Assembly: GCF_965363235.1 (NCBI RefSeq)
Contig: NC_134841.1
Coordinates: 32,889,440-32,953,439, forward strand
DNA from: Mytilus galloprovincialis
Taxonomy: Eukaryota > Mollusca > Bivalvia > Mytilida > Mytilidae
Direction: 5' to 3'
DNA length: 64,000 bases
Every line of letters starts with the position of its first letter. Position 1 is the first letter of the stretch. The translations under genes were made by a program, and so were the position numbers. This document shows, piece by piece, positions 1 through 64,000 of the stretch. The notes beneath the pieces were generated by a model. The model saw only the letters and a program-made list of their open reading frames with translations. It had not been told where the DNA came from and ran no database searches.

Positions 1-3000
1 ACATGTTACACTTCCCCTGAATATTTACCTCTGTATATAAATTAACGAGTTGTACACTATTATCCCACTGTACAAATATTTCAAGTATTGATCCATTTTT
101 CGTATCATGTGAGTCCTGTGAACACATTCCCAATCATCTCACATTGTGACTAATAACTGCCGAAATTAATAACTCATGTCCAATCACCGTGAGTTGCCAA
201 TGGAAACCATTTAATAACCTTAGCTTCAGGCTGATATCCTGTCCTTTGACATGCTAATCATGACAGCTGAACAATCTCAATTTCTGGCAGACAGCCAAGT
301 CTACTTAATTAATGTTATCTCGACAAGTTTTATTCGTCGAAAAGTGTGCAAATTTTACTAGCAAGTTTTCATGATAAACGGAGTGATATCTCATTTGTTT
401 TTTTTAGTAATCGAACAATAATTAATTTAATCATTTGAATGTTCGACGGAAATGCATTGTGATTATGAATTATAGGAGCCCCTTTCAACAGCCGACATTC
501 ATATTTAAATACCACCTTTTTCTGCATGGCTTAGTTTATTCCTGCAAACAAAAGGTTTATTATAGTCTGTGTATAATACGATTTGGCACGAGGCCCATAA
601 CGCTATTCATTCAAACAAGAAGTACGAAATTAAACAATTGATTGGTATTTCTAAAGTGTAATCAATATAAGCTGGAGGCACAGGCAATAACATATACAAC
701 CAGTTTACCTGTGGCGAATTCTCTGGACTTGGATTGACTGATTATATCATCTACTTAAATAGAACACAGGTAAACATTCGTACATGTGTACAATTAATCA
801 CTAGACACACCTGCGACCTTGTTCATGAAATGTTATAATTTGACGACGACACATAAAAAACAGACTTAGAGTGACAATCGTATTTCAATTATATCATCAG
901 CATTTTTAAAATATAGCAGACGACAAGTAACAGCTGCAGCAGACGATATTTCTATAAACAGCTGTGCATGTTACCACAGGAACGATCCCGTAGGCACTCA
1001 CAGATAATGTTATCATGTCATTTTATCTGTAGGCTGAAACTATTATTCAATACTAATCAATTACTGTAACGACGTTGTCATAGAAACACATGCGTCATGT
1101 TATCCGGATTAATGTTAAGCCTTTGTAATCCGGATCTAAACATAAAAGGATTTCCCGGATAGTCCAAGGATAAAACAAACAAACAAGTTAAATAAAACAA
1201 TAAAAAAAAAAAAAAAAAATAAAAGATTAGATATATAAATTAAATACTTGACTAAAATTTCTATATTCTTTTGAACGGAAATGCCAAATAATATCAAAAA
1301 CAGTAAACGGATATCCGACATTGTGAGTCAGGATGTGTTAATGATTACTTGTACACAGCACTTAGAAATTATTAATAGATCTATATATCCATATTTTTGC
1401 CATGTTATTCGAAACAACCCAATAACTCTCTTGAGTGCAACTGGAATGTAACTTAAGTGAGGTTTTGGAATTTGTGTCAAATGTTCGGACTCCTTGGTGG
1501 TTTTCCATACAATACAATGTAAAATATTTTGCCCCATAACACCCATTTATTTTTTTTATATAAGACTTAATATCTCATGAAAGTTCATTTACCAAAATTT
1601 TAGAAGATTCTCAATTTTCTTTCTTTTGTTTTGAGACATAATAATACCAATGCAAATATAAGGTAAAAGTCCGAGTCAGCCTTTTCCCGCCATATTTTAA
1701 ATCTCAAATATCTCAAAAAGGAGGTCCATGACCTTTCAATATTTTTAGCTTATTTTATTCCTTAATTGATGCTCTACCAGCTTATAGTATCAATTTTAAC
1801 TTCTTAATTTATTAATTTTCGACTAACCTCACCTAAGTACATCCTTAAATTAAATTAAGACGTCAGATATAGACGGAATATTTTAAAATTCATTCCGTAA
1901 AACTTTGTCAGAGTAAATCAGTAAGCCGTATTTTTTTTTAACGGATTTCAAAATTTTATCAAGCATGGTTATCATTTATAAAATAGATCAGCAGTTATCG
2001 GCTTCATTTGCGCCGCCTTTGATTGAAAAATATACCAGTTTAAGCATAAAATCGTATACCCTTTTTTAAGCCTCGCTCCGCTCGGCGATATATATATACA
2101 TATGAATATATGGTTTTTAGGAATCCTGAATCCGTCCTTGCGCTTTACTCAACTAAAAGCGTTCTCCTCAACTAAAATAGTCGAAACGGTAACATGCCAG
2201 TGAATTATTAATTCAACTCCATCTCGGCTGAAGGGTATCGACATTGATTCGACAGAAACCAGTGTCGACACAATGTAATTACGGGATAAATCCAATGCGT
2301 TAATTTCTCTTGCAGAGCCAGCATATTATTTTTCAATTTGTAGGAGTGGGGCCGATTTGTTTTGCCTTTAAAGGGAGAGAACAAAATCATAAATATATAC
2401 TTGAAGAAAACATAAGTTTACAATCCGGAAAAAGGTAGGGGCAGGGCATCTAGGATTCCCGTGAATCCGCTGCTCATGAACCTAATTCTATTATGTATTT
2501 CGTGCGTCCTACGCGCTTTTCAGAGTTAACTATTTAGATACACTCAAACCCAAGGATATAGAAACATAAGAAGTATAATTTTGAATGTGTTTTATGGAAA
2601 TAAGCATTGTGTATAATTTTCATAACTTGTGGCAAACTAAAGTCATGAAAGTTAGAGAACGAAAACCAAGTTTTGGACAGACAGACGAACGGACGGATAG
2701 ACGGACAGAAAAGGACAAAGGCTAAACTTATAACCCCTCCGCCACGACAAGGACATAAAAACAATAAGCCATGAAATATTTTAGATAAGTTCAAGGGCAG
2801 TTATTCCTTGTAAATAATCACGAAACGCCATCTCACTATTTGCATAACAAGCCAAACAGCTTAATATCTAAAGGATAACAACTAAAATGGCCTGACAACA
2901 ATTGGATTATGGAGACGAGAGAGCGAAAATGCGGAAAGTCGGATGTTATATACTACAACCAATGCCTCAACCACCCAAAACAAGAAACAAATACCATACA

Positions 3001-3357
3001 AGGTGCCGGGAAAAGCCCAAAATCTGACTTATCAAATTTTGAAGCATTAAACTTTTTTTTTAGCTATTTAACATTATAAACAATTTGAGCATTTATTTGA
3101 AAGCCGTTTCTATTTTGATAAAGAAAGAAAAAGAAAAACTTTAATGCCAGTTTGGTCAGTTCTGGACTGATAATTTGAACTGTTAAGCTACAATCTTGGC
3201 ACTTTAAATCAATTTAAATTCAAAAGATAATCTGTCAACTGCATTGTAAAATAAAGTCTACAGACAGTCTGACGAAGACCACAATGACAAAACTATATGA
3301 TAGGAAAGCAAAAAGCAGAAAAATAGAAGAATAAAAAAGACAAATGAAAATATAACC
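1..3357. other. Gene-free AT-rich region
   Basis: I see no supported gene here. The open frames are short and cross low-complexity sequence such as the A run near 1202-1219. A segment around 2640-2750, with repeated GGACGGAC-like units followed by a C-rich CCCCTCCGCC stretch, resembles sequence at 6685-6745 and is probably a dispersed-repeat fragment. Confidence 0.5.
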
Positions 3358-3852
3358 AGATGCTCCGCAGGGCGCAGCTTTATACGACCGCAGAGGTGAA
3401 ACCCTGAACAGTTGGGGCAAGTATGGACACAATATTTAAGCTTGATACAGCTCTGAATTTGGATTGTGATTAAATAGTTGACATGCACAACATAGGTTTC
3501 TGACACAGAATGAATGTGGTCTAAGAACTTAAACATAAAAACTTTAAAATTTTAAATTGGACTTTTACCTATTATGGTCCAATATCCAAAATCTAAATAC
3601 ATGGTTAGATTCAGCATATCATAGAACCCCAAGAATTCAATTTTTGATGAAATCAAATAATGTTCAATTTTAGACCCTTTAGACCGCAATGTGGACCAAT
3701 TTGATAACTGGGCCCAAATATTAAAAATCTAAATACATGGTTAGATTCAGCATATTAAAGAACCCCATATATTCATTTTTTGTTGAAATAAAACAAAGTT
3801 TAATTTTTGACCCTTTGGACCTTAATGTAGACCAATTTGAAAACGGGACAAT

Positions 3853-3992
3853 ACTGTGCAATTGAATATTTCTTGCTGTTGCGCAAAACTGTGCAATTGA
3901 AAATTTCTTGCTATTGCTCAATATTGTGCAATTAGATATTTCTTGCTATTGCGCAATACTGTGCAATTAAAAATTTCTTGCTATTGCACAAT
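3853..3992. repeat. 35-bp tandem repeat, 4 copies
   Basis: Four imperfect copies of a unit starting ACTGTGCAATTGAA and ending near TTGCTATTGCGCAAT lie end to end inside element family A. Each unit holds two arms (GTGCAATT and ATTGCGCAAT) that are partly complementary. Confidence 0.75.
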
Positions 3993-4369
3993 ACTTAATA
4001 TAATAATTTTGGACCCCGATTTGGACAAACTTGAAAACTGGGCCCATAATCAAAAATCTAAGTACATGTTTAGATTCAGCATATCAAAGAACCCCAAGAA
4101 TTCAATTTTTGATAAAATCAAGCCAAGTTTAATTTTGGACCCTTTGGACCTTAATGTAGACCAATTTGAAAACAGGACCAAACATTAAGAATCTGAATAC
4201 ACGGTAAGATTTGGCATATCTATATATATAACCCCAATAATTCATTTTTTTTATGAAATCAAACAAAGATAATTTTGGATCCTTTTGACCCCTAATTCGT
4301 TGAGACCGAAACTCCAAAAATCAATTCAAACCTTGCTTTTGTGGTCATAAACAGTTAACCTTGTGTTAA

Positions 4370-4957
4370 AAGGAGTAGGTCCGGTAAGGACCGATTTTGG
4401 CCTCAAATTTCAGGTTCATCTGACGAAAGATTTTGACCACTTTTTAAACACTTAAGTGTCTATTTCATTTGATTCGATTAGTTTATGTGAAAGATTTTAA
4501 CTGATTTAGTCATAAAAAACGATCCGATTCAAGCTTAAATATGAAAAATCTACCAAATATGCCGAAAAATGTCACTTTTCAGATGGTTTTTGTCAAAAAT
4601 GAAAGTGGCCGCATCCGTGTTCATCCTCAACCTTTATATATGTTATGTATAATCATAAAATACAACCTTACATTTCAATATTAATGATGAACACGAATGC
4701 GGCCACTTTCGTTTTACACGAAAACCGTCCAAAATTCAACTAAAATGCTAGAATTGTGAAGATTTCAGTAATTTAGCATGACTTAATGGTGCTAGTACCC
4801 GATATATGTGCATTGTATTATCAAATGAAAAACAGCCCATATTTATGTAGCAGAAGCATTCTACTGTCCAATAAATAAATAAAAGTTTACATTTTAACAA
4901 TTTTGTAAAACTGCTATATTTTGGGGCCAAAAAGGGGTCTAACTGGACCTACTCCTT
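4370..4957. mobile_element. MITE with AAGGAGTAGGTCC inverted ends
   Basis: The left end AAGGAGTAGGTCCGGT and the right end, read on the other strand as AAGGAGTAGGTCCAGT, form a terminal inverted repeat around about 590 bp. It interrupts family A sequence: the flanks resume the pattern seen uninterrupted near 5110-5140. An internal inverted repeat centred near 4660 (arms with GTGGCCGCAT and ATGCGGCCAC) could fold into a hairpin. The left flank includes TTAA. A relative with similar ends lies at 25855-26608. No coding capacity is visible. Confidence 0.65.
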
Positions 4958-5250
4958 TCATAGATTTCTATTAACTTATACATGTACTAAAGTTATTGTG
5001 CAAAAACCCAAGAAAAATGCTTATTAGGGACCTGTTGTTGTCCCCTAATTCCTAAACTGTTGGGACTATAACTCCTAAAATCTATCCCAACCTTTCTTTT
5101 GTGGTCATAGACCTTATGTTAAAATTTCATAGATTTCTATTTACTTTTACTAAAGTTAGAGTGCGAAAACCAAATGTCTTCGGACGACGACGACGCCAAC
5201 GTGATACCAATATACGACCAAAAAATTTTCAATTTTTGCGGTCGTATAAA

Positions 5251-5395
5251 AAGATGATGCATGTGGTATGATTGCCAATGAGAGAAATCTCCAAAAGAGA
5301 CCAAATTACACAGAAATAAATAGCTATAGTTCACCATAGCACCTTCAGCAATGAGCAAAACCCATACCGCATATATATATATATATATATATAGT
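5251..5395 (+). repeat. Dispersed repeat family B fragment with (AT)n
   Basis: The segment carries the GTGGTATGATTGCCAATGAG core, then a short tract with GAGCAAAACCCATACCGCAT, and ends in an AT dinucleotide run at about 5371-5392. The same core recurs at 13716-13790, 23425-23620, 31765-31890, 54440-54500 and, reversed, at 34555-34595, 47290-47355 and 55670-55755. I regard it as a common bivalve dispersed repeat of unassigned class. Confidence 0.55.
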
Positions 5396-6830
5396 CAGCT
5401 ATAAAATGATTGAATGATCAACGGAAATTTTAAATATTGTCTCGACTAAATCTTAAACAAACTGATGGCAATCAATTAGTTAAGAGATTTGATTTTTCTT
5501 TTTTATATATGTTTAAAATTTAAGTAACGACTAAGGTCATCTCACCGAGCTACACAGGTGCTCTCGATATTTTATGTTTACAATAACAATTTGGTCGAAG
5601 TGATTAATCGGAAACCAAAAGTGACTGACGGACTGTCGGACGTGTCAAACACATTTTAACCATTTTTTTCGACACATTGGATATGTATACAAAAATGGTT
5701 TTAAATAAATGATACAAATTTCGTACAAAAAGACGGAATGTAATTAGTTTCAGTCTGTTTAATCAAGGAGGTTATATGACCTCCTTGATTTAATTAAGTG
5801 TTATAAGTAGAGATTGGACGACGTGCTTTCCATATAACTATATGATAGTACAGAGTAATCAATACTTAAAGTAATTGAAACCATATTAACTCTTATAAAT
5901 TCGAAGTTCGAAAACAATTTAATCGATTTTATTTAGATTATAGTACAAGTTGTAATATTTGCTTTTTAGTAGTTAATCTTGTACAAATGTTAGGAATGTT
6001 TAAACTAATTGAACGTTTCGTGTAAATATAAAACAGTTTCTGTATACGACACTTGATACTGAACTATTACGTAATTGTCCCAAGATAATAATTGAGTTCA
6101 TACTAGGCGACGGCATATACTTCAGTTCTAAGTTCAACTTTCGATGACATGAACGTTCGAGGATACAATTTTTGGGTGTTTATCAATAAAAAAAAAAAAA
6201 AAACAAAGACAGAACGTACGTACGGACGTACGTCCCAAACTTGGTTTCCCTTCTCTGACTACAAATGTTCTGAAACTTATGTACAGTTTTTCCGATATTA
6301 ACGTGACATCTAATAACAGAAGTAATTGTGAGCAACCTATTCGAAACAACTTTGTGACTGATTGTAGAGATAAAATTATTAATACTCGTGCGTCTGTATA
6401 TGTTTTTTGTGTACCAAATCCGATTTTTTGGTTAAGTCATAGAAAATCGTGTATTCTCAGTTTTAATTACCACAATTGAATTTTGCTTCTAGAATGACAA
6501 TCCGATACACGAAATTTTAACAGAGACAAAGTATTATAAGATCCCCTACCATTAAAAAAAGAGTTTATGCGTCCCCTTTTTTTAAAAAAAATAATGTAAA
6601 AAAAATGATATTCAAATTATAAGTCCTCTAAAAATATCTATTACAGTAAAATAAAGACACATTGCAACATGCATATGACTGTCGTACTGACGGACGGACA
6701 GTCAAGGGTAAAACTGCATGCCCTCTCCGCTACGGCGGAGGCATAACTTTTTTTTACTATCATTTTATTTATATCTCAGAGAAATGAAAGCTTCAGAGCC
6801 AATGCAATATGATTTCCTTTATAAATAATA
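5396..6830. other. Gene-free region
   Basis: I see no gene. A perfect short palindrome (AAGGAGGT...ACCTCCTT) lies near 5765-5786, a poly-A run near 6186-6202, and a C-rich GGACGGACAG...GCTACGGCGGAGG tract at 6690-6745 similar to the one near 2700. Confidence 0.4.
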
Positions 6831-6834
6831 TTTC

Positions 6835-7350
6835 CATAACTTAAACATTTTATCAGCACTTATTTTCGAAAGTGTCAAAGATATTGACGAAGATTTAAGT
6901 TTCATAAAAATCCAACAAAAAATGTCCACATTAGAGCATTTAAAAAGCAATTTTCTATATCATATAAATCAATATTTCCATAGGGCATCAAACTTTAAGA
7001 ATAATTTATCAGCACTGATTTTTGAACTCGCCAAAGACATTGATGATATAAATATAAATTTCATAAAAGTCCAGCAAGAATTGTGCACATTAAAATGCTC
7101 ATAAGGCATTTTCCCCCATATGATTAATATTCCAATGGCAATAACTCTTTTGAAAATAATTGATATTCGAACTCGTCAAATACATCGCTTATAAAACTTC
7201 ATAAAATTCGGACAATAATTGAAAACATGAGCGATGCAATTTTTCATATATTTATTTAATGTTTCTAGGGGGATTTTTTGTTTTAAATCAATTGATCGGC
7301 ACTGACTTTCGAACTTGTCCAAGACATTGCTGATTTAAATTTATGAGGAA
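6835..7350 (+). repeat. Degenerate tandem repeat, unit about 170 bp
   Basis: Three to four diverged copies of a block recur, each with TATCAGCACTGATTTT-like sequence, then CGAACTCGTCAAAGACATTG-like sequence, then TTCATAAAANTCC. The copies have drifted and differ in length. The short open frame over part of this array is a by-product of the repeat. Confidence 0.55.
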
Positions 7351-10300
7351 TTTTTTATAATAATATGGCAAGAATTGAACACGCGAGAACACCAACAAGA
7401 CTGGACGGATACCCGGTGTTTCTATACCCCCGCAACGCATTGCGCAGGGGACAAACAATCATCAAAAATGTAGCCCATCTTCAGATATCGACTACTTGGT
7501 CCGTCTTTAATTACGTATTTTACACGTCACTCTGTGAGTTAAACAAATATTGCGACGTCACAGTTATTCATCGAGCATACAATCAAATAATCTAACGCCG
7601 AATATCAAAAAATATCTATGTACGCTGTTATCTAATATTACCCAATCTAATATCAAGCGCCTCTCAACACGCCACTTTTTATCGCTTCATTTCCCACGAG
7701 ACAAATAATCAATATCATACTTCACAATTACCGGATAACGTAGTCATGGTAACATTATTTACTGTGGCATTTCAATACCATACCACTATCTTTAATCAAC
7801 AAAGGTCGTCAATAGAAACATAAACGTCCCGAGATAATTACCGCCCAAGTGAAAATAGCAGACGACTAAAGTTCACATATAAAATTGGCGGAAGGCCAAG
7901 ATTTTTCTTTACGTTTACACGAGGTTTTATTACACCTGCCAAGCCACCTATTTACATTGTACATTAACCACTATGTAATAAATTTAATGTGTAGCGTGAT
8001 GAATTCAGCTCTTAGAAAAAAGTTGTTTAAATATCTTGTTAAATATCAACTAAAAAAGAAAAATTAGTTCTATTGATATAAATGTACAAAATAAATATTT
8101 ACCTCTATCTGTTATCTTTAAAGTGTTACTGCTAGTGATATGTTCTTCTCGTTTTCGGAATGCCAATTATCTGTCAGTGTGCTTTCCTGTCACGTGATTA
8201 TTTGAGTTCATGCCAAGCGTATTGATAATAAAACTATTATACTCTGAAACAAACTGAGTTGTATTCAACTGATCATACTTGTTGTATTCAACTAGGGATA
8301 CTTGTTGTATTCGTGAATACTGACGTCAAATAGTTGTTGATTCAATTGTTTAATATTAAAAGGCCATCACTGCCGACTCAAATGTGACATATGTTCCTCC
8401 TAGCGTATAGTCTGTCGGGAAACCTTTCCGTCCGGAAACTGGAGAATCTAGAACAAGCATGTAACAAATATTTCAACAACTTTTCTTCTAGTGTTGGGGT
8501 AGCAAATCAAATACTTATTTCCATTTTTTTAATTGATTGGTTGCTTTGAGTAATTTTAATTGCCTATCAATTTAACAATTGACACGTTCCTTTCAAGAAA
8601 CAGGAAAAATTCGAAATGACTGAATTTATATTATAAAACCATGAAGGTTTCAGCAAATTTTATTATGTACAGTACTGTACGATATAAAATAGTTTAAGAT
8701 TTTTCCGAAAAAAAATCTTCTCAGCATGCATTGTTTTAATAAAAAAAAAAAAATATAATTTTCATGTTGTAAATAACTCCGGCATTATTTTGACCTTTCC
8801 CATTGTTCTTCAAGCTTTAAGGTCACTGCTCTAATATTTTATTGACTCGTGTAAATAAGGAAGACATGCGCATTATTGATCATTCAAACTTTAATTTACT
8901 TGTCTGGTTTATGCTGATGTCCCATGGCTTAATGCTATCTTACTGACGCTTGGAATCGGAATTTTGATTAAACAAAAAACGAAATTGTTTATTAAAACGT
9001 CATTGGGTATACGTTCACATGTTTAAATTACAACGCTATGCCCAATGATTCTGGAAACAACAGACAGAACTATATCTTCTCTGCAAAAAAAATTTGCTGT
9101 TTGCCACATTTTTTGCAAAAAACCAAATAGATGAGAAGTATATAAAAACCCTTCTTGTAAATCGCAACATTTATATCTACGAAAGCCCAGAGAAAAAAAA
9201 AATTATATCGTTATCTCAATATATTTATATCGTTAATTCGATATAATTAAATCGTTATCTCGATACATTTATATCGTTATATCAAAATAGTTTCCTGTGA
9301 ACATAAATTACAAAGAGAAAAGTAGATTATATGGGTTTATGTAAACTAAGCTAGTTATGTTTCAATGGTAGAAAACCATGGGCGTTCTATCTAAAAAAAC
9401 ACTTAAATATCTCGGTTATATATAACACATACCATTTCGAAAAAAATGTAACGATATCGAATTATATATGCAGCACAGATTAACACTTATTTTAAGTATT
9501 CTCCTGAACGGATAATACTATTTGTAAATTTGTAAATGTATTTTCCTTGAAGTGTTCTATGTTTGTACGATATGATAGATATAGATTTATTTTTGTTTGT
9601 TTGAGTAAGAGTAAAATTTGAAATTATTCAAGTTTTTGTTAATTTACAGTTAGAGGTCATTGTACTTGTTTTGCGAAGTATGGGGAACATTCAACTATTT
9701 TATTCTATATTATTATCTAGAGATAAATACTTTTCTGCGAATGATGCATTGCAGTTCATGATTTAACTATAAAACTTTACACATGCATTTTCTAAGACAT
9801 CATTTAAATATAACAACTGCAAACTTAAATCTTGTATCGAAATGTATATAACCTATTTGAAGGCCCATCAATCTTAGTCACTATAAATTCAAGGTAAACG
9901 TATACATGTTATGTTTAACGCATTCTTAGTCCAGAAGTCTACATTTCGGTAGTAAGTGTTACCCTTAAAATGACCTTTACGTTTTCATGCGTTTTATCTT
10001 CTACAGCATGACGCACGGTCCCGTATCGTAGTATAAATTCTGCGAAGGCATAGAAGAGTCACTATATATATAAGGATTAGAACATGATCAAATTTGTACA
10101 GTATGATAAATTATTTACAGATTATTTGTTACAACATCAGTTCATTATTTTTTTATGTATATTGCGTAATCTGGCTGCAATGATTGATTTTCAACGATTT
10201 ATCTTTTAAGTTGCGTTTTTTCTATAAGACAAGTGACTATGATTTAAAACAACAATAACCTAGTTGAAGTTTATAAGAACGGTTTCTGTTTTATGTAACT

Positions 10301-10470
10301 GTCATAGTTCATGTGGTGCCTTCGTTCTCTTGTCAAGTGCTTTAAATTAATGGAATCTGTGTATATATACAAGTTTAATAACCATAGAAATTGATTGTTT
10401 TTATTTTGTATAATTCACAATGATTACTTTAATTTTAAATGAATTGGTTTATTTCCATTAAAGTTATTAA
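7351..10470. other. Gene-free AT-rich region
   Basis: I see no supported gene. A 76-codon open frame at 7365-7595 has no recognisable domain and no splice context. At about 9205-9290 a short AT-rich tandem series repeats TTATATCGTTATCTCGATA-like units. Confidence 0.4.
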
Positions 10471-10473
10471 ACA

Positions 10474-11030
10474 CATATGAAAGATGCCTTCTATGGTCGG
10501 GTTGTCTCTTTGGCACATTCCCCATTTCCATTCTCAATTTTATTAATATAACATTATGAATACGGGAGATGTTTCACATTGGTAAACATTAATGATACCA
10601 TTACCCAGAGTGCACAAAGAAACAAAAGGCCCCGAGAGTTCAACATACTGTTTTTGACAATACATAAGTGTTTAAACAATATGTCAATCTTAAGATAGGC
10701 TCATGTTTAAAAAAGAATATGCATATTAGATTAAACAAATTCTGTAACAAAGATCATATGCTAGTTGCAAACTGAAAACGGAAGAAGCATATAATACTAA
10801 TCAGGACCGTTTTAAAATTTTCTTATCGCTTGTTCAACCCTTCCGTCCGTCCGTCTGTGTGTCTCTCACAAACTATTTTACGGATAATAACTTTAGTATT
10901 ATTTGCTTGAATTGACTGAAACTTATACAGATTAAATATAAAGGAAAGGAGAAGTCATAGAGCAGCCAACAGCCGAAGGCCACCAATAGGTCTTCAATGT
11001 AGCGAAAAATTCCCACACCCGTTTTTATTT
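10474..11030. repeat. Two opposed fragments of a dispersed repeat
   Basis: Sequence at 10490-10545 (GGTCGGGTTGTCTCTTTGGC then CACATTCCCCATTTCC) and sequence at 10960-11023 on the opposite strand (fragments ending near CGCTACATTGAAGACC) look like neighbouring parts of one common bivalve repeat, here separated and in opposite orientation. Related pieces occur at 50412-50475 and 54330-54385. The class is unknown. Confidence 0.45.
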
Positions 11031-12196
11031 TAAGATTGGTAGACATTTTGAATTATAACAATTTTGTGGAGAAAATTAGCATTAATAGTTTATCTATACC
11101 CCTCCAAGCCTTCTAGTATTCTATAGTTTTCTAGTATTTTAACCCTTGAAATGAATCCCAAAATGTAATTTTAGTAGATTTCTATTCATGAGCATCAGAA
11201 AAAAGTTAGACTTTTACTTGTAATTAGATATGCAACATTTAACGACATTGACCGTTTAAGTCCAAACAATGGTCCGCCATCTTCTGTCCCCGAGCATTCA
11301 GTTTTTTATATCATGCTATTACCTTTTAAATTTTGTAGTTATACCTTTGATATGACCTGTATATAAATATAATGATTAGTGCATTTAACATTACAAAAGA
11401 AAGGTGAAAAACTAAGACGTTCGGTATTTTAACTAACGAAACATTTTCTTTCTAGTAAAAATTACATGTTTGAGTAGTTCCCTTCAAAATTATTTTTCCT
11501 TGCCAATTTATTGATTACGTAATGTTAAAATGCAGAACAAAGATCCATTAATTGTTTAATAATATAAAACTTTGTCGTTCTTTAAAGGTATTAGCTGTCA
11601 AAATAATATACACCAATTTGACTCAAATTCTCACAATTGATTTTTTACATACTAAAACGTATATCCAAATTGCAAAAAGTTCAAAACAAATAATTGATTG
11701 CATTGACTCGATGATATATATCAACATTTCGTGTGAATTTTCGTCAAGATGTCTTCTAATTAATCATCGACTTGACCTTCAAAGCCGTCGACGGTCATAT
11801 AATCTGATATGAACATAGATATAGATATAAGCAGATAGCGACCACATGCAATGGATTTTCTAGGTTTGTTTTATTTCATATTTTAGGCTAATAAGTATGG
11901 ACTTCATCGTTATTACCTGTATAACAATGATTGTTTGTGGATCGAAAAAGTCAACCAAATCATTCATCATACTTTCACTTCCAATGTTGACATCCTTTTT
12001 CCATTTAACAGCTTAGCAGATGCGTAACCAATCTCGAGTAAAGGGTTTGATTGAAGGTCACATGCATACGGATGGAATGAGGTCGAATTATTAACTTGCA
12101 AGTAAATAATTCATCAGCGGTGTTACTAGCTAATTTTGACAAAATGATCAAAATTGCTGCTGAAAGCGAACTATTATTCCACTGTATATATACATA
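11031..12196. other. Gene-free region
   Basis: I see no supported gene. An 86-codon open frame at 11552-11812 is AT-rich, has no recognisable motif and no good splice context. Confidence 0.35.
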
Positions 12197-12198
12197 TA

Positions 12199-12799
12199 TA
12201 AACGCCTAAAAAAGTGTACACAACAACACCAAATGCAAAAAAAGGTAATTATAAATGTAATTATTTATAAATATTTCGGATAACAGATATCCTTCCTCAG
12301 TCAGATTCTGATGTTAAATGAATCATCTTTAAGTCTTTTTAGATTAAACTATTACAATCTTGAAATTTATACTAAAAAAAGTCAAACCAGACATCAGTTA
12401 AGACGCTTGTACCATTCTAAAAATTTGTTAAACATGACATAGGTTATATGGCTTATTACAACTGGAAGTTCAAATATATGCAATTATGTGCGATATGAAC
12501 TAGCACAATTCTAAAACTTTAACGGGAACGACAATTATGGTACAAGAATGATTACGTCAATAAAATTACAAAATGTTTAACAAATTTTTAGAATGGTACA
12601 AGCGTCTTAACTGATGTTCGGTTTGACTTTTTCATTGTATATATTTCAAGATTGTAATAGTATAATCTAAGAAGACTTAAAGATGATTCATTTAACATCA
12701 GAATCTGACTGAGGAAGGATATCTGTTATTCGAAATATTTATAAATAATTACATTTATAGTTTGGTGTTGTTGTGTACACTTTTTTTTAGGCGTTTATT
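12199..12799. mobile_element. Large foldback element, arms about 225 bp
   Basis: The left arm begins AAACGCCTAAAAAAGTGTAC and the right arm ends with the complement (GTGTACAC...TAGGCGTTT). The arms are near-complementary for about 220 bp, including AGGAAGGATATCTGTTAT and the CAGACATCAGTTAAGACGC region, and enclose about 150 bp of unique sequence. There is no transposase frame. This fits a foldback or MITE-type DNA element. A target duplication is uncertain because the flanks are TA-rich. Confidence 0.75.
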
Positions 12800-14265
12800 A
12801 TAATTTATTTATTGTGTACATGCATCGTTACTCGTAACGATCCAGCGCCCTCGTGGGGTAAATCGTTGACTACTATTCAGACGTTTTATATACATATATA
12901 TATAATATATATATAACTTTCATTAATAACTTAACAAAAACAAATCCCATTTTAGTTTTTATCATATCTCGTAAAGCTGGCATTCCTTTAGCTATATAAC
13001 ATATTGTTAAACAATCTGAATACAATATTTCCTGTATAGGTTAGATAATACTTGATCATGTTCATTGGACGTTAAGCGCTAAGGCGAAGCCGGATGGTTA
13101 AAATGTTCAATAAAACACGATCGAGTATTGTATGACAACTAGATATTTTAGTACTTGATTAATTACATTTTCGAGTGGTGATACAAATTTTATACTGTCT
13201 AATTGTAATCGATCAAATCCGAGCATAATTTCACATTAAAGTGTTTTTACAAGACACCTGCATGTTCGTTTATAGTTTATTTTATTGATAAATGGAAAAT
13301 GTCGCTTTCTTTGAAGGTAAATGCATCAGTTTTCAAATATTCCTTTTAAACGCATTCATTACTCGAACTCTTGATTTTGGTAAGGGAAAACATAACCAAC
13401 ACATACACTGTTGTCCTAGCAAACAATACCTGTATTTGATAAAGAAATAAGGTATTGCCAGTTCACTTGGAGATCCTACAGATACCTTACACTTTTCACA
13501 GAGTTAATTATTACTATTGTTAAATCTATTGTGTGTTTCATTGTTACTCCAACAGGAGAAGAACATCTGCATCTTCAACTACCAACGTTATAAGTGGTCA
13601 TTATCTAAACAAGAGTATATTGGTTAATTTACCAGTTGTACGAAGTCTCTTTTCTATATCCTTATATCTTCTAGTATCGTGTCCACAATCAAACTTTTCT
13701 TTAGAATATATAAATATAAGAAGATGTGGTATGAGTGCCAATGAGACAATTCTCCATCCAAGTCACAATTTGTAAAAGTAAACCATTATGTTGGTTCAGC
13801 GATAATCACAATGATTCTAGTAAAAAAAAAACCAGATTGGGTCAAGTAAATGCAGTTGTTCTTTTATAATTCAATATTGATAAACAAATTGTATTTTCTT
13901 TACACACGTATTTCTTATTCTAATCTGAAAGGTTAAGTCCTCTTCCAGGTAAATGACGTTAAAGTTAAAATCTCAAAAATACACAACTCCAAGGAAAATT
14001 TAAAACAGAAAATCCCAAATCAAATGGCAAAAACAAAAGCTCAAACACATCAAACGAAAGGGTAACAACTGTCATATTCCTTTGAATTGATAAAGGCAGT
14101 TTTCTTATGTAGAAAATGTTGGATTAAACCTGTTTTATAACAATCTGAATACAATATATCGGATATGTTCCTAACGTCGTAACTACAATCCCCTTCCCTT
14201 TCATAAATGTGACCTATCGAATTAGACTATTTACCGGATTTGTTATCTTATAAGCAACACGACGG
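12800..14265. other. Gene-free region with repeat B fragment
   Basis: No supported gene. A family B fragment with GATGTGGTATGAGTGCCAAT lies at about 13716-13790. A further tract at 13970-14060 (AAATCAAATGGCAAAAAC, CACATCAAACGAA) resembles sequence at 30670-30730 and, reversed, at 26850-26880. Confidence 0.4.
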
Positions 14266-14269
14266 GTGC

Positions 14270-14490
14270 AACATGTGGATCAGGATCTGCTTACCCTTCC
14301 GGAGCACCTGAGATCACCCCTAGTTTTTGGTTGGGTTCGTGTTATTTATTCTTTAGTTTTCTATGTTGTGTCATGTGTACTATTGTTTGTCTGTTTGTCC
14401 TTTTCATTTTTAGCCATGACGTTGTCGATTTGTGAGTTTGGCTGTCCCTATGGTATCTTTCGTCCCTCTTTTATAGCTAGCTGAACCTCT
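14270..14490 (+). repeat. Dispersed repeat family C, plus-strand copy
   Basis: The copy runs from CCTTCCGGAGCACCTGAGAT to ATCTTTCGTCCCTCTTTTAT. A second copy lies reversed at 15166-15372, so the pair could form a foldback with arms of about 200 bp and a loop of about 680 bp. Diverged copies occur at 17770-17980 and 22845-22985, both reversed. The open frame across it is a repeat by-product. Confidence 0.65.
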
Positions 14491-15165
14491 CACTTTTTTG
14501 AAAGCCAATGACATGGAATCTACTCGAATTGCAATCGTAGAATTTACACCAAACGATTACATTTAAAGTGCATAGAAATATATGAAAGAAGAGATTTAGC
14601 TTCAGACAGTTTAAAAGAGTTTCTTGAACTGTGGATGTTTTATGTTTTGTTTTGCTTTGTTTTGATGTCTCATTATTATTATTCGTTCATTGACAACCAA
14701 AACATTTGTTTTATCGTTTCTTTTTAAATTTTCATTCGTTCATTATAGGATTGAAATACATTAAGTTTTTGTTTACACTATTTGTTTCGTTGCTACACGA
14801 AACCTATAAAAGGACAAGGTAGCCGATATTGCTGTGTGGGCAAACTAGTTAACGTAGAATAATAAACATTATTTTTCGACAACACAAATACTAAGGGGAA
14901 GCTACTAATTACTAAGTACTATCAAAGTCAGATTAGTTTTGTATATTATGTAGCATTATTATTGATTGTTTTATTTAGAATCAAAACATATTCTCTCTCT
15001 ATTTTGTTTCTGGTTATTTTCTCAATTTTCACTGTTCTATGTATTGCAACATATTATATTTTCCTTTCACTCTGTACACGCTGACATTAAAGTGAAAGAA
15101 ATATATCATGAAATAGCAAATATTTTTTCGATACACTAAGAAAGCTAGAATACTGATTAAGAACT

Positions 15166-15372
15166 TATTAATAAAAGAGGGACGGAAGATACCAGAGGGA
15201 CAGTCAAACTCATAAATCGAAAATAAACTGACAACGCCATGGCTAAAAATGAAAAGGACAAACAGACAAACAATAGTACACATGACAAAAGATAGAAAAC
15301 TAAAGAATAAACAACACAAACCCCACCAAAAAACTACAGTTATCTCAGGTGCTCCGGAAGGGTAAGCAGTAA
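15166..15372 (-). repeat. Dispersed repeat family C, minus-strand copy
   Basis: This is the reverse complement of the copy at 14270-14490, running from AAAAGAGGGACGGAAGAT to ATCTCAGGTGCTCCGGAAGG. A 117-codon minus-strand open frame crosses it but only translates the repeat. Confidence 0.65.
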
Positions 15373-15782
15373 TAACTTTCAACGGTAAATTTTATAACTA
15401 AAAGGTTATAAGAACTAACTTACTCAAAATATTCATTTGCCAGTCTGTTATGTCAATGGCTTTTGAAACTAATTTAAGGATATGATTATGATTATGATTG
15501 CATGATGGTCAAGAATATGCATAGCTAGCAATGATTACACATGTAGACATACCCGATCTTACTCCGTTTGACAAATTATTGATTAAAGACCATGTCTGTT
15601 TATAAATGGACTTATATTGTTTTAACTGACGAGAATGTTTTAGAAACCAGCATATCTTAAGTGTAAACAAATATCAGATATTGCAATATAACCATAAATG
15701 ATGCAAACGGATAGAATATACAACTTACACATCTTACGTTAAATGATAAACACGAATTGAAAAAAAAACGTACACAGCTGGT

Positions 15783-17195
15783 AACGATAAATGACCTCCA
15801 AGTGTAGTTGTAAACAACTTCCAAAGGTAACGATAAACTACCTAGAAGGTTAGTTATAAAAAAAACTTACGAAGGTAACGATAAATGACCTTCAATGGAA
15901 GTTATAAAAAAAACCAATTTACAACGGTAACGATAAATGACCTTCAATGGTAGTAAAAACAATTTACAAGGTAACGATAAACGACCTAGAAGGTTAGTTA
16001 TAAAAAAAAACTTACGAAGGTAACGATAAATGACCTTCAATGGAAGTTATAAAAAAACAATTTACAAAGGTAACGATAAATGACCTTCAATGGTAGTAAA
16101 AACAATTTACAAAGGTAACGGTAAATGATCTTCAATGGAAGTAAAAACAATTTACAAAGGTAACGATAAATGACCTTAAATGGTAGTAAAAGCATTTTAC
16201 AAGGTAACTATAAATGACCTTCAATTGTAGTAAAAAACAATTTACAAAAGTAACGATAAACGACCTTCAATGGTAGTAAAAAACATTTTACAAAGGCAAC
16301 GATTAATGACCTTCAATTAATGGTAGTAAAAAAAAAAACAATTTACAAAGGTAACGATAAATGACCTTCAATGTTAGTAAAAACAATTTACAAAGGTAAC
16401 GAGAAACGACCTTAAATGGTAGTAAAAAACAATTTACAAAGGTAACGATAAATGACCTTCAATGGTAGTAAAAACAATTTACAAAGGTAACGAGAAACGA
16501 CCTTAAATGGTAGTAAAAAACAATTTACAAAGGTAACGATAAATGACCTTCAATGTTAGTAAAAACAATTTACAAAGGTAACGAGAAACGACCTTAAATG
16601 GTAGTAAAACAATTTACAAAGATAACGATAAATGACCTTCAATGGTAGTAAAAACAATTTACAAAGGTAACGAGAAACGACCTTAAATGGTAGTAAAAAC
16701 AATGTACAAAGGTAACGATAAATGACCTTCAATGGTAGTAAAAAAACAATTTACAAAGGTAACGATAAACGACCTTCAATTGTAGTAATAAATAACGTAC
16801 ATAGGTTACGATAAATGATCTTCAATGGATGCATTAAACAACTTCCAAAGGTAACGATAAATGACCTTCAATGGAAGTTAAAAACAACTTCCAAAGGTAA
16901 GGATAAATGACCTTCATTGGAAGTAATAAACAACTAACAAAGGTAACGATAAATGACCTTCAATTGTAGTAATAAATAACTTACAAAGGTAACGATAAAC
17001 AATTAACAGCATTAGTAATTAAAAAAATACAAAAATAACGATAAATAATCAAAAGCAATAGTAATTAAAAAAGTACAAAGGTAACGATAAATAATTAAAA
17101 ATAGTAGTAATAAAAAAAATACAAAGGTAACAACAAATGATTATCAAATCAGTAATTACCAACTTACAAAGGTAACGATAAATGATTAGAGTCAT
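15783..17195. repeat. 45-bp minisatellite, about 30 copies
   Basis: The monomer is close to AAAGGTAACGATAAATGACC followed by TTCAATGGTAGTAAAAACAA and TTTAC. Copies are less diverged in the middle and more diverged at both edges, as expected for an array that turns over by unequal exchange. Between about 16335 and 16720 two monomer types alternate (ATAAATGACCTTCAATG and AGAAACGACCTTAAATG), giving a dimeric higher-order repeat of about 90 bp. Degenerate relatives continue to about 17190 and reappear at 17985-18130. Confidence 0.9.
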
Positions 17196-17374
17196 ATGAA
17201 ACTTGAAATTGAAAATAAAAAATGTGGAACATGTTTCAAATACTTTTTATACTATAAAAAAAGTGAATGTGATTTTATTAAAGAAAATCCTTTATATTAT
17301 TAAAATCCTCATAAATGTACCGATATTGAATTATTTACTTTCAAGACACTAATTCGATGAGATTTTCCTGTCTT

Positions 17375-17675
17375 CAGTGACCTTACTTCCTTATAACTGC
17401 GGCCACCGCACAGCGCAAGTGCGAGGGGAAATATCGAATGTAAACACACGTACGTGCTTAAATTTAATACCACAAATCATTTAACAACTGTTAAGAAAAT
17501 AGTTTATAAACAAATAGGAACACACGGAAAATAAAAAGAACAAATGGCTCTTTCTAATCACTTATCTGTCAGTTTTTCACATGCCCTGTTTTTATCGTTT
17601 GTCAATGTCACGATCCTGTAAACTTCGGTAAAAAACTCGACTGTGATCAACAACTACTGAATGAAATATTAATTG
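17375..17675 (+). repeat. Dispersed repeat family D, copy 1
   Basis: This stretch is similar along its length to 36460-36815. Shared marks in the same order are GGCCACC near the start, AAACACACGT, CAACTGTTAAG-like sequence, ACAAATAGGAA, TGTCAATGTCACGATC, CTGTAAACTTCGG-like sequence and ACTGAATGAAATATT at the end. I do not recognise the family and see no coding capacity. Confidence 0.55.
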
Positions 17676-17769
17676 CTTATCATACGTTTAATATGGATGT
17701 GTAATAAATGTATAAAAAAGAAGTAAATGCAAAACTTAACTCAAAATTCAACGATACATGATAACATAA

Positions 17770-17980
17770 AAAGTAAAATAAAACTCACAATGAAAACCAG
17801 GCGAAGCTACCAAGAAGATATTAGAACTCATAATACAAAGAGAAAATGGCAATCCGTGACAAAAACAAAAACAAAAGACGACAAAAGGCAAACGACTCAA
17901 CACAAAAAAATACATAAAAAACGACTGACTAGACAGCACAACATGACCAAAAACTATGAGTGATTTCAGGAGCTAGCGAA
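17770..17980 (-). repeat. Dispersed repeat family C, diverged copy
   Basis: The order of ACAAAAACAAAAACAAAA-like tracts, then CCAAAAACTATGAGTGATTT and CAGGAGCTAGCGAAAGG, matches the reversed family C copy at 15166-15372, with heavy divergence. Open frames on both strands here are low-complexity. Confidence 0.4.
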
Positions 17981-17984
17981 AGGA

Positions 17985-18135
17985 TAAAAGGGATAACGAT
18001 AGATTATTAACAAGGATAGCGATAAACAACTTACAAAGATGGAAATGAGTGATCAACAAAATAGTAATAAACAACTTTATATGGTACCGATAAATTGTTA
18101 ACAAGTTTATGATAATAATGAACAAATTATAAAGA
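17985..18135. repeat. Degenerate outlier of the 45-bp minisatellite
   Basis: GGATAACGATAGATTATTAA, GGATAGCGATAAACAACTTA and similar units recall the main array ending near 17195. A family C copy separates the two, so the array was probably split by an insertion or has decayed. Confidence 0.45.
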
Positions 18136-18980
18136 TGTTAACAAGGGTAATTCTGAAAAAAGTAGCAAAAAAAAAAGTATGAAAAAAAAATAAAATAATG
18201 AACAACAAGAAATACAACAAAAGGAGCTAAACGAACATTCTCAAATACCCAAGATTGACCAATGTGCTTCGGAAACGTCAACAACTACTTCATATATCAT
18301 ACTCATTTATTAGGTGGGTTGACCAATATCATCGTCATACCCTTATACATCGCCTTTATACAAAATCCAATCGGTGTATGTAAATTATCTAACACTCAAA
18401 CATGACCAAATGTTAAGGTTTCAAATACAAATTAAAGGTTTTCCAGGACAAAAGATACAGAAGACTTTGAAAAAGTTAAAATTGAATGAAAAAGCAACAC
18501 GACCTTTTTTATAACTAAATGTTGCTCATTCAATTACAATCTGGTGTTAAGTTAAATTTGGTAATTTTACAATCGAAGAAACGATGGTGTTGTGGTTTCA
18601 ACATATCCTGACACAGATATTCCATAACGGTAAACCCAATCATGACAGCGTTAGTTTAACTTTCGAAGAAGTTACTTCAACTCTACACCTCCTCACACAT
18701 ACTCCACAACTCTAAACCAAATCATGACAGCATACGTACAATTTTCGAAGTAATGACTTCAACTCTACCACTCAAAATCCTTGGTGTAATAGCCTCCATG
18801 AAAGATATTGTCAACACAAACATGACAGTAAACAAAAACGCTTCAATATTGTATTAGAGAGATATTTTCTCAAAATACAGGCGGTGTTACAAAAAATTGC
18901 TGCAAAGAAATAGAAAGAAAATGTCACAATTGGAAATTAAAATCATCTTCTTTTGTCGAACATTGTAGTTCTAAATAAAG
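18136..18980. other. Gene-free region
   Basis: I see no gene or recognisable repeat. Between 18600 and 18830 short motifs recur loosely (AATCATGACAGC, TTTCGAAG, ACTTCAACTCTAC), suggesting an old tandem duplication. Confidence 0.3.
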
Positions 18981-18984
18981 GCAA

Positions 18985-19135
18985 TAGTAGTATACCGCTG
19001 TTAAAGTCATAAATCGATTGAGAGAAAAAAACGGATTACAACTAAACACATCAGCTATAAGAGGAAAACAACCAACGAGTCAACAGAACACTGAAGTGTA
19101 ACAAAAAACAAACGACTATGCAAACTACTTTGTGA
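18985..19135 (+). repeat. Dispersed repeat family E, copy 1
   Basis: The segment has AGTAGTATACCGCTGTTAAA, then AAATCGATTGAGAGAAAA, then ACACTGAAGTGTAACAAA. The same order appears at 20085-20360, 31235-31465 and, reversed, at 23640-23730 and 33695-33960. Partial reversed copies with AAGTCAGGAATATGACAGTT lie at 26745-26900 and 36305-36440. Class unknown. Confidence 0.55.
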
Positions 19136-20080
19136 TTCTCAACGTTAGTAAAAATATGCGATAGACGTGCCCTAGCTTGTTTCAAGTTGAAGTGATCAAA
19201 GTCGACAAACTTTTAATTATTAAATGAAATGACATCACCCCATGTAGCGGAAAAGTGTAGTTAAAGGAGAATTAAAGACTCTTGATTTTTCTTCAGAATA
19301 TTATGTCTGGAGTATGTCAAATAAGAATATAGTTACTTATTCATACAGAAGATGGATCGGACGCAGTTGATTTTTATATGAATGTCAGAAACACGTCATC
19401 AAATAGTAAATATTTCTTGAAAATCAAGCGTAGTGATAATTTCAACTTCAATGATTTCTTTATCCTTCATAACAGCAAGATAAGTGTATCTGAGTATAGT
19501 TTTCTATTTTAAGAAAAAGTTGGAATTATTCTTTTAAATGGTCTTCATCTTTTTGTCTTTGAGTGTATAATCAGTAATACTATTATAACAAACAGAAAAG
19601 TGAAATGTTTTATACCGGTCATTGGAGAGAGCACTCTTACCGATCTTTTTAATGTCTAAGTATCTACAGCTTATTATTTCCAACATTATAGGAAGATGTT
19701 TCACAATATCTCAGAAGCGTTTTGGTTGTTGGTATATATTAGATTTGCATTGTCTAACGCCTTCTTTAAACAGTTTCTATTATCATCAGTCCAGTGGAGG
19801 GTTAATTCATTGGGAATACTACCAGATTTTTTTTTACAGTACAATTTTGCATGCAGCTTTGTCTGATCTGACAACAATATATAGATTGTGAAGGTAGGAC
19901 AAATGCTTTACTATTTGATCCTCAATGCATTCAACTACGTGCGTTAATAAGCCTTTTGTAGAAATGTGTCGTGCGTAAAACAAAATATCGGAGATATAAA
20001 ACATCATTAACCTGGTATCGTTAATGCTTTATTTGACAAAATATTGATCTTTGATCATAGATGTAACGCGTATGCTCAAA
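19136..20080. other. Gene-free region
   Basis: No supported gene. An 89-codon open frame at 19622-19891 is AT-rich, has no recognisable domain and no clear splice context. Confidence 0.35.
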
Positions 20081-20084
20081 TGAA

Positions 20085-20360
20085 GACAACAGTAGTATAC
20101 CGATATTTAAAGCTATAAATCGAATGAGAGAAAACAAATCTGGGCTACAAACTAAAACCGAGGAAACACATCAACTTTACTAGGGAAAAAAACGGAACAA
20201 CAGAACCATTGACGTGCAACAAAAGCAAACGCCAACATACAAAGAAACGAACTATTTGATAACAACTTCCATATTTCTGACTTGGAACAACATATTTAAG
20301 AAAAACATACTGGGTTAAAACTGGTTTTATGGCTAGTCAAACATCCCACTCACTAGTATA
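20085..20360 (+). repeat. Dispersed repeat family E, copy 2
   Basis: This longer copy includes AGTAGTATACCGATATTTAA, AAATCGAATGAGAGAAAAC, CATTGACGTGCAACAAAA, TTGATAACAACTTCC and a tail with GGTTTTATGGCTAGTCAAA. Confidence 0.55.
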
Positions 20361-22265
20361 TGGCAATGTTATAATATATCGTTTAAATGACAAAACTAAG
20401 TGACAGAAATTCACAATCAAACACAAAAATACTCAAAGGAGAGAAACGCCCAAATAAAGATCTGTATCAACGACCTTACAGCCTTTATCCCACTCATAAA
20501 GAATATATACGCCCTCTTTATCACACGTTCTGTTCAATTTCCGGCATCACTCTCGACATAATCCATTGTCCTTCATTTTGGTTTAAATGGTATAGGCTGT
20601 CTACAGGGCATTTTGTTTTTCTTTGTCGACATAGGTTTTTTTAATAGTTATAAGATAAAAACACAATGTTAACTGCTGTATCCAAATTTATGACATTTTT
20701 ACCTTTTATGTCTTTTTGTTTTGTTCACAAATTGGTGTTAACATAAGGAAATGATTATGATTGATATTTAATTTTATTTATTATATGTCATGTATTTTGA
20801 TCAAATGACACGTTTTAAAGTTACTTCATCAGCCTAAAGACATACTTTATTAAAACATCATGAGATTAGTCCTTGATAAAGTGTATGCTTACAAGCAAGA
20901 TATACTTTTGCTTATGGTGTACCAGTCTTACTCAGGTTTGAGTTGAATTCACAATGGATGTACACGTTATAATATAGGTAAACTGATAAATTGCTTCTTA
21001 TTTAAACTCATTGTTAAACTAACGATTGATAATGGTAGAGATGAAGTCATGTTTTCTCAAGATTTACAGAATCCATTATGAATTAATTGCTCGTGTTTGA
21101 ACATCTTTGCACCAGATACGTTCTAATCTTCGTGAACATAGTCCTTTCCCCTTCCGCTTCATTATATCACTAGATGTGACTTTGCGTCGGGTTTTCACTT
21201 GTTGCAAGCATCACGACAGGTACTATTATTGGAGCAGGTATTTTATATATCCGGGTGATTTGAGTTTCAATTCTTTTGTCTTCGTGTTTACCTTTTGTGT
21301 GTATTGTTTTGCGGCCTTTGTTATATGTGTGTGCTTTGTTTTCCGGACTGTTTGTTATCTTTTCGTCTCTTAATTTTTTCATCTTATCAGTCTTTTATCG
21401 ATTAATGAGATTCTTCTTGATATCTTCTTTCTGTCTTCAAACAAAAATAGCCTTGCGTTCTGACCAATATCTTGTTTAAAGTTTAAACAAACACAACAAA
21501 CAAAACAAACATATAAAACATTAAAAGATATTGACAACAAAATTATGTGAAGTTTTATTTACATAAAACATACGATGACAAATTACTTGTCGAAAGCTGG
21601 GTGATTAATTGCATTATTTATCAAATTTGTCATAGTCTACATATATCTATGTCAAGAGGCGAAGTATTATTATGTGCCTCAAGCACATAAACTAAATTAT
21701 ATGATAGTACAAATGAAAAAGATTTATGAAATAAAAGTTTGTAAGCATGCAAGACGTATACATTCCCATTAGTTGAACAAACAACGTTGTTTATTCAAAA
21801 CCGTGCAATATTTATCGTTTAAATGGATAACTTAACATATGTAAACATATACATTTAACTGTTTTTGTAACACTGCCTTCATGTCGATAGTCATTTCATT
21901 TTATTTCATTGAATGTGAGCCTCTGGTTGCATAGTTAAGATAGTCAGAGAAAAAAATGTTAACGTCATATATTCTTTGTAAACATATTTTGGATAGTGTT
22001 TATTAATGGCGTCTCACTATCATTCAACTGAAGGAGGTCAAAGCAAATCCCTATTTTCAAATCTAGTATTTTATTGTCCTTATGCAATATATTATATGAT
22101 TTTTTTGTGCTAAGGGACATTTATCTTGGAACAAACATTTATAACCTTTATTCTGTAAAGAAAAAAAATGATCTAATACTTTTTCCAGTATAAATAATAT
22201 CACAGAATATTTCTTTAATTTGGAACGTCTTATGAGAACAAAACTTATATCTTTTTTTCATTAAA
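20361..22265. other. Gene-free region
   Basis: No supported gene. The tract at about 20620-20760 (AAACACAATGTTAACTGC, then a TGTTTTGTTCAC-like motif) is similar to 36195-36270, so it is a repeat. Open frames at 20387-20644 and 21107-21479 have no recognisable domain. Confidence 0.35.
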
Positions 22266-22267
22266 AG

Positions 22268-22712
22268 TTATAGATTACCATAGCCGTTTTTGGCACAACT
22301 TTTTGGGTCCTCAATGCTCTTCAACTTTATACTTGTGTGACTTTCTTATATAGACGAAACGCGCGTCTAGCGTATTATATTATAAGCCTGGTACCTTTGA
22401 TAACTATTTACACCACTGGGTCGAATCCACTGCTGGTGGAGGTTTCGTCCCCGAAGGTATGACCAGCTCAGTACTTCGGTATTGACATGAATATCAATTA
22501 TATGGTCATTTTTTCCAATGTACAAATAGGATTTTTTTATCCCAGACATAGATTACCATAGCCGTATTTGGCACAACTTTTTAGGTCTTCAATGCTCTTC
22601 AACTTTATACTTGTTGGGCTTTCTAACCATTTTGATCTGCTTAGTCTTATGTAGACGAAACGCGCGTCTGGTGTATTAAATTATAAGCTCTGTACCTTTG
22701 ATGACTTTAAGA
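22268..22712 (+). repeat. Dispersed repeat family F, about 1.5 units
   Basis: Two partial units with a period of about 300 bp are present. Marks are GATTACCATAGCCGT, CACAACTTTTT, CAATGCTCTTCAACTTTA, GACGAAACGCGCGTCT (at about 22353 and 22652), CCTGGTACCTTTGAT and the TGCTGGTGGAGGTTTCGTCC tract. Other copies lie at 24400-24836, 27398-27450, 31915-32060, 47936-48557 and 49610-49680. I recognise it as a recurrent mytilid repeat but cannot assign a class. Confidence 0.65.
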
Positions 22713-22844
22713 AGACACTTCAATTTCATGACAACATTAAGATTCTGTTTGTATTTCACTGGGTTTTACTTACTTATAGTTTTGCACATGAACATACTAC
22801 TGATGTTTTCTAATGAAATAAATAGCTAGAATAAATGAGGTGCG

Positions 22845-22985
22845 AAAAATATTAGAGAGACATTTAAACTCATAGATACAAAATATACTGACAACGTCAT
22901 GGAAAAAGACAAATAGAAACACAATAGTTCACGAAACACAACATATAAACTGTAATCTAAGCAAAAGGAACCCCACCAAGTTCAA
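22845..22985 (-). repeat. Dispersed repeat family C, partial copy
   Basis: AGAGACATTTAAACTCATAG, TGACAACGTCATGGAAAAAG and AACCCCACCAAG-like sequence follow the order of the reversed copy at 15166-15372. Confidence 0.5.
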
Positions 22986-24395
22986 CTGAGTGTGTATACT
23001 TGAAGATTTTGTTTGCAAACTACGTTATAATATGTTATTGTATACACAACTTGTCAAGCCTATTGTTCTCCTTGATCATTTATACAGAACAAAAATCAAA
23101 TTGTATGATAAAACAGTTTTGTCAACTTCTAATTTTTCAATAATAACACATCCTCATGATCAGTCCAATATAAAGGCATTTGCATTTCTAAATGTATTCT
23201 CTACTCAAGTACGACTGTCCAGTTTATGAACACCTACAATTTCCTCGTACATAATGTATTTTATAAGAAAAATCGCTTTTCTCAAATAGTTATTTTGAAG
23301 GCATTGTGTTTGGATATTTTTAATCACGTGTTGAAGATGCAGGATTATTTGATTTCTGTTTGAATTTTCGGTAATATGTTTGTCTCGATTCTGCTCCATT
23401 TTGAGCGATTCCTTCATGTAAAAAAGAAGATGTATTATGATTACCAATGAAACAACTCTTCACAAGAGACTAAATGACACAGAAATTAACAATTATATCT
23501 TACGTACGGCCTTCATCAATGAAACAAAATCCATACCTAATAGTCAGGTATAGAAATGAGAAATGTAAAGCAATTCAAACGAGAAAACTAACTTCAAAAT
23601 TAATGTATAAAAAATGAACGAAAAGCAAATATGTTACAGTTTTAGTTTGTAACCCGGATTTTTTATTTTTCTCAATCGATTTATGAATTTAGAACAGCGG
23701 TATACTACTGTTGCCTGTATTTACATAGCAACAAACGACAACCCCTGAATTACAGGTTCCTGACTCGGGACAGACACAAACATATAGAATGTGGTCGGTT
23801 CATTCTTTTTCATCTGCATTTGCATATTCTGAAATGATCCACGAATATTGAACATCGGTAGACTACTGCTGCAATCTTATTTATTGTATTCGTGATTTAT
23901 ATAATTAACTTAGCGTTTTCCTGTATATTTGATTAACAACGTCACCCTGAACAGCATGGGGAGTATTGAAAGAGAATTATCTGCGAAACTACAATTGTCA
24001 CATAAACGTTATATATTTCAAACTACTGACGGATTTTGATTCCACTAGTTGAAAAGTTTTTAAAATTAGATATCATTTTCCAATTATAGAGATATGACTG
24101 AATAACCAAGTACATCCTTTATTGCTAAACTGTGTGACAAACATTGGTTATATAAAAGCTGACCTATTTTGTAAGAAATTGAAAATTCATTTTGTATACA
24201 TGTAATGGCAGATCCAATAATCTCTTCTGTTAATAGCGACGTGTATACAGGTGATTGGGTTACCTTTGGAACAAATATTAACAAAGGCTATATGTTTAGG
24301 ATTACATGAAATAGACTGTTTATTTCATTTTTCCGATGTACCTTTTGTTACAAAAAAAAACAGGATCCGTAACACGTAGATATTTTATAAAAGCT
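22986..24395. other. Gene-free region with repeat B and E fragments
   Basis: No supported gene. A family B fragment lies at about 23425-23620, with AAGATGTATTATGATTACCA and AATGAAACAACTCTTCACAA. A reversed family E fragment lies at 23640-23730, with TTCTCAATCGATTTATGA and CAGCGGTATACTACTG. A further partial copy of the last motif lies near 23840-23870. Confidence 0.4.
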
Positions 24396-24399
24396 GAAC

Positions 24400-24836
24400 T
24401 TTCTAGACGCAAACACCAAAACGCATCTGGCGTATATACAAAATTTAGTCCTGGTATCTATGATGAGTTTATTTACAACCACTGGGCTGATGCCGTTGAA
24501 GGTGGATATTTATTTCCCCGAGGGTATCACCAGCCCAGTAGTCAGCACTTTTTGTGCTGACATGAATTATCATCGATATGGCTATATTTATAAATTAACT
24601 GTTTAAAAAATTTAGAATTTTTGAAAAACTGTTGCTTTTCTACCTCAGGCATAGATTACCTTAGCTGTATTTGGCAAAACTTTTAGGAATTTTGGTCCTT
24701 AATGCTCTTCAACTTCGTACCTTATTTGGCCTTTTCAACTTTTTGGGGTTCGAGCGTCACTGATGAGTCTTTTGTAGACGAAACGCGCGTCTGGCGTATT
24801 TACAAAATTTAGTCCTGGTATCTATGATGGGTTTAT
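24400..24836 (+). repeat. Dispersed repeat family F copy
   Basis: The copy carries ACGCATCTGGCGTATATACA, CCCGAGGGTATCACCAGCCC, a CAGTAGTCAGCAC tract, ATAGATTACCTTAGCTGTAT, CGAGCGTCACTGATGAGTCT and, at about 24779, ACGAAACGCGCGTCTGGCGT. The open frame across it is a repeat by-product. Its right end abuts the exon candidate at 24833-25074. Confidence 0.6.
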
Positions 24837-25074
24837 GTATACAGCAGACTAAAAGAAGAGACACACAAATTTTGTTGAATTGTAAACAGTTTGGAATATG
24901 ACAGTCCTCCTGTTATACAACATGTAATAGCTTCAAGGAATTTAGCCAACATGATATCCTGGTGGTCATCTTCCGCCACATATTGAGTTTTCGATTCTGC
25001 CTTTTTCTGTCTGCGTAATATTGCATAGACTTCCGCAGCTGTTTCCGCTACAGAATTGTTTCCCTCTTTTGATT
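24833..25074 (-). CDS. Candidate exon of an unrecognised gene
   Basis: On the minus strand a splice-acceptor-like TTTAATTATAG (upstream of 25074) is followed by two phase bases and 79 open codons ending at a stop at 24833-24835. The reading contains NNSVAETAAEVYAILRRQ, a basic patch (RRQKKAESK), then AEDDHQDIMLAKFLEAITC. Composition is helix-like and unlike the AT-rich translations around it. The stop lies inside or next to a family F repeat, so the natural exon may end earlier, for example at a donor-like GTTTAC near 24892. I found no upstream exon and no start codon. It could be a relic exon or chance; I do not recognise the protein. Confidence 0.3.
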
Positions 25075-25854
25075 CTATAATTAAAGAAGGAAATAAAAAA
25101 CACGAACTTTCATTAGGTCTTCCCTGTATGAATATTGTCTTTGATAATAAAATAAAAACTTTATTACCATATATAATTTATTGTTGCATGTCAATACTTG
25201 AGACAACTCTGTTATAATATTTCCTTATTTTTTTTAAAAGAGAATGCTAAATTTTTTTTAGGCAACAGTTAACAAATTAAACAAAAGACATGTATAAGAT
25301 TTACAATTAACCTTCAGTTTCATACAATAATTAGGTTAACAATTTAACAAAAACTGTTCTTTATATTTCCACAATCATTATAGAAATTGTTAGAAATCTC
25401 ATTTTTATAAAGTCAATTTTTATATGCTTTATATCATTTTTTTTGCAAGTGTTCTTGGTTGCCATTTAGTATTGATAATTGTACATAAAAAGTATTTTGT
25501 TCTCTTCACTTTTATCATCACGACCTTTCAAATATTAGGCCATTAACAGCGAACATGCATAAAATTGAGAATGGAAGATTGATTGATTGAATGGAAGAAG
25601 GTTAATCTCAAAATATGTGTAGTGTGTACGGATAGTGCTATCAAATGGTTTGCATTGTCATTTCTCTTTGTGTGGTTTGTATTCATATTTATTTTTCGCT
25701 GAAGAGCTCAGTAAGATATCATTTTGCTACTAAGTTTAAAAGAATAAAAGAATCAATAATACGGGATGAATTGATCATGATTATTTTCCAACATTTCACT
25801 TGTAACTCGTATTGTTTGACAAAACACAAATTAAGAAGTCTAGACTAATTTACG
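25075..25854. other. Gene-free AT-rich region
   Basis: I see no gene. The region is rich in T and A runs. A family B or related trace may lie near 25535-25620. Confidence 0.35.
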
Positions 25855-26608
25855 AAAGGAGTAAGTTCGGTAAGGGCCATATAGGGCCCCGATTATAAAA
25901 TTGAATGGTACAAGATAAAATATGTTTTTAAGTTGTCTATTAGACATGTGAGAATGTAAAATATAACTATTTGTGTCAAAGTTTTATTCTAAAGCACTGA
26001 TTTCTACATAAAAAAGGGTCAAAATAAGAGATTTGACGAAATTTGATAAAATTGGCCAAATTTAGGACCAGGATACATAAAGCACAGGCGTCAACAAACT
26101 AAATATTAAAGTTAAACATGCAAAATGTCATTAGTAGTTTACGGACATTGGGTTTCTATGTTTTCTGTCCAAAAATCATTGCAAAATTTACCAATTTTCA
26201 TTGATTTTTCGTGGAAAATAAAAATGAGTCCTGTTTGTGACGTCATCAGTAGAACGCAGGAACTTAAATTTTCAACAAAAATGCTCATTTCCTATTTGGT
26301 CAATGTTTTAGCTATTATTCATTGTAATATTAGTTAATGTATTAGCTATAATTCATTGTAATATTAGTCAATGTATTAGCTATAATTCATTGTAATATTA
26401 GTCAATGTTTTACCTATAATTCATTGTAATATTAGTCAATGTATTAGCTATAATTCATTGTAATATAAGTCAATGTATTAGCTATAATTCATTGTAATAG
26501 TAGTCAATGTATTAGCTATAATTCATTGTAATATTGGTCAATAAATCCTAATTTGAAATTTAAGGTAAAAAAGAGGGCTATTTTAGGGCCTTATCGAACC
26601 TTCTCCTT
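25855..26608. mobile_element. MITE with AAGGAG inverted ends
   Basis: The left end AAAGGAGTAAGTTCGGTAAG and the right end, read on the other strand as AAGGAGAAGGTTCGATAAG, form an imperfect terminal inverted repeat. The right flank continues TTAA then a run of A. The ends are related to those of the element at 4370-4957, but the interiors differ. It contains a 34-bp tandem array and no coding capacity. Confidence 0.55.
26303..26545. repeat. 34-bp tandem repeat, about 7 copies
   Basis: The unit GTCAATGTATTAGCTATAAT followed by TCATTGTAATATTA recurs about seven times with few changes. It sits inside the inverted-end element at 25855-26608. Confidence 0.85.
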
Positions 26609-27310
26609 AAAAAAAATTAATAAGTAGAGATTTTTCTAGTATGTCACATATAATGATAGAAGTACATAATGATTACTAACGTACTTTTGGTAAGGATGAC
26701 TGACTTCAGTACATTTGTTTGTTGGTATCCAATAATCTACATAAGAGGTTTAGCTTGCTGTAAAACCAGGGTCAATCCACCATTTTCTAAATAAGAAAAT
26801 GCCTGTACCAAGTCAGGAATATGACAGTTATTATTCATTCGTTTGAAGTGTTTGAGCTTTTGGTTTTGCCATTTGATTAGGGACTTTGCGATTTTACTTT
26901 CAACACAATATTTTACAGTTTGGGTACTACTGTCATAGATAGAAATTGATTTTCAATGTATTTGAGTGATATCTTATTTTTATTTAAACAGAATAGCGTG
27001 CTCGAGTTGAGCCTCAGTTGTTTTAACAACAGGTTAAAACTGTTTTCTGACAACAAAGACGAAATTATAGTTATCACAGCCAATTAAGCATATAATAGCT
27101 AAAACTTTTCTCGTTAAGTTTAAAATAAGTTCAACACTCTTTTCAATGTCCGAGTTATTGTGTCATTTGATATCTCTCACTGTCTATTAAATTTATCTTT
27201 AACAGATGTAAAAGGAGAACGTCATACACGAGGATTTATATTGGTTTTACAGCACTTTTTTTATGTTACAGAAAGAAAACGAGAAACATTCGAATGCTTC
27301 CATCTGTCTC
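26609..27310. other. Gene-free region with reversed repeat E fragment
   Basis: A partial family E copy in reverse lies at about 26745-26900, with GAGGTTTAGCTTGCTGTAAA and TACCAAGTCAGGAATATGAC. No gene is supported. Confidence 0.4.
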
Positions 27311-27314
27311 ATTT

Positions 27315-27318
<4 letters not shown>

Positions 27319-27362
<44 letters not shown>
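27319..27362. repeat. (CT)n microsatellite
   Basis: About 21 uninterrupted CT dinucleotides. The open frame crossing it (27160-27402) reads as alternating Ser and Leu and is not a gene. Confidence 0.95.
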
Positions 27363-27364
<2 letters not shown>

Positions 27365-27397
27365 TTTGTTTTATATCAGTGTCATTGATTAGGTTTT

Positions 27398-27450
27398 TTT
27401 AGACGAAACGCGCGTATGTCTTACAAAATTGTAAGCCTGGTATATTTGAA
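27398..27450 (+). repeat. Family F fragment
   Basis: TTAGACGAAACGCGCGTATG followed by AAATTGTAAGCCTGGTA is the core of repeat family F. It lies 35 bp after the CT microsatellite. Confidence 0.6.
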
Positions 27451-30365
27451 GATTATTTTTTTTCTTAACAGATTAGCGAGATTAAGCATGTGTAGACTGT
27501 TGCTGACTTAATTAACTTCACATTCCAAAGGTCAAATAAAAATCTGGTATACATTTATGTTATTGAAAACAAATTAAAATGTTCCCACATAATGTTTTTA
27601 AAAAATATGCAAATGAATGCATTTGTTTTCTTTTTATGCTAACTGTTGGTATAGGTTATTGTCAGCATTATAAATTTATTGATGGGCTCACAAGATTATC
27701 ACAATCATCTTTTTAATTATGCAAATGTGTTTGGAATCAAAGTCCTTTGTTCGATTCGTTCTGAATTATTTTGTAACAACAATGAGCAATTTTCAAACAC
27801 AATAGCTTTATGGGTGAAAAGATTTAAATTAAAGTATTAGAACATTGTGTGTATTGTACGACTGTATTAGACTGTGACCTGATCTATAGACTCATACAAA
27901 CCTTCAACACATTGGATAATATTAGTTACCTTGATATCATAGTTTGTATAACATTGTGCACGGTATAATCCCTTGTATTATAGTGAGATTTAAGTTTTTT
28001 TTTAAATCATCAATGATTCCTTTTGAATTGATACTTGTACGCATGAAGAAGCCTTTTTTCGTGTATATACGTGCTTAAAACAACATCGGGGAATACAGTT
28101 TGATCCCACAGTATTTTTTTACGGAAATATACATACAAACTATACCTTCTCATTTCGCTATTTGTAATGAAACATTTACTTTCATGCGCTACTTTAAGGA
28201 GATATATGGGGTTGAAATTTTAGATGTTCGCTCAAAATTGTGTTTATTTTATTTTTAATTTTTAGAAAAGATAAAGACCAGCGTTTTTTTTTTTTTTTAA
28301 TAAACCAATAAAGCATTTGATATGTATGAAGTATAAAGTATAATGGCATTATGCTTAAATCAAACTAAAGAACATATCATATCATATTACCGGCCATTGT
28401 TGCGCCAAATGCCAAGGAAGCACAAATCAAAATGGGAAAAAAATATAAAACATTATGATACCCTCTTTACATAAGAATGTTGTTAATTTCTGAAATCAAT
28501 TCGATTTTATAAAAATTTTGTGATTTCAGGGGGGAAACGAAATTTTTGTTGTTAAATCATTTTTAAAAAATGTTAGAATTGATGTTTAGTACTAAAATCA
28601 TTGAAAAAAACACATCATTAAGCAAAATGTCATCTTTGAACTCGAGAAAAATAAAATCACGTGCACCGAATTAGAGGTTACAAATAACTGTTATATGTTA
28701 CCTTATGTTTGAAAAGTCATAAATGGTAAAAAAATGACAATTTACATTAACGAATCATCAAAGGTCCTTGTACGTTATAAAGGTCTGTTCTGTTTTCATT
28801 ATTTTTTATACGTTCTAAAATAGAAACAAAATATTTGAAAATCAGGAATGTTTATGCAGACTTTCTTGCTCGACGTCATTGTGATGTCACCACGAAACTA
28901 AAATGCATTCAATTCTGAAATTTACTGGTATAAATAAACCTATAAAGCATTTGATATGAATGACAAATTAAGTATAATGGCATAATGCTTAATCTGCTGT
29001 ATACAAGAATGCAAAATCTATTGTGTTGCAATCATCATAGGAACGCATACAACAATATGTGCACATAAGCAGAAACAATTGTTTTAATAGCAATCGGAAA
29101 TATATACGATAAGGAATCTATCTTACCGATTGTAAGTAAGTTTTGTGATAGATAGTCAAAAGATTGTTGAATTAACAAGTTTCAAAATCCCGAAAAGAAT
29201 GTTTCGCAGTAGATAGCCAACGAGTCTTTAAATAAACAAGCATTTAAAAAAAAACGGCATAGAGTGTTTCGCAGTGTCGTGAATTCACGCAAGCCTTTTT
29301 GTTATTTTTCATGTGAATTTGTGCAAGAAAATAAAAAAAAAATACATTGTTTTCCACAGTACTAGTATGTATAATCATGTTTTTTTATACTTTTAATTGA
29401 GTTTCAGTTTCAATATTATAAGTTATATGAGACAAAATGATATCTTTCTTCATTCTAATTGATATGATACACAAAGCGACATAACAAAATAGGCACCGTT
29501 CTGATGTTCAAAAATAAGGAACTATGAATGGAAAATGTTGTAACATAAAATAGTTCAAGTACTAAATTATTCATTGACGAAAAATGTTATAGTCGAATCT
29601 CCATGGTTAGTCTGATAGTTTAATACGCGAAATCGATAATTCGGACGGGATATGTATACTCTCCCTCTCTCTAATGATTTAGTTCGTTTCTGTCGAGTAC
29701 AAGTAAATTGATTCTCTCGACTTCATCTCAATTACACATCGAGAGTAATATATACATTGATGTAAATTAACTATGTTTTGAGGGTTACACCCTACGTTGT
29801 AGTCCGGTATTTTTGTTAATCCTCTGTTTGGTTGTTTGTTTTACTGTTTTTAAGTTTATATATAAACCAATACTTTCTAACTTGTAAAATGTCATAATTA
29901 AACAAATAAGTATTAACAAATATTATTAAGTTCACAATAAAGAGTAGGTTTGCCTGTTGTATTAAAATGAAAAGGGCTCTGCCATTTCTATATTGGCATG
30001 AATATTTTATATTCTATGATTTTAAAGTGTCCCTATGATAAATACTTACCATCTTACTTACTATATAATAATTATAGACATCGGTCAGCATCGGTAAACG
30101 CATCAGTAAACAGAACTATCATTTATCATTTGTAGATTATATTATATCATAAATAATGACTGATAATAGGATGTTAAGACATAACCCTAATAACGCACAT
30201 CCGCATTGATTTCTGTTATATTCTGTTTTTTTCAACCATTCATAACTATTTTTTCTTAACTTCAATTGGTTATTTGTGCACACTGGTGCTGACAGTTTGG
30301 TTTAACAAAAAACTGGGTTTAAGGTCGTAAGCGTTCATTTGATACCAAACTTACCAAAATTCTTT

Positions 30366-30399
<34 letters not shown>

Positions 30400-30660
30400 T
30401 TACATCTATGATTAGGAACATTTTCGCAAGTATGGAAGTTGCTTTTCATATGTTTTTTGGATAGAAAACGTTCGATTTTGTGTTTTAAACTTGCCTTGTC
30501 CTCGTCTTGAATTCGGAATTTATATCATGCTTTTTTTTTTGTTTCAAAAATGTACTATTGTTTGCATGTTCTTTCTAGTCTGTCCAGAATAGTTCTATGC
30601 ATTAACACCACATACATCATGCATGGGATATATTGTAAAAAGTAAAAATATTCGAGGTAA
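27451..30660. other. Gene-free region with a spaced direct repeat
   Basis: No gene is supported. Two similar stretches of about 65 bp lie in the same orientation at about 28299-28362 and 28927-28996 (both with AAAGCATTTGATATG and AGTATAATGGCATTATGC-like sequence). A T run of about 27 lies at 30370-30396. Confidence 0.4.
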
Positions 30661-31230
30661 ATTCCAAACGGAATTAACCTATGGAAATGCCAAAAATCAA
30701 AATCTCAAACACATCAAACGAATGGATAACAACTGCCATGTTCCTTAAACTAATAACGTTATTTAGATTGAAGCAAGGCAATGCGTAGTACTTGACGTAA
30801 TACTTTTGATTATCAGCGCTTATCCAAAAATGTGGGATCATAAAACAACATATTCATCAACCAGGTTTCAAATACCCATGATTTCAGGCCATCCGTACAT
30901 AGTTTCTGCTCCCATTTGTGACGTGTTCCCAATGTTATATCTCAGTTATAACTTATTCGAGTCAATATTATCTGAGCTACACAAAAACGAAATCAATCAG
31001 GACTAACTGCTGTCAAAAGGATTTTTCAAGATGTATATCGACTGAAACTCACAGATTTGTATTGTGAAGCGAACGAGAACGACAAAATTACAACTGGTTT
31101 ACAGAGTATCAACCTTGGCTCGTGCCTCAAAATGTAAACTGGTTTTCGTAAATTAGATTTATTTCAATTTATGCACTGTTTTGAAAACTATACATCGGAT
31201 GGTTTCAAATTGTGGCAACGCTAGTGTTTG
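30661..31230. other. Gene-free region
   Basis: No supported gene. A 66-codon open stretch at 30806-31006 begins without ATG in good context and has no recognisable domain. Sequence at 30670-30750 (CACATCAAACGAATGGATAA) is shared with 14040-14070. Confidence 0.3.
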
Positions 31231-31234
31231 GCTC

Positions 31235-31465
31235 TTCAATAGTCAAAAATCGATTAAGCGAAAAACAAAAACCGAGGGGAAAACATCAACTTTAAGAGCA
31301 AAACTACGGTATAAAAGAAACACTGAAGTGCCAAAAAAACGCCAACATATATAGAAACTAACTATTAGCTAACAACTATCATAATCCGGAAATGGTACAG
31401 GACATTTTAAGAAAAAAAATGGTGGGTTGACCCTGGTTTATACCTAGCCAAATCTCTCGTTTATA
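31235..31465 (+). repeat. Dispersed repeat family E copy
   Basis: AAAATCGATTAAGCGAAAAA, AAACACTGAAGTGCCAAAAA, TTAGCTAACAACTATCATAA and GACCCTGGTTTATACCTAGC follow the family E order. Confidence 0.55.
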
Positions 31466-31764
31466 TTGTTATGTTAAAAATACCGCTACATTGGCAGCAT
31501 TTAGAGACAGGAATATGGATTATTAATGGAAAGTAATAAAAAACGATCAGATATTTTTACAATATACATAAAATTCTATGTAAGCACAAAGTCGTACTTC
31601 ACTTAGATCAGAAAATCAAAATTCCAATTTAGACAATTATCTAGGGAAATTAAAAACGATTTATACATGAAGGGTGATAAATGCACCACGTGACACATGC
31701 AATGCTGTCAAAATCGTGTAAAAAGTAAAAGTTTTGAAGATATCCGGCTATACTCAACTCGTCA

Positions 31765-32060
31765 AAATGGAGTGTTCAGATATAAGAAGATGTGGTATAA
31801 GTGCCGATGAGAAAACTCTCCATCCTTATAGTCGCAATTTTCTAAAAGTAAACCATTTTAGGTCAAAGTACTGTCTTCAACACGGAGCCTTGGCTCACAT
31901 CGAACAGCAATATCAAGTAGTCAGTGTTGACATGAATTATCATTGATTTGGTCATACCTATTAATTAGCTGTTTACAAAACTTGAAATACTAAGGCTTTT
32001 TCTACCTCAGGAATAGGTAACTGTATTTTTATTCGAGCGTCACTGATGGGTCTTTTAGCT
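31765..32060 (+). repeat. Chimera of repeat families B and F
   Basis: The first part (GAAGATGTGGTATAAGTGCC, GGTCAAAGTACTGTCTTCAA, ACGGAGCCTTGGCTCACATC) is family B. It passes without a gap near 31905-31920 into family F sequence (CAGTGTTGACATGAATTATC, CTACCTCAGGAATAGG, TCGAGCGTCACTGATGGGTC). Either one inserted into the other and lost its end, or the two are parts of a larger composite element. Confidence 0.5.
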
Positions 32061-32560
32061 AATACAAAATCAATGAAAAATAATAGTACACAAGACACAA
32101 CATAGAAAATTAAAGACTAAGCAAAACGAATAAATAACAAATAAAAAGCATTACAAATTGTACCAACAGGTCAAATAAACATGAAAGTACGAATCTAGTA
32201 TCTAGAACATTTGCTAATTCGCGAACGAAATTATTTGTGTAATTTGTGTTTGTAATAAAGTGTTAAACGTTTTTTTTTAATTAACGAAACAAATTGTGTC
32301 ATTTAGATACACATTTTCACGCACACACGAATAAATGAAATTAAGCATCTCTATTCGCAAGGTAATCTGAGTTCTAGTGTTGTACATGACTTTGCCAAAA
32401 GGCACTGCAGATATAACCAATCAATTCAAGTGATCGGTTCGTTTACTCTTAAAAATTCTAAATTTTGTTAACTGATTTCAAGGTGGTAATATGGTGTAAC
32501 AAGGTCATGTTAATGATAGATAACGTGTGTTATTGGACCACTGCGACGTTAAAAGAGGAA
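32061..32560. other. Gene-free region
   Basis: No gene. Around 32055-32130 a short partial match to reversed family C (CAAAATCAATG...AGACACAACATAGAAAATTA) is visible. Confidence 0.35.
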
Positions 32561-32739
32561 TCGCACACCCTCCAATATTCTAAAATCGTGCTTTCAGAAA
32601 AACAGACTATGTTCTAAAGTTTCTATTAGCCATATATTCGTACTAGCAGTATTATACAATTCCACGATATCGGAAGAGATAGCAAAAGAAACTAAGGAAA
32701 ATGACAATGATAAATAAATAAACAAAGGACTACTAGCAG

Positions 32740-33130
32740 TTACTGACATGCCAGCTCCAGACCTTATTTAAACTGATCGAAAGATCATGTCTTCATATCA
32801 AAATCAAGCACAATCTCTCCCGTTAGTGGTTTAGTATCATACCATCATAAAATATATGAGAAGAACATAACCCGTACCATGCCAACAATTGGTTTTAGAA
32901 TGAATGTGTTTATTTCCGAAAACCCTATGAGTGAATCAATATTATTACCAGAATATGGTATTCTTAATGACCCTGCAGCTGACATATATCCCTTCTGAAT
33001 AAGTGTGTTCAAAGGTTTGGTTAGCTTTTGAGGTGAATGCCGACATTGCTGTGATGTGTACAGAATACACTTTAAAAGATTGGACGTGAAATATTTGAAA
33101 GTAAAAGATGTCTGCATGTTGATTTATATT
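32740..33130 (-). repeat. Long dispersed repeat, tail segment
   Basis: Read on the minus strand this holds a 90-codon frame (33117 to 32845) followed by GGTATGATACTAAACCACTA and GGTCTGGAGCTGGCATGTCA. I recall the latter as part of a frequent mytilid repeat that also includes the fragments near 10490 and 10960. The frame contains GSLRIPYSGNNIDSLIGFSE but I cannot place it in a protein family. I treat it as repeat-derived rather than host coding sequence. Confidence 0.4.
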
Positions 33131-33690
33131 TACGAATGATGTCCTTGTACCGATGATAAAATTTAGTAAATGTTTTGACTAGTTAGTGATATTGAAAACC
33201 ATGGTGTAATAATTTTTCAGTAATAAAGAAATTTCTTTTGTTAAATACGGTGTTACTTACACGAGCGAATCCAACAAGTTGAGATATATTTTCACCATAA
33301 GATGGTTACAAGGGAACGACGCCATCTAAAAATGAATAATTAACAATAGGAAATAAAAAAACATCTCTTTAAGCATTGATATCGAACTTTCCATTAAAGA
33401 TATGGATATCAAGATCCAGTAAAGGACAGTCATTATTAGTATTAAATGTATTTAAAGTCAGTTCGGCAGGATAAAATTTCAAGTTGATATATTTCTTACA
33501 AAAGTACGTAAATGTGTGTGATGTCCTGTACAGTCTGTCGTTAATTGTTATTATGTGGTTTACATGTTGTTAACGACTATTATATAATTTATTTGTGCGT
33601 TTCTCTGTGATGAGTTCTCGTGTGTGTTTGTGCTGTGTTTCTGTTACGTAGTGTTGTCGTTTTAGATATATTTTTTAACATTGCAATATA
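33131..33690. other. Gene-free region
   Basis: I see no gene, RNA or clear repeat in this AT-rich stretch. Confidence 0.35.
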
Positions 33691-33694
33691 AGGA

Positions 33695-33960
33695 GGAGGT
33701 TTTACTAGCCATAAACCAGGTTTAACCAACTATTTTTTTCTTAAAAAGTCTAGTTCCAAGTCAGGAATATGGCAATTATTATCAACAAAATGTTTGTTTC
33801 TATGTATGTTAGCGTTGTAATTGTTGTTCTTCAATGTTTCTGGTGTTCCTTTGTTTTCCACTTATAGTTGATGTGTTTCTCTCGGTTTTTAGTTGGTAAC
33901 CGGATTTGGGTCCTCTCAATCGAGTATGACTTTCGAACAGCGGTATACTACTATTACCTT
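33695..33960 (-). repeat. Dispersed repeat family E, reversed copy
   Basis: ACTAGCCATAAACCAGGTTT, CAAGTCAGGAATATGGCAAT, TGATGTGTTTCTCTCGGTTT and GAACAGCGGTATACTACTAT run in reverse family E order. The open frames on both strands here (33809-34141) are repeat by-products. Confidence 0.55.
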
Positions 33961-35735
33961 TATTAATCCGTTTGTTGCACACAATCCCTTCATGCATGTG
34001 TTCGTCTGTCTTGTTGAGAAGATTGGCGTAATTAAATCTAAGACTATCATATACAAAAGAGTCATTATCTTGGGAAATAAAGCAAAGTCTTATTATAAAC
34101 AAATCCCTATGACGACAGACGGGAAATACATAGATTTATGATGCAAACCCAAACTGCTGACCTTGTGTCTTACAGTTACTATTTAAAATATAAGACGTTA
34201 TCCTGCTCAAAATCATGTGGTAACTTGTACGGCTGGAGAACGAAAGAGACTATTAAAACAAAATGGTAAACTTTTATCAATTTTACCTTTAATATTAACC
34301 TGAATATTTCAAGGCAAATAAGTTTTTTTAAGCACAAGAAAAATGGTTGGTTCACCAAATGGAATGCAAATTGGTAAATATGTAAAGAAACTAATCATAG
34401 ATACCAGTCTTACATTTTTGTACAACTTTGTACACCAGACACGCGTTTTGTCTTCTAAAGACTCATTAATGCCGCTTGAATCAAAACAGTTGATTGAAGG
34501 CCGTACCTTGATCTATATTTTTTTTGTGTTTTACATACTTTGACTTGGGTGGAGAGGTGTCTCATTGACACTCATACCACATCTTCTTAATTCTAGATCT
34601 AATTAAAAAAAAGATAATAGCTTCAAATGTTTTAATTACAATTAATTTTTGACAATATGAAAAAAACACTTTAGTTGAGATGTAAATACTTGAATGTTAA
34701 TTTGAACCATTGGAAATAATCAATAACCATTTTGCACCGGTTTCGCCTTCATTGGAGAATCAATTGAGGCAAAGCTTGGTATCAAGTCGATTATTCTAAA
34801 GGAGTACGTTGCTATAGAAACATCTTCACGATAATGACTGTATTGATTTTAAGGTAGTCAAACATAAAATAAGTTTCCATGATTACAAAATAGTATGACT
34901 AAATTAAAAAGATAATAACACAGCAATCCAACGAAACAAATAACCAAATGAGATATAGAGGGCAATACAATAGCTATTAACTGTTATACAGGAAGAGATA
35001 ATCTATATAACAGTATATAATTATATTAGTTATTTCTTAGTTTTGAAGGGTTTGTGTACATTTATCGCGGGCTTTAAACTGACTCCAAATTCCCAAACTT
35101 AAATACATAGAGCATTGCTAAAAAAATTATAAAACTAACCATTAAACATGTGTTATACAAAGTAACATCCAGTAAACACAACAGCCAGTACCAGTGCTAA
35201 TGGAATAGGTAGACAACAAATGATATTATATAGACTTAAATACTAGAGGTATATAGTAACATTCGAATTCCAGTTAATTACCATTGTATTAGTCTTATCA
35301 TACCTTCTCCTCTGTGAAAAATTAGTATATGTACTAGCTATCATGCACTGACAGGGGTGAAGCAATATACTCACAATATTGAAAACATTGATTAGATTAC
35401 GTTTGAGAGGACACAGTGTATGTGTATACACGGGGAACATATAAACAAAATCAAATTGTACAATGATCAGGTGTATACGGTCTAACTGCTAACCTTATTA
35501 TAAATATCTTGATTAATGCAATTCAATCTAAATATATAGGGATATAAGCAGATGTACATATAACTTAACGATTATAAATGACAAAAGATAAAAACAACAA
35601 AGGATATATGAATATTTAAGATGTCATTGATGACCAAACGCATTAGTGTCAATCAAAAGATAAGCTTTACTCCATTTTATGTAGTACTTTGAATCCTGGT
35701 CGATAGTCAGTTATATTACCAGCAAGTGCTTGTTC
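33961..35735. other. Gene-free region with repeat B traces
   Basis: No supported gene. A reversed family B fragment lies at about 34530-34595, with GAGGTGTCTCATTGACACTC and ATACCACATCTTCTT. Confidence 0.35.
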
Positions 35736-35869
35736 TCACTTATATACACTACTATGTTATTAGTTTATAGGTAACAACAAAGTTTTTTTCTTGATATTTT
35801 GTTATTCATATGGTTTCAAAAGCAGACTCAAAATGTTCCTTTGCAGGTATTAGTCAATATTTATCATAC

Positions 35870-36240
35870 GCTCGTCTTGTCTTTCGTTTTTGCTGATGTG
35901 CTTTGTCTGTATGCCTTTTGGTGTTACTTCGATGCATGTGGCGTGGCTCTGTGCATAAACATACCGTTATAGTGCTATTAAAAAAACTTTTGTGTTGCTT
36001 GTCTTTCATTTTTGCCTTTTTATGTTTCTTTGTAACATATATGTCGTGGCTCTGTACTTATACATCCCGTCATTGTGGTATTGTTCTATGGCTAATTTAT
36101 GTATTCTTGTCTTTGCTTTTTGCTAATATGCCTGGTCTATATGCCTTTTTGTGCTTCGTTGTTACATATTTGTTTGGGTTTTTTTTAGTGATTAAGATTA
36201 TAACACAATGTTGACTGCTATATAATTGACAATTTTACCT
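35870..36240 (+). repeat. Imperfect tandem repeat, unit about 110 bp
   Basis: Three diverged blocks each contain TTGTCTTTCGTTTTTGC-like, TATGCCTTTTGGTG-like and TGGCGTGGCTCTGTGC-like sequence. A 103-codon frame (35903-36214) follows the repeat and is Cys- and Leu-rich with no domain. Its right end (ACACAATGTTGACTGCTAT) matches the repeat end at 20660-20690. Confidence 0.5.
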
Positions 36241-36304
36241 ATTATTTCTGTTTGTTTTGTTCACGCATCGTTGTCAATATAATGGAACTTGATGCGACTG
36301 TCAT

Positions 36305-36440
36305 ATACAAGTGAGAGGTTTAGCTTGCTATAAAACCAGGTTCAACCCACCATATTCTACATAAGAAAATGCCTGTACCAAGTCAGGAATATGACAGTTG
36401 TTATCAATTCGTTTGATGTGTTTGAGCGTTTGAGCCGATA
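36305..36440 (-). repeat. Family E, reversed partial copy
   Basis: AGAGGTTTAGCTTGCTATAA, CAACCCACCATATTCTAC and ACCAAGTCAGGAATATGACA match the partial copy at 26745-26900. Confidence 0.5.
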
Positions 36441-36459
36441 TTTTCCCGTATGCAGTGAC

Positions 36460-36815
36460 TTTAACTACGACCTCTCGCTAGAACTATGGCCACCAAACAG
36501 TGCAAATATATGCGAAAGGGAAAGAAGGTAAACACACGTGTACTAGAAGTTTAATAGAAATAACTGATTCTTATGGAACATATAAAATACAACAAATCAT
36601 TCAAAAGCTGTTAAGCCTTAAGGATAAGTTTGATCTACAAATAGGAATGCATTAAAAAGATAAAACGAAACAATCTTCGCTCTATCAATTCACTTTCTTG
36701 TCGAGGGCTCAACACACACTGTGTTGATTCTTTGTCAATGTCACGATCTTGTAAACTTTGGCAACAAACTCGAAAGTTAATTAGCTTGGAATCAACAATC
36801 ACTGAATGAAATATT
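36460..36815 (+). repeat. Dispersed repeat family D, copy 2
   Basis: This is a diverged but collinear copy of 17375-17675. It shares GGTAAACACACGTGTAC-like, ACAAATAGGAATGCATTAAA, TGTCAATGTCACGATC, TTGTAAACTTTGG and CACTGAATGAAATATTT sequence. No coding capacity is visible. Confidence 0.55.
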
Positions 36816-37063
36816 TGTCGATTCGTTGTATCTAAGCCTTAAATTTCAATTAGTACACAACTAACTGGGTTTAATGGAAAGTCGCCATATTCAGCTTGAG
36901 AAAATATGATCTTTTGAAATGCCAAATTATAACTTTCCTATTCAAGATTAATCCTTGTCTCATAATCTCACAAACTTATAATCTAAGACTTTAAACACAC
37001 ACGATTACCAATGGGGTTGAACTTCTTCGGGAATCCAATCTTTGCACCAACCCAGTAGAGAGT

Positions 37064-37188
37064 TTATGTCGTCATGTTGAGATGGACACTAACCAATTTT
37101 TCTTCTGGAAAGTCAATACCAAACAGTCGACGCTTAAAATTATTGTAAGTGGTGAAATTAGTGATGTAAATCTCATTCTCCGAATAAG
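37064..37188 (-). CDS. Candidate terminal exon, unrecognised
   Basis: On the minus strand an acceptor-like ATTAATTACAG precedes 37188. Two phase bases and 40 codons follow, starting YSENEIYITNFTTYNNF and ending EEKLVSVHLNMTT, then a stop at 37064-37066. Its balanced composition stands out from the surrounding AT-rich sequence. I see no matching upstream exon between here and the plus-strand gene starting at 38247, so this may be an isolated relic. I do not recognise the protein. Confidence 0.22.
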
Positions 37189-37407
37189 CTGTAATTAATA
37201 GATATTAATAAATATACTAGTATATCAGATGACAAAAAAATATAAAACGGGATTAGTATCGACAGAATGTGCAACCGTTAGTGTTCATAACTTTATAGAA
37301 GTGCCTTGATCAATCAGGAAAAGGGAATGCATTCATGTCCTTACTCTCATTTGGTGAAAGAACTGCACTGCAAAGAAAAAGAAAAGATCCTGGTAGGAGA
37401 CAACCGC

Positions 37408-37520
37408 TTCTGTGGTCTTGCGGTAGAGTGCTCGACTCAGAGAAAAACACAGTGTCCGGAAGTGTGAAATGTCTTTCTTACGGACTGTTACCTTGTTAAT
37501 AAAATAAGTACGTCAAAAAT
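37408..37520 (+). repeat. tRNA-derived SINE-like remnant
   Basis: TGTGGTCTTGCGGTAGAGTG followed by CTCGACTCAGAG resembles the 5-prime half of a tRNA with its A box. I see no matching B box (GGTTCGANTCC type) downstream and no cloverleaf, so this is at best a decayed tRNA-derived SINE and not a tRNA gene. Confidence 0.3.
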
Positions 37521-37860
37521 CCGGCTCAGCGTGTCGGTCTAGTACAAAGCAGGGTTCATATTCATTTAATTAACAGTGACCTGTCCTCGTCCAGAATATT
37601 CATTTAACATGCATTTGAACGTTACACTATTTTTCAATATCGTCATCATCTTGAACTTAGATAGCATTGGGTTGATTTTAAGCAAATTTACAAAATGAAA
37701 CGTTTTTACCATGATTATAATGTGAATGTACCCAAATTGCACCTATTTTGATCTATTTTGACTAGGTTTTTTTCACATGTTTATTTTTGATAGGCTCAGA
37801 CAGAAGTGTCCATCATTCTGTGTTTAATTTGTTTCTTTATCCTTATTAACTATATAGTTC

Positions 37861-37951
37861 CACAGGCACTCGTCTTAGATTTTCCCCCTATATATCTTTA
37901 TATAACATATACAGGTATATAGGGAAAAAAATTCTGAGACGAGTGCCTGTG
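37861..37951. mobile_element. 91-bp hAT-type MITE with 8-bp target duplication
   Basis: Perfect 15-bp inverted ends (CACAGGCACTCGTCT and its complement AGACGAGTGCCTGTG) enclose an AT-rich middle that itself folds (CCCTATATA...TATATAGGG). The direct repeat TATAGTTC flanks both sides, at 37853-37860 and 37952-37959. An 8-bp duplication fits the hAT superfamily. Confidence 0.8.
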
Positions 37952-38246
37952 TATAGTTCCACCAATTTAAATTAAATCCATATCAGATAATAGACTGAAA
38001 AATGGATTTGAACAGACCTCTAAACGATCCATAATTATGTAAAGAGTACCCAATTTTTTGTTAAATGGGTGCAATTAGAATACTCGGTACATTTTTTTTT
38101 TATACTGTGACGTTATATAACTAGACCGGTCTTGGGGGTGTCGGGTCCGTTCGCGCAAAATACGGTTAATTTATTAATGTTTTAAGATTTATAGAGTAAA
38201 AGAAAGACAACTCGAGTGTGTAGTTGCATTAAAAATAGGTAAACAA

Positions 38247-41200
38247 ATGGCGGCAGAAATTGAGTCGAGTGATGAAGAAATCGTTAGTTCTCGACGTCGA
38301 AGATTAAGTTCTGGTAGAAAAAGACAGTTGTTCACAGATTCTGGTAATGATTCCAGTGACGCGGAGAACGAGTGTTGTACCAAACGAGACAAACAAGTAA
38401 GTGTGTGTTTACTTAATATTAATATCTTCCGTGCCATGGGGCAAATACTGTAAATTTGTAATTTAGCTATAAATAGCAATTGGTTTTCCAATTCCTGATT
38501 TGTAACCATCAATTTCAATATCGATAGGATTTTCTGAGAACTTTTTAAAACTGTTTAAGACCACAATAACCTGAGTTTCTAACTTGGAATAATAAGTGAT
38601 AAAAGCTATATGCTTACATTTCAAATAATAAATTATCGTACATGACCGAGTACCCAAAATTTGATATGATATTAGATAAGATAAGATAACTTTATTAGCA
38701 CTAACACATTGACAATAAATGGTTTTATCGCTATTTTGTGCATTTTTCCTTTGATATTTTTTGTGATTTTTTCATATAATGCTACTCGCTTGAGATGGAA
38801 AATTATCGCTAGAAACTAATCAGGCACGTGGCGTTTCTAACGAAACTGACATGAAATTGACAACGTCGTCATAGGTAAAATAGCGATAAACTGGGTTGAG
38901 TTCAATATCGTAGCAGCTACGTAGCGGCTATCAGTATTTATGTAACAACTAATATATAGCTACACGTTCAATAGTGAAAATCTACGTAGCACTACGTAGC
39001 TGCTACGATATTGAACGCAGCCCAGATTATCATTGGTCATCTCAACTCGATTGCCTTTCTCGCTTTCGCCGTCCCGGCTCAAGCGAGAAAATCAATCTCG
39101 TTGAGATAATTATAGATTATCGTTGATCATCTCAACGAGATTGATTTTCTCGCTTGAGCTGGTACAGCGAAAGTGAGAAAAGCAATCGAGTTGAGATGAC
39201 CAATGATAATCTGTTTATCGCTATTTTACCTATGACGACGTTGTCAATTTCATGTCAATTTCGTTAGCAACGCCACGTGGCCTCCCTAGTTTCTAGCGAT
39301 ATTTTTTCCATCTCCAGCGAGAAGCATGATATGAAAATTATCACAAAAAAAGATCAAAAGAAAAAAGCACAAAATAGCGATAATCAACGATAATCTATTA
39401 TAAATGGCAACAAATTATAGACAAACTACAATAACATATATATAATGAAGGAGTGACAGTGGATAATTAATATATAAAAATAAAAGAGAAGCATATATAC
39501 ATTCTTACAGAAATCAAGTACCTTTTAATAATGAGTTTCTCAACAACAAGCATTCATTCAAATAATTGACAACAAATTTTAATATTGTTTGGGAATTACT
39601 ATTTAGAATTGATATAAGCAAGTTATGTGATAAAGAAGGTAATTTGTTGTTCAATAGGACATTATTTAATTTTTTAATGAGGTTATCTCTCGCATAGTTA
39701 TAAGAGGAACATTTTAAAAGAAAATGTAGTTCATCTTCAATGTCTCCATTGTTGCAGCAAAGACATACCCTACTCTGCTTTGGTATTTTTAGATATCGCC
39801 CTCTTTCAATAGATAAAGTATGAGCACTTAACCTCAATCTACATAATGTTGCATATCCAACTATCTCCGTCATCACGTGACTTTTACACTTAAGTTGTAT
39901 ATCGTTAATGGCCGATTGATTATCAATGAAAGTGAACGGGGTACATAGATAAAACGGTCATAACTTTTTTGTTATAATGTATATTTTCCCTCCCAACCCC
40001 GTGTTTTACAGTTAATAAATTTTTACAATTAAATATGTTTTAAGTTTCAGTTCAGAAATATGATTTCATGCTTCGAAATAAGTTTGAATATTGAGGTGAC
40101 ATAGCCACACAGCCTCCGTTGACATCTTCGTTAAAACTCGATAAAATTGCAATGGGACCTTTTTGTAAAATCAATTTTCTCAACTAATTTATTGGTACTT
40201 ATATCCTCCCAACTCCTAAAAAGATCGACAACATATTCATTTAAATGAAATCGCAAACCATATCAGTTCAGGTATTAAACTTTTTGCTTCGAAATTTGGT
40301 TGAAAAGTTCATATTTTGGCAGTTTTCAGTAATATTTTCAAAATGGCGGCCACTGTTGAGGGTTCACAACGACACGACATGCCGGTATTAATTTTATATG
40401 CATGTTATAAATTACTATACTGTGTTTTTATCGTCAATTTAATGCAAGTACAATGTGCATCTATCACCAACCTTTCCATTTAGGAAAATTGTCAAATTAT
40501 TTACAGCACTTCTTTTGATGGAGGTTTGAATTACTAGAGGGAGGTATGCTTACACTGTACATGTTTAATCATTTATTCAAATGAAGAGGTGCATATATTT
40601 AAACTATTTGTCTTTTGTACCTAATGGTCTGTGTCCAAAATGATGTCTTGTATCGTACTACTTCCTGTGGGTCCATTTATTGGATTATATAATACACTTC
40701 TTTTTCCATTTTATCAATCAGTCCCTGGGAAGAAGTTCAGAACGTATCCGGAAGCGACATTCCCAAGAGTTTCGAATGCCTGATAAGAATGATTACTGGA
40801 ATAAAATTCCCGACTGTCACAGTACTGTAGAGAGTGTGAAATCTTTGACACCGAGGAAAGTGATCAGCAACTTAACTAAAGTGTAAGTTTACATATACGT
40901 TTGTTTTACTAGGCAAAAAACTTGTGTATGGTGGTAAATCTTGACCCAAAGTATTGAACCATTTTAAACAGCACATATTTTCATTTGAGAATTAAATGGA
41001 CAGTGCTACGATATTGGTGGGTCGACGTTTCACGATGAATATCATACATCATGACATAATATTACATTTACCAAAAAAGTCATGGTAGTAAGTATAGTCT
41101 AATATTGTTTTACATGTCTTTGCGGACTAGCAAAACAACTTGAAATAACTCGTTCATATGAATTAGCCATCTACAATGATTTACACGTTACAGAATATAT

Positions 41201-42551
41201 TCACTTTTATCTATATACAGGTACAATAGTTACAATGCAGATACATATGATACTGATGAAGATGAATTGAGCGAGTTTATTGTAGAAGATGATGAAATTG
41301 ATGACGAAAACAGTACAAGCGATGGAACTGACGATGATGAAAAAATGCATACGGTAGTGGCATGACTGTTCAATTCGTTTAAATTTCAATACTTAATGAA
41401 TGGCTTTTATTTATTTTGAATTTATTGAACCATAAAATTAATTTTTGACTCTTCACATTGAATAATCCGCGAAGCGGATTATGTTAAATGTGAACAGTCA
41501 AAAATTAATTTTATGGTTCAATAAATTCAAAATAAATTATTGCCATTCATTATAAATAAATTTCTATCAAAAATAATGCTCAAAGATATATATTAATACC
41601 AATAACAACGTACACAGATGTTTGCGTATGAATACACAACGTTAGAGTGGGCGTGTCTCCATAAAAATTGATAACATTGAAAATAAAGCCAATTCTTTTA
41701 GCCAATCAGAAGACAGTAAATACACCAAATTTCTTTATTATGTAATACAGCTTTATAATATTTTTAATCATTAAATTCGTGCTTGTATAGTGATATATTC
41801 ATGTTATTATTTTCATTTTTTTAAAAGATCCTCTTTAATATATAATTCTCAGGTCAGTTGTTTATGTCATGGAAATTTCGAAAATTTGATTACTTTTGTC
41901 TTGCCTTAAAGCTTTCCGTAATTCATCAAATCATACGACCTATATTTCCGTAAAAGTGTTTGGTTTTTTTTTTCAAATATAAAAATATGCCATTGGATGA
42001 TCTTGGATATATCAAATATTAAAAACTTGAATTCAAATATCCATTTAAAGGTAAAGACATGTTTTTAATAATACTATTATTGTTTTTTTCAGGGACGCAT
42101 AGATCGGAACAGAACTGAATTTTCTGAAACAAAATTACATAGGCTTCGCAAGATTTCAAGTTCCGATTCAGAATCGGAGGGAAATCAAGTCAACAATGCT
42201 ACCAATCAAAAGGAATCAAACGATTTTAGCAAAAATCATACGAATAATGATACTAGTGTATTAAAAAAGCAAATACTCTCAAGTTCAGATGAAGAAAAAG
42301 ATGAATCTGTTGATGGTACATTAAATAATGAATGTTTTGAACAAGAATCTGAATCTGAAAGTGATGATAACATACATAGTACTTGTAGTAAGAGGAAACG
42401 GAATATAGAGAGTAGTGATTCGGATTCAGGTTCCGAAAGTAAAACGTCTAACTCTCGTAGAATGTCAGCTACAAACAGGACAACAGAACGTTTAAAAAAA
42501 AGACAGGAATTATTTAGAGAACTTAAAGAAACAAGACGAAAAGCGTCGTAG
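38247..42551 (+). CDS. Acidic, Ser-rich nuclear-type protein, 4 exons, 300 aa
   Basis: Exons 38247-38396, 40722-40882, 41221-41353 and 42093-42551 join at GT-AG sites in one frame (903 nt, 300 residues). The protein opens MAAEIESSDEEIVSS, followed by a basic patch (RRRRLSSGRKRQ). Exon 2 is basic with an aromatic DYWNKIPDCHS segment. Exon 3 is very acidic, with DEDELSEFIVEDDEIDDENS at about residues 115-135; the short (E/D)FIV(E/D)D-type motif is seen in several nuclear proteins. Exon 4 is rich in SSDSESE and SSDSDSGSES clusters, which look like casein-kinase-2 sites, and ends in a basic helix (RLKKRQELFRELKETRRK). This suggests a disordered chromatin- or DNA-repair-associated factor, but I do not recognise the family and give no symbol. 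If intron 3 were retained, translation would stop at 41363-41365. Promoter elements are not evident upstream. Confidence 0.75.
38730..39395. mobile_element. Long palindromic element inside the LINE
   Basis: Arms match inverted over about 260 bp. ATCGCTATTTTGTGCATTTT pairs with the right end; GACAACGTCGTCATAGG (about 38858) pairs with CCTATGACGACGTTGTC (about 39229); the centre is near 39110, between GAGAAAATCAATCTCG and CGAGATTGATTTTCTC. No coding capacity is seen. The left arm is broken by a smaller element (38891-39027). The whole lies within the LINE 3-prime region, so it is younger than the LINE. Confidence 0.75.
38891..39027. mobile_element. Small MITE nested in the palindrome
   Basis: Inverted ends of about 34 bp begin CTGGGTTGAGTTCAATATCG on the left; the right end, read on the other strand, is CTGGGCTGCGTTCAATATCG. 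Both continue TAGCAGCTACGTAG. The interruption has no partner in the right arm of the surrounding palindrome, which shows it inserted later. This gives a nesting order of LINE, then palindrome, then this element. Confidence 0.75.
39961..40721. other. Intron 1, 3-prime part
   Basis: Nothing recognisable apart from the polypyrimidine tract and acceptor (TTTTATCAATCAG) that end at 40721. Confidence 0.4.
41395..41551. mobile_element. Hairpin MITE in intron 3
   Basis: An almost perfect inverted repeat with arms of about 75 bp (AATGAATGGC at the left, GCCATTCATT at the right) is centred at AATCCGCGAAGCGGATT near 41470. It lies 41 bp after the exon 3 donor. It would form a long hairpin in the pre-mRNA. 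No coding capacity. Confidence 0.85.
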
Positions 42552-42605
42552 TGGTTAGCAATGTTGTTACGTTAAATGTTGTTCTACTTTTCATCTATAT
42601 TATAT

Positions 42606-42611
42606 AATAAA
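42606..42611 (+). promoter_or_regulatory. Polyadenylation signal AATAAA
   Basis: It lies 55 nt after the stop codon of the 38247-42551 gene, a typical distance, and supports that exon as terminal. Confidence 0.65.
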
Positions 42612-42839
42612 ATTCAAAAGCATTTAGTGTTCCAAATCCGTAAAGTGAGTCGATCAGATTGAACGACGGAATATTTAAAGCGCACAGAAAAAGGCAGTAA
42701 GCTGGATAGCGACATACATTGCGTTATACAAAAGGTCATCTACGAACTTATGCGAGAAATCTTAAACGTACAGATAGCTTATAACAGTCCCTTCGTACAG
42801 ACGAACATACTTGGATGCGTATTTAAAAAAATCCCACTC

Positions 42840-43895
42840 TTTTTTATACCGATTTTTTTTTTTTTTTTTTTTTGTATATTGGTATCACGTCGTCGTCGTC
42901 GTCAGCGTCGTTCGAAGACAGATGATTTCCGGATAATAACTTTAGTATAAGTAAATAGAAATCAACACAAGGTCTATAACCACTAAAGGAAGGTTTGGAT
43001 TGAATTTGGGTGTTTTGGTCCCAACAGTTTAGGAATTAGGGACCAAAAAGGGGCACACAAGCATTTTTCTTGGTTTTCGCACTTAGTAAATAGAAATCTA
43101 TGAAATCTAAACACAAGGTTTATGACCACAAAAGAAAGGTTGGGATTGATTTTGGGAGTTTTGATCCAAACAGTTTAGGAATTAGGGGCCAAAAGGATCC
43201 AAATTAAACTTTGTTTGATTTGATCTAAAATTGAATTATTGGGGTTCTTTGATATGCCGAATCTAACCGCGTATTTAGATTCTAAATTTTTGGTCCCGTT
43301 TCAAATTGGTCTACATTAAGGTCCAAAGGGTTCAAAATTAGACTTAGTTTGATTTTTACAAAAATTGAATTATTGGGGTTCTCTGATGTGCTAAATCTAA
43401 ACATGTACTTACATTTTTTTATTATGGGCCCAGTTTTCAGGTTGGTCCAAATCAGGGTCCAAAATTAAACTTTGTTTGACTTCAACAAAAATTGAATATA
43501 TGGGGTTCTTTGATATCCTGAATCTAACCATGTATTTAGATTTTTGATATTTGGGCCCCTTTATCAAATTGGTCCACATTGAGTTCTAAAGGGTCCAAAA
43601 TTGAACTTTATTTGATTTCGTCAAAAATTGAATTCTTGGGATTCTTTGGTATGCTGAATCTAACAATGTATTTAGATTTTAGATATTGGATCATAATAGG
43701 TAAAAGTCCACTTTAAATTTTTTAAGTTCTTAGACCACATTCATTCTGTGTCAAAAACATATTCTTCGACAACTATTTAATCACAATTCAAATTCAAAGC
43801 AGTATCAAGCTTGAATGGTGTGTCCATACTTGTCCAAACTGTGCAGGGTTCGGCCTCTGAGGTCGTATCAAGCTGCGCCCTGCGGAGCATCTGGT
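42840..43895 (-). mobile_element. Non-autonomous element, family A, copy 2
   Basis: This is a reversed copy of the element at 3358-5250. It ends with CTGCGCCCTGCGGAGCATCT at 43876-43895, carries the GAATCTAACCATGTATTTAG-type blocks reversed, and near its other end has the GTATCACGTCGTCGTCGTCG tract matching 5180-5215. It lacks the insertion and the 35-bp array seen in copy 1, so it shows the uninterrupted structure. It begins about 290 bp after the gene at 38247-42551. Confidence 0.6.
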
Positions 43896-44985
43896 TTTCT
43901 GTTCCTTCGAGTCTGTTTAATCAGAAGTCTTTGTCTCTTGCTTTTGTATTATCTCATTGTTTACTTACGAAAGCAACGCCCTGAGCTGAATTAACCTAGT
44001 GCTAGAAAATGAAAATATCACGTTTCCAGTTTTATGCGTCCGAATATTTTAAAACAATGGATTTGTGCGTTACAGAACACGTTAGGAGCTGTATATGACC
44101 AAAGGGAACTTAAATAAAAACAAAACAAATACATAAGGTAAATTTTTCTGAAAAAGTTGGAACATTGTAACATGCATGATGCAGCATCATATGGAAAATA
44201 CATTTCTCATTATATTTGTTCCACGGATTGTGTATGCTAATGATTTCCTTATTGGATGATTGTTGCTTACAGGAGAGCGTGTAAACCAATGTTTCATAAT
44301 GATATTGCCACAATTCTGTCCTCATTTTTTCGTCTTCATGTTACTTTATAATAATATGTATGTTTTTTAATATTTGGTTTCTCTGTTCGTTGTTGTTTTG
44401 TTTTTTTAGCAATGGTGTTATCTATCTTTATACGTCACTCGTTCTATTTGAGCAGTCAAAATGCGTTGACTGTATATTTCTATGTCATATACAGTCACTG
44501 ACCCGATATCACAAATGGAAGTTTTTAACGATCTTGACTGGCTATACAGCCCTTGCACGGTATCACTTTTCCTCATGAATATTTAAATAGAATTTGCGAA
44601 ATCATAATTAATTATTCATACGACCTCTTTTACCTTTTCTTGTTTCCAATGTTTACAACGATGCGTGGAACGACTCAGACTTGTTTCTTTGATAATTTTT
44701 GGAAAAAAATATTTCACTTTTTAGTATTTTTTGTTTGCAACCTATAAATCATTATGTTTTATGCTTAATGCTGATATTTTAGTCCATATTCAAACGAATT
44801 CGTTCACCGTCGATCGCGAGTTTCAACAGGAAATGTACATTTCATCGTGTTGTATATTTCTCCGCCTGCATGATGCGAGGCCTTATTAACGGGGATTTTT
44901 TTTTATAATATTTAAATCAAATAAATATCATTAGCACATTAAACAACCATTGAAAACGTTTTTGGTTTTTTTTTCAGATTGCAGT
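43896..44985. other. Gene-free region
   Basis: No supported gene; short open frames are AT-rich and lack domains. I see no clear repeat. Confidence 0.35.
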
Positions 44986-44988
44986 ATA

Positions 44989-45132
44989 AATACAATAACA
45001 GTGCATTGACTTGACATATTAACGATATAAGGATTCGGCCCGAAACGGGGAAATAGCTCGGCATAGCCTCGCATTTTCTCGTTTCTAAGCCTCATCCTTG
45101 TATTGTTGATATGTCAATGCACTATTATTGTC
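44989..45132. mobile_element. Hairpin MITE
   Basis: ACAATAACAGTGCATTGACT at the left is complementary to GTCAATGCACTATTATTGT at the right, with arms of about 60 bp running inward to a GC-richer centre (GGCCCGAAACGGGG). No coding capacity. Confidence 0.75.
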
Positions 45133-46712
45133 TATCTCTCCGACCTGTGTATTTTTGCAATTCTCTTCATTTTCTGCATCAGTAATTTAAATGTAGAATA
45201 AAAAGACAACGTTTGTGTAAATCTTTTTAAACCTCTGTGTTCATTATCGACGTCATGTCGAAATGGGTCATGACAATTTCTGTTTCATAACTGATTGACA
45301 AGATATCCTTGAACCGATAAATCAATTATATTAGGACAGTATGTGATAAGGGCTTTTTTTTTATGAAATGTAAACTGTGATTTAGAATTTATACTTGTAT
45401 AGACATTTAAAAGATTTAAAATGATAGTTCTAAGTTCAAAACCTGTAGTTTCGGATTTACTAAGGAAAAAAAAACATTGTGAAACGTTTCCCAAAAATAT
45501 TTTAAAAGCTTTTGTTCCCTCACTTATGTAGTACACGTGGGAGCCAACAAATGATCATTGCAGCGTCAATCTGAATACGAACAACACGTCTGTAATAGCT
45601 TTTTACTATGTTCAGTCTGGGAACATTATAAAAATGTTCACTGGTAAAAAAAAAACTGACCTAATATTATGAAATTGTTAAAACTGTTGATGATCAATAG
45701 TATTATTGTGTTTTCTAACAACCACATCAAAGAGTACCTTTTCAGAGAACGCCATGGGCTGTTTTGGTTGTGTGCTCAAACGTGTTAGACCTAGAAACAA
45801 TAAGCAAATGTTCTTTCACAATTATTCAGATATGAATAAAAAAATCCAACACATGTTTAACTGACCTTGAAACAAAAGAAAAAAATGAATTAAATGGAAA
45901 TACCAGTTGACGACAATTTGTCAAATATATAATTGACACCATATCGTGACTTAAAACTACATGTGCCCATCGATATCTATCTCCGCGGCTGTCTAGTTTG
46001 GTCTACATTCAGAGCAAGGAAAATGATTTCGAAAATGTATTCCATGTTCAATTAACTTTTCACCGATTTGACCTTTAGAATGTTAGTGATAACCATGACT
46101 TCGTGTCTTATCTTCTGGGTATTTCACTTCCATATTTACGATTTGATTGTTCACGGGGATGGCACCAGGTAAAGCATTTATGACATTTTGACAAAAACGT
46201 TACTTGTGGCTTATGTTTCTAAATACTTTAATATTTGACTCGCACTGACAGCTTCCTGTTCTTGATCGAACTAAGATTTTAATATTCATTTTTAAGTTAG
46301 GATTTCTGTAAAAAAAACATGCAAAACAGGAATTGATTGATATCTGTAGGTCAATAAAATTGAAAACTGCTTTACCAGCATATTGCAAATACTATTTAAT
46401 TAACTATTCTCGCAAACAGCGGAGATTAAGTCGGATTTTATGTGACAGTGCTCATCTTTTATTTTTCCGGTAGCAGCCACGAAAGTTTTTTGTGCAATGA
46501 AGTATACTTTTTTGTTGCAAATTTTGTTCAAAAATATTTAACATTAAATTTTATAACCTGGGGTCTAGATATTGGTCCTCGTTTCACAAACTGAGATCAC
46601 GGTACGAACTACCATGGACTATTATGCATGCAATGACACAGCAACCTAACGACACAAAACACCAAAGATATAGAGAGTCGTGCTACATTGTGTCGATCAA
46701 GACAGATGTGTT
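45133..46712. other. Gene-free region
   Basis: No supported gene. A minus-strand 83-codon frame at 45285-45536 has moderately balanced composition but no recognisable domain. A GGTCAAT-poor tract around 46625-46680 (GCAACCTAACGACACAAAAC) resembles 34918-34970 and is probably repeat. Confidence 0.3.
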
Positions 46713-47193
46713 AAAACAACGTATAAAGCTCTAAATCGTCAAAATCAATAAAACAACGTATAAAGCTCTAAATCGTCCCAATCAATAAAACAACGTATAA
46801 AGCTCTAAATCGTCAAAATCAATAAAACAACGTATAAAGCTCTAAATCGTCCCAATCAATAAAACAACGTATAAAGCTCTAAATCGTCAAAATCAATAAA
46901 ACAACGTATAAAGCTCTAAATCGTCCCAATCAATAAAACAACGTATAAAGCTCTAAATCGTCCCGATCAATAAAACAACGTATAAAGCTCTAAATCGTCC
47001 CGATCAATAAAACAACGTATAAAGCTCTAAATCGTCCCGATCAATAAAACAACGTATAAAGCTCTAAATCGTCCCGATCAATAAAACAACGTATAAAGCT
47101 CTAAATCGTCCCGATCAATAAAACAACGTATAAAGCTCTAAATCGTCCCGATCAATAAAACAACGTATAAAGCTCTAAATCGTCCCAATCAAT
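46713..47193. repeat. 37-bp tandem repeat, exactly 13 copies
   Basis: The unit AAAACAACGTATAAAGCTCT plus AAATCGTCCCGATCAAT repeats 13 times with changes only in a three-base window. The first six copies alternate TCAAAATC and TCCCAATC (a 74-bp dimer, three times), copies 7-12 all have TCCCGATC, and the last has TCCCAATC. This shows very recent unequal exchange or slippage. There are no unique spacers, so it is not a CRISPR array. Confidence 0.95.
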
Positions 47194-47935
47194 AAAAAAA
47201 AAACAGTTGAAAATAAATGTAACAGATATTTTTTAATCAATATAAAATTCTCAAATAACAAAAAACATTGATATGACCTACCGTGGATTACATTTACACA
47301 CTGTGACCTGGATTGAGAGTTGTCTCATATGAGACTCATACCACTTGATGGTTACCTTCTTTTTCTAGTATCTATTATATATATGACATAATGCAACCAA
47401 TTTTATATGTTGGGATTGAAGGCCAATTCCTACAAATTCGGAAATTTCGTAATGTTAACAGTAATTTTCTCAATGAACATATGAAATTATCTTAACCATT
47501 CAGCCACTGACTTATATAATGGCTAAGCCAATGACCTTCGTTAAACAGAATTGACGGGGTAAGCCAGTCACATTCGTAAACATCTTGATGATCACTATCC
47601 TTTTGACTAAAACTACCCAATTTAGTCAAAGATGACCTCTGAAAGTCATAGTAAAGTATGAATGTACTGAATAGATAATGACAAAATCAACAGTCCTTAT
47701 GATATTAAGATAACTTTATCATTATTTGTAAGCATGCATAACAAATAATATGCTATCTTGATTAGGTCTTCAAATCACGTGCATTGGTATGCCATTTTAG
47801 GATAAAACTTAATACATATGTACGTATTAATGAATAACATTTGATGTGGTATAACACCTCCACGTGCCAATGTGTACTCTCGTACTGTTACAACACATTT
47901 AAAGACAGCTAGTTTGGGTTTAGACTTGAAATTAA
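47194..47935. other. Gene-free region with reversed repeat B fragment
   Basis: A family B fragment in reverse lies at about 47290-47355, with GTGACCTGGATTGAGAGTTG and TCTCATATGAGACTCATACC. Otherwise nothing recognisable. Confidence 0.4.
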
Positions 47936-48557
47936 GACATCGTCTCCGACGTTTCGTCCACAAGGTTAATATCACCAGCCCAGTAGTCAGCACTTCGGTG
48001 TTGACATGAATATCAATTATATGGTCATTTAAATAAATTTCCTGTTACAAAATTTTGAATTTTTTAAAAAACTTCCCAGGAATAGATTACCTTAGCCGTA
48101 TTTGGCACAACTTTTTTGGAATTTTTGGTCCTCAATGCTCTTAAACCTTTTACTTGTTTGGATTCATAACTATTTTGATCTGAGCGTCACTGATGAGACT
48201 TATGAAGACGAAACGCGCGCGTATTAAATTATAATCCTGGTACCTTTGATTACTATTTACACCACTCGGCCGATGCCACTGCTGGTGGACGTTTCGTCCC
48301 CGAGGGCACTATCACTAGCCCAGTAGTCAGCACTTCGGTGTTGACATGAATATCAATTATATGGTCATTTAAATAAATCTCCTGTTACAAAATTTTGAAT
48401 TTTTCAAAAACTAAGGATTTTCTTATCCATGGAATAGATTACCTTAGCCGTATTTGGCACAACTTTTTTGGAATGTTTGGTCCTCAATGCTCTTTAACCA
48501 TGTACTTGTTTGGCTTTTTAACTTTTTTGATCTCAGTGTCACTGATGGGTCTTATGT
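47936..48557 (+). repeat. Tandem family F repeat, left of insertion
   Basis: Two units with a period of about 330 bp carry CCAGCCCAGTAGTCAGCACT, TCGGTGTTGACATGAATATC, TAGATTACCTTAGCCGTATT, TGAGCGTCACTGATGAGACT and GACGAAACGCGCG. The second unit is interrupted at 48558 by the Mutator-like element and resumes at 49610. Confidence 0.75.
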
Positions 48558-49609
48558 GGGCGTGTTGCATTTCCGCTAATTTTACTACGTTTCCGCATAT
48601 TTAAAGTATACGTTTCCGCAATTTGTATTTATTACTTTTCCGGAAATTTACCTGGTAAATTATAAATATTCGAATATGATCATATTAGATAAATATTTTA
48701 GTTTATTATTTTAATAAAGAAAAGGTTCTGATCTTATATCTTCAATATATATTAGATACATGTATAACTAGTTGACTCTGGTAAGGATTTTGGTAAATGG
48801 CTAACACATTTCTTTGGTTTGGCTTACTTGCCAACTGACATGATTAAAGCATCCTTACCACATCGTCCTATATCTATTTGTTGAATTAATAGCCGATTCT
48901 CCATCTGACGATAAATGCATGAAGTTTGCCGATTATATATTGGAATTTTATATAGATAGCAATTCGAGATTTCCACCAACCATTTGGGCATCACCTCCTG
49001 ACCCCGACCAAAAGAGAACAACGAATGGTGCCGAGTATTTTCATGCCCACCTGAACGAGCAGAGTGACGCTAGCCATCCTAACATTTTTGTCTGCGTCGA
49101 TGTGTAATTGAAACTGCAAACAACATCTTACATAAAGATGAGAATTCTAACTGTAAAAGCAACCGTTCGGAAATATGAAAAGAAGAAGATGAACTTCCCT
49201 CTTGAAAAAAATACAAAACTTGTAAACGGTGAATGAACTACTGTGGACTTTGTACGACGTGTTGGCTACAAATATTCTGCAAGAACTGACTTATGAATTC
49301 ATATCAAGATATATCGGATTATTGCTAACTTTTGAACATACGTTTTCGTCCATTTTAATGATGAATTTTACTTGCATGTTTTGATGACCTTTAACTTCAT
49401 AAATATTTATTTTTTTATTATGGCTTTGCTTTCGATCAACAGGTATTTCTTAATTATTTGCGGAAAAGCAATAATTATTTTTTTGCGGAATAGTTACTTT
49501 TTTTCCGGAAAAGTAAGATATTTATTTGCGGAAACGTAGACTTTTTTTCCGGAAACGTCATCTTTTTTTCCCGGAAAAGTAATGCCAATTTGCGGAAACG
49601 TAAAACGCC
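48558..49609 (+). mobile_element. Mutator-like (MULE) transposon remnant
   Basis: Ends: GGGCGTGTTGCATTTCCGC at the left; the right end on the other strand reads GGCGTTTTACGTTTCCGC. Flanking direct repeats GTCTTATGT (48549-48557) and GTCTTGTGT (49610-49618) form a 9-bp target duplication with one mismatch, typical of MULEs. Subterminal TTTCCGC/TTTCCGG motifs occur several times at the left and more often at the right, likely transposase-binding sites. Inside, about 48790-49295 encodes the C-terminal part of a MULE-type transposase: WLTHFFGLAYLP, FADYILEFYID, TTNGAEYFHAHLNE, SHPNIFVCVDV, and, in another frame, VRRVGYKYSARTDL. At 1.05 kb it lacks most of the catalytic region, so it is a decayed deletion derivative. 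Confidence 0.85.
48790..49295 (+). pseudogene. MULE transposase C-terminal fragment
   Basis: The reading is split over at least two frames with internal stops. The longest clean stretch (about 48919-49107) includes SRFPPTIWASPPDPDQK, TTNGAEYFHAHLNE and SHPNIFVCVDV. A following segment in a shifted frame has KATVRKYEKKKMNFPLE and VRRVGYKYSARTDL near the usual protein end. The DDE catalytic domain is absent. It is not expressed as an intact enzyme. Confidence 0.75.
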
Positions 49610-49680
49610 GTCTTGTGTAGACGAAACGCGCGTCTAGCGTATTAAATTATAATCCTGGTACCTTTGATAACTATATCTCC
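49610..49680 (+). repeat. Family F repeat, right of insertion
   Basis: GTGTAGACGAAACGCGCGTC, AGCGTATTAAATTATAATCC and TGGTACCTTTGATAACTAT continue the unit broken at 48557. Confidence 0.75.
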
Positions 49681-50187
49681 TTCTGTATTTGTTCATAAAC
49701 AAGAATTTCAACACATGTAATTAGCTTTACATGCATTTCTTTCGAGAAAAGATGCTTGATGATGTTCTTAAAAGTTATTTTTACTTAGTCTTCTTTAGTT
49801 CACTGGTGAGAGGAATTAGTTTGTCAACAGCAGATAGAGCACGTGTTCAAACCAAACAGCCAGAGAGAAAAAACATTTCAAAAATTAAATATAAGTTAAC
49901 TTTTCTTTAAATTCAAAATTCGAGAAGACAACTGAATTTATGGAAAAGTTAAATAAATAATATATGTTTTTAAGATATCAATCAATTATAGTGTTTACTA
50001 AGATTGGTAACTACTGGAAATTAATCCGAGGTTAATCGAACAAATTGTTTGATGATGACACGATGCAGTTGTATTTGAGTCAAAATTTTATTTCACACAA
50101 TTGGGATAAAAAACATTCACTGGAAATAAACTGACTAAAAAACATTGTCTTTTTACATTGTATGTATTTATTTACTCATTTATCTAG
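49681..50187. other. Upstream region or 5-prime intron of the MSP130-like gene
   Basis: An acceptor-like TTATTTACTCATTTATCTAG ends at 50187, two bases before the chosen start codon. An untranslated first exon may therefore lie upstream. I cannot place it; one donor-like CTG/GTGAGA occurs near 49805. No gene is seen. Confidence 0.35.
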
Positions 50188-50189
50188 GA

Positions 50190-53100
50190 ATGCCCACCAC
50201 AAAATCCGTCGTCGGTACTATTGTACTATTATGTTGCTGCAGTGGGGCGTTTGCAGGATTTTATTTGAAGTCTTTATCCTATACAAAACTGCCAGCAACC
50301 ATATCTCCAACGAAAACCTTCAAAATGTTTGCTGGTACGGCCGAGGAAGCAGCCTATGACCCAACAAATGAAATGTTGTATGTTGTTGGTAAGTTGAATA
50401 AAATTGAGCTTTGAAATGGGGAATGTGTCAAAGAGACAACCCGAATAAAGACCAGAAAACAGCAGAAGGTCACCAATGTTTTTTTTTAAACTTCTTCCAT
50501 GTATAGTTTTATACTAGTATACGGAACTGTGGATAAGAACTAAAAAAAACTCTTCTGTGAATAAATAAAAAACTAATCAATATAATAGATAATTGAATTG
50601 TATTTTGTGGAAAACAAGAAACAACATAAAGTTAATAATAGTTCGGCTAGTTGAGGAATAATATGCCTGTATACCAAATTATATAAAATAAGTTATATTG
50701 GTTCAAATAATTTTACTTTTAACAGGTGAAGATTCTGGTCTCATGCACGTAATTGACGTATCAGATCCCGAAATGCCTCGAGTAGCAGCAACCCACACTT
50801 TCTCCAAGAGTGGTGACGGTAAACCCCGAGATGTTGCTGTTTGTGGAACAGAAGTTGCTGTCGTTTTGTCTTCACCTATAAAGGATGTGTATGAGGGACA
50901 TGTTTACTTCTTTCATGCACTAAGCAGAGCAGAATCACAACTTCAATATGACGGGAAACTTCCTGGTATATATACACACTTTGATATACACACACTTTGA
51001 TATACACACACTATGATAAACACACACTTTGATATACACACACTTTGATATACACACACTTTGATATACACACACTTTGATATACACACTTTAATATTCA
51101 CTCGCTTTGATATACACATAGTTTGATATATATATATATATATATACACTTTGAAATACACACGCTTTGATATACAACCACTTTGACACTTTGATATACA
51201 TGCGCTTTTATATATACACACTTTGTTATACACACATGGATATACAGACACTTTGATATACAAACATTTGATATACACACACTTTGATATACACACACTT
51301 TGATAAACATAAACTTTGATATACACACGCTTTTACATATAATCATTGATATACACAAACATTGATATATACACATTTTGATATACACGCGCTTTTATAT
51401 ATACACACCTTGATACACTTTGATATATATACACATTGATATACACGCACTTTGATATACACGCGCTTTTATATATATATATACACACTTTGATATACAC
51501 ACACTTTGATACACACGCACTTTGATATATATGCACTTTAATATACACACATTTTGATATTAACGCACTTTGATATAAAAGCTTTTTGATATACACACAC
51601 TTTGATTTACACACATTTTGATATACACGCACTTTGATATATATGCACTTTAATATACAAACATTTTGATATACACACACTTTGATATACACACACTTTG
51701 ATAAAACTTTTCAGTATAGTCTTTATAAAAATCGTCTTCTTTCAGTTTGTCATAATTTCCTTTGACGTTAAGATTCTATTTTATTTAGGCTGAGAGATTT
51801 CATTCGTTGATAGAATGATTGCATTCTATCTGTAGCTGTTAATAAGGTTTCAGATTTTTTATTTAGTTCTCAAGTATGAAACCCAATTTAATAATCGAAA
51901 AAACTGCTTTGCAACATCAACTCTTCTTTTTTATTTAGTTCTCAAGTATGAAACCCGATTTAATAATCGAAAAAACTGCTTTGCAACATCAACTAATTCT
52001 TTTTCTTTTGGTTACAAGTATATAAATTTGCATGTTTTTTATTTCTAATGATAATCTAATAAAAAAAAATGACAATTGACTGCATTTAAACTATTAGGTA
52101 AACGAAACAAAACAGAATAAAACGGAAATCAAAAAACAAAACAAAACAAAAACGTTTTATTTTTGACAGTTGAGAAAATGTGTATTTTCAGTGGGTCCTC
52201 ATCCAGACATGATAACCTTCAACCCAGCATGCACACAAATCCTCGTGGCCAATGAAGGACAAGTTGGTAAGGATATAGCCAATCAATTCTCAGACCCACC
52301 CGGAACAGTCACTATAATACAGAGAGAGAGATATGGAAACCCATCAGAACAAACAGTTGATTTTTCAAAAGGAGAAGGACAGTAAGAATATTTTTTTTTT
52401 ATTATTACATACATTGGTAAAGGGTCGGTATTTTTTTTATATACACTATCCTACTGGGCACACCCTAAATCTACCGTTCCTGAATTTTTTATTTTTTTTT
52501 TCTATCTCATGCCAGTGACCCAAAATCTTGTGATATTTTACCATTGAAGTACAATGTAATGGATTATCCAATCGGAAATCCACTGGTGAATCTGCTCCTC
52601 TCCTTCTCCTTATATGAAGGTACGGAATCGGTCGAGTTGTGAATTATCTAAATTATTATACCTCAGTATGTTTTGTCTATATAAAAAAATAATGAAATAG
52701 TTGTGCTATTTCATTCCCAGACTACTTGCCAGGCAATAGTTTCAAAGACTATTACCCCGGTTAATAGTTTCATCATCATCTTTTCCGTATTTTTTCGTGC
52801 TTATTTTTCATTGGACAATAATGATGCCATTGTCTATTTTGAACGCCAAACTCTAATATTGTAAACGGTATAATCTGTTTGTGTCGATTTTAATTTCACT
52901 TACAAGAAGCAATTACAAAAGAGAGAAAATCTTCGCGCGCATTATTAAAAGATCTAAAATATAGTACATTATTCATAATATGTCATCGTATTCTAAAAGT
53001 GAATTTGCGTTTGGTGTATTTTAGCTTAAATTTAATATATATACACGGAAAATTTAACACAAGTATTTCTAGTCTTGATTACAATTTATGAAATATTTAC

Positions 53101-56100
53101 AAATCCAAGAAGAACTATAAAAAAAACCGTATAGTTCATCTTGTGCATGTCAGGTTATGTGACATTTTTTCTTTTCTTTCGGATGATATATTTACACTTT
53201 AAGAAAATTAGTTACTTTGGTATATAAAAACCCTTAATGACTGTGTGTTGTTCAGTATAATAAAACACCTAATGACTGGTTGTGCGGGTAATAGCAAGTG
53301 TGTTGTCCCTTCGCATACCAACTATTGCTCTCGGCTTTGCCTCGAGCAATAGTTGGTATCTTAGGGACAACACACTCGCTATTACCCTCAAACCCAGTCA
53401 ATAGGTGTATAATATTCTTATAATTCAAGTGTGATCAGCCATCGAGATAAATTCGATCTTAAAGTTAAATATATGTTTAGGTTGTTGCTAACGTTTAGCT
53501 ATTTACGTTTTTAAAGCATTGCATATAAGATATGATTAATGTTGTTTTAGATATAATCTGCGAAGACCTTCATATTATATACCACCTAATATATGGCCAA
53601 GTACTCCACCAACGTTTACTCAGGATGCAGAGCCTGAATATATCGTTGTTTCTCCTGATGGAAAATTAGCTTATATCATCCTTCAGGTACTAATAGTATA
53701 CGGTACTCATAGCTTATATGACACCAAGCACTTATATATTATTGATTTCAGTATTGACCTATGTGTATCACATAAAAAAACATCACAAATGACGTCATTA
53801 GATATACAGAATGAAACAACATACACAACGGTTTCGTTAATACCAATAAAAAAAAATCGGTACTAAGCCTACATGTATTTTCAGATTGTTGTTAAAAATG
53901 GAGGACAGTGAGTTGGTCGATGGGACTTCAGTTCATAAAATGATATGGACAATTGTCAATCAATTGTCAAGTTTGCTAAAAATAATCAAAAATGATACCT
54001 ATATATAGTGTCACAGAAAAAAGCATTTTATCAGAACATAAAAGTAGGTGATACAGGGCCAGATATTTTACCCTGTATCGAAGGGAAAAACACAATGAGT
54101 CCAAACATCTGATTTTTTTTTTAAACCTGACATTACTATATCGTTAAAAGTAAACAGAAGTCTTGTGTCTTTACAGAAAAATAATGCCATAGCAACACTC
54201 GACCTTAAAACATTTGAAATGAAATCTATAACCTCAATACCTAGAAAAGAATGGAGGGACGACGGAATGGACCCTAGTGATAGAGATGGAGGTAAGAGGT
54301 GTTAAATAGGGCTGTTTTCTGTCCCTGTAAGAGGCTTTGGTCAGGTTGTTGTCTTATTGACACATTCCCCATTTCCATTTTCAATATCAGTTTATAAGGG
54401 AAATGATCGTTCTAATCCGTAATGTTTTAAGTGTAGATAAAAAATATATGGTATGATTGCCAATGAGACCACTCTCCACAAGAGACCAAATATCATAAGA
54501 ATTGGCCTTTTCTGGTGGAAGAAGACTGTTTTGATGTATAATACACATAATAAAAATAAAACTCCTTGGAACTGGTAGAATTGAGCAAATGTTTTTAAAT
54601 AGATATACTGGTTTAATTGTGTTGCGTGAGTTGACGTCGGATTTCAAAATCACCTTAGTCTTAACCTGGGCACCCTTTTGGCTAAACCAGAAACTGGTGA
54701 AATGAATTATCCAAGCCAATGTAAAGTCATCACTTTACGTACTATCTTTACACAATACATATTTTCAAGACAAGAAGAAGTATCTTTTGAAAATGCATGA
54801 ACAGAGGACTCAGAACAGTCCATTATAAACTTAACACTTGAGGGTGTTGCAACTCAGAACAGTCCATTATAAACTTAACACTTGAGGGTGTTGCAACTCA
54901 GAACAGTCCATTATAAACTTAACACTTGAGGGTGTTGCAACGTATGACCTGATATTCATTAAACGGATTAAATTTTTGCAAGGAAATCTTATTCTTATTT
55001 GAAACATTTTGATGTGAAAAAAATATGCATTCAGACTTTTTTAAAAACATTATTCTTATTATATTACCAGGACCTGCTAGAAATAAGTTAATGGGTTTTT
55101 TTTCTTCAAAAATTGATATTCTGGTATGATTGAGTTGCGGGAGCTGACGTCGCATTAAAAAAATATTTCGTTTTAACGCGTGGACATCCCAGAAGATTAA
55201 AAAAAAACAAAAACAATTGAAAATGAATATATGCAAGTAAAGAATTATGAAAAAATTCTACATTTCAGGTGCACATTTAAGCAAGTTTCCATTATACAGT
55301 ATTAAGCAACCAGACAATACAAAGATACTAACAGTAGGAAAGACAAACTATTTAATAACTGCTGATGAAGGTCATTATGTTACATACACAAGGGCAACTC
55401 ATGGTTTTGATTGGAGTGACCACCAGAGAGCGGATGTTTTAACCAGAGGTATAAGTTTAGATAAAATTTTGATAGCCCAATGAGAACATATTCTTCAATC
55501 ATACACAAAATCTCGTTTGACATTCGTGTTTTATTCATGCATAACAATTCTGAAGTAAATTTTAGATAATTGTGTTCACACGTAATGAATAGTTCATGCA
55601 ATAGAAACTAGCATATCCTTTTATAGGTAGCTATTCGGTGTGAGTCAAGGCTTCATGTTGAAGGACGTACTTTGACTTATGTAATGATTTACTTGTACAA
55701 ATTGTGACTTGGAGGGAGAGTTATCTCATTGGCGTCCATACCACGTCTTTCATGAAGAATTCTACGCAACATTGCCGTCTATGGGATTATTGGGACGATA
55801 GAGTACTGCAAATTTCATGAAAAAATTATTATAGTATATTTTATCTTTTGTTGGTAGGTAAAAAGTTTGACGAAAACGCAATAAACAATCAGACTTTCAT
55901 CGCTCAACTCACAGCTGATTCTAAAGCAGGTAATGTTAACTTATCCTAGCATTTATTATTTAGCAAAAATATTCAGTTCGACTTGGAACTGAAAAACCGT
56001 AAATTTGATATTTTTTAAACCATCTTTTGATTTTGATTTTGTCAGTTTTATAGTAGAGTTCATCTTTTTGAGTTGGCCTTTGTGTTCTGTATTTTAGTAT

Positions 56101-57839
56101 TAGCTTTATATTAGTATTCTTGCACACATCGTAATCCTTCTGTGTGTGTGTCATTGTGATTAGATGATCCGATTCATATTAGTTTTTTCTGGTCAATTTT
56201 TTTCTTGAGATTCTTAGATAAAGTTTCGACAGAACCACCCTACAAAATGTATTCACTCAAGATTACTTTTAATTTTAGCTATCGAGAGTGCATAAATATT
56301 TTCTGAAATAATTTACAGCAGGTAAAAGTAAAATACCAAGTACAGTGCTCCGAAAAGATATGGCGTGAAATTACAGGAGACAAAATTAATCGACAAGTAG
56401 TGTATCAAACTGGTCAGAAACGGTTAAAAAGCGCACAAATTCAAATATAAGTAAACTTTCTTTCTTTTAGGTAGATTACAAGTCAGTCAAACGGAGGGAT
56501 ATAATCCATTTACACAGAAACTTTCAAGAGCTTCACATTTCGGTGGCCGTGGATTTTCAATATGGAATGCAAATTCATTTTCACTGATTTATGACTCCAA
56601 AGATGAAATTGAGAGAAAGACAGATCTGTTATTCCCTGATGTGTTTAATAGTGATTGTTTACCAAATACAATGACATACCAATCTCCTGCTAACTTGAAA
56701 GACACAACCTCGGACGATATGGTAAGATATTATACGTGACATTTATCTGGGAAAAGTACCCGTATGACAAAAGAGAGGATAAGTTGTTTGACGGAAAACT
56801 GCTGTAAATAGTATCTTTTTTTCGATTATCAATTCTTATCTTTTTCAATTTACCTTTCAAATAGCGAAAAGTAGCATAAAAGAGAATGTTTCAATACTTC
56901 TTTTTAAATGGAGTGAATTCAGTCTTTTTCTATAGAAAGAAAAAACTATGCCATGGGTGAAATACACCCTTTCTCAATTGCAGGGACCAAAGTTAAATGC
57001 TTTAGATGTGGCAACAGACAATGAAGATACTTTCTTATTGACCGGAAGTGAGACAAGTGGTGTTCTGTTCCTGTATTCAATCAATACTACTTCCGGCTAC
57101 CCTATACCTAAGTTTGAGAGTGCCCACAGAGCTGGTCTGACTGACTATGTTTGGTCTGAACTTTACGAAATGAATGAGGCTGGTGATGCTCAAATGTCAG
57201 CAATTGGGTAATGTATAATTGTCTAGTATCTAGTATATCATACGTTCGCTGGCGTATTGTTTGCCATCTTGAATCTGATTATATAGATTTACCAAATCGA
57301 GAGCGAAATATATAAGTATTTACATTGTGTCTGTTTGATTGACTTAAAATATACATGCATTCAATTATTTGGACTTTTCATATTTAAATATGGTTACATT
57401 AGAATCGTTTTATTAAGTATGCAAAAATGGTGGATGAAAACATCTAAATATACATTTTTTATTGAAATTTTGGAATAGTGACTTAAATATTAATGCATGG
57501 GTTTATACTTACTCCCGCTATATTTCAGTTATTCGTTAATTCATGATGATATAAGCATTTCAATTTTAGTGTGAAATTCCTAGATGTCACAAAAGAAAAA
57601 AAAAATAGAATTGCACATTTTATTTGCCAAAGCAAACAAATGAGTTTTCCAATTATTCTTTTTTCATAAAAAAAAGTTACTTTTTAATGACAATACTTAC
57701 ACAGAATTTTAAATTGATTTTTTTTTTCTTTTTCAGCATCATCAAATCGAGTGAACACCGAGCCAATAAGACAATGGCATACGTCATCGGTAGTGCCTCT
57801 GGTACCGTGTCTCTGTATGAAATCAAACGAACCACATAA
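50190..57839 (+). CDS. MSP130-like secreted glycoprotein, 10 exons, 569 aa
   Basis: Exons: 50190-50388, 50726-50965, 52192-52381, 53551-53686, 54177-54291, 55269-55448, 55858-55929, 56471-56721, 56984-57207, 57737-57839. All junctions are GT-AG and in phase (1710 nt). Residues 1-22 form a signal peptide (hydrophobic IVLLCCCSGAFA, cleavage after AFA). The rest is a beta-propeller-like choice-of-anchor I domain: EEAAYDPTNEMLYVVG (about 51), GLMHVIDVSDPEMPRVA (about 70), GPHPDMITFNPACTQILVAN (about 148), QDAEPEYIVVSPDGKLAYI (about 234), NYLITADEGH, HFGGRGFSIW then LIYDSKDEIE (about 399-425), and a final YVIGSASGTVSLYEI strand. In sea urchins MSP130 is a surface glycoprotein of skeleton-forming cells; mollusc homologues are linked to shell formation, probably as extracellular calcium-handling or matrix proteins. 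The tail has no hydrophobic GPI-type end, so I infer a secreted protein. Bacterial relatives led to a published proposal of ancient horizontal transfer. Confidence 0.92.
50966..51705. repeat. 16-bp minisatellite in MSP130-like intron 2
   Basis: Units of ACACACTTTGATATAC with many variants fill about 740 bp, starting directly at the exon 2 donor (GTATATATACACACTTTG). The AC/AT-rich array gives long minus-strand open frames rich in Tyr, Ile, Cys, Val, Ser and Lys (50943-51692); these are artefacts. Confidence 0.95.
51855..51996. repeat. Tandem duplication, unit 72 bp, 2 copies
   Basis: TTATTTAGTTCTCAAGTATG through GCTTTGCAACATCAACT occurs twice with one clear base difference (CCCAATTT, CCCGATTT). 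It lies in intron 2 of the MSP130-like gene. Confidence 0.9.
53254..53413. mobile_element. Hairpin MITE in MSP130-like intron 3
   Basis: AACACCTAATGACTGG at the left pairs with CCAGTCAATAGGTGT at the right. Arms of about 70 bp include AATAGCAAGTGTGTTGTCCC and TACCAACTATTGCTC and meet near GGCTTTGCC. No coding capacity. Confidence 0.85.
54330..54500. repeat. Dispersed repeat fragments in MSP130-like intron 5
   Basis: TTGTCTTATTGACACATTCC (near 54345) matches the fragment near 10500, and ATATGGTATGATTGCCAATG (near 54447) is the family B core. Confidence 0.5.
54809..54940. repeat. 44-bp tandem repeat, 3 identical copies
   Basis: CTCAGAACAGTCCATTATAA through GAGGGTGTTGCAA repeats three times with no difference, in intron 5 of the MSP130-like gene. 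Identity implies recent amplification, or very recent origin of the allele in this assembly. Confidence 0.95.
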
Positions 57840-57861
57840 ACACAAATAGTATTATGCTCTC

Positions 57862-57867
57862 AATAAA
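57862..57867 (+). promoter_or_regulatory. Polyadenylation signal AATAAA
   Basis: It begins 23 nt after the stop codon of the MSP130-like gene and suggests a very short 3-prime untranslated region. Confidence 0.65.
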
Positions 57868-58683
57868 GAATGATATATGGAACTTTTGATATGAAAACTG
57901 ATTTGTAAAATGAGTTAAGTATTAATTTCCACTATTTATCTCTGAAAGGAGATTTTGGTCAATGAGACAGAAACTCACAACACGAATTATGAAATACAGC
58001 AGAAAAAGCTATAATTTGTCCCAAGTATAAACTAGTCATCGTTCTGGTAGCATCTTGTTGATGTCCTTGTCTGTTCAGATGTCACCTACTCTGAAAGCAG
58101 ATTTAGCAGTCGAGGCTCAAGCTTTACGATTTTTTATAGTTTGTTCTAATGTTTTGTCCTATTTGCTGCATGTCTCAAGTAATAAACCTGTAGTTCATTG
58201 GATGTCGTTGGTTACTGTCTGCTTCATGCTTTATTTTATGTTGTTTGTAGCACAAATCTGTTCTTTGGTTTTTTTTTTGTAGGTTTCTTTGTAGGTTTCT
58301 TTCACATTCTTTCCTGCAAGGGTGTTTTATCTATATTGCTTATGATACAGTATAAGTTTTGTTTACAGTTGAATATAGATGTTTACATCCAAATTATTAT
58401 TATCTTATGGATAGTAATCTAAATGGCAAGCATACCAATCATTTTTGGAAGTTTATAGTCTAGCCCTTTTGTTTGAAACATTATACCTTTGGTTATATAC
58501 CACTGTTTTTCTGAGATGAAAAATAACTTGTATTTCGAGGGAATCGATGTTAAATAAATTAAGCAAATCTTCGTTCTTATCTCCGCTAAAACCCAACAAT
58601 TTTACACAACTGCCTGTAGCTGTGCTGTCGTTTGACATGTATTCGGATCGCTTCCATCAATCATTTTTGATTTATTATGTTGT
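57868..58683. other. Intergenic region with dispersed repeat
   Basis: Sequence around 58060-58270 (CTGAAAGCAGATTTAGCAGT, GTAATAAACCTGTAGTTCAT, TTGGTTACTGTCTGC) looks like a dispersed mussel repeat. Open frames on both strands here are unsupported. Confidence 0.35.
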
Positions 58684-58950
58684 TTTCATTTTGATGAACA
58701 CGACATATAAGTTGGATTGAGGCATACATACACGTACAGGGATGTTAGAAAAACATGATTACTTCTGCAGAACGATGAAGATGTCAAAATTTGAGAAAAA
58801 CACACCTGTGGTTTTCATTTTTACAAAAACGACGGATAGTTGGTTTGGGGCATACATGACATACATGCACGTATAGGGATGTTAGAAAAACATGTTTACT
58901 TCTGCAGAACGATGAAGATGTCAAAATTGAAGAAAAACACACCTGCTACC
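58684..58950. repeat. Imperfect tandem duplication, unit about 133 bp
   Basis: Two copies run from TTCATTTTGATGAACACGAC and TTCATTTTTACAAAAACGAC respectively to GAAAAACACACCTG. Both contain GGGATGTTAGAAAAACATG and ACTTCTGCAGAACGATGAAG. Confidence 0.85.
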
Positions 58951-59035
58951 AACCAATATTACATCACAATCCAACGTTTTTTAATAAGCTGTATTTAAAA
59001 TAACAGATAAATTTCATTCATATTCGGTTTCTTCT

Positions 59036-59041
59036 TTTATT
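59036..59041 (-). promoter_or_regulatory. Polyadenylation signal for minus-strand gene
   Basis: The minus strand reads AATAAA about 80 nt after the distal stop codon (59119-59121), a plausible 3-prime end for the convergent gene. Confidence 0.4.
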
Positions 59042-59118
59042 TAAGCTAGATAAACCGGTTCCGTTCAATAACTTGTCACGCGCTTATTCATAAAGTAGCT
59101 TCATTCTACTGGAGCCTG

Positions 59119-62100
59119 TCAAAAGCTGCGCCGGTGCACCAAAACAATCACAGGTAAGGTCTGTTCACCAAGACGGCTTTCACGTATGATAACCTTGGTA
59201 TCTTCCATATCCAATCCGAGACCTGTCGAATGATAATTATGAAAAATCAAACAAATTCATTGAAATTTGTACGTTATTTTTAAACATTTGAAATTCAAAA
59301 ATACGCTGAAAAAACTTAAACGAGTCTCTTTTTAATGTTTGTTATCAATATTATTCAATATACTTTTTTAACATCACAGATTAAGGGAGTTCGCTTCTCA
59401 GTTTCAAAGTAATTAACTTTTCAAAAAACTAGTTTATATAGATAGGGGATTAATAAAGAAATCCAAAGAGCAAAAAAAATATATAGGTCACCGTGCTTGT
59501 TTTAGAGATATTAGCCATTGAAATTTTGGCGGGAAAATATTCTCTCTTGACTTTTCATAGCTTTTTCATTGACAAGTTGAAGTTCTCAAAAACTGTTAAA
59601 AAGTAATTAAAATTTTATGACTTTTACAGATGGCTTATCATTATACATGTAAAAGATTTACAAAAAGAAAAATGGGGGTCACCGGGCAAATTTTTTCAAG
59701 GCATTCAAATGGTTAAAGTCAGAGGATTCCGAAAATCTGACAAAAATTCTAAAACGTGACAAGCCAGCTTCCTTAACTGCATTCAATCGGATCCAATATT
59801 ATCTATAAACATTCCAGAAGAATTATACAGAAGGACAATAGGAAAAAGTGTTTACCTGTTTTTAAAGATCATTAGAAATTCATTCATATTCAAACTTCAA
59901 AGAAGAAATCCTTTTTTCATTCCACCGAAACGTTTGCTTTGGTTGTTTTTGGTCTCAGCTTTGCTATTATTATCTGTGTTGGACTTGACAACCGTGTCAT
60001 TTGTACTGGTAGAAGGAAGGTCCTCTTTTACAGTTATGTTAGATATTTCAGGTTTCTCAGCTATAGTGTCATTTACAATTTCCACTGGTTCTTTGGAGAA
60101 AAAAAGTATAACGATGTTTTATTAGTTGGTATCCACATCGGCATTTTTTTTTTTTTTTTTTTTTTTTTAATTAAGATTTAATCTCCATAATTTCAAGTGA
60201 AATACTCTTTATTTCATTTGTCAACTCATACAAATAAATTTGTATACAAATAAAACTCCAGAATAACAAATCCTTCAGGAAAAAACGAATAAGAGCAGTT
60301 ACCTTATCAAAACCATGACAGTACGATACTGTCGGCTTTATTTTCATTCATTGAACCGATACGATGTTGTTTTTTTTTTTAATAAAATGAAAATAGATAG
60401 GAAGGGAAAATCATTCTGAATCAGAATGATCTCATTTTAATTTTACAATAAGATAATGATATGTTTAAACATGTAATGATAATAAAAATTTTTTATCAAA
60501 AACTTATGATACCTTCTGTATTAAGCCATTTGTACATCTCAATAGCTCCTGCTAAAATCTGCATAGCAAGAACAATCATCTGAAAAGAAAGACAAAACTT
60601 AAAGCCTTTCAATCATAAAAAGTGGAGGAGAGCGATACCAACTGTGAATTTACAAAATATTTATGTGTCCTCCTTTTTAAAACATTTTCCATACAATATT
60701 TAAATAACCAATGTCATCATTATCAAGAAAATAAATCCTACTGATATGAAATATTATTCAAAGCCTAAGCCGAAATAATTACATTAGATTTATGTTTCGT
60801 CATAATACTTTATTCTAATTGGCTAACTGCACATCACGTGTTATTCCTAAAGCAATTGCATCGCTCAATAAAACTTTTCATTCATAACACGTGGTCCCAC
60901 AATAAAGTGCACAGGTGTGTATTCTTAAATAAACATATAAGTTACGTATGAAGTTCATGCAGTTGTCTATACAGAATTCAAGAAGGTAATTGATAGTTGA
61001 TAGTTACTAAAATTCATTTTCGGTTCATTTTTTGGTCATTAAAATCTTGTTTTGGCAACTGCATTTATCCATGTGTTAAGAGTTTTTGTGTCAGTACAGA
61101 GTTTACTTACGTTTTCTGTAATTTTGGTTAAAACAAATCAAGGATCAAACTCAGGAACAAGGATTCAACGAATCTGATCTCAGTCACGCTGATGTCAGTA
61201 CCGATTATCAGGTTGTCTGCATGTTGATATCGTAAAATTTCAGCTGCGAGACATAATACGAAGCTTTTTGTCGAGTAAGCGCAGCGAACGAGATCAAAAA
61301 GCCTTCGTATTATGTCGAGCAGCTGATATTTTACAATATTAATATGCGATAACCTGATAATCGATTTATCGGGCTGTATTGCGTCTTTTGGAAGTATTGT
61401 CTTAGTTTCACCAGCAACCGGAAGTTGGCTTGATAAGTTCGGGTAAAACTTATCAACGTCGGTTCAAACATTATGACGTCGCTGATATGTCCGGGTCAAA
61501 GTTATTAAGGCCAGGTCAACGTATTTGACGTCACAAAGCCGTGATATGGAGTTTTATTTTAAGAGCTGAGCAGATTGATATAGACAGTTGGACGACCGAT
61601 AAAGCAGATTATCCAGATGACTGTCAGAACTGAGAAACGTCGCCCTTGGTAACAATAAGGAATGATTGTGACGTTCTTGGTCACACTGCCCATACGTCAC
61701 AGCTAGAATGTAACTACCAGAAGAAAACGGCCATTGCCATCAAGTACTATGGATCAGCAGCAATGGGATATAAATGTGTGACGCCACAATACTCGTGGTC
61801 GCATAAAATCTGCAAAATTAATATTTATCGGCTAAAATAATAAATTAACGGTACCAATTTCCCTGCACCAGATGCGCATTTCGACAATACATGTCTCTTC
61901 AGTGATGCTCGTGGCCAAAATATTTGAAATCCAAAGCTTATATAAAAGACGAAGAGCTATAATCCAAAAGGTCCAAAAGGTATAGCCAAATCCGTGAAAG
62001 GAATCAGAGCTTTGCATGAGGGAGATGCATTCCTTAATTTATAATAATTTCTAAAATTTTGTAACAGCAAATTTTAATAACACAATAAATCTGTATTTTC

Positions 62101-63914
62101 ATGCCAGTACCGAAATACTGGCTACTGGGCTGGTGATACCCTCGGGGCCTAATAGTCCACCAGCAGAGGGTTCGACCCAGTGGTAGTAATACAATTAACG
62201 GTACCAATTTTCCTGCACCAGATGTAAGATAATTACTTTTCAACTGTTTGTGTCTACCCTAGTATCTTGGTATGCTTCTTCGAAAGTTGGTTTGACTCTA
62301 ATAACGCCAACCATTGAAAATAGATTGGATAGAGTGTCGCCAGATAGTTAAAAAGATATTCATTCGTCTATTGTAATATATGGTTTCGGGAGCGGAAATT
62401 TGCATGATAAAAACCTCGCTTTTTTAAAAAAAATCATCTGAAAAGTTAGATCAAAGGCTGTATAAAAATTCCTGATTTTTAGTCAAAGGGGGACACATAT
62501 TCGCCATTTTAACATCTATTTACAACCAAATAAGCAGCTTTAAACAATATTTATCAAATCAATTTCATTATAGATGGATAAATTTCTTTGAAATCATGTT
62601 TTTCATTCAGGAAATTGTCCGAAAGTCCTAGTCCGTTTATCGGTCCTTTGCGGTAAGTGCCGAAATTTTGTCTTAATTTTAAAAATAACTATATTTGTTA
62701 TAAAAATATAATAAACCGGCATATTCCTTCCATTTCAGCCATCCTTTGAAGTTTTTTCACCTCAAAAGCATAAAACGGCGAAATTGTGTCCCCGGCGAAT
62801 ATGAGCACCCCACTCTATAAGTCACTCTACGGCCTTCGTATGAGCAAAGCCAATACCACATTGTCAGCTAGTATAGGCCCCAAAATGATTCAAAGGAGAA
62901 AACTAATGGCCTAATTTATGTTTGCAATCATACCACATCTTTTTTCGTTATATATAATAGATTTTTTTTTTTGAAAGTTGAAAAACTCAACTGAATTTCA
63001 ACCATGCACAATCAGGCCTAAGAAACGTAGAGCGCACGTCTCGACATGTCACGGAATAGAAGTTCCTTCATAATATAAGTTCCAAATGTAAACAATATTC
63101 TGGATTATTATTTCCAACAGGAACATATATTATGACATTGTTTATAACAAAGTTTCAAGTGGAACTTTTGTTAGGTGGAACAAATATACGTTGACAGACA
63201 AGCTAATTACTAATTATTCAAACTAGATCTGCTTTAGGAGCAAATCCACCAGAAAACCATGCAATATTTAAAAAATCGTCCAAACTTGACAAATTCTGAT
63301 ACATCAACTTAATCCTTGACATAAAATAAAAGAATTTTATCACTTAATTCACCCCCCCCCCCCCCCCTTAAATTTAATCCATTTTTAGTAACAGCCTCAT
63401 TACATAATGCTGTAAATTCATAATGAAACCATGGGAAAATTAAACCTTTTTAGTCCTTTAAAGTATGGCCAAAAAGCCAAGAAGCATGGAACCCATCCAC
63501 TTTACAATGTTTTAATCCAAACAAATCTTTTTGTTAACGTATGCTGTATGTTTTCGATACCAGTTACGAATGGAAATTGACCTATTTTATTAACTTTAGT
63601 GTCATGCAAATTATAGCGAAAAAAAATCCTATCTTGTTATTGTTTTCGCTATTCGTCCTTGTGACATAAAATATGACTAGTGTTAAGCCATTCAAACAAG
63701 AAAGCCAACAGTAATCCATAAAAATACAAGAAATAAAAACTCTTATGAAACAAATCAACAAACGACAACCACTGAACACCAATGTTTACATATATAGTAT
63801 CATCACGTTGTTGTTACCATGCGTAACGTTTGTAACATACTACCTAGGTTACGCCAGTCTCACTATAGCTGAAACTCTTTGGTTTGCAGTTTGTTTGATT
63901 ACCAATCACTCACC
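59119..63914 (-). CDS. Unrecognised gene, short exons, partial at right edge
   Basis: Minus-strand segments with splice-like borders and matching phases are, in order: a candidate ending at a strong donor (CTG/GTGAGTGATT) at 63914, start unknown; 63409-63367 (LCNEAVTKNGLNL); 63314-63224 (IKLMYQNLSSLDDF, LNIAWFSGGFAPKADL); 60579-60513 (MIVLAMQILAGAIEM, YKWLNTE); then a last exon at 59222-59119 (LGLDMEDTKVIIRES, RLGEQTLPVIVLVHRRSF, stop). The donor at 63224 is weak (GTTTGA), and the junction between 63367 and 63314 contains a 16-base G run and leaves only about 50 nt between segments, too short for a normal intron. The best-supported part is the last two exons. An alternative last exon is at 59897-60090. 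The protein looks mostly helical and globular; I do not recognise the family. It converges on the MSP130-like gene. Confidence 0.4.
59381..59776. mobile_element. TTAA-bounded MITE in the last intron
   Basis: The left end TTAAGGGAGTTCGCTTCTCA and the right end, read on the other strand as TTAAGGAAGCTGGCTTGTCA, form an imperfect terminal inverted repeat of about 20 bp, each beginning with TTAA. A TTAA target is typical of piggyBac-type elements. No coding capacity. It separates the two alternative last exons of the minus-strand gene. Confidence 0.65.
59897..60090 (-). CDS. Alternative last exon of the minus-strand gene
   Basis: An acceptor (TTTTTTCTCCAAAG) precedes 60090. After two phase bases the reading is PVEIVNDTIAEKPEISN, a Ser/Thr/Asn-rich linker (LPSTSTNDTVVKSNTDNN), and a basic end (KRFGGMKKGFLL) before the stop at 59897-59899. 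It joins in phase to the exon at 60513-60579, giving WLNTEEPVEIV, just as the more distal exon does (WLNTEGLGLDM). The two would give different C-termini: a disordered basic tail or a compact hydrophobic one. I see no AATAAA in the first 100 nt after this stop. Confidence 0.5.
60513..60579 (-). CDS. Internal (or first coding) exon of minus-strand gene
   Basis: A good acceptor (TTTCTTTTCAG) is followed at once by ATG and 22 codons (MIVLAMQILAGAIEM, YKWLNTE) plus one base, then a donor GTATCA. The ATG could be an initiator, making 56- or 86-residue proteins with the two last exons, or an internal Met if the exons near 63.2-63.4 kb are joined. Confidence 0.5.
60580..61195. other. Intron or intergenic, nothing recognised
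   Basis: AT-rich, with no gene or clear repeat. A T run of about 24 (60146-60169) lies just before this block, on the other side of the 60513-60579 exon. Confidence 0.35.
61202..61363. mobile_element. Hairpin MITE
   Basis: CGATTATCAGGTTGTCTGC at the left pairs with GCGATAACCTGATAATCG at the right. Arms of about 70 bp include CATAATACGAAGC and TTCGTATTATG and meet around GTAAGCGCAGCGAACGAG. Confidence 0.8.
61850..62225 (-). repeat. Repeat related to family F, 350-bp unit
   Basis: GGTACCAATTTCCCTGCACC at 61850 recurs as GGTACCAATTTTCCTGCACC at 62200, bounding one 350-bp unit. Inside, ACTGGGCTGGTGATACCCTC and GGGTTCGACCCAGTGG are family F-type motifs in reverse. Short minus-strand frames here are repeat by-products. 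Confidence 0.6.
62226..62825. other. Probable inverted-end repeat, unresolved
   Basis: GACACATATTCGCC (about 62491) and GGCGAATATGAGC (about 62793) are partly inverted, and TAGAGTGTCGCC near 62330 faces CCCCACTCTA near 62812. This may be a MITE, but I cannot fix its ends. A short plus-strand piece (about 62611-62651) has acceptor- and donor-like borders but no useful frame. Confidence 0.3.
62826..62945 (+). repeat. Family B-related dispersed repeat
   Basis: ACGGCCTTCGTATGAGCAAA, GCCAATACCACATTGTCAGC and AAGGAGAAAACTAATGGCCT form the tail region of family B, also seen at about 5335-5370 and 23500-23600. Confidence 0.5.
63352..63367. repeat. Run of 16 C
   Basis: An uninterrupted homopolymer, unusual in this AT-rich window. 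On the minus strand it sits directly after a coding-like segment (63367-63409) and before the next (63224-63314). Length errors in such a run are common in assemblies. Confidence 0.95.
63590..63780. repeat. Probable dispersed repeat fragment
   Basis: ATGACTAGTGTTAAGCCATT, CAAACAAGAAAGCCAACAGT and AACGACAACCACTGAACACC look like part of a frequent mussel repeat related to families B and E. No gene is supported. Confidence 0.4.
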
Positions 63915-64000
63915 AGCATAAAGTGTACTCAACAGAAAGAAACTGTTTCAAAGTGAGTACAATATTATATGTATGTGATAAAGTCGTTTGTTCGTTTTAT

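Follow-up and report, generated by a model that had tools for sequence, protein, structure and literature searches.

The gene termed W here is a real and complete gene of ten exons, correctly read in an earlier note on this DNA, and it lies on the plus strand (50190–57839) of a stretch of 64,000 nucleotides from the mussel Mytilus galloprovincialis, which was analysed as a whole and is called the window below. In our judgement W is likely to be a working nuclear gene that would encode a soluble, secreted, MSP130-like seven-bladed propeller, and to have come from an intron-bearing ancestor shared with seven other genes of the same genome (A–E, and the pair F and G), with its ligand or role shifted since then. 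The family itself is known and debated; of the new facts, the most useful is the gene structure common to three of its deep branches in one genome.

The ten exons join in phase into 1707 stop-free coding bases, that is, the 569 residues that had been claimed, and all nine introns are of the GT-AG type. When GT and AG borders were tested near the exons first proposed, two solutions remained open, one of 569 residues and one of 571, the latter splicing from a weaker donor that lies 6 nt further on at the end of exon 6. When the exon template was moved along the window, it was otherwise open only at offsets of −3, −6, −9 and −12, and at 55,561 offsets more than 300 bases away it ran into at least 14 stops each. 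The G+C content is 41% in the coding part of W and 30% in its introns. The GGRGFSIW and DAEPEY marks of the family are present where they had been placed (Table 1).

Table 1. Features of the W gene, with positions in the window.
Feature	Position	Strand	Basis
Exon 1, containing start codon and signal peptide	50190..50388	+	border choice
Signal peptide, residues 1–22	about 50190–50255	+	hydrophobicity; cleavage site by eye
Exon 2	50726..50965	+	border choice; 34–42% match in paralogues' own exons
16-nt minisatellite (ATATACACACACTTTG), about 47 copies, much of intron 2	50968..51703	+	tandem-repeat analysis
Exon 3	52192..52381	+	border choice
Exon 4, DAEPEY motif from 53624	53551..53686	+	border choice, motif search
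Exon 5	54177..54291	+	border choice
Exon 6; frame also kept with alternative donor after 55454	55269..55448	+	border choice
Exon 7	55858..55929	+	border choice
Exon 8, GGRGFSIW from 56542	56471..56721	+	border choice, motif search
TSDDM, first part of the relatives' RSDDxGPE site (T457)	56707..56721	+	conserved-column comparison
K464, rest of the RSDDxGPE-equivalent site of W	exon 9, to 56992	+	
Exon 9	56984..57207	+	border choice
Exon 10 with TAA; C-terminus hydrophilic, without GPI-type tail	57737..57839	+	border choice, hydrophobicity
AATAAA, possible polyadenylation signal, 23 bases past the W stop	57862..57867	+	

The assignment of W to the choice-of-anchor I / MSP130-like family, also made beforehand, is borne out by the Pfam profile choice_anch_I (PF22494), which matches residues 48–565 over nearly its whole length (12–489 of 489) with an E-value of 1e-39 and 137.2 bits, four times the curated cut-off of 32. 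W departs from this family in being an animal gene with nine introns and in having several near-invariant residues changed. NF038117, an NCBIfam model for naming prokaryotic proteins, resembles W over residues 51–499 (E 3e-73), yet W stays below its cut-off (247.2 bits against 300), which paralogue F exceeds (365.4 bits).

Hydrophobic windows of 15 residues are confined to residues 3–26, as expected from the signal peptide described in the earlier note, and to judge from its sequence W is probably a secreted protein. The mature chain has a mass of 60.6 kDa and a pI of 5.2, and W carries three N-glycosylation sequons. The same note had proposed a secreted, shell- or mantle-related form without a GPI-type tail. 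The tail is indeed absent, since no C-terminal signal of this type and no hydrophobic window were found past residue 26, but its absence does not mark a special form, because the six of the seven paralogues whose end was modelled (A, C, D, E, F and G; the end of B was not located) also lack it, stopping 5 to 8 residues past the last modelled residue. Release without an anchor thus seems usual for these genes in this genome rather than peculiar to W.

The name MSP130 comes to W from the literature, where a passage of PMC4023409 describes a mesenchyme-specific cell surface glycoprotein of snail shell with WD40/YVTN-like domains, and the tie to the sea-urchin protein likewise runs through mollusc protein names in the relevant passages of PMC6368272 and PMC4023409. 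Two differences separate them. Sea-urchin MSP130 is lipid-anchored, according to the title of Parr 1990 as cited in PMC4536745, whereas no lipid (GPI) anchor of that type was found in W; and sea-urchin paralogues have gained repeats, as stated in a passage of PMC7351957, whereas in W the propeller leaves no space beside it for a repeat domain. What msp130 does is itself described as unclear in one passage of PMC6368272.

The structural model of a bacterial relative is a seven-bladed beta-propeller, and W, whose fold is taken from this relative rather than from a model of its own, would adopt the same architecture. WDR5, COPB2, YncE and the archaeal surface layer protein 1l0q have a fold like that of the modelled relative, at about 9–15% identity in the rows listed, a likeness that does not imply a shared function; 1l0q was also found by sequence profile (E 1e-8). 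Searching the PDB with W alone turned up a single weak match (E 0.3). An enzyme reading, drawn from a fold match to a phosphotriesterase (5hrm), was rejected: its TM-score is about 0.5, and WD40 proteins score equally.

The 1.385-Gb assembly (331 contigs, the window being on one of 105 Mb) was searched with W, E, F and PF22494, and at least eight such genes were found, in three places only, these counts being lower bounds. The same assembly gave 17 matches to the Pfam family Myticin-prepro, against none in 14 control genomes, which fits a mussel host, myticins being peptides of Mytilus-type mussels. W lies at about 32.94 Mb of contig C4 and the cluster A–E about 34 Mb away on the same contig (66.908–67.027 Mb, two genes on the minus strand and three on the plus), while F and G (loci L040, L041, L122 and L123) adjoin each other on the minus strand of contig C6 (96.077–96.113 Mb) and are 79% identical. 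W is 33–34% identical to A–E and 30–31% identical to F and G. The paralogues were modelled with a purpose-written spliced aligner that was given a protein and the splice letters and was blind to the intron positions of W; as a control, it recovered W exactly. The models as printed contain no internal stops, and their flaws are a doubtful 12-nt exon in A, a missing last exon in B, a badly placed acceptor of intron 3 in E, one doubtful extra intron in F and first exons of F and G that were not found.

Wherever the models of the seven paralogues cover an intron of W, that intron recurs. In A, C, D and E all nine are present in the same phase. Eight of the nine coincide by alignment column as well; the exception is intron 3, which falls in a gapped stretch and is displaced by three columns in A, C and D and by seven in E. 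The modelled part of B has eight out of eight, with intron 3 three columns off, and so does that of F, with intron 3 three columns and intron 6 one column off; the eight introns of G share the positions and phases of those of F, and both genes have an in-phase acceptor at the place of intron 1. With random placement, the chance that eight of eight introns fall on nine given sites among as few as 150 would be about 2e-12, a figure that presumes exact hits and is too strict, two of the eight in F lying one and three columns off. Gene structure is thus conserved among homologues within this genome, and the long residence of the introns, which the earlier note had proposed for W by itself, is strengthened because they are common to seven paralogues.

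Scans with W alone found nothing in prokaryotic genomes or among viruses; for the prokaryotes this reflects a limit of the pattern chosen, because of 482 stretches matched with the alignment A1, 428 were relatives. From these, the best 80 of 428, meaning those closest to F, which heads A1, were taken together with four from plasmid-collection records, giving 84 prokaryotic rows, of which 49 were kept for the tree after removal of those with at least 70% identity to a kept row or fewer than 400 residues. Bit scores were compared for 71 of the 84 rows, the open frames of the other 13 being absent. Within those 71, F matches L042, a protein of SAR324, with 38% identity and 279 bits, against at most 241 bits for the mussel paralogues outside F and G, while the best matches of W are A–E (280–310 bits) and prokaryotes reach at most 187 bits. 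F and G are closer to bacterial proteins than W or A–E are, yet they have the same introns. Two of the relatives have features of their own: a Bacteroidota open frame of 1088 residues (L048) has, by eye, 5'-nucleotidase/metallophosphoesterase-like sequence past its choice-of-anchor I domain, and in the archaeon Halorussus limi (L127, 2905–4539) the family gene stands between hemG and hemE, with hemE on the other strand.

In the maximum-likelihood tree, built from eight mussel rows and 49 prokaryotic ones, a branch supported at 100/100 has all the mussel genes on one side, W is sister to A–E (100/99), and F and G stand together; the root was set at the midpoint for drawing only. The choice of the rows nearest to F biased the sample toward a union of F with bacteria, and the tree nevertheless did not join them. 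Trees in which F and G join L042, or instead six prokaryotic rows, were rejected (p-AU 0.0045 and 0.005). For W, E, F, G and three of the prokaryotic rows the program warned of an unusual residue composition, a property that can draw rows toward each other. Because the shared introns and the tree agree, they argue for the descent of the eight mussel genes from one intron-bearing ancestor and against separate bacterial transfers.

The divergence of W can be measured at 112 columns that are kept in at least 85% of the 49 prokaryotic rows. W differs at 50 of them, A–E at 42–47, F at 32 and G at 30, gaps uncounted (these number 1–7 besides in A–E, F and G), and for the prokaryotic rows the figure ranges from 1 to 19. 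Some changes are private to W, the residue being kept in all seven others, among them D159A, E256K, G277P, R457T and E464K, and the end branch of W is the longest in the tree (1.37). Conserved acidic positions are kept at 19 of 33 in W, 16–17 in A–E and 27 of 32 in F and G, so that W is not poorer in them than A–E. More of the prokaryotic motifs survive in F and G, and since several conserved motifs are changed in W, it has probably come to differ from F and G in ligand or role under a kept fold, the alternative being relaxed constraint.

The mechanism proposed for W follows these features. The gene would be expressed, and its signal peptide would carry out of the cell a soluble glycoprotein of about 61 kDa, both secretion and glycosylation being sequence-based predictions. 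With no anchor, the protein would stay in solution or join a matrix. We infer that its conserved motifs share one face of the propeller, which could bind a partner such as cations, a mineral surface or another matrix molecule. W, A–E and F/G would have arisen by duplication and divergence from a single intron-bearing ancestral gene.

What such a protein does outside the cell can be read in two ways. It is quite conceivable, though we hold this tentatively, that W has diverged from its paralogues and serves outside the cell in a task unrelated to mineral, possible settings being haemolymph, immunity, larval tissue, nerve-associated cells and byssus. The long branch of W, its private changes at conserved columns and its distance from the A–E cluster on the same contig all fit such a role, as do a homologue that rose in abundance in geoduck larvae, which a passage of PMC7142153 ties to embryonic development, and msp130 in a cluster of glial cells from the catch muscle of scallop, mentioned in part of a review (PMC12040844); sequence change by itself, however, does not demonstrate a new role.

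That W belongs to the proteins of shell matrix or mantle and has a direct part in depositing calcium carbonate is a somewhat more doubtful possibility. W is acidic and has a signal peptide, MSP130 or mesenchyme-specific cell surface glycoprotein is reported from the shells of land snails, oyster and brachiopod (passages of PMC6368272, PMC4023409 and PMC4536745), and the feather-star skeleton is reported to contain a similar protein (a passage of PMC7351957). On the other hand, the family is also found in animals that have no mineralised parts, according to a passage of PMC4897951, and brittle stars and sea stars own MSP130 genes while the portion of PMC7351957 that treats their skeleton proteomes reports them without the protein. 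Moreover, W keeps a smaller share of the conserved acidic positions than F and G, though A–E keep fewer still, and the genome offers seven other candidate genes. For claims about biomineralisation, the presence of a family member in shell is something to be tested and not assumed.

The long branch of W and its 50 changed columns would also fit decay of function, but a decaying pseudogene, or a chance joining of open frames, is very improbable and was rejected in view of the 1707 coding bases without a stop, the 18 GT or AG borders, the AATAAA past the stop and the identity to A–E over the alignment.

It is debated whether animals acquired their MSP130 genes from bacteria in a single event or repeatedly (passages of PMC4237138 and PMC4536745): Ettensohn 2014 proposed, as reported in a passage of PMC4237138, multiple independent transfers into animal clades, while others have argued for one bilaterian origin (passages of PMC7351957, on Szabo and Ferrier, and of PMC4536745). 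A transfer from bacteria that brought in W separately from the other mussel genes is the least credible of the readings considered and was rejected, since W does not group with prokaryotes apart from the mussel copies and shares its introns with all seven of them, a coincidence far beyond random placement by an estimate that presumes exact hits.

What these data speak against is confined to separate transfers within this genome; they bear neither on a bacterial source of the ancestor nor on its date. Introns common to copies that stand about as far from each other as from bacterial proteins are evidence beyond sequence similarity, and they favour a single ancestor in the mussel. As a speculation that may well prove wrong, the eight genes could go back to one acquisition or ancestral gain, with introns gained before the oldest duplication, and W could be a third deep branch: a released propeller that has lost the RSDDxGPE site and other marks of its relatives and has a new extracellular role. 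If this is true, gene structure in one genome contradicts repeated bacterial transfer, even for F and G, the most bacterial-looking of the copies.

Several minor features of the window may be added. Searches of it for tRNA genes found none and a search of Rfam gave no match at gathering score. It contains 169 stop-to-stop frames of at least 60 residues, and the Pfam scan of frames other than W covered four; one open frame on the minus strand (39517–39876) is possibly a retroelement remnant, having a weak match, below the cut-off, to a reverse-transcriptase zinc-binding region (E 0.03). Within W, the minisatellite array of intron 2 holds two long open frames on the minus strand, intron 3 contains an inverted repeat with 51-nt arms that are 86% complementary (53260–53413), like a short inverted-repeat mobile element, and intron 5 has three perfect 44-nt tandem copies (54808–54941), a sign of recent expansion. 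Long tandem arrays of about 26 × 46 nt and 13 × 37 nt occupy 15780–17185 and 46712–47197, and the units of two further arrays (3581–3844 and 43193–43687) look by eye like reverse complements of each other.
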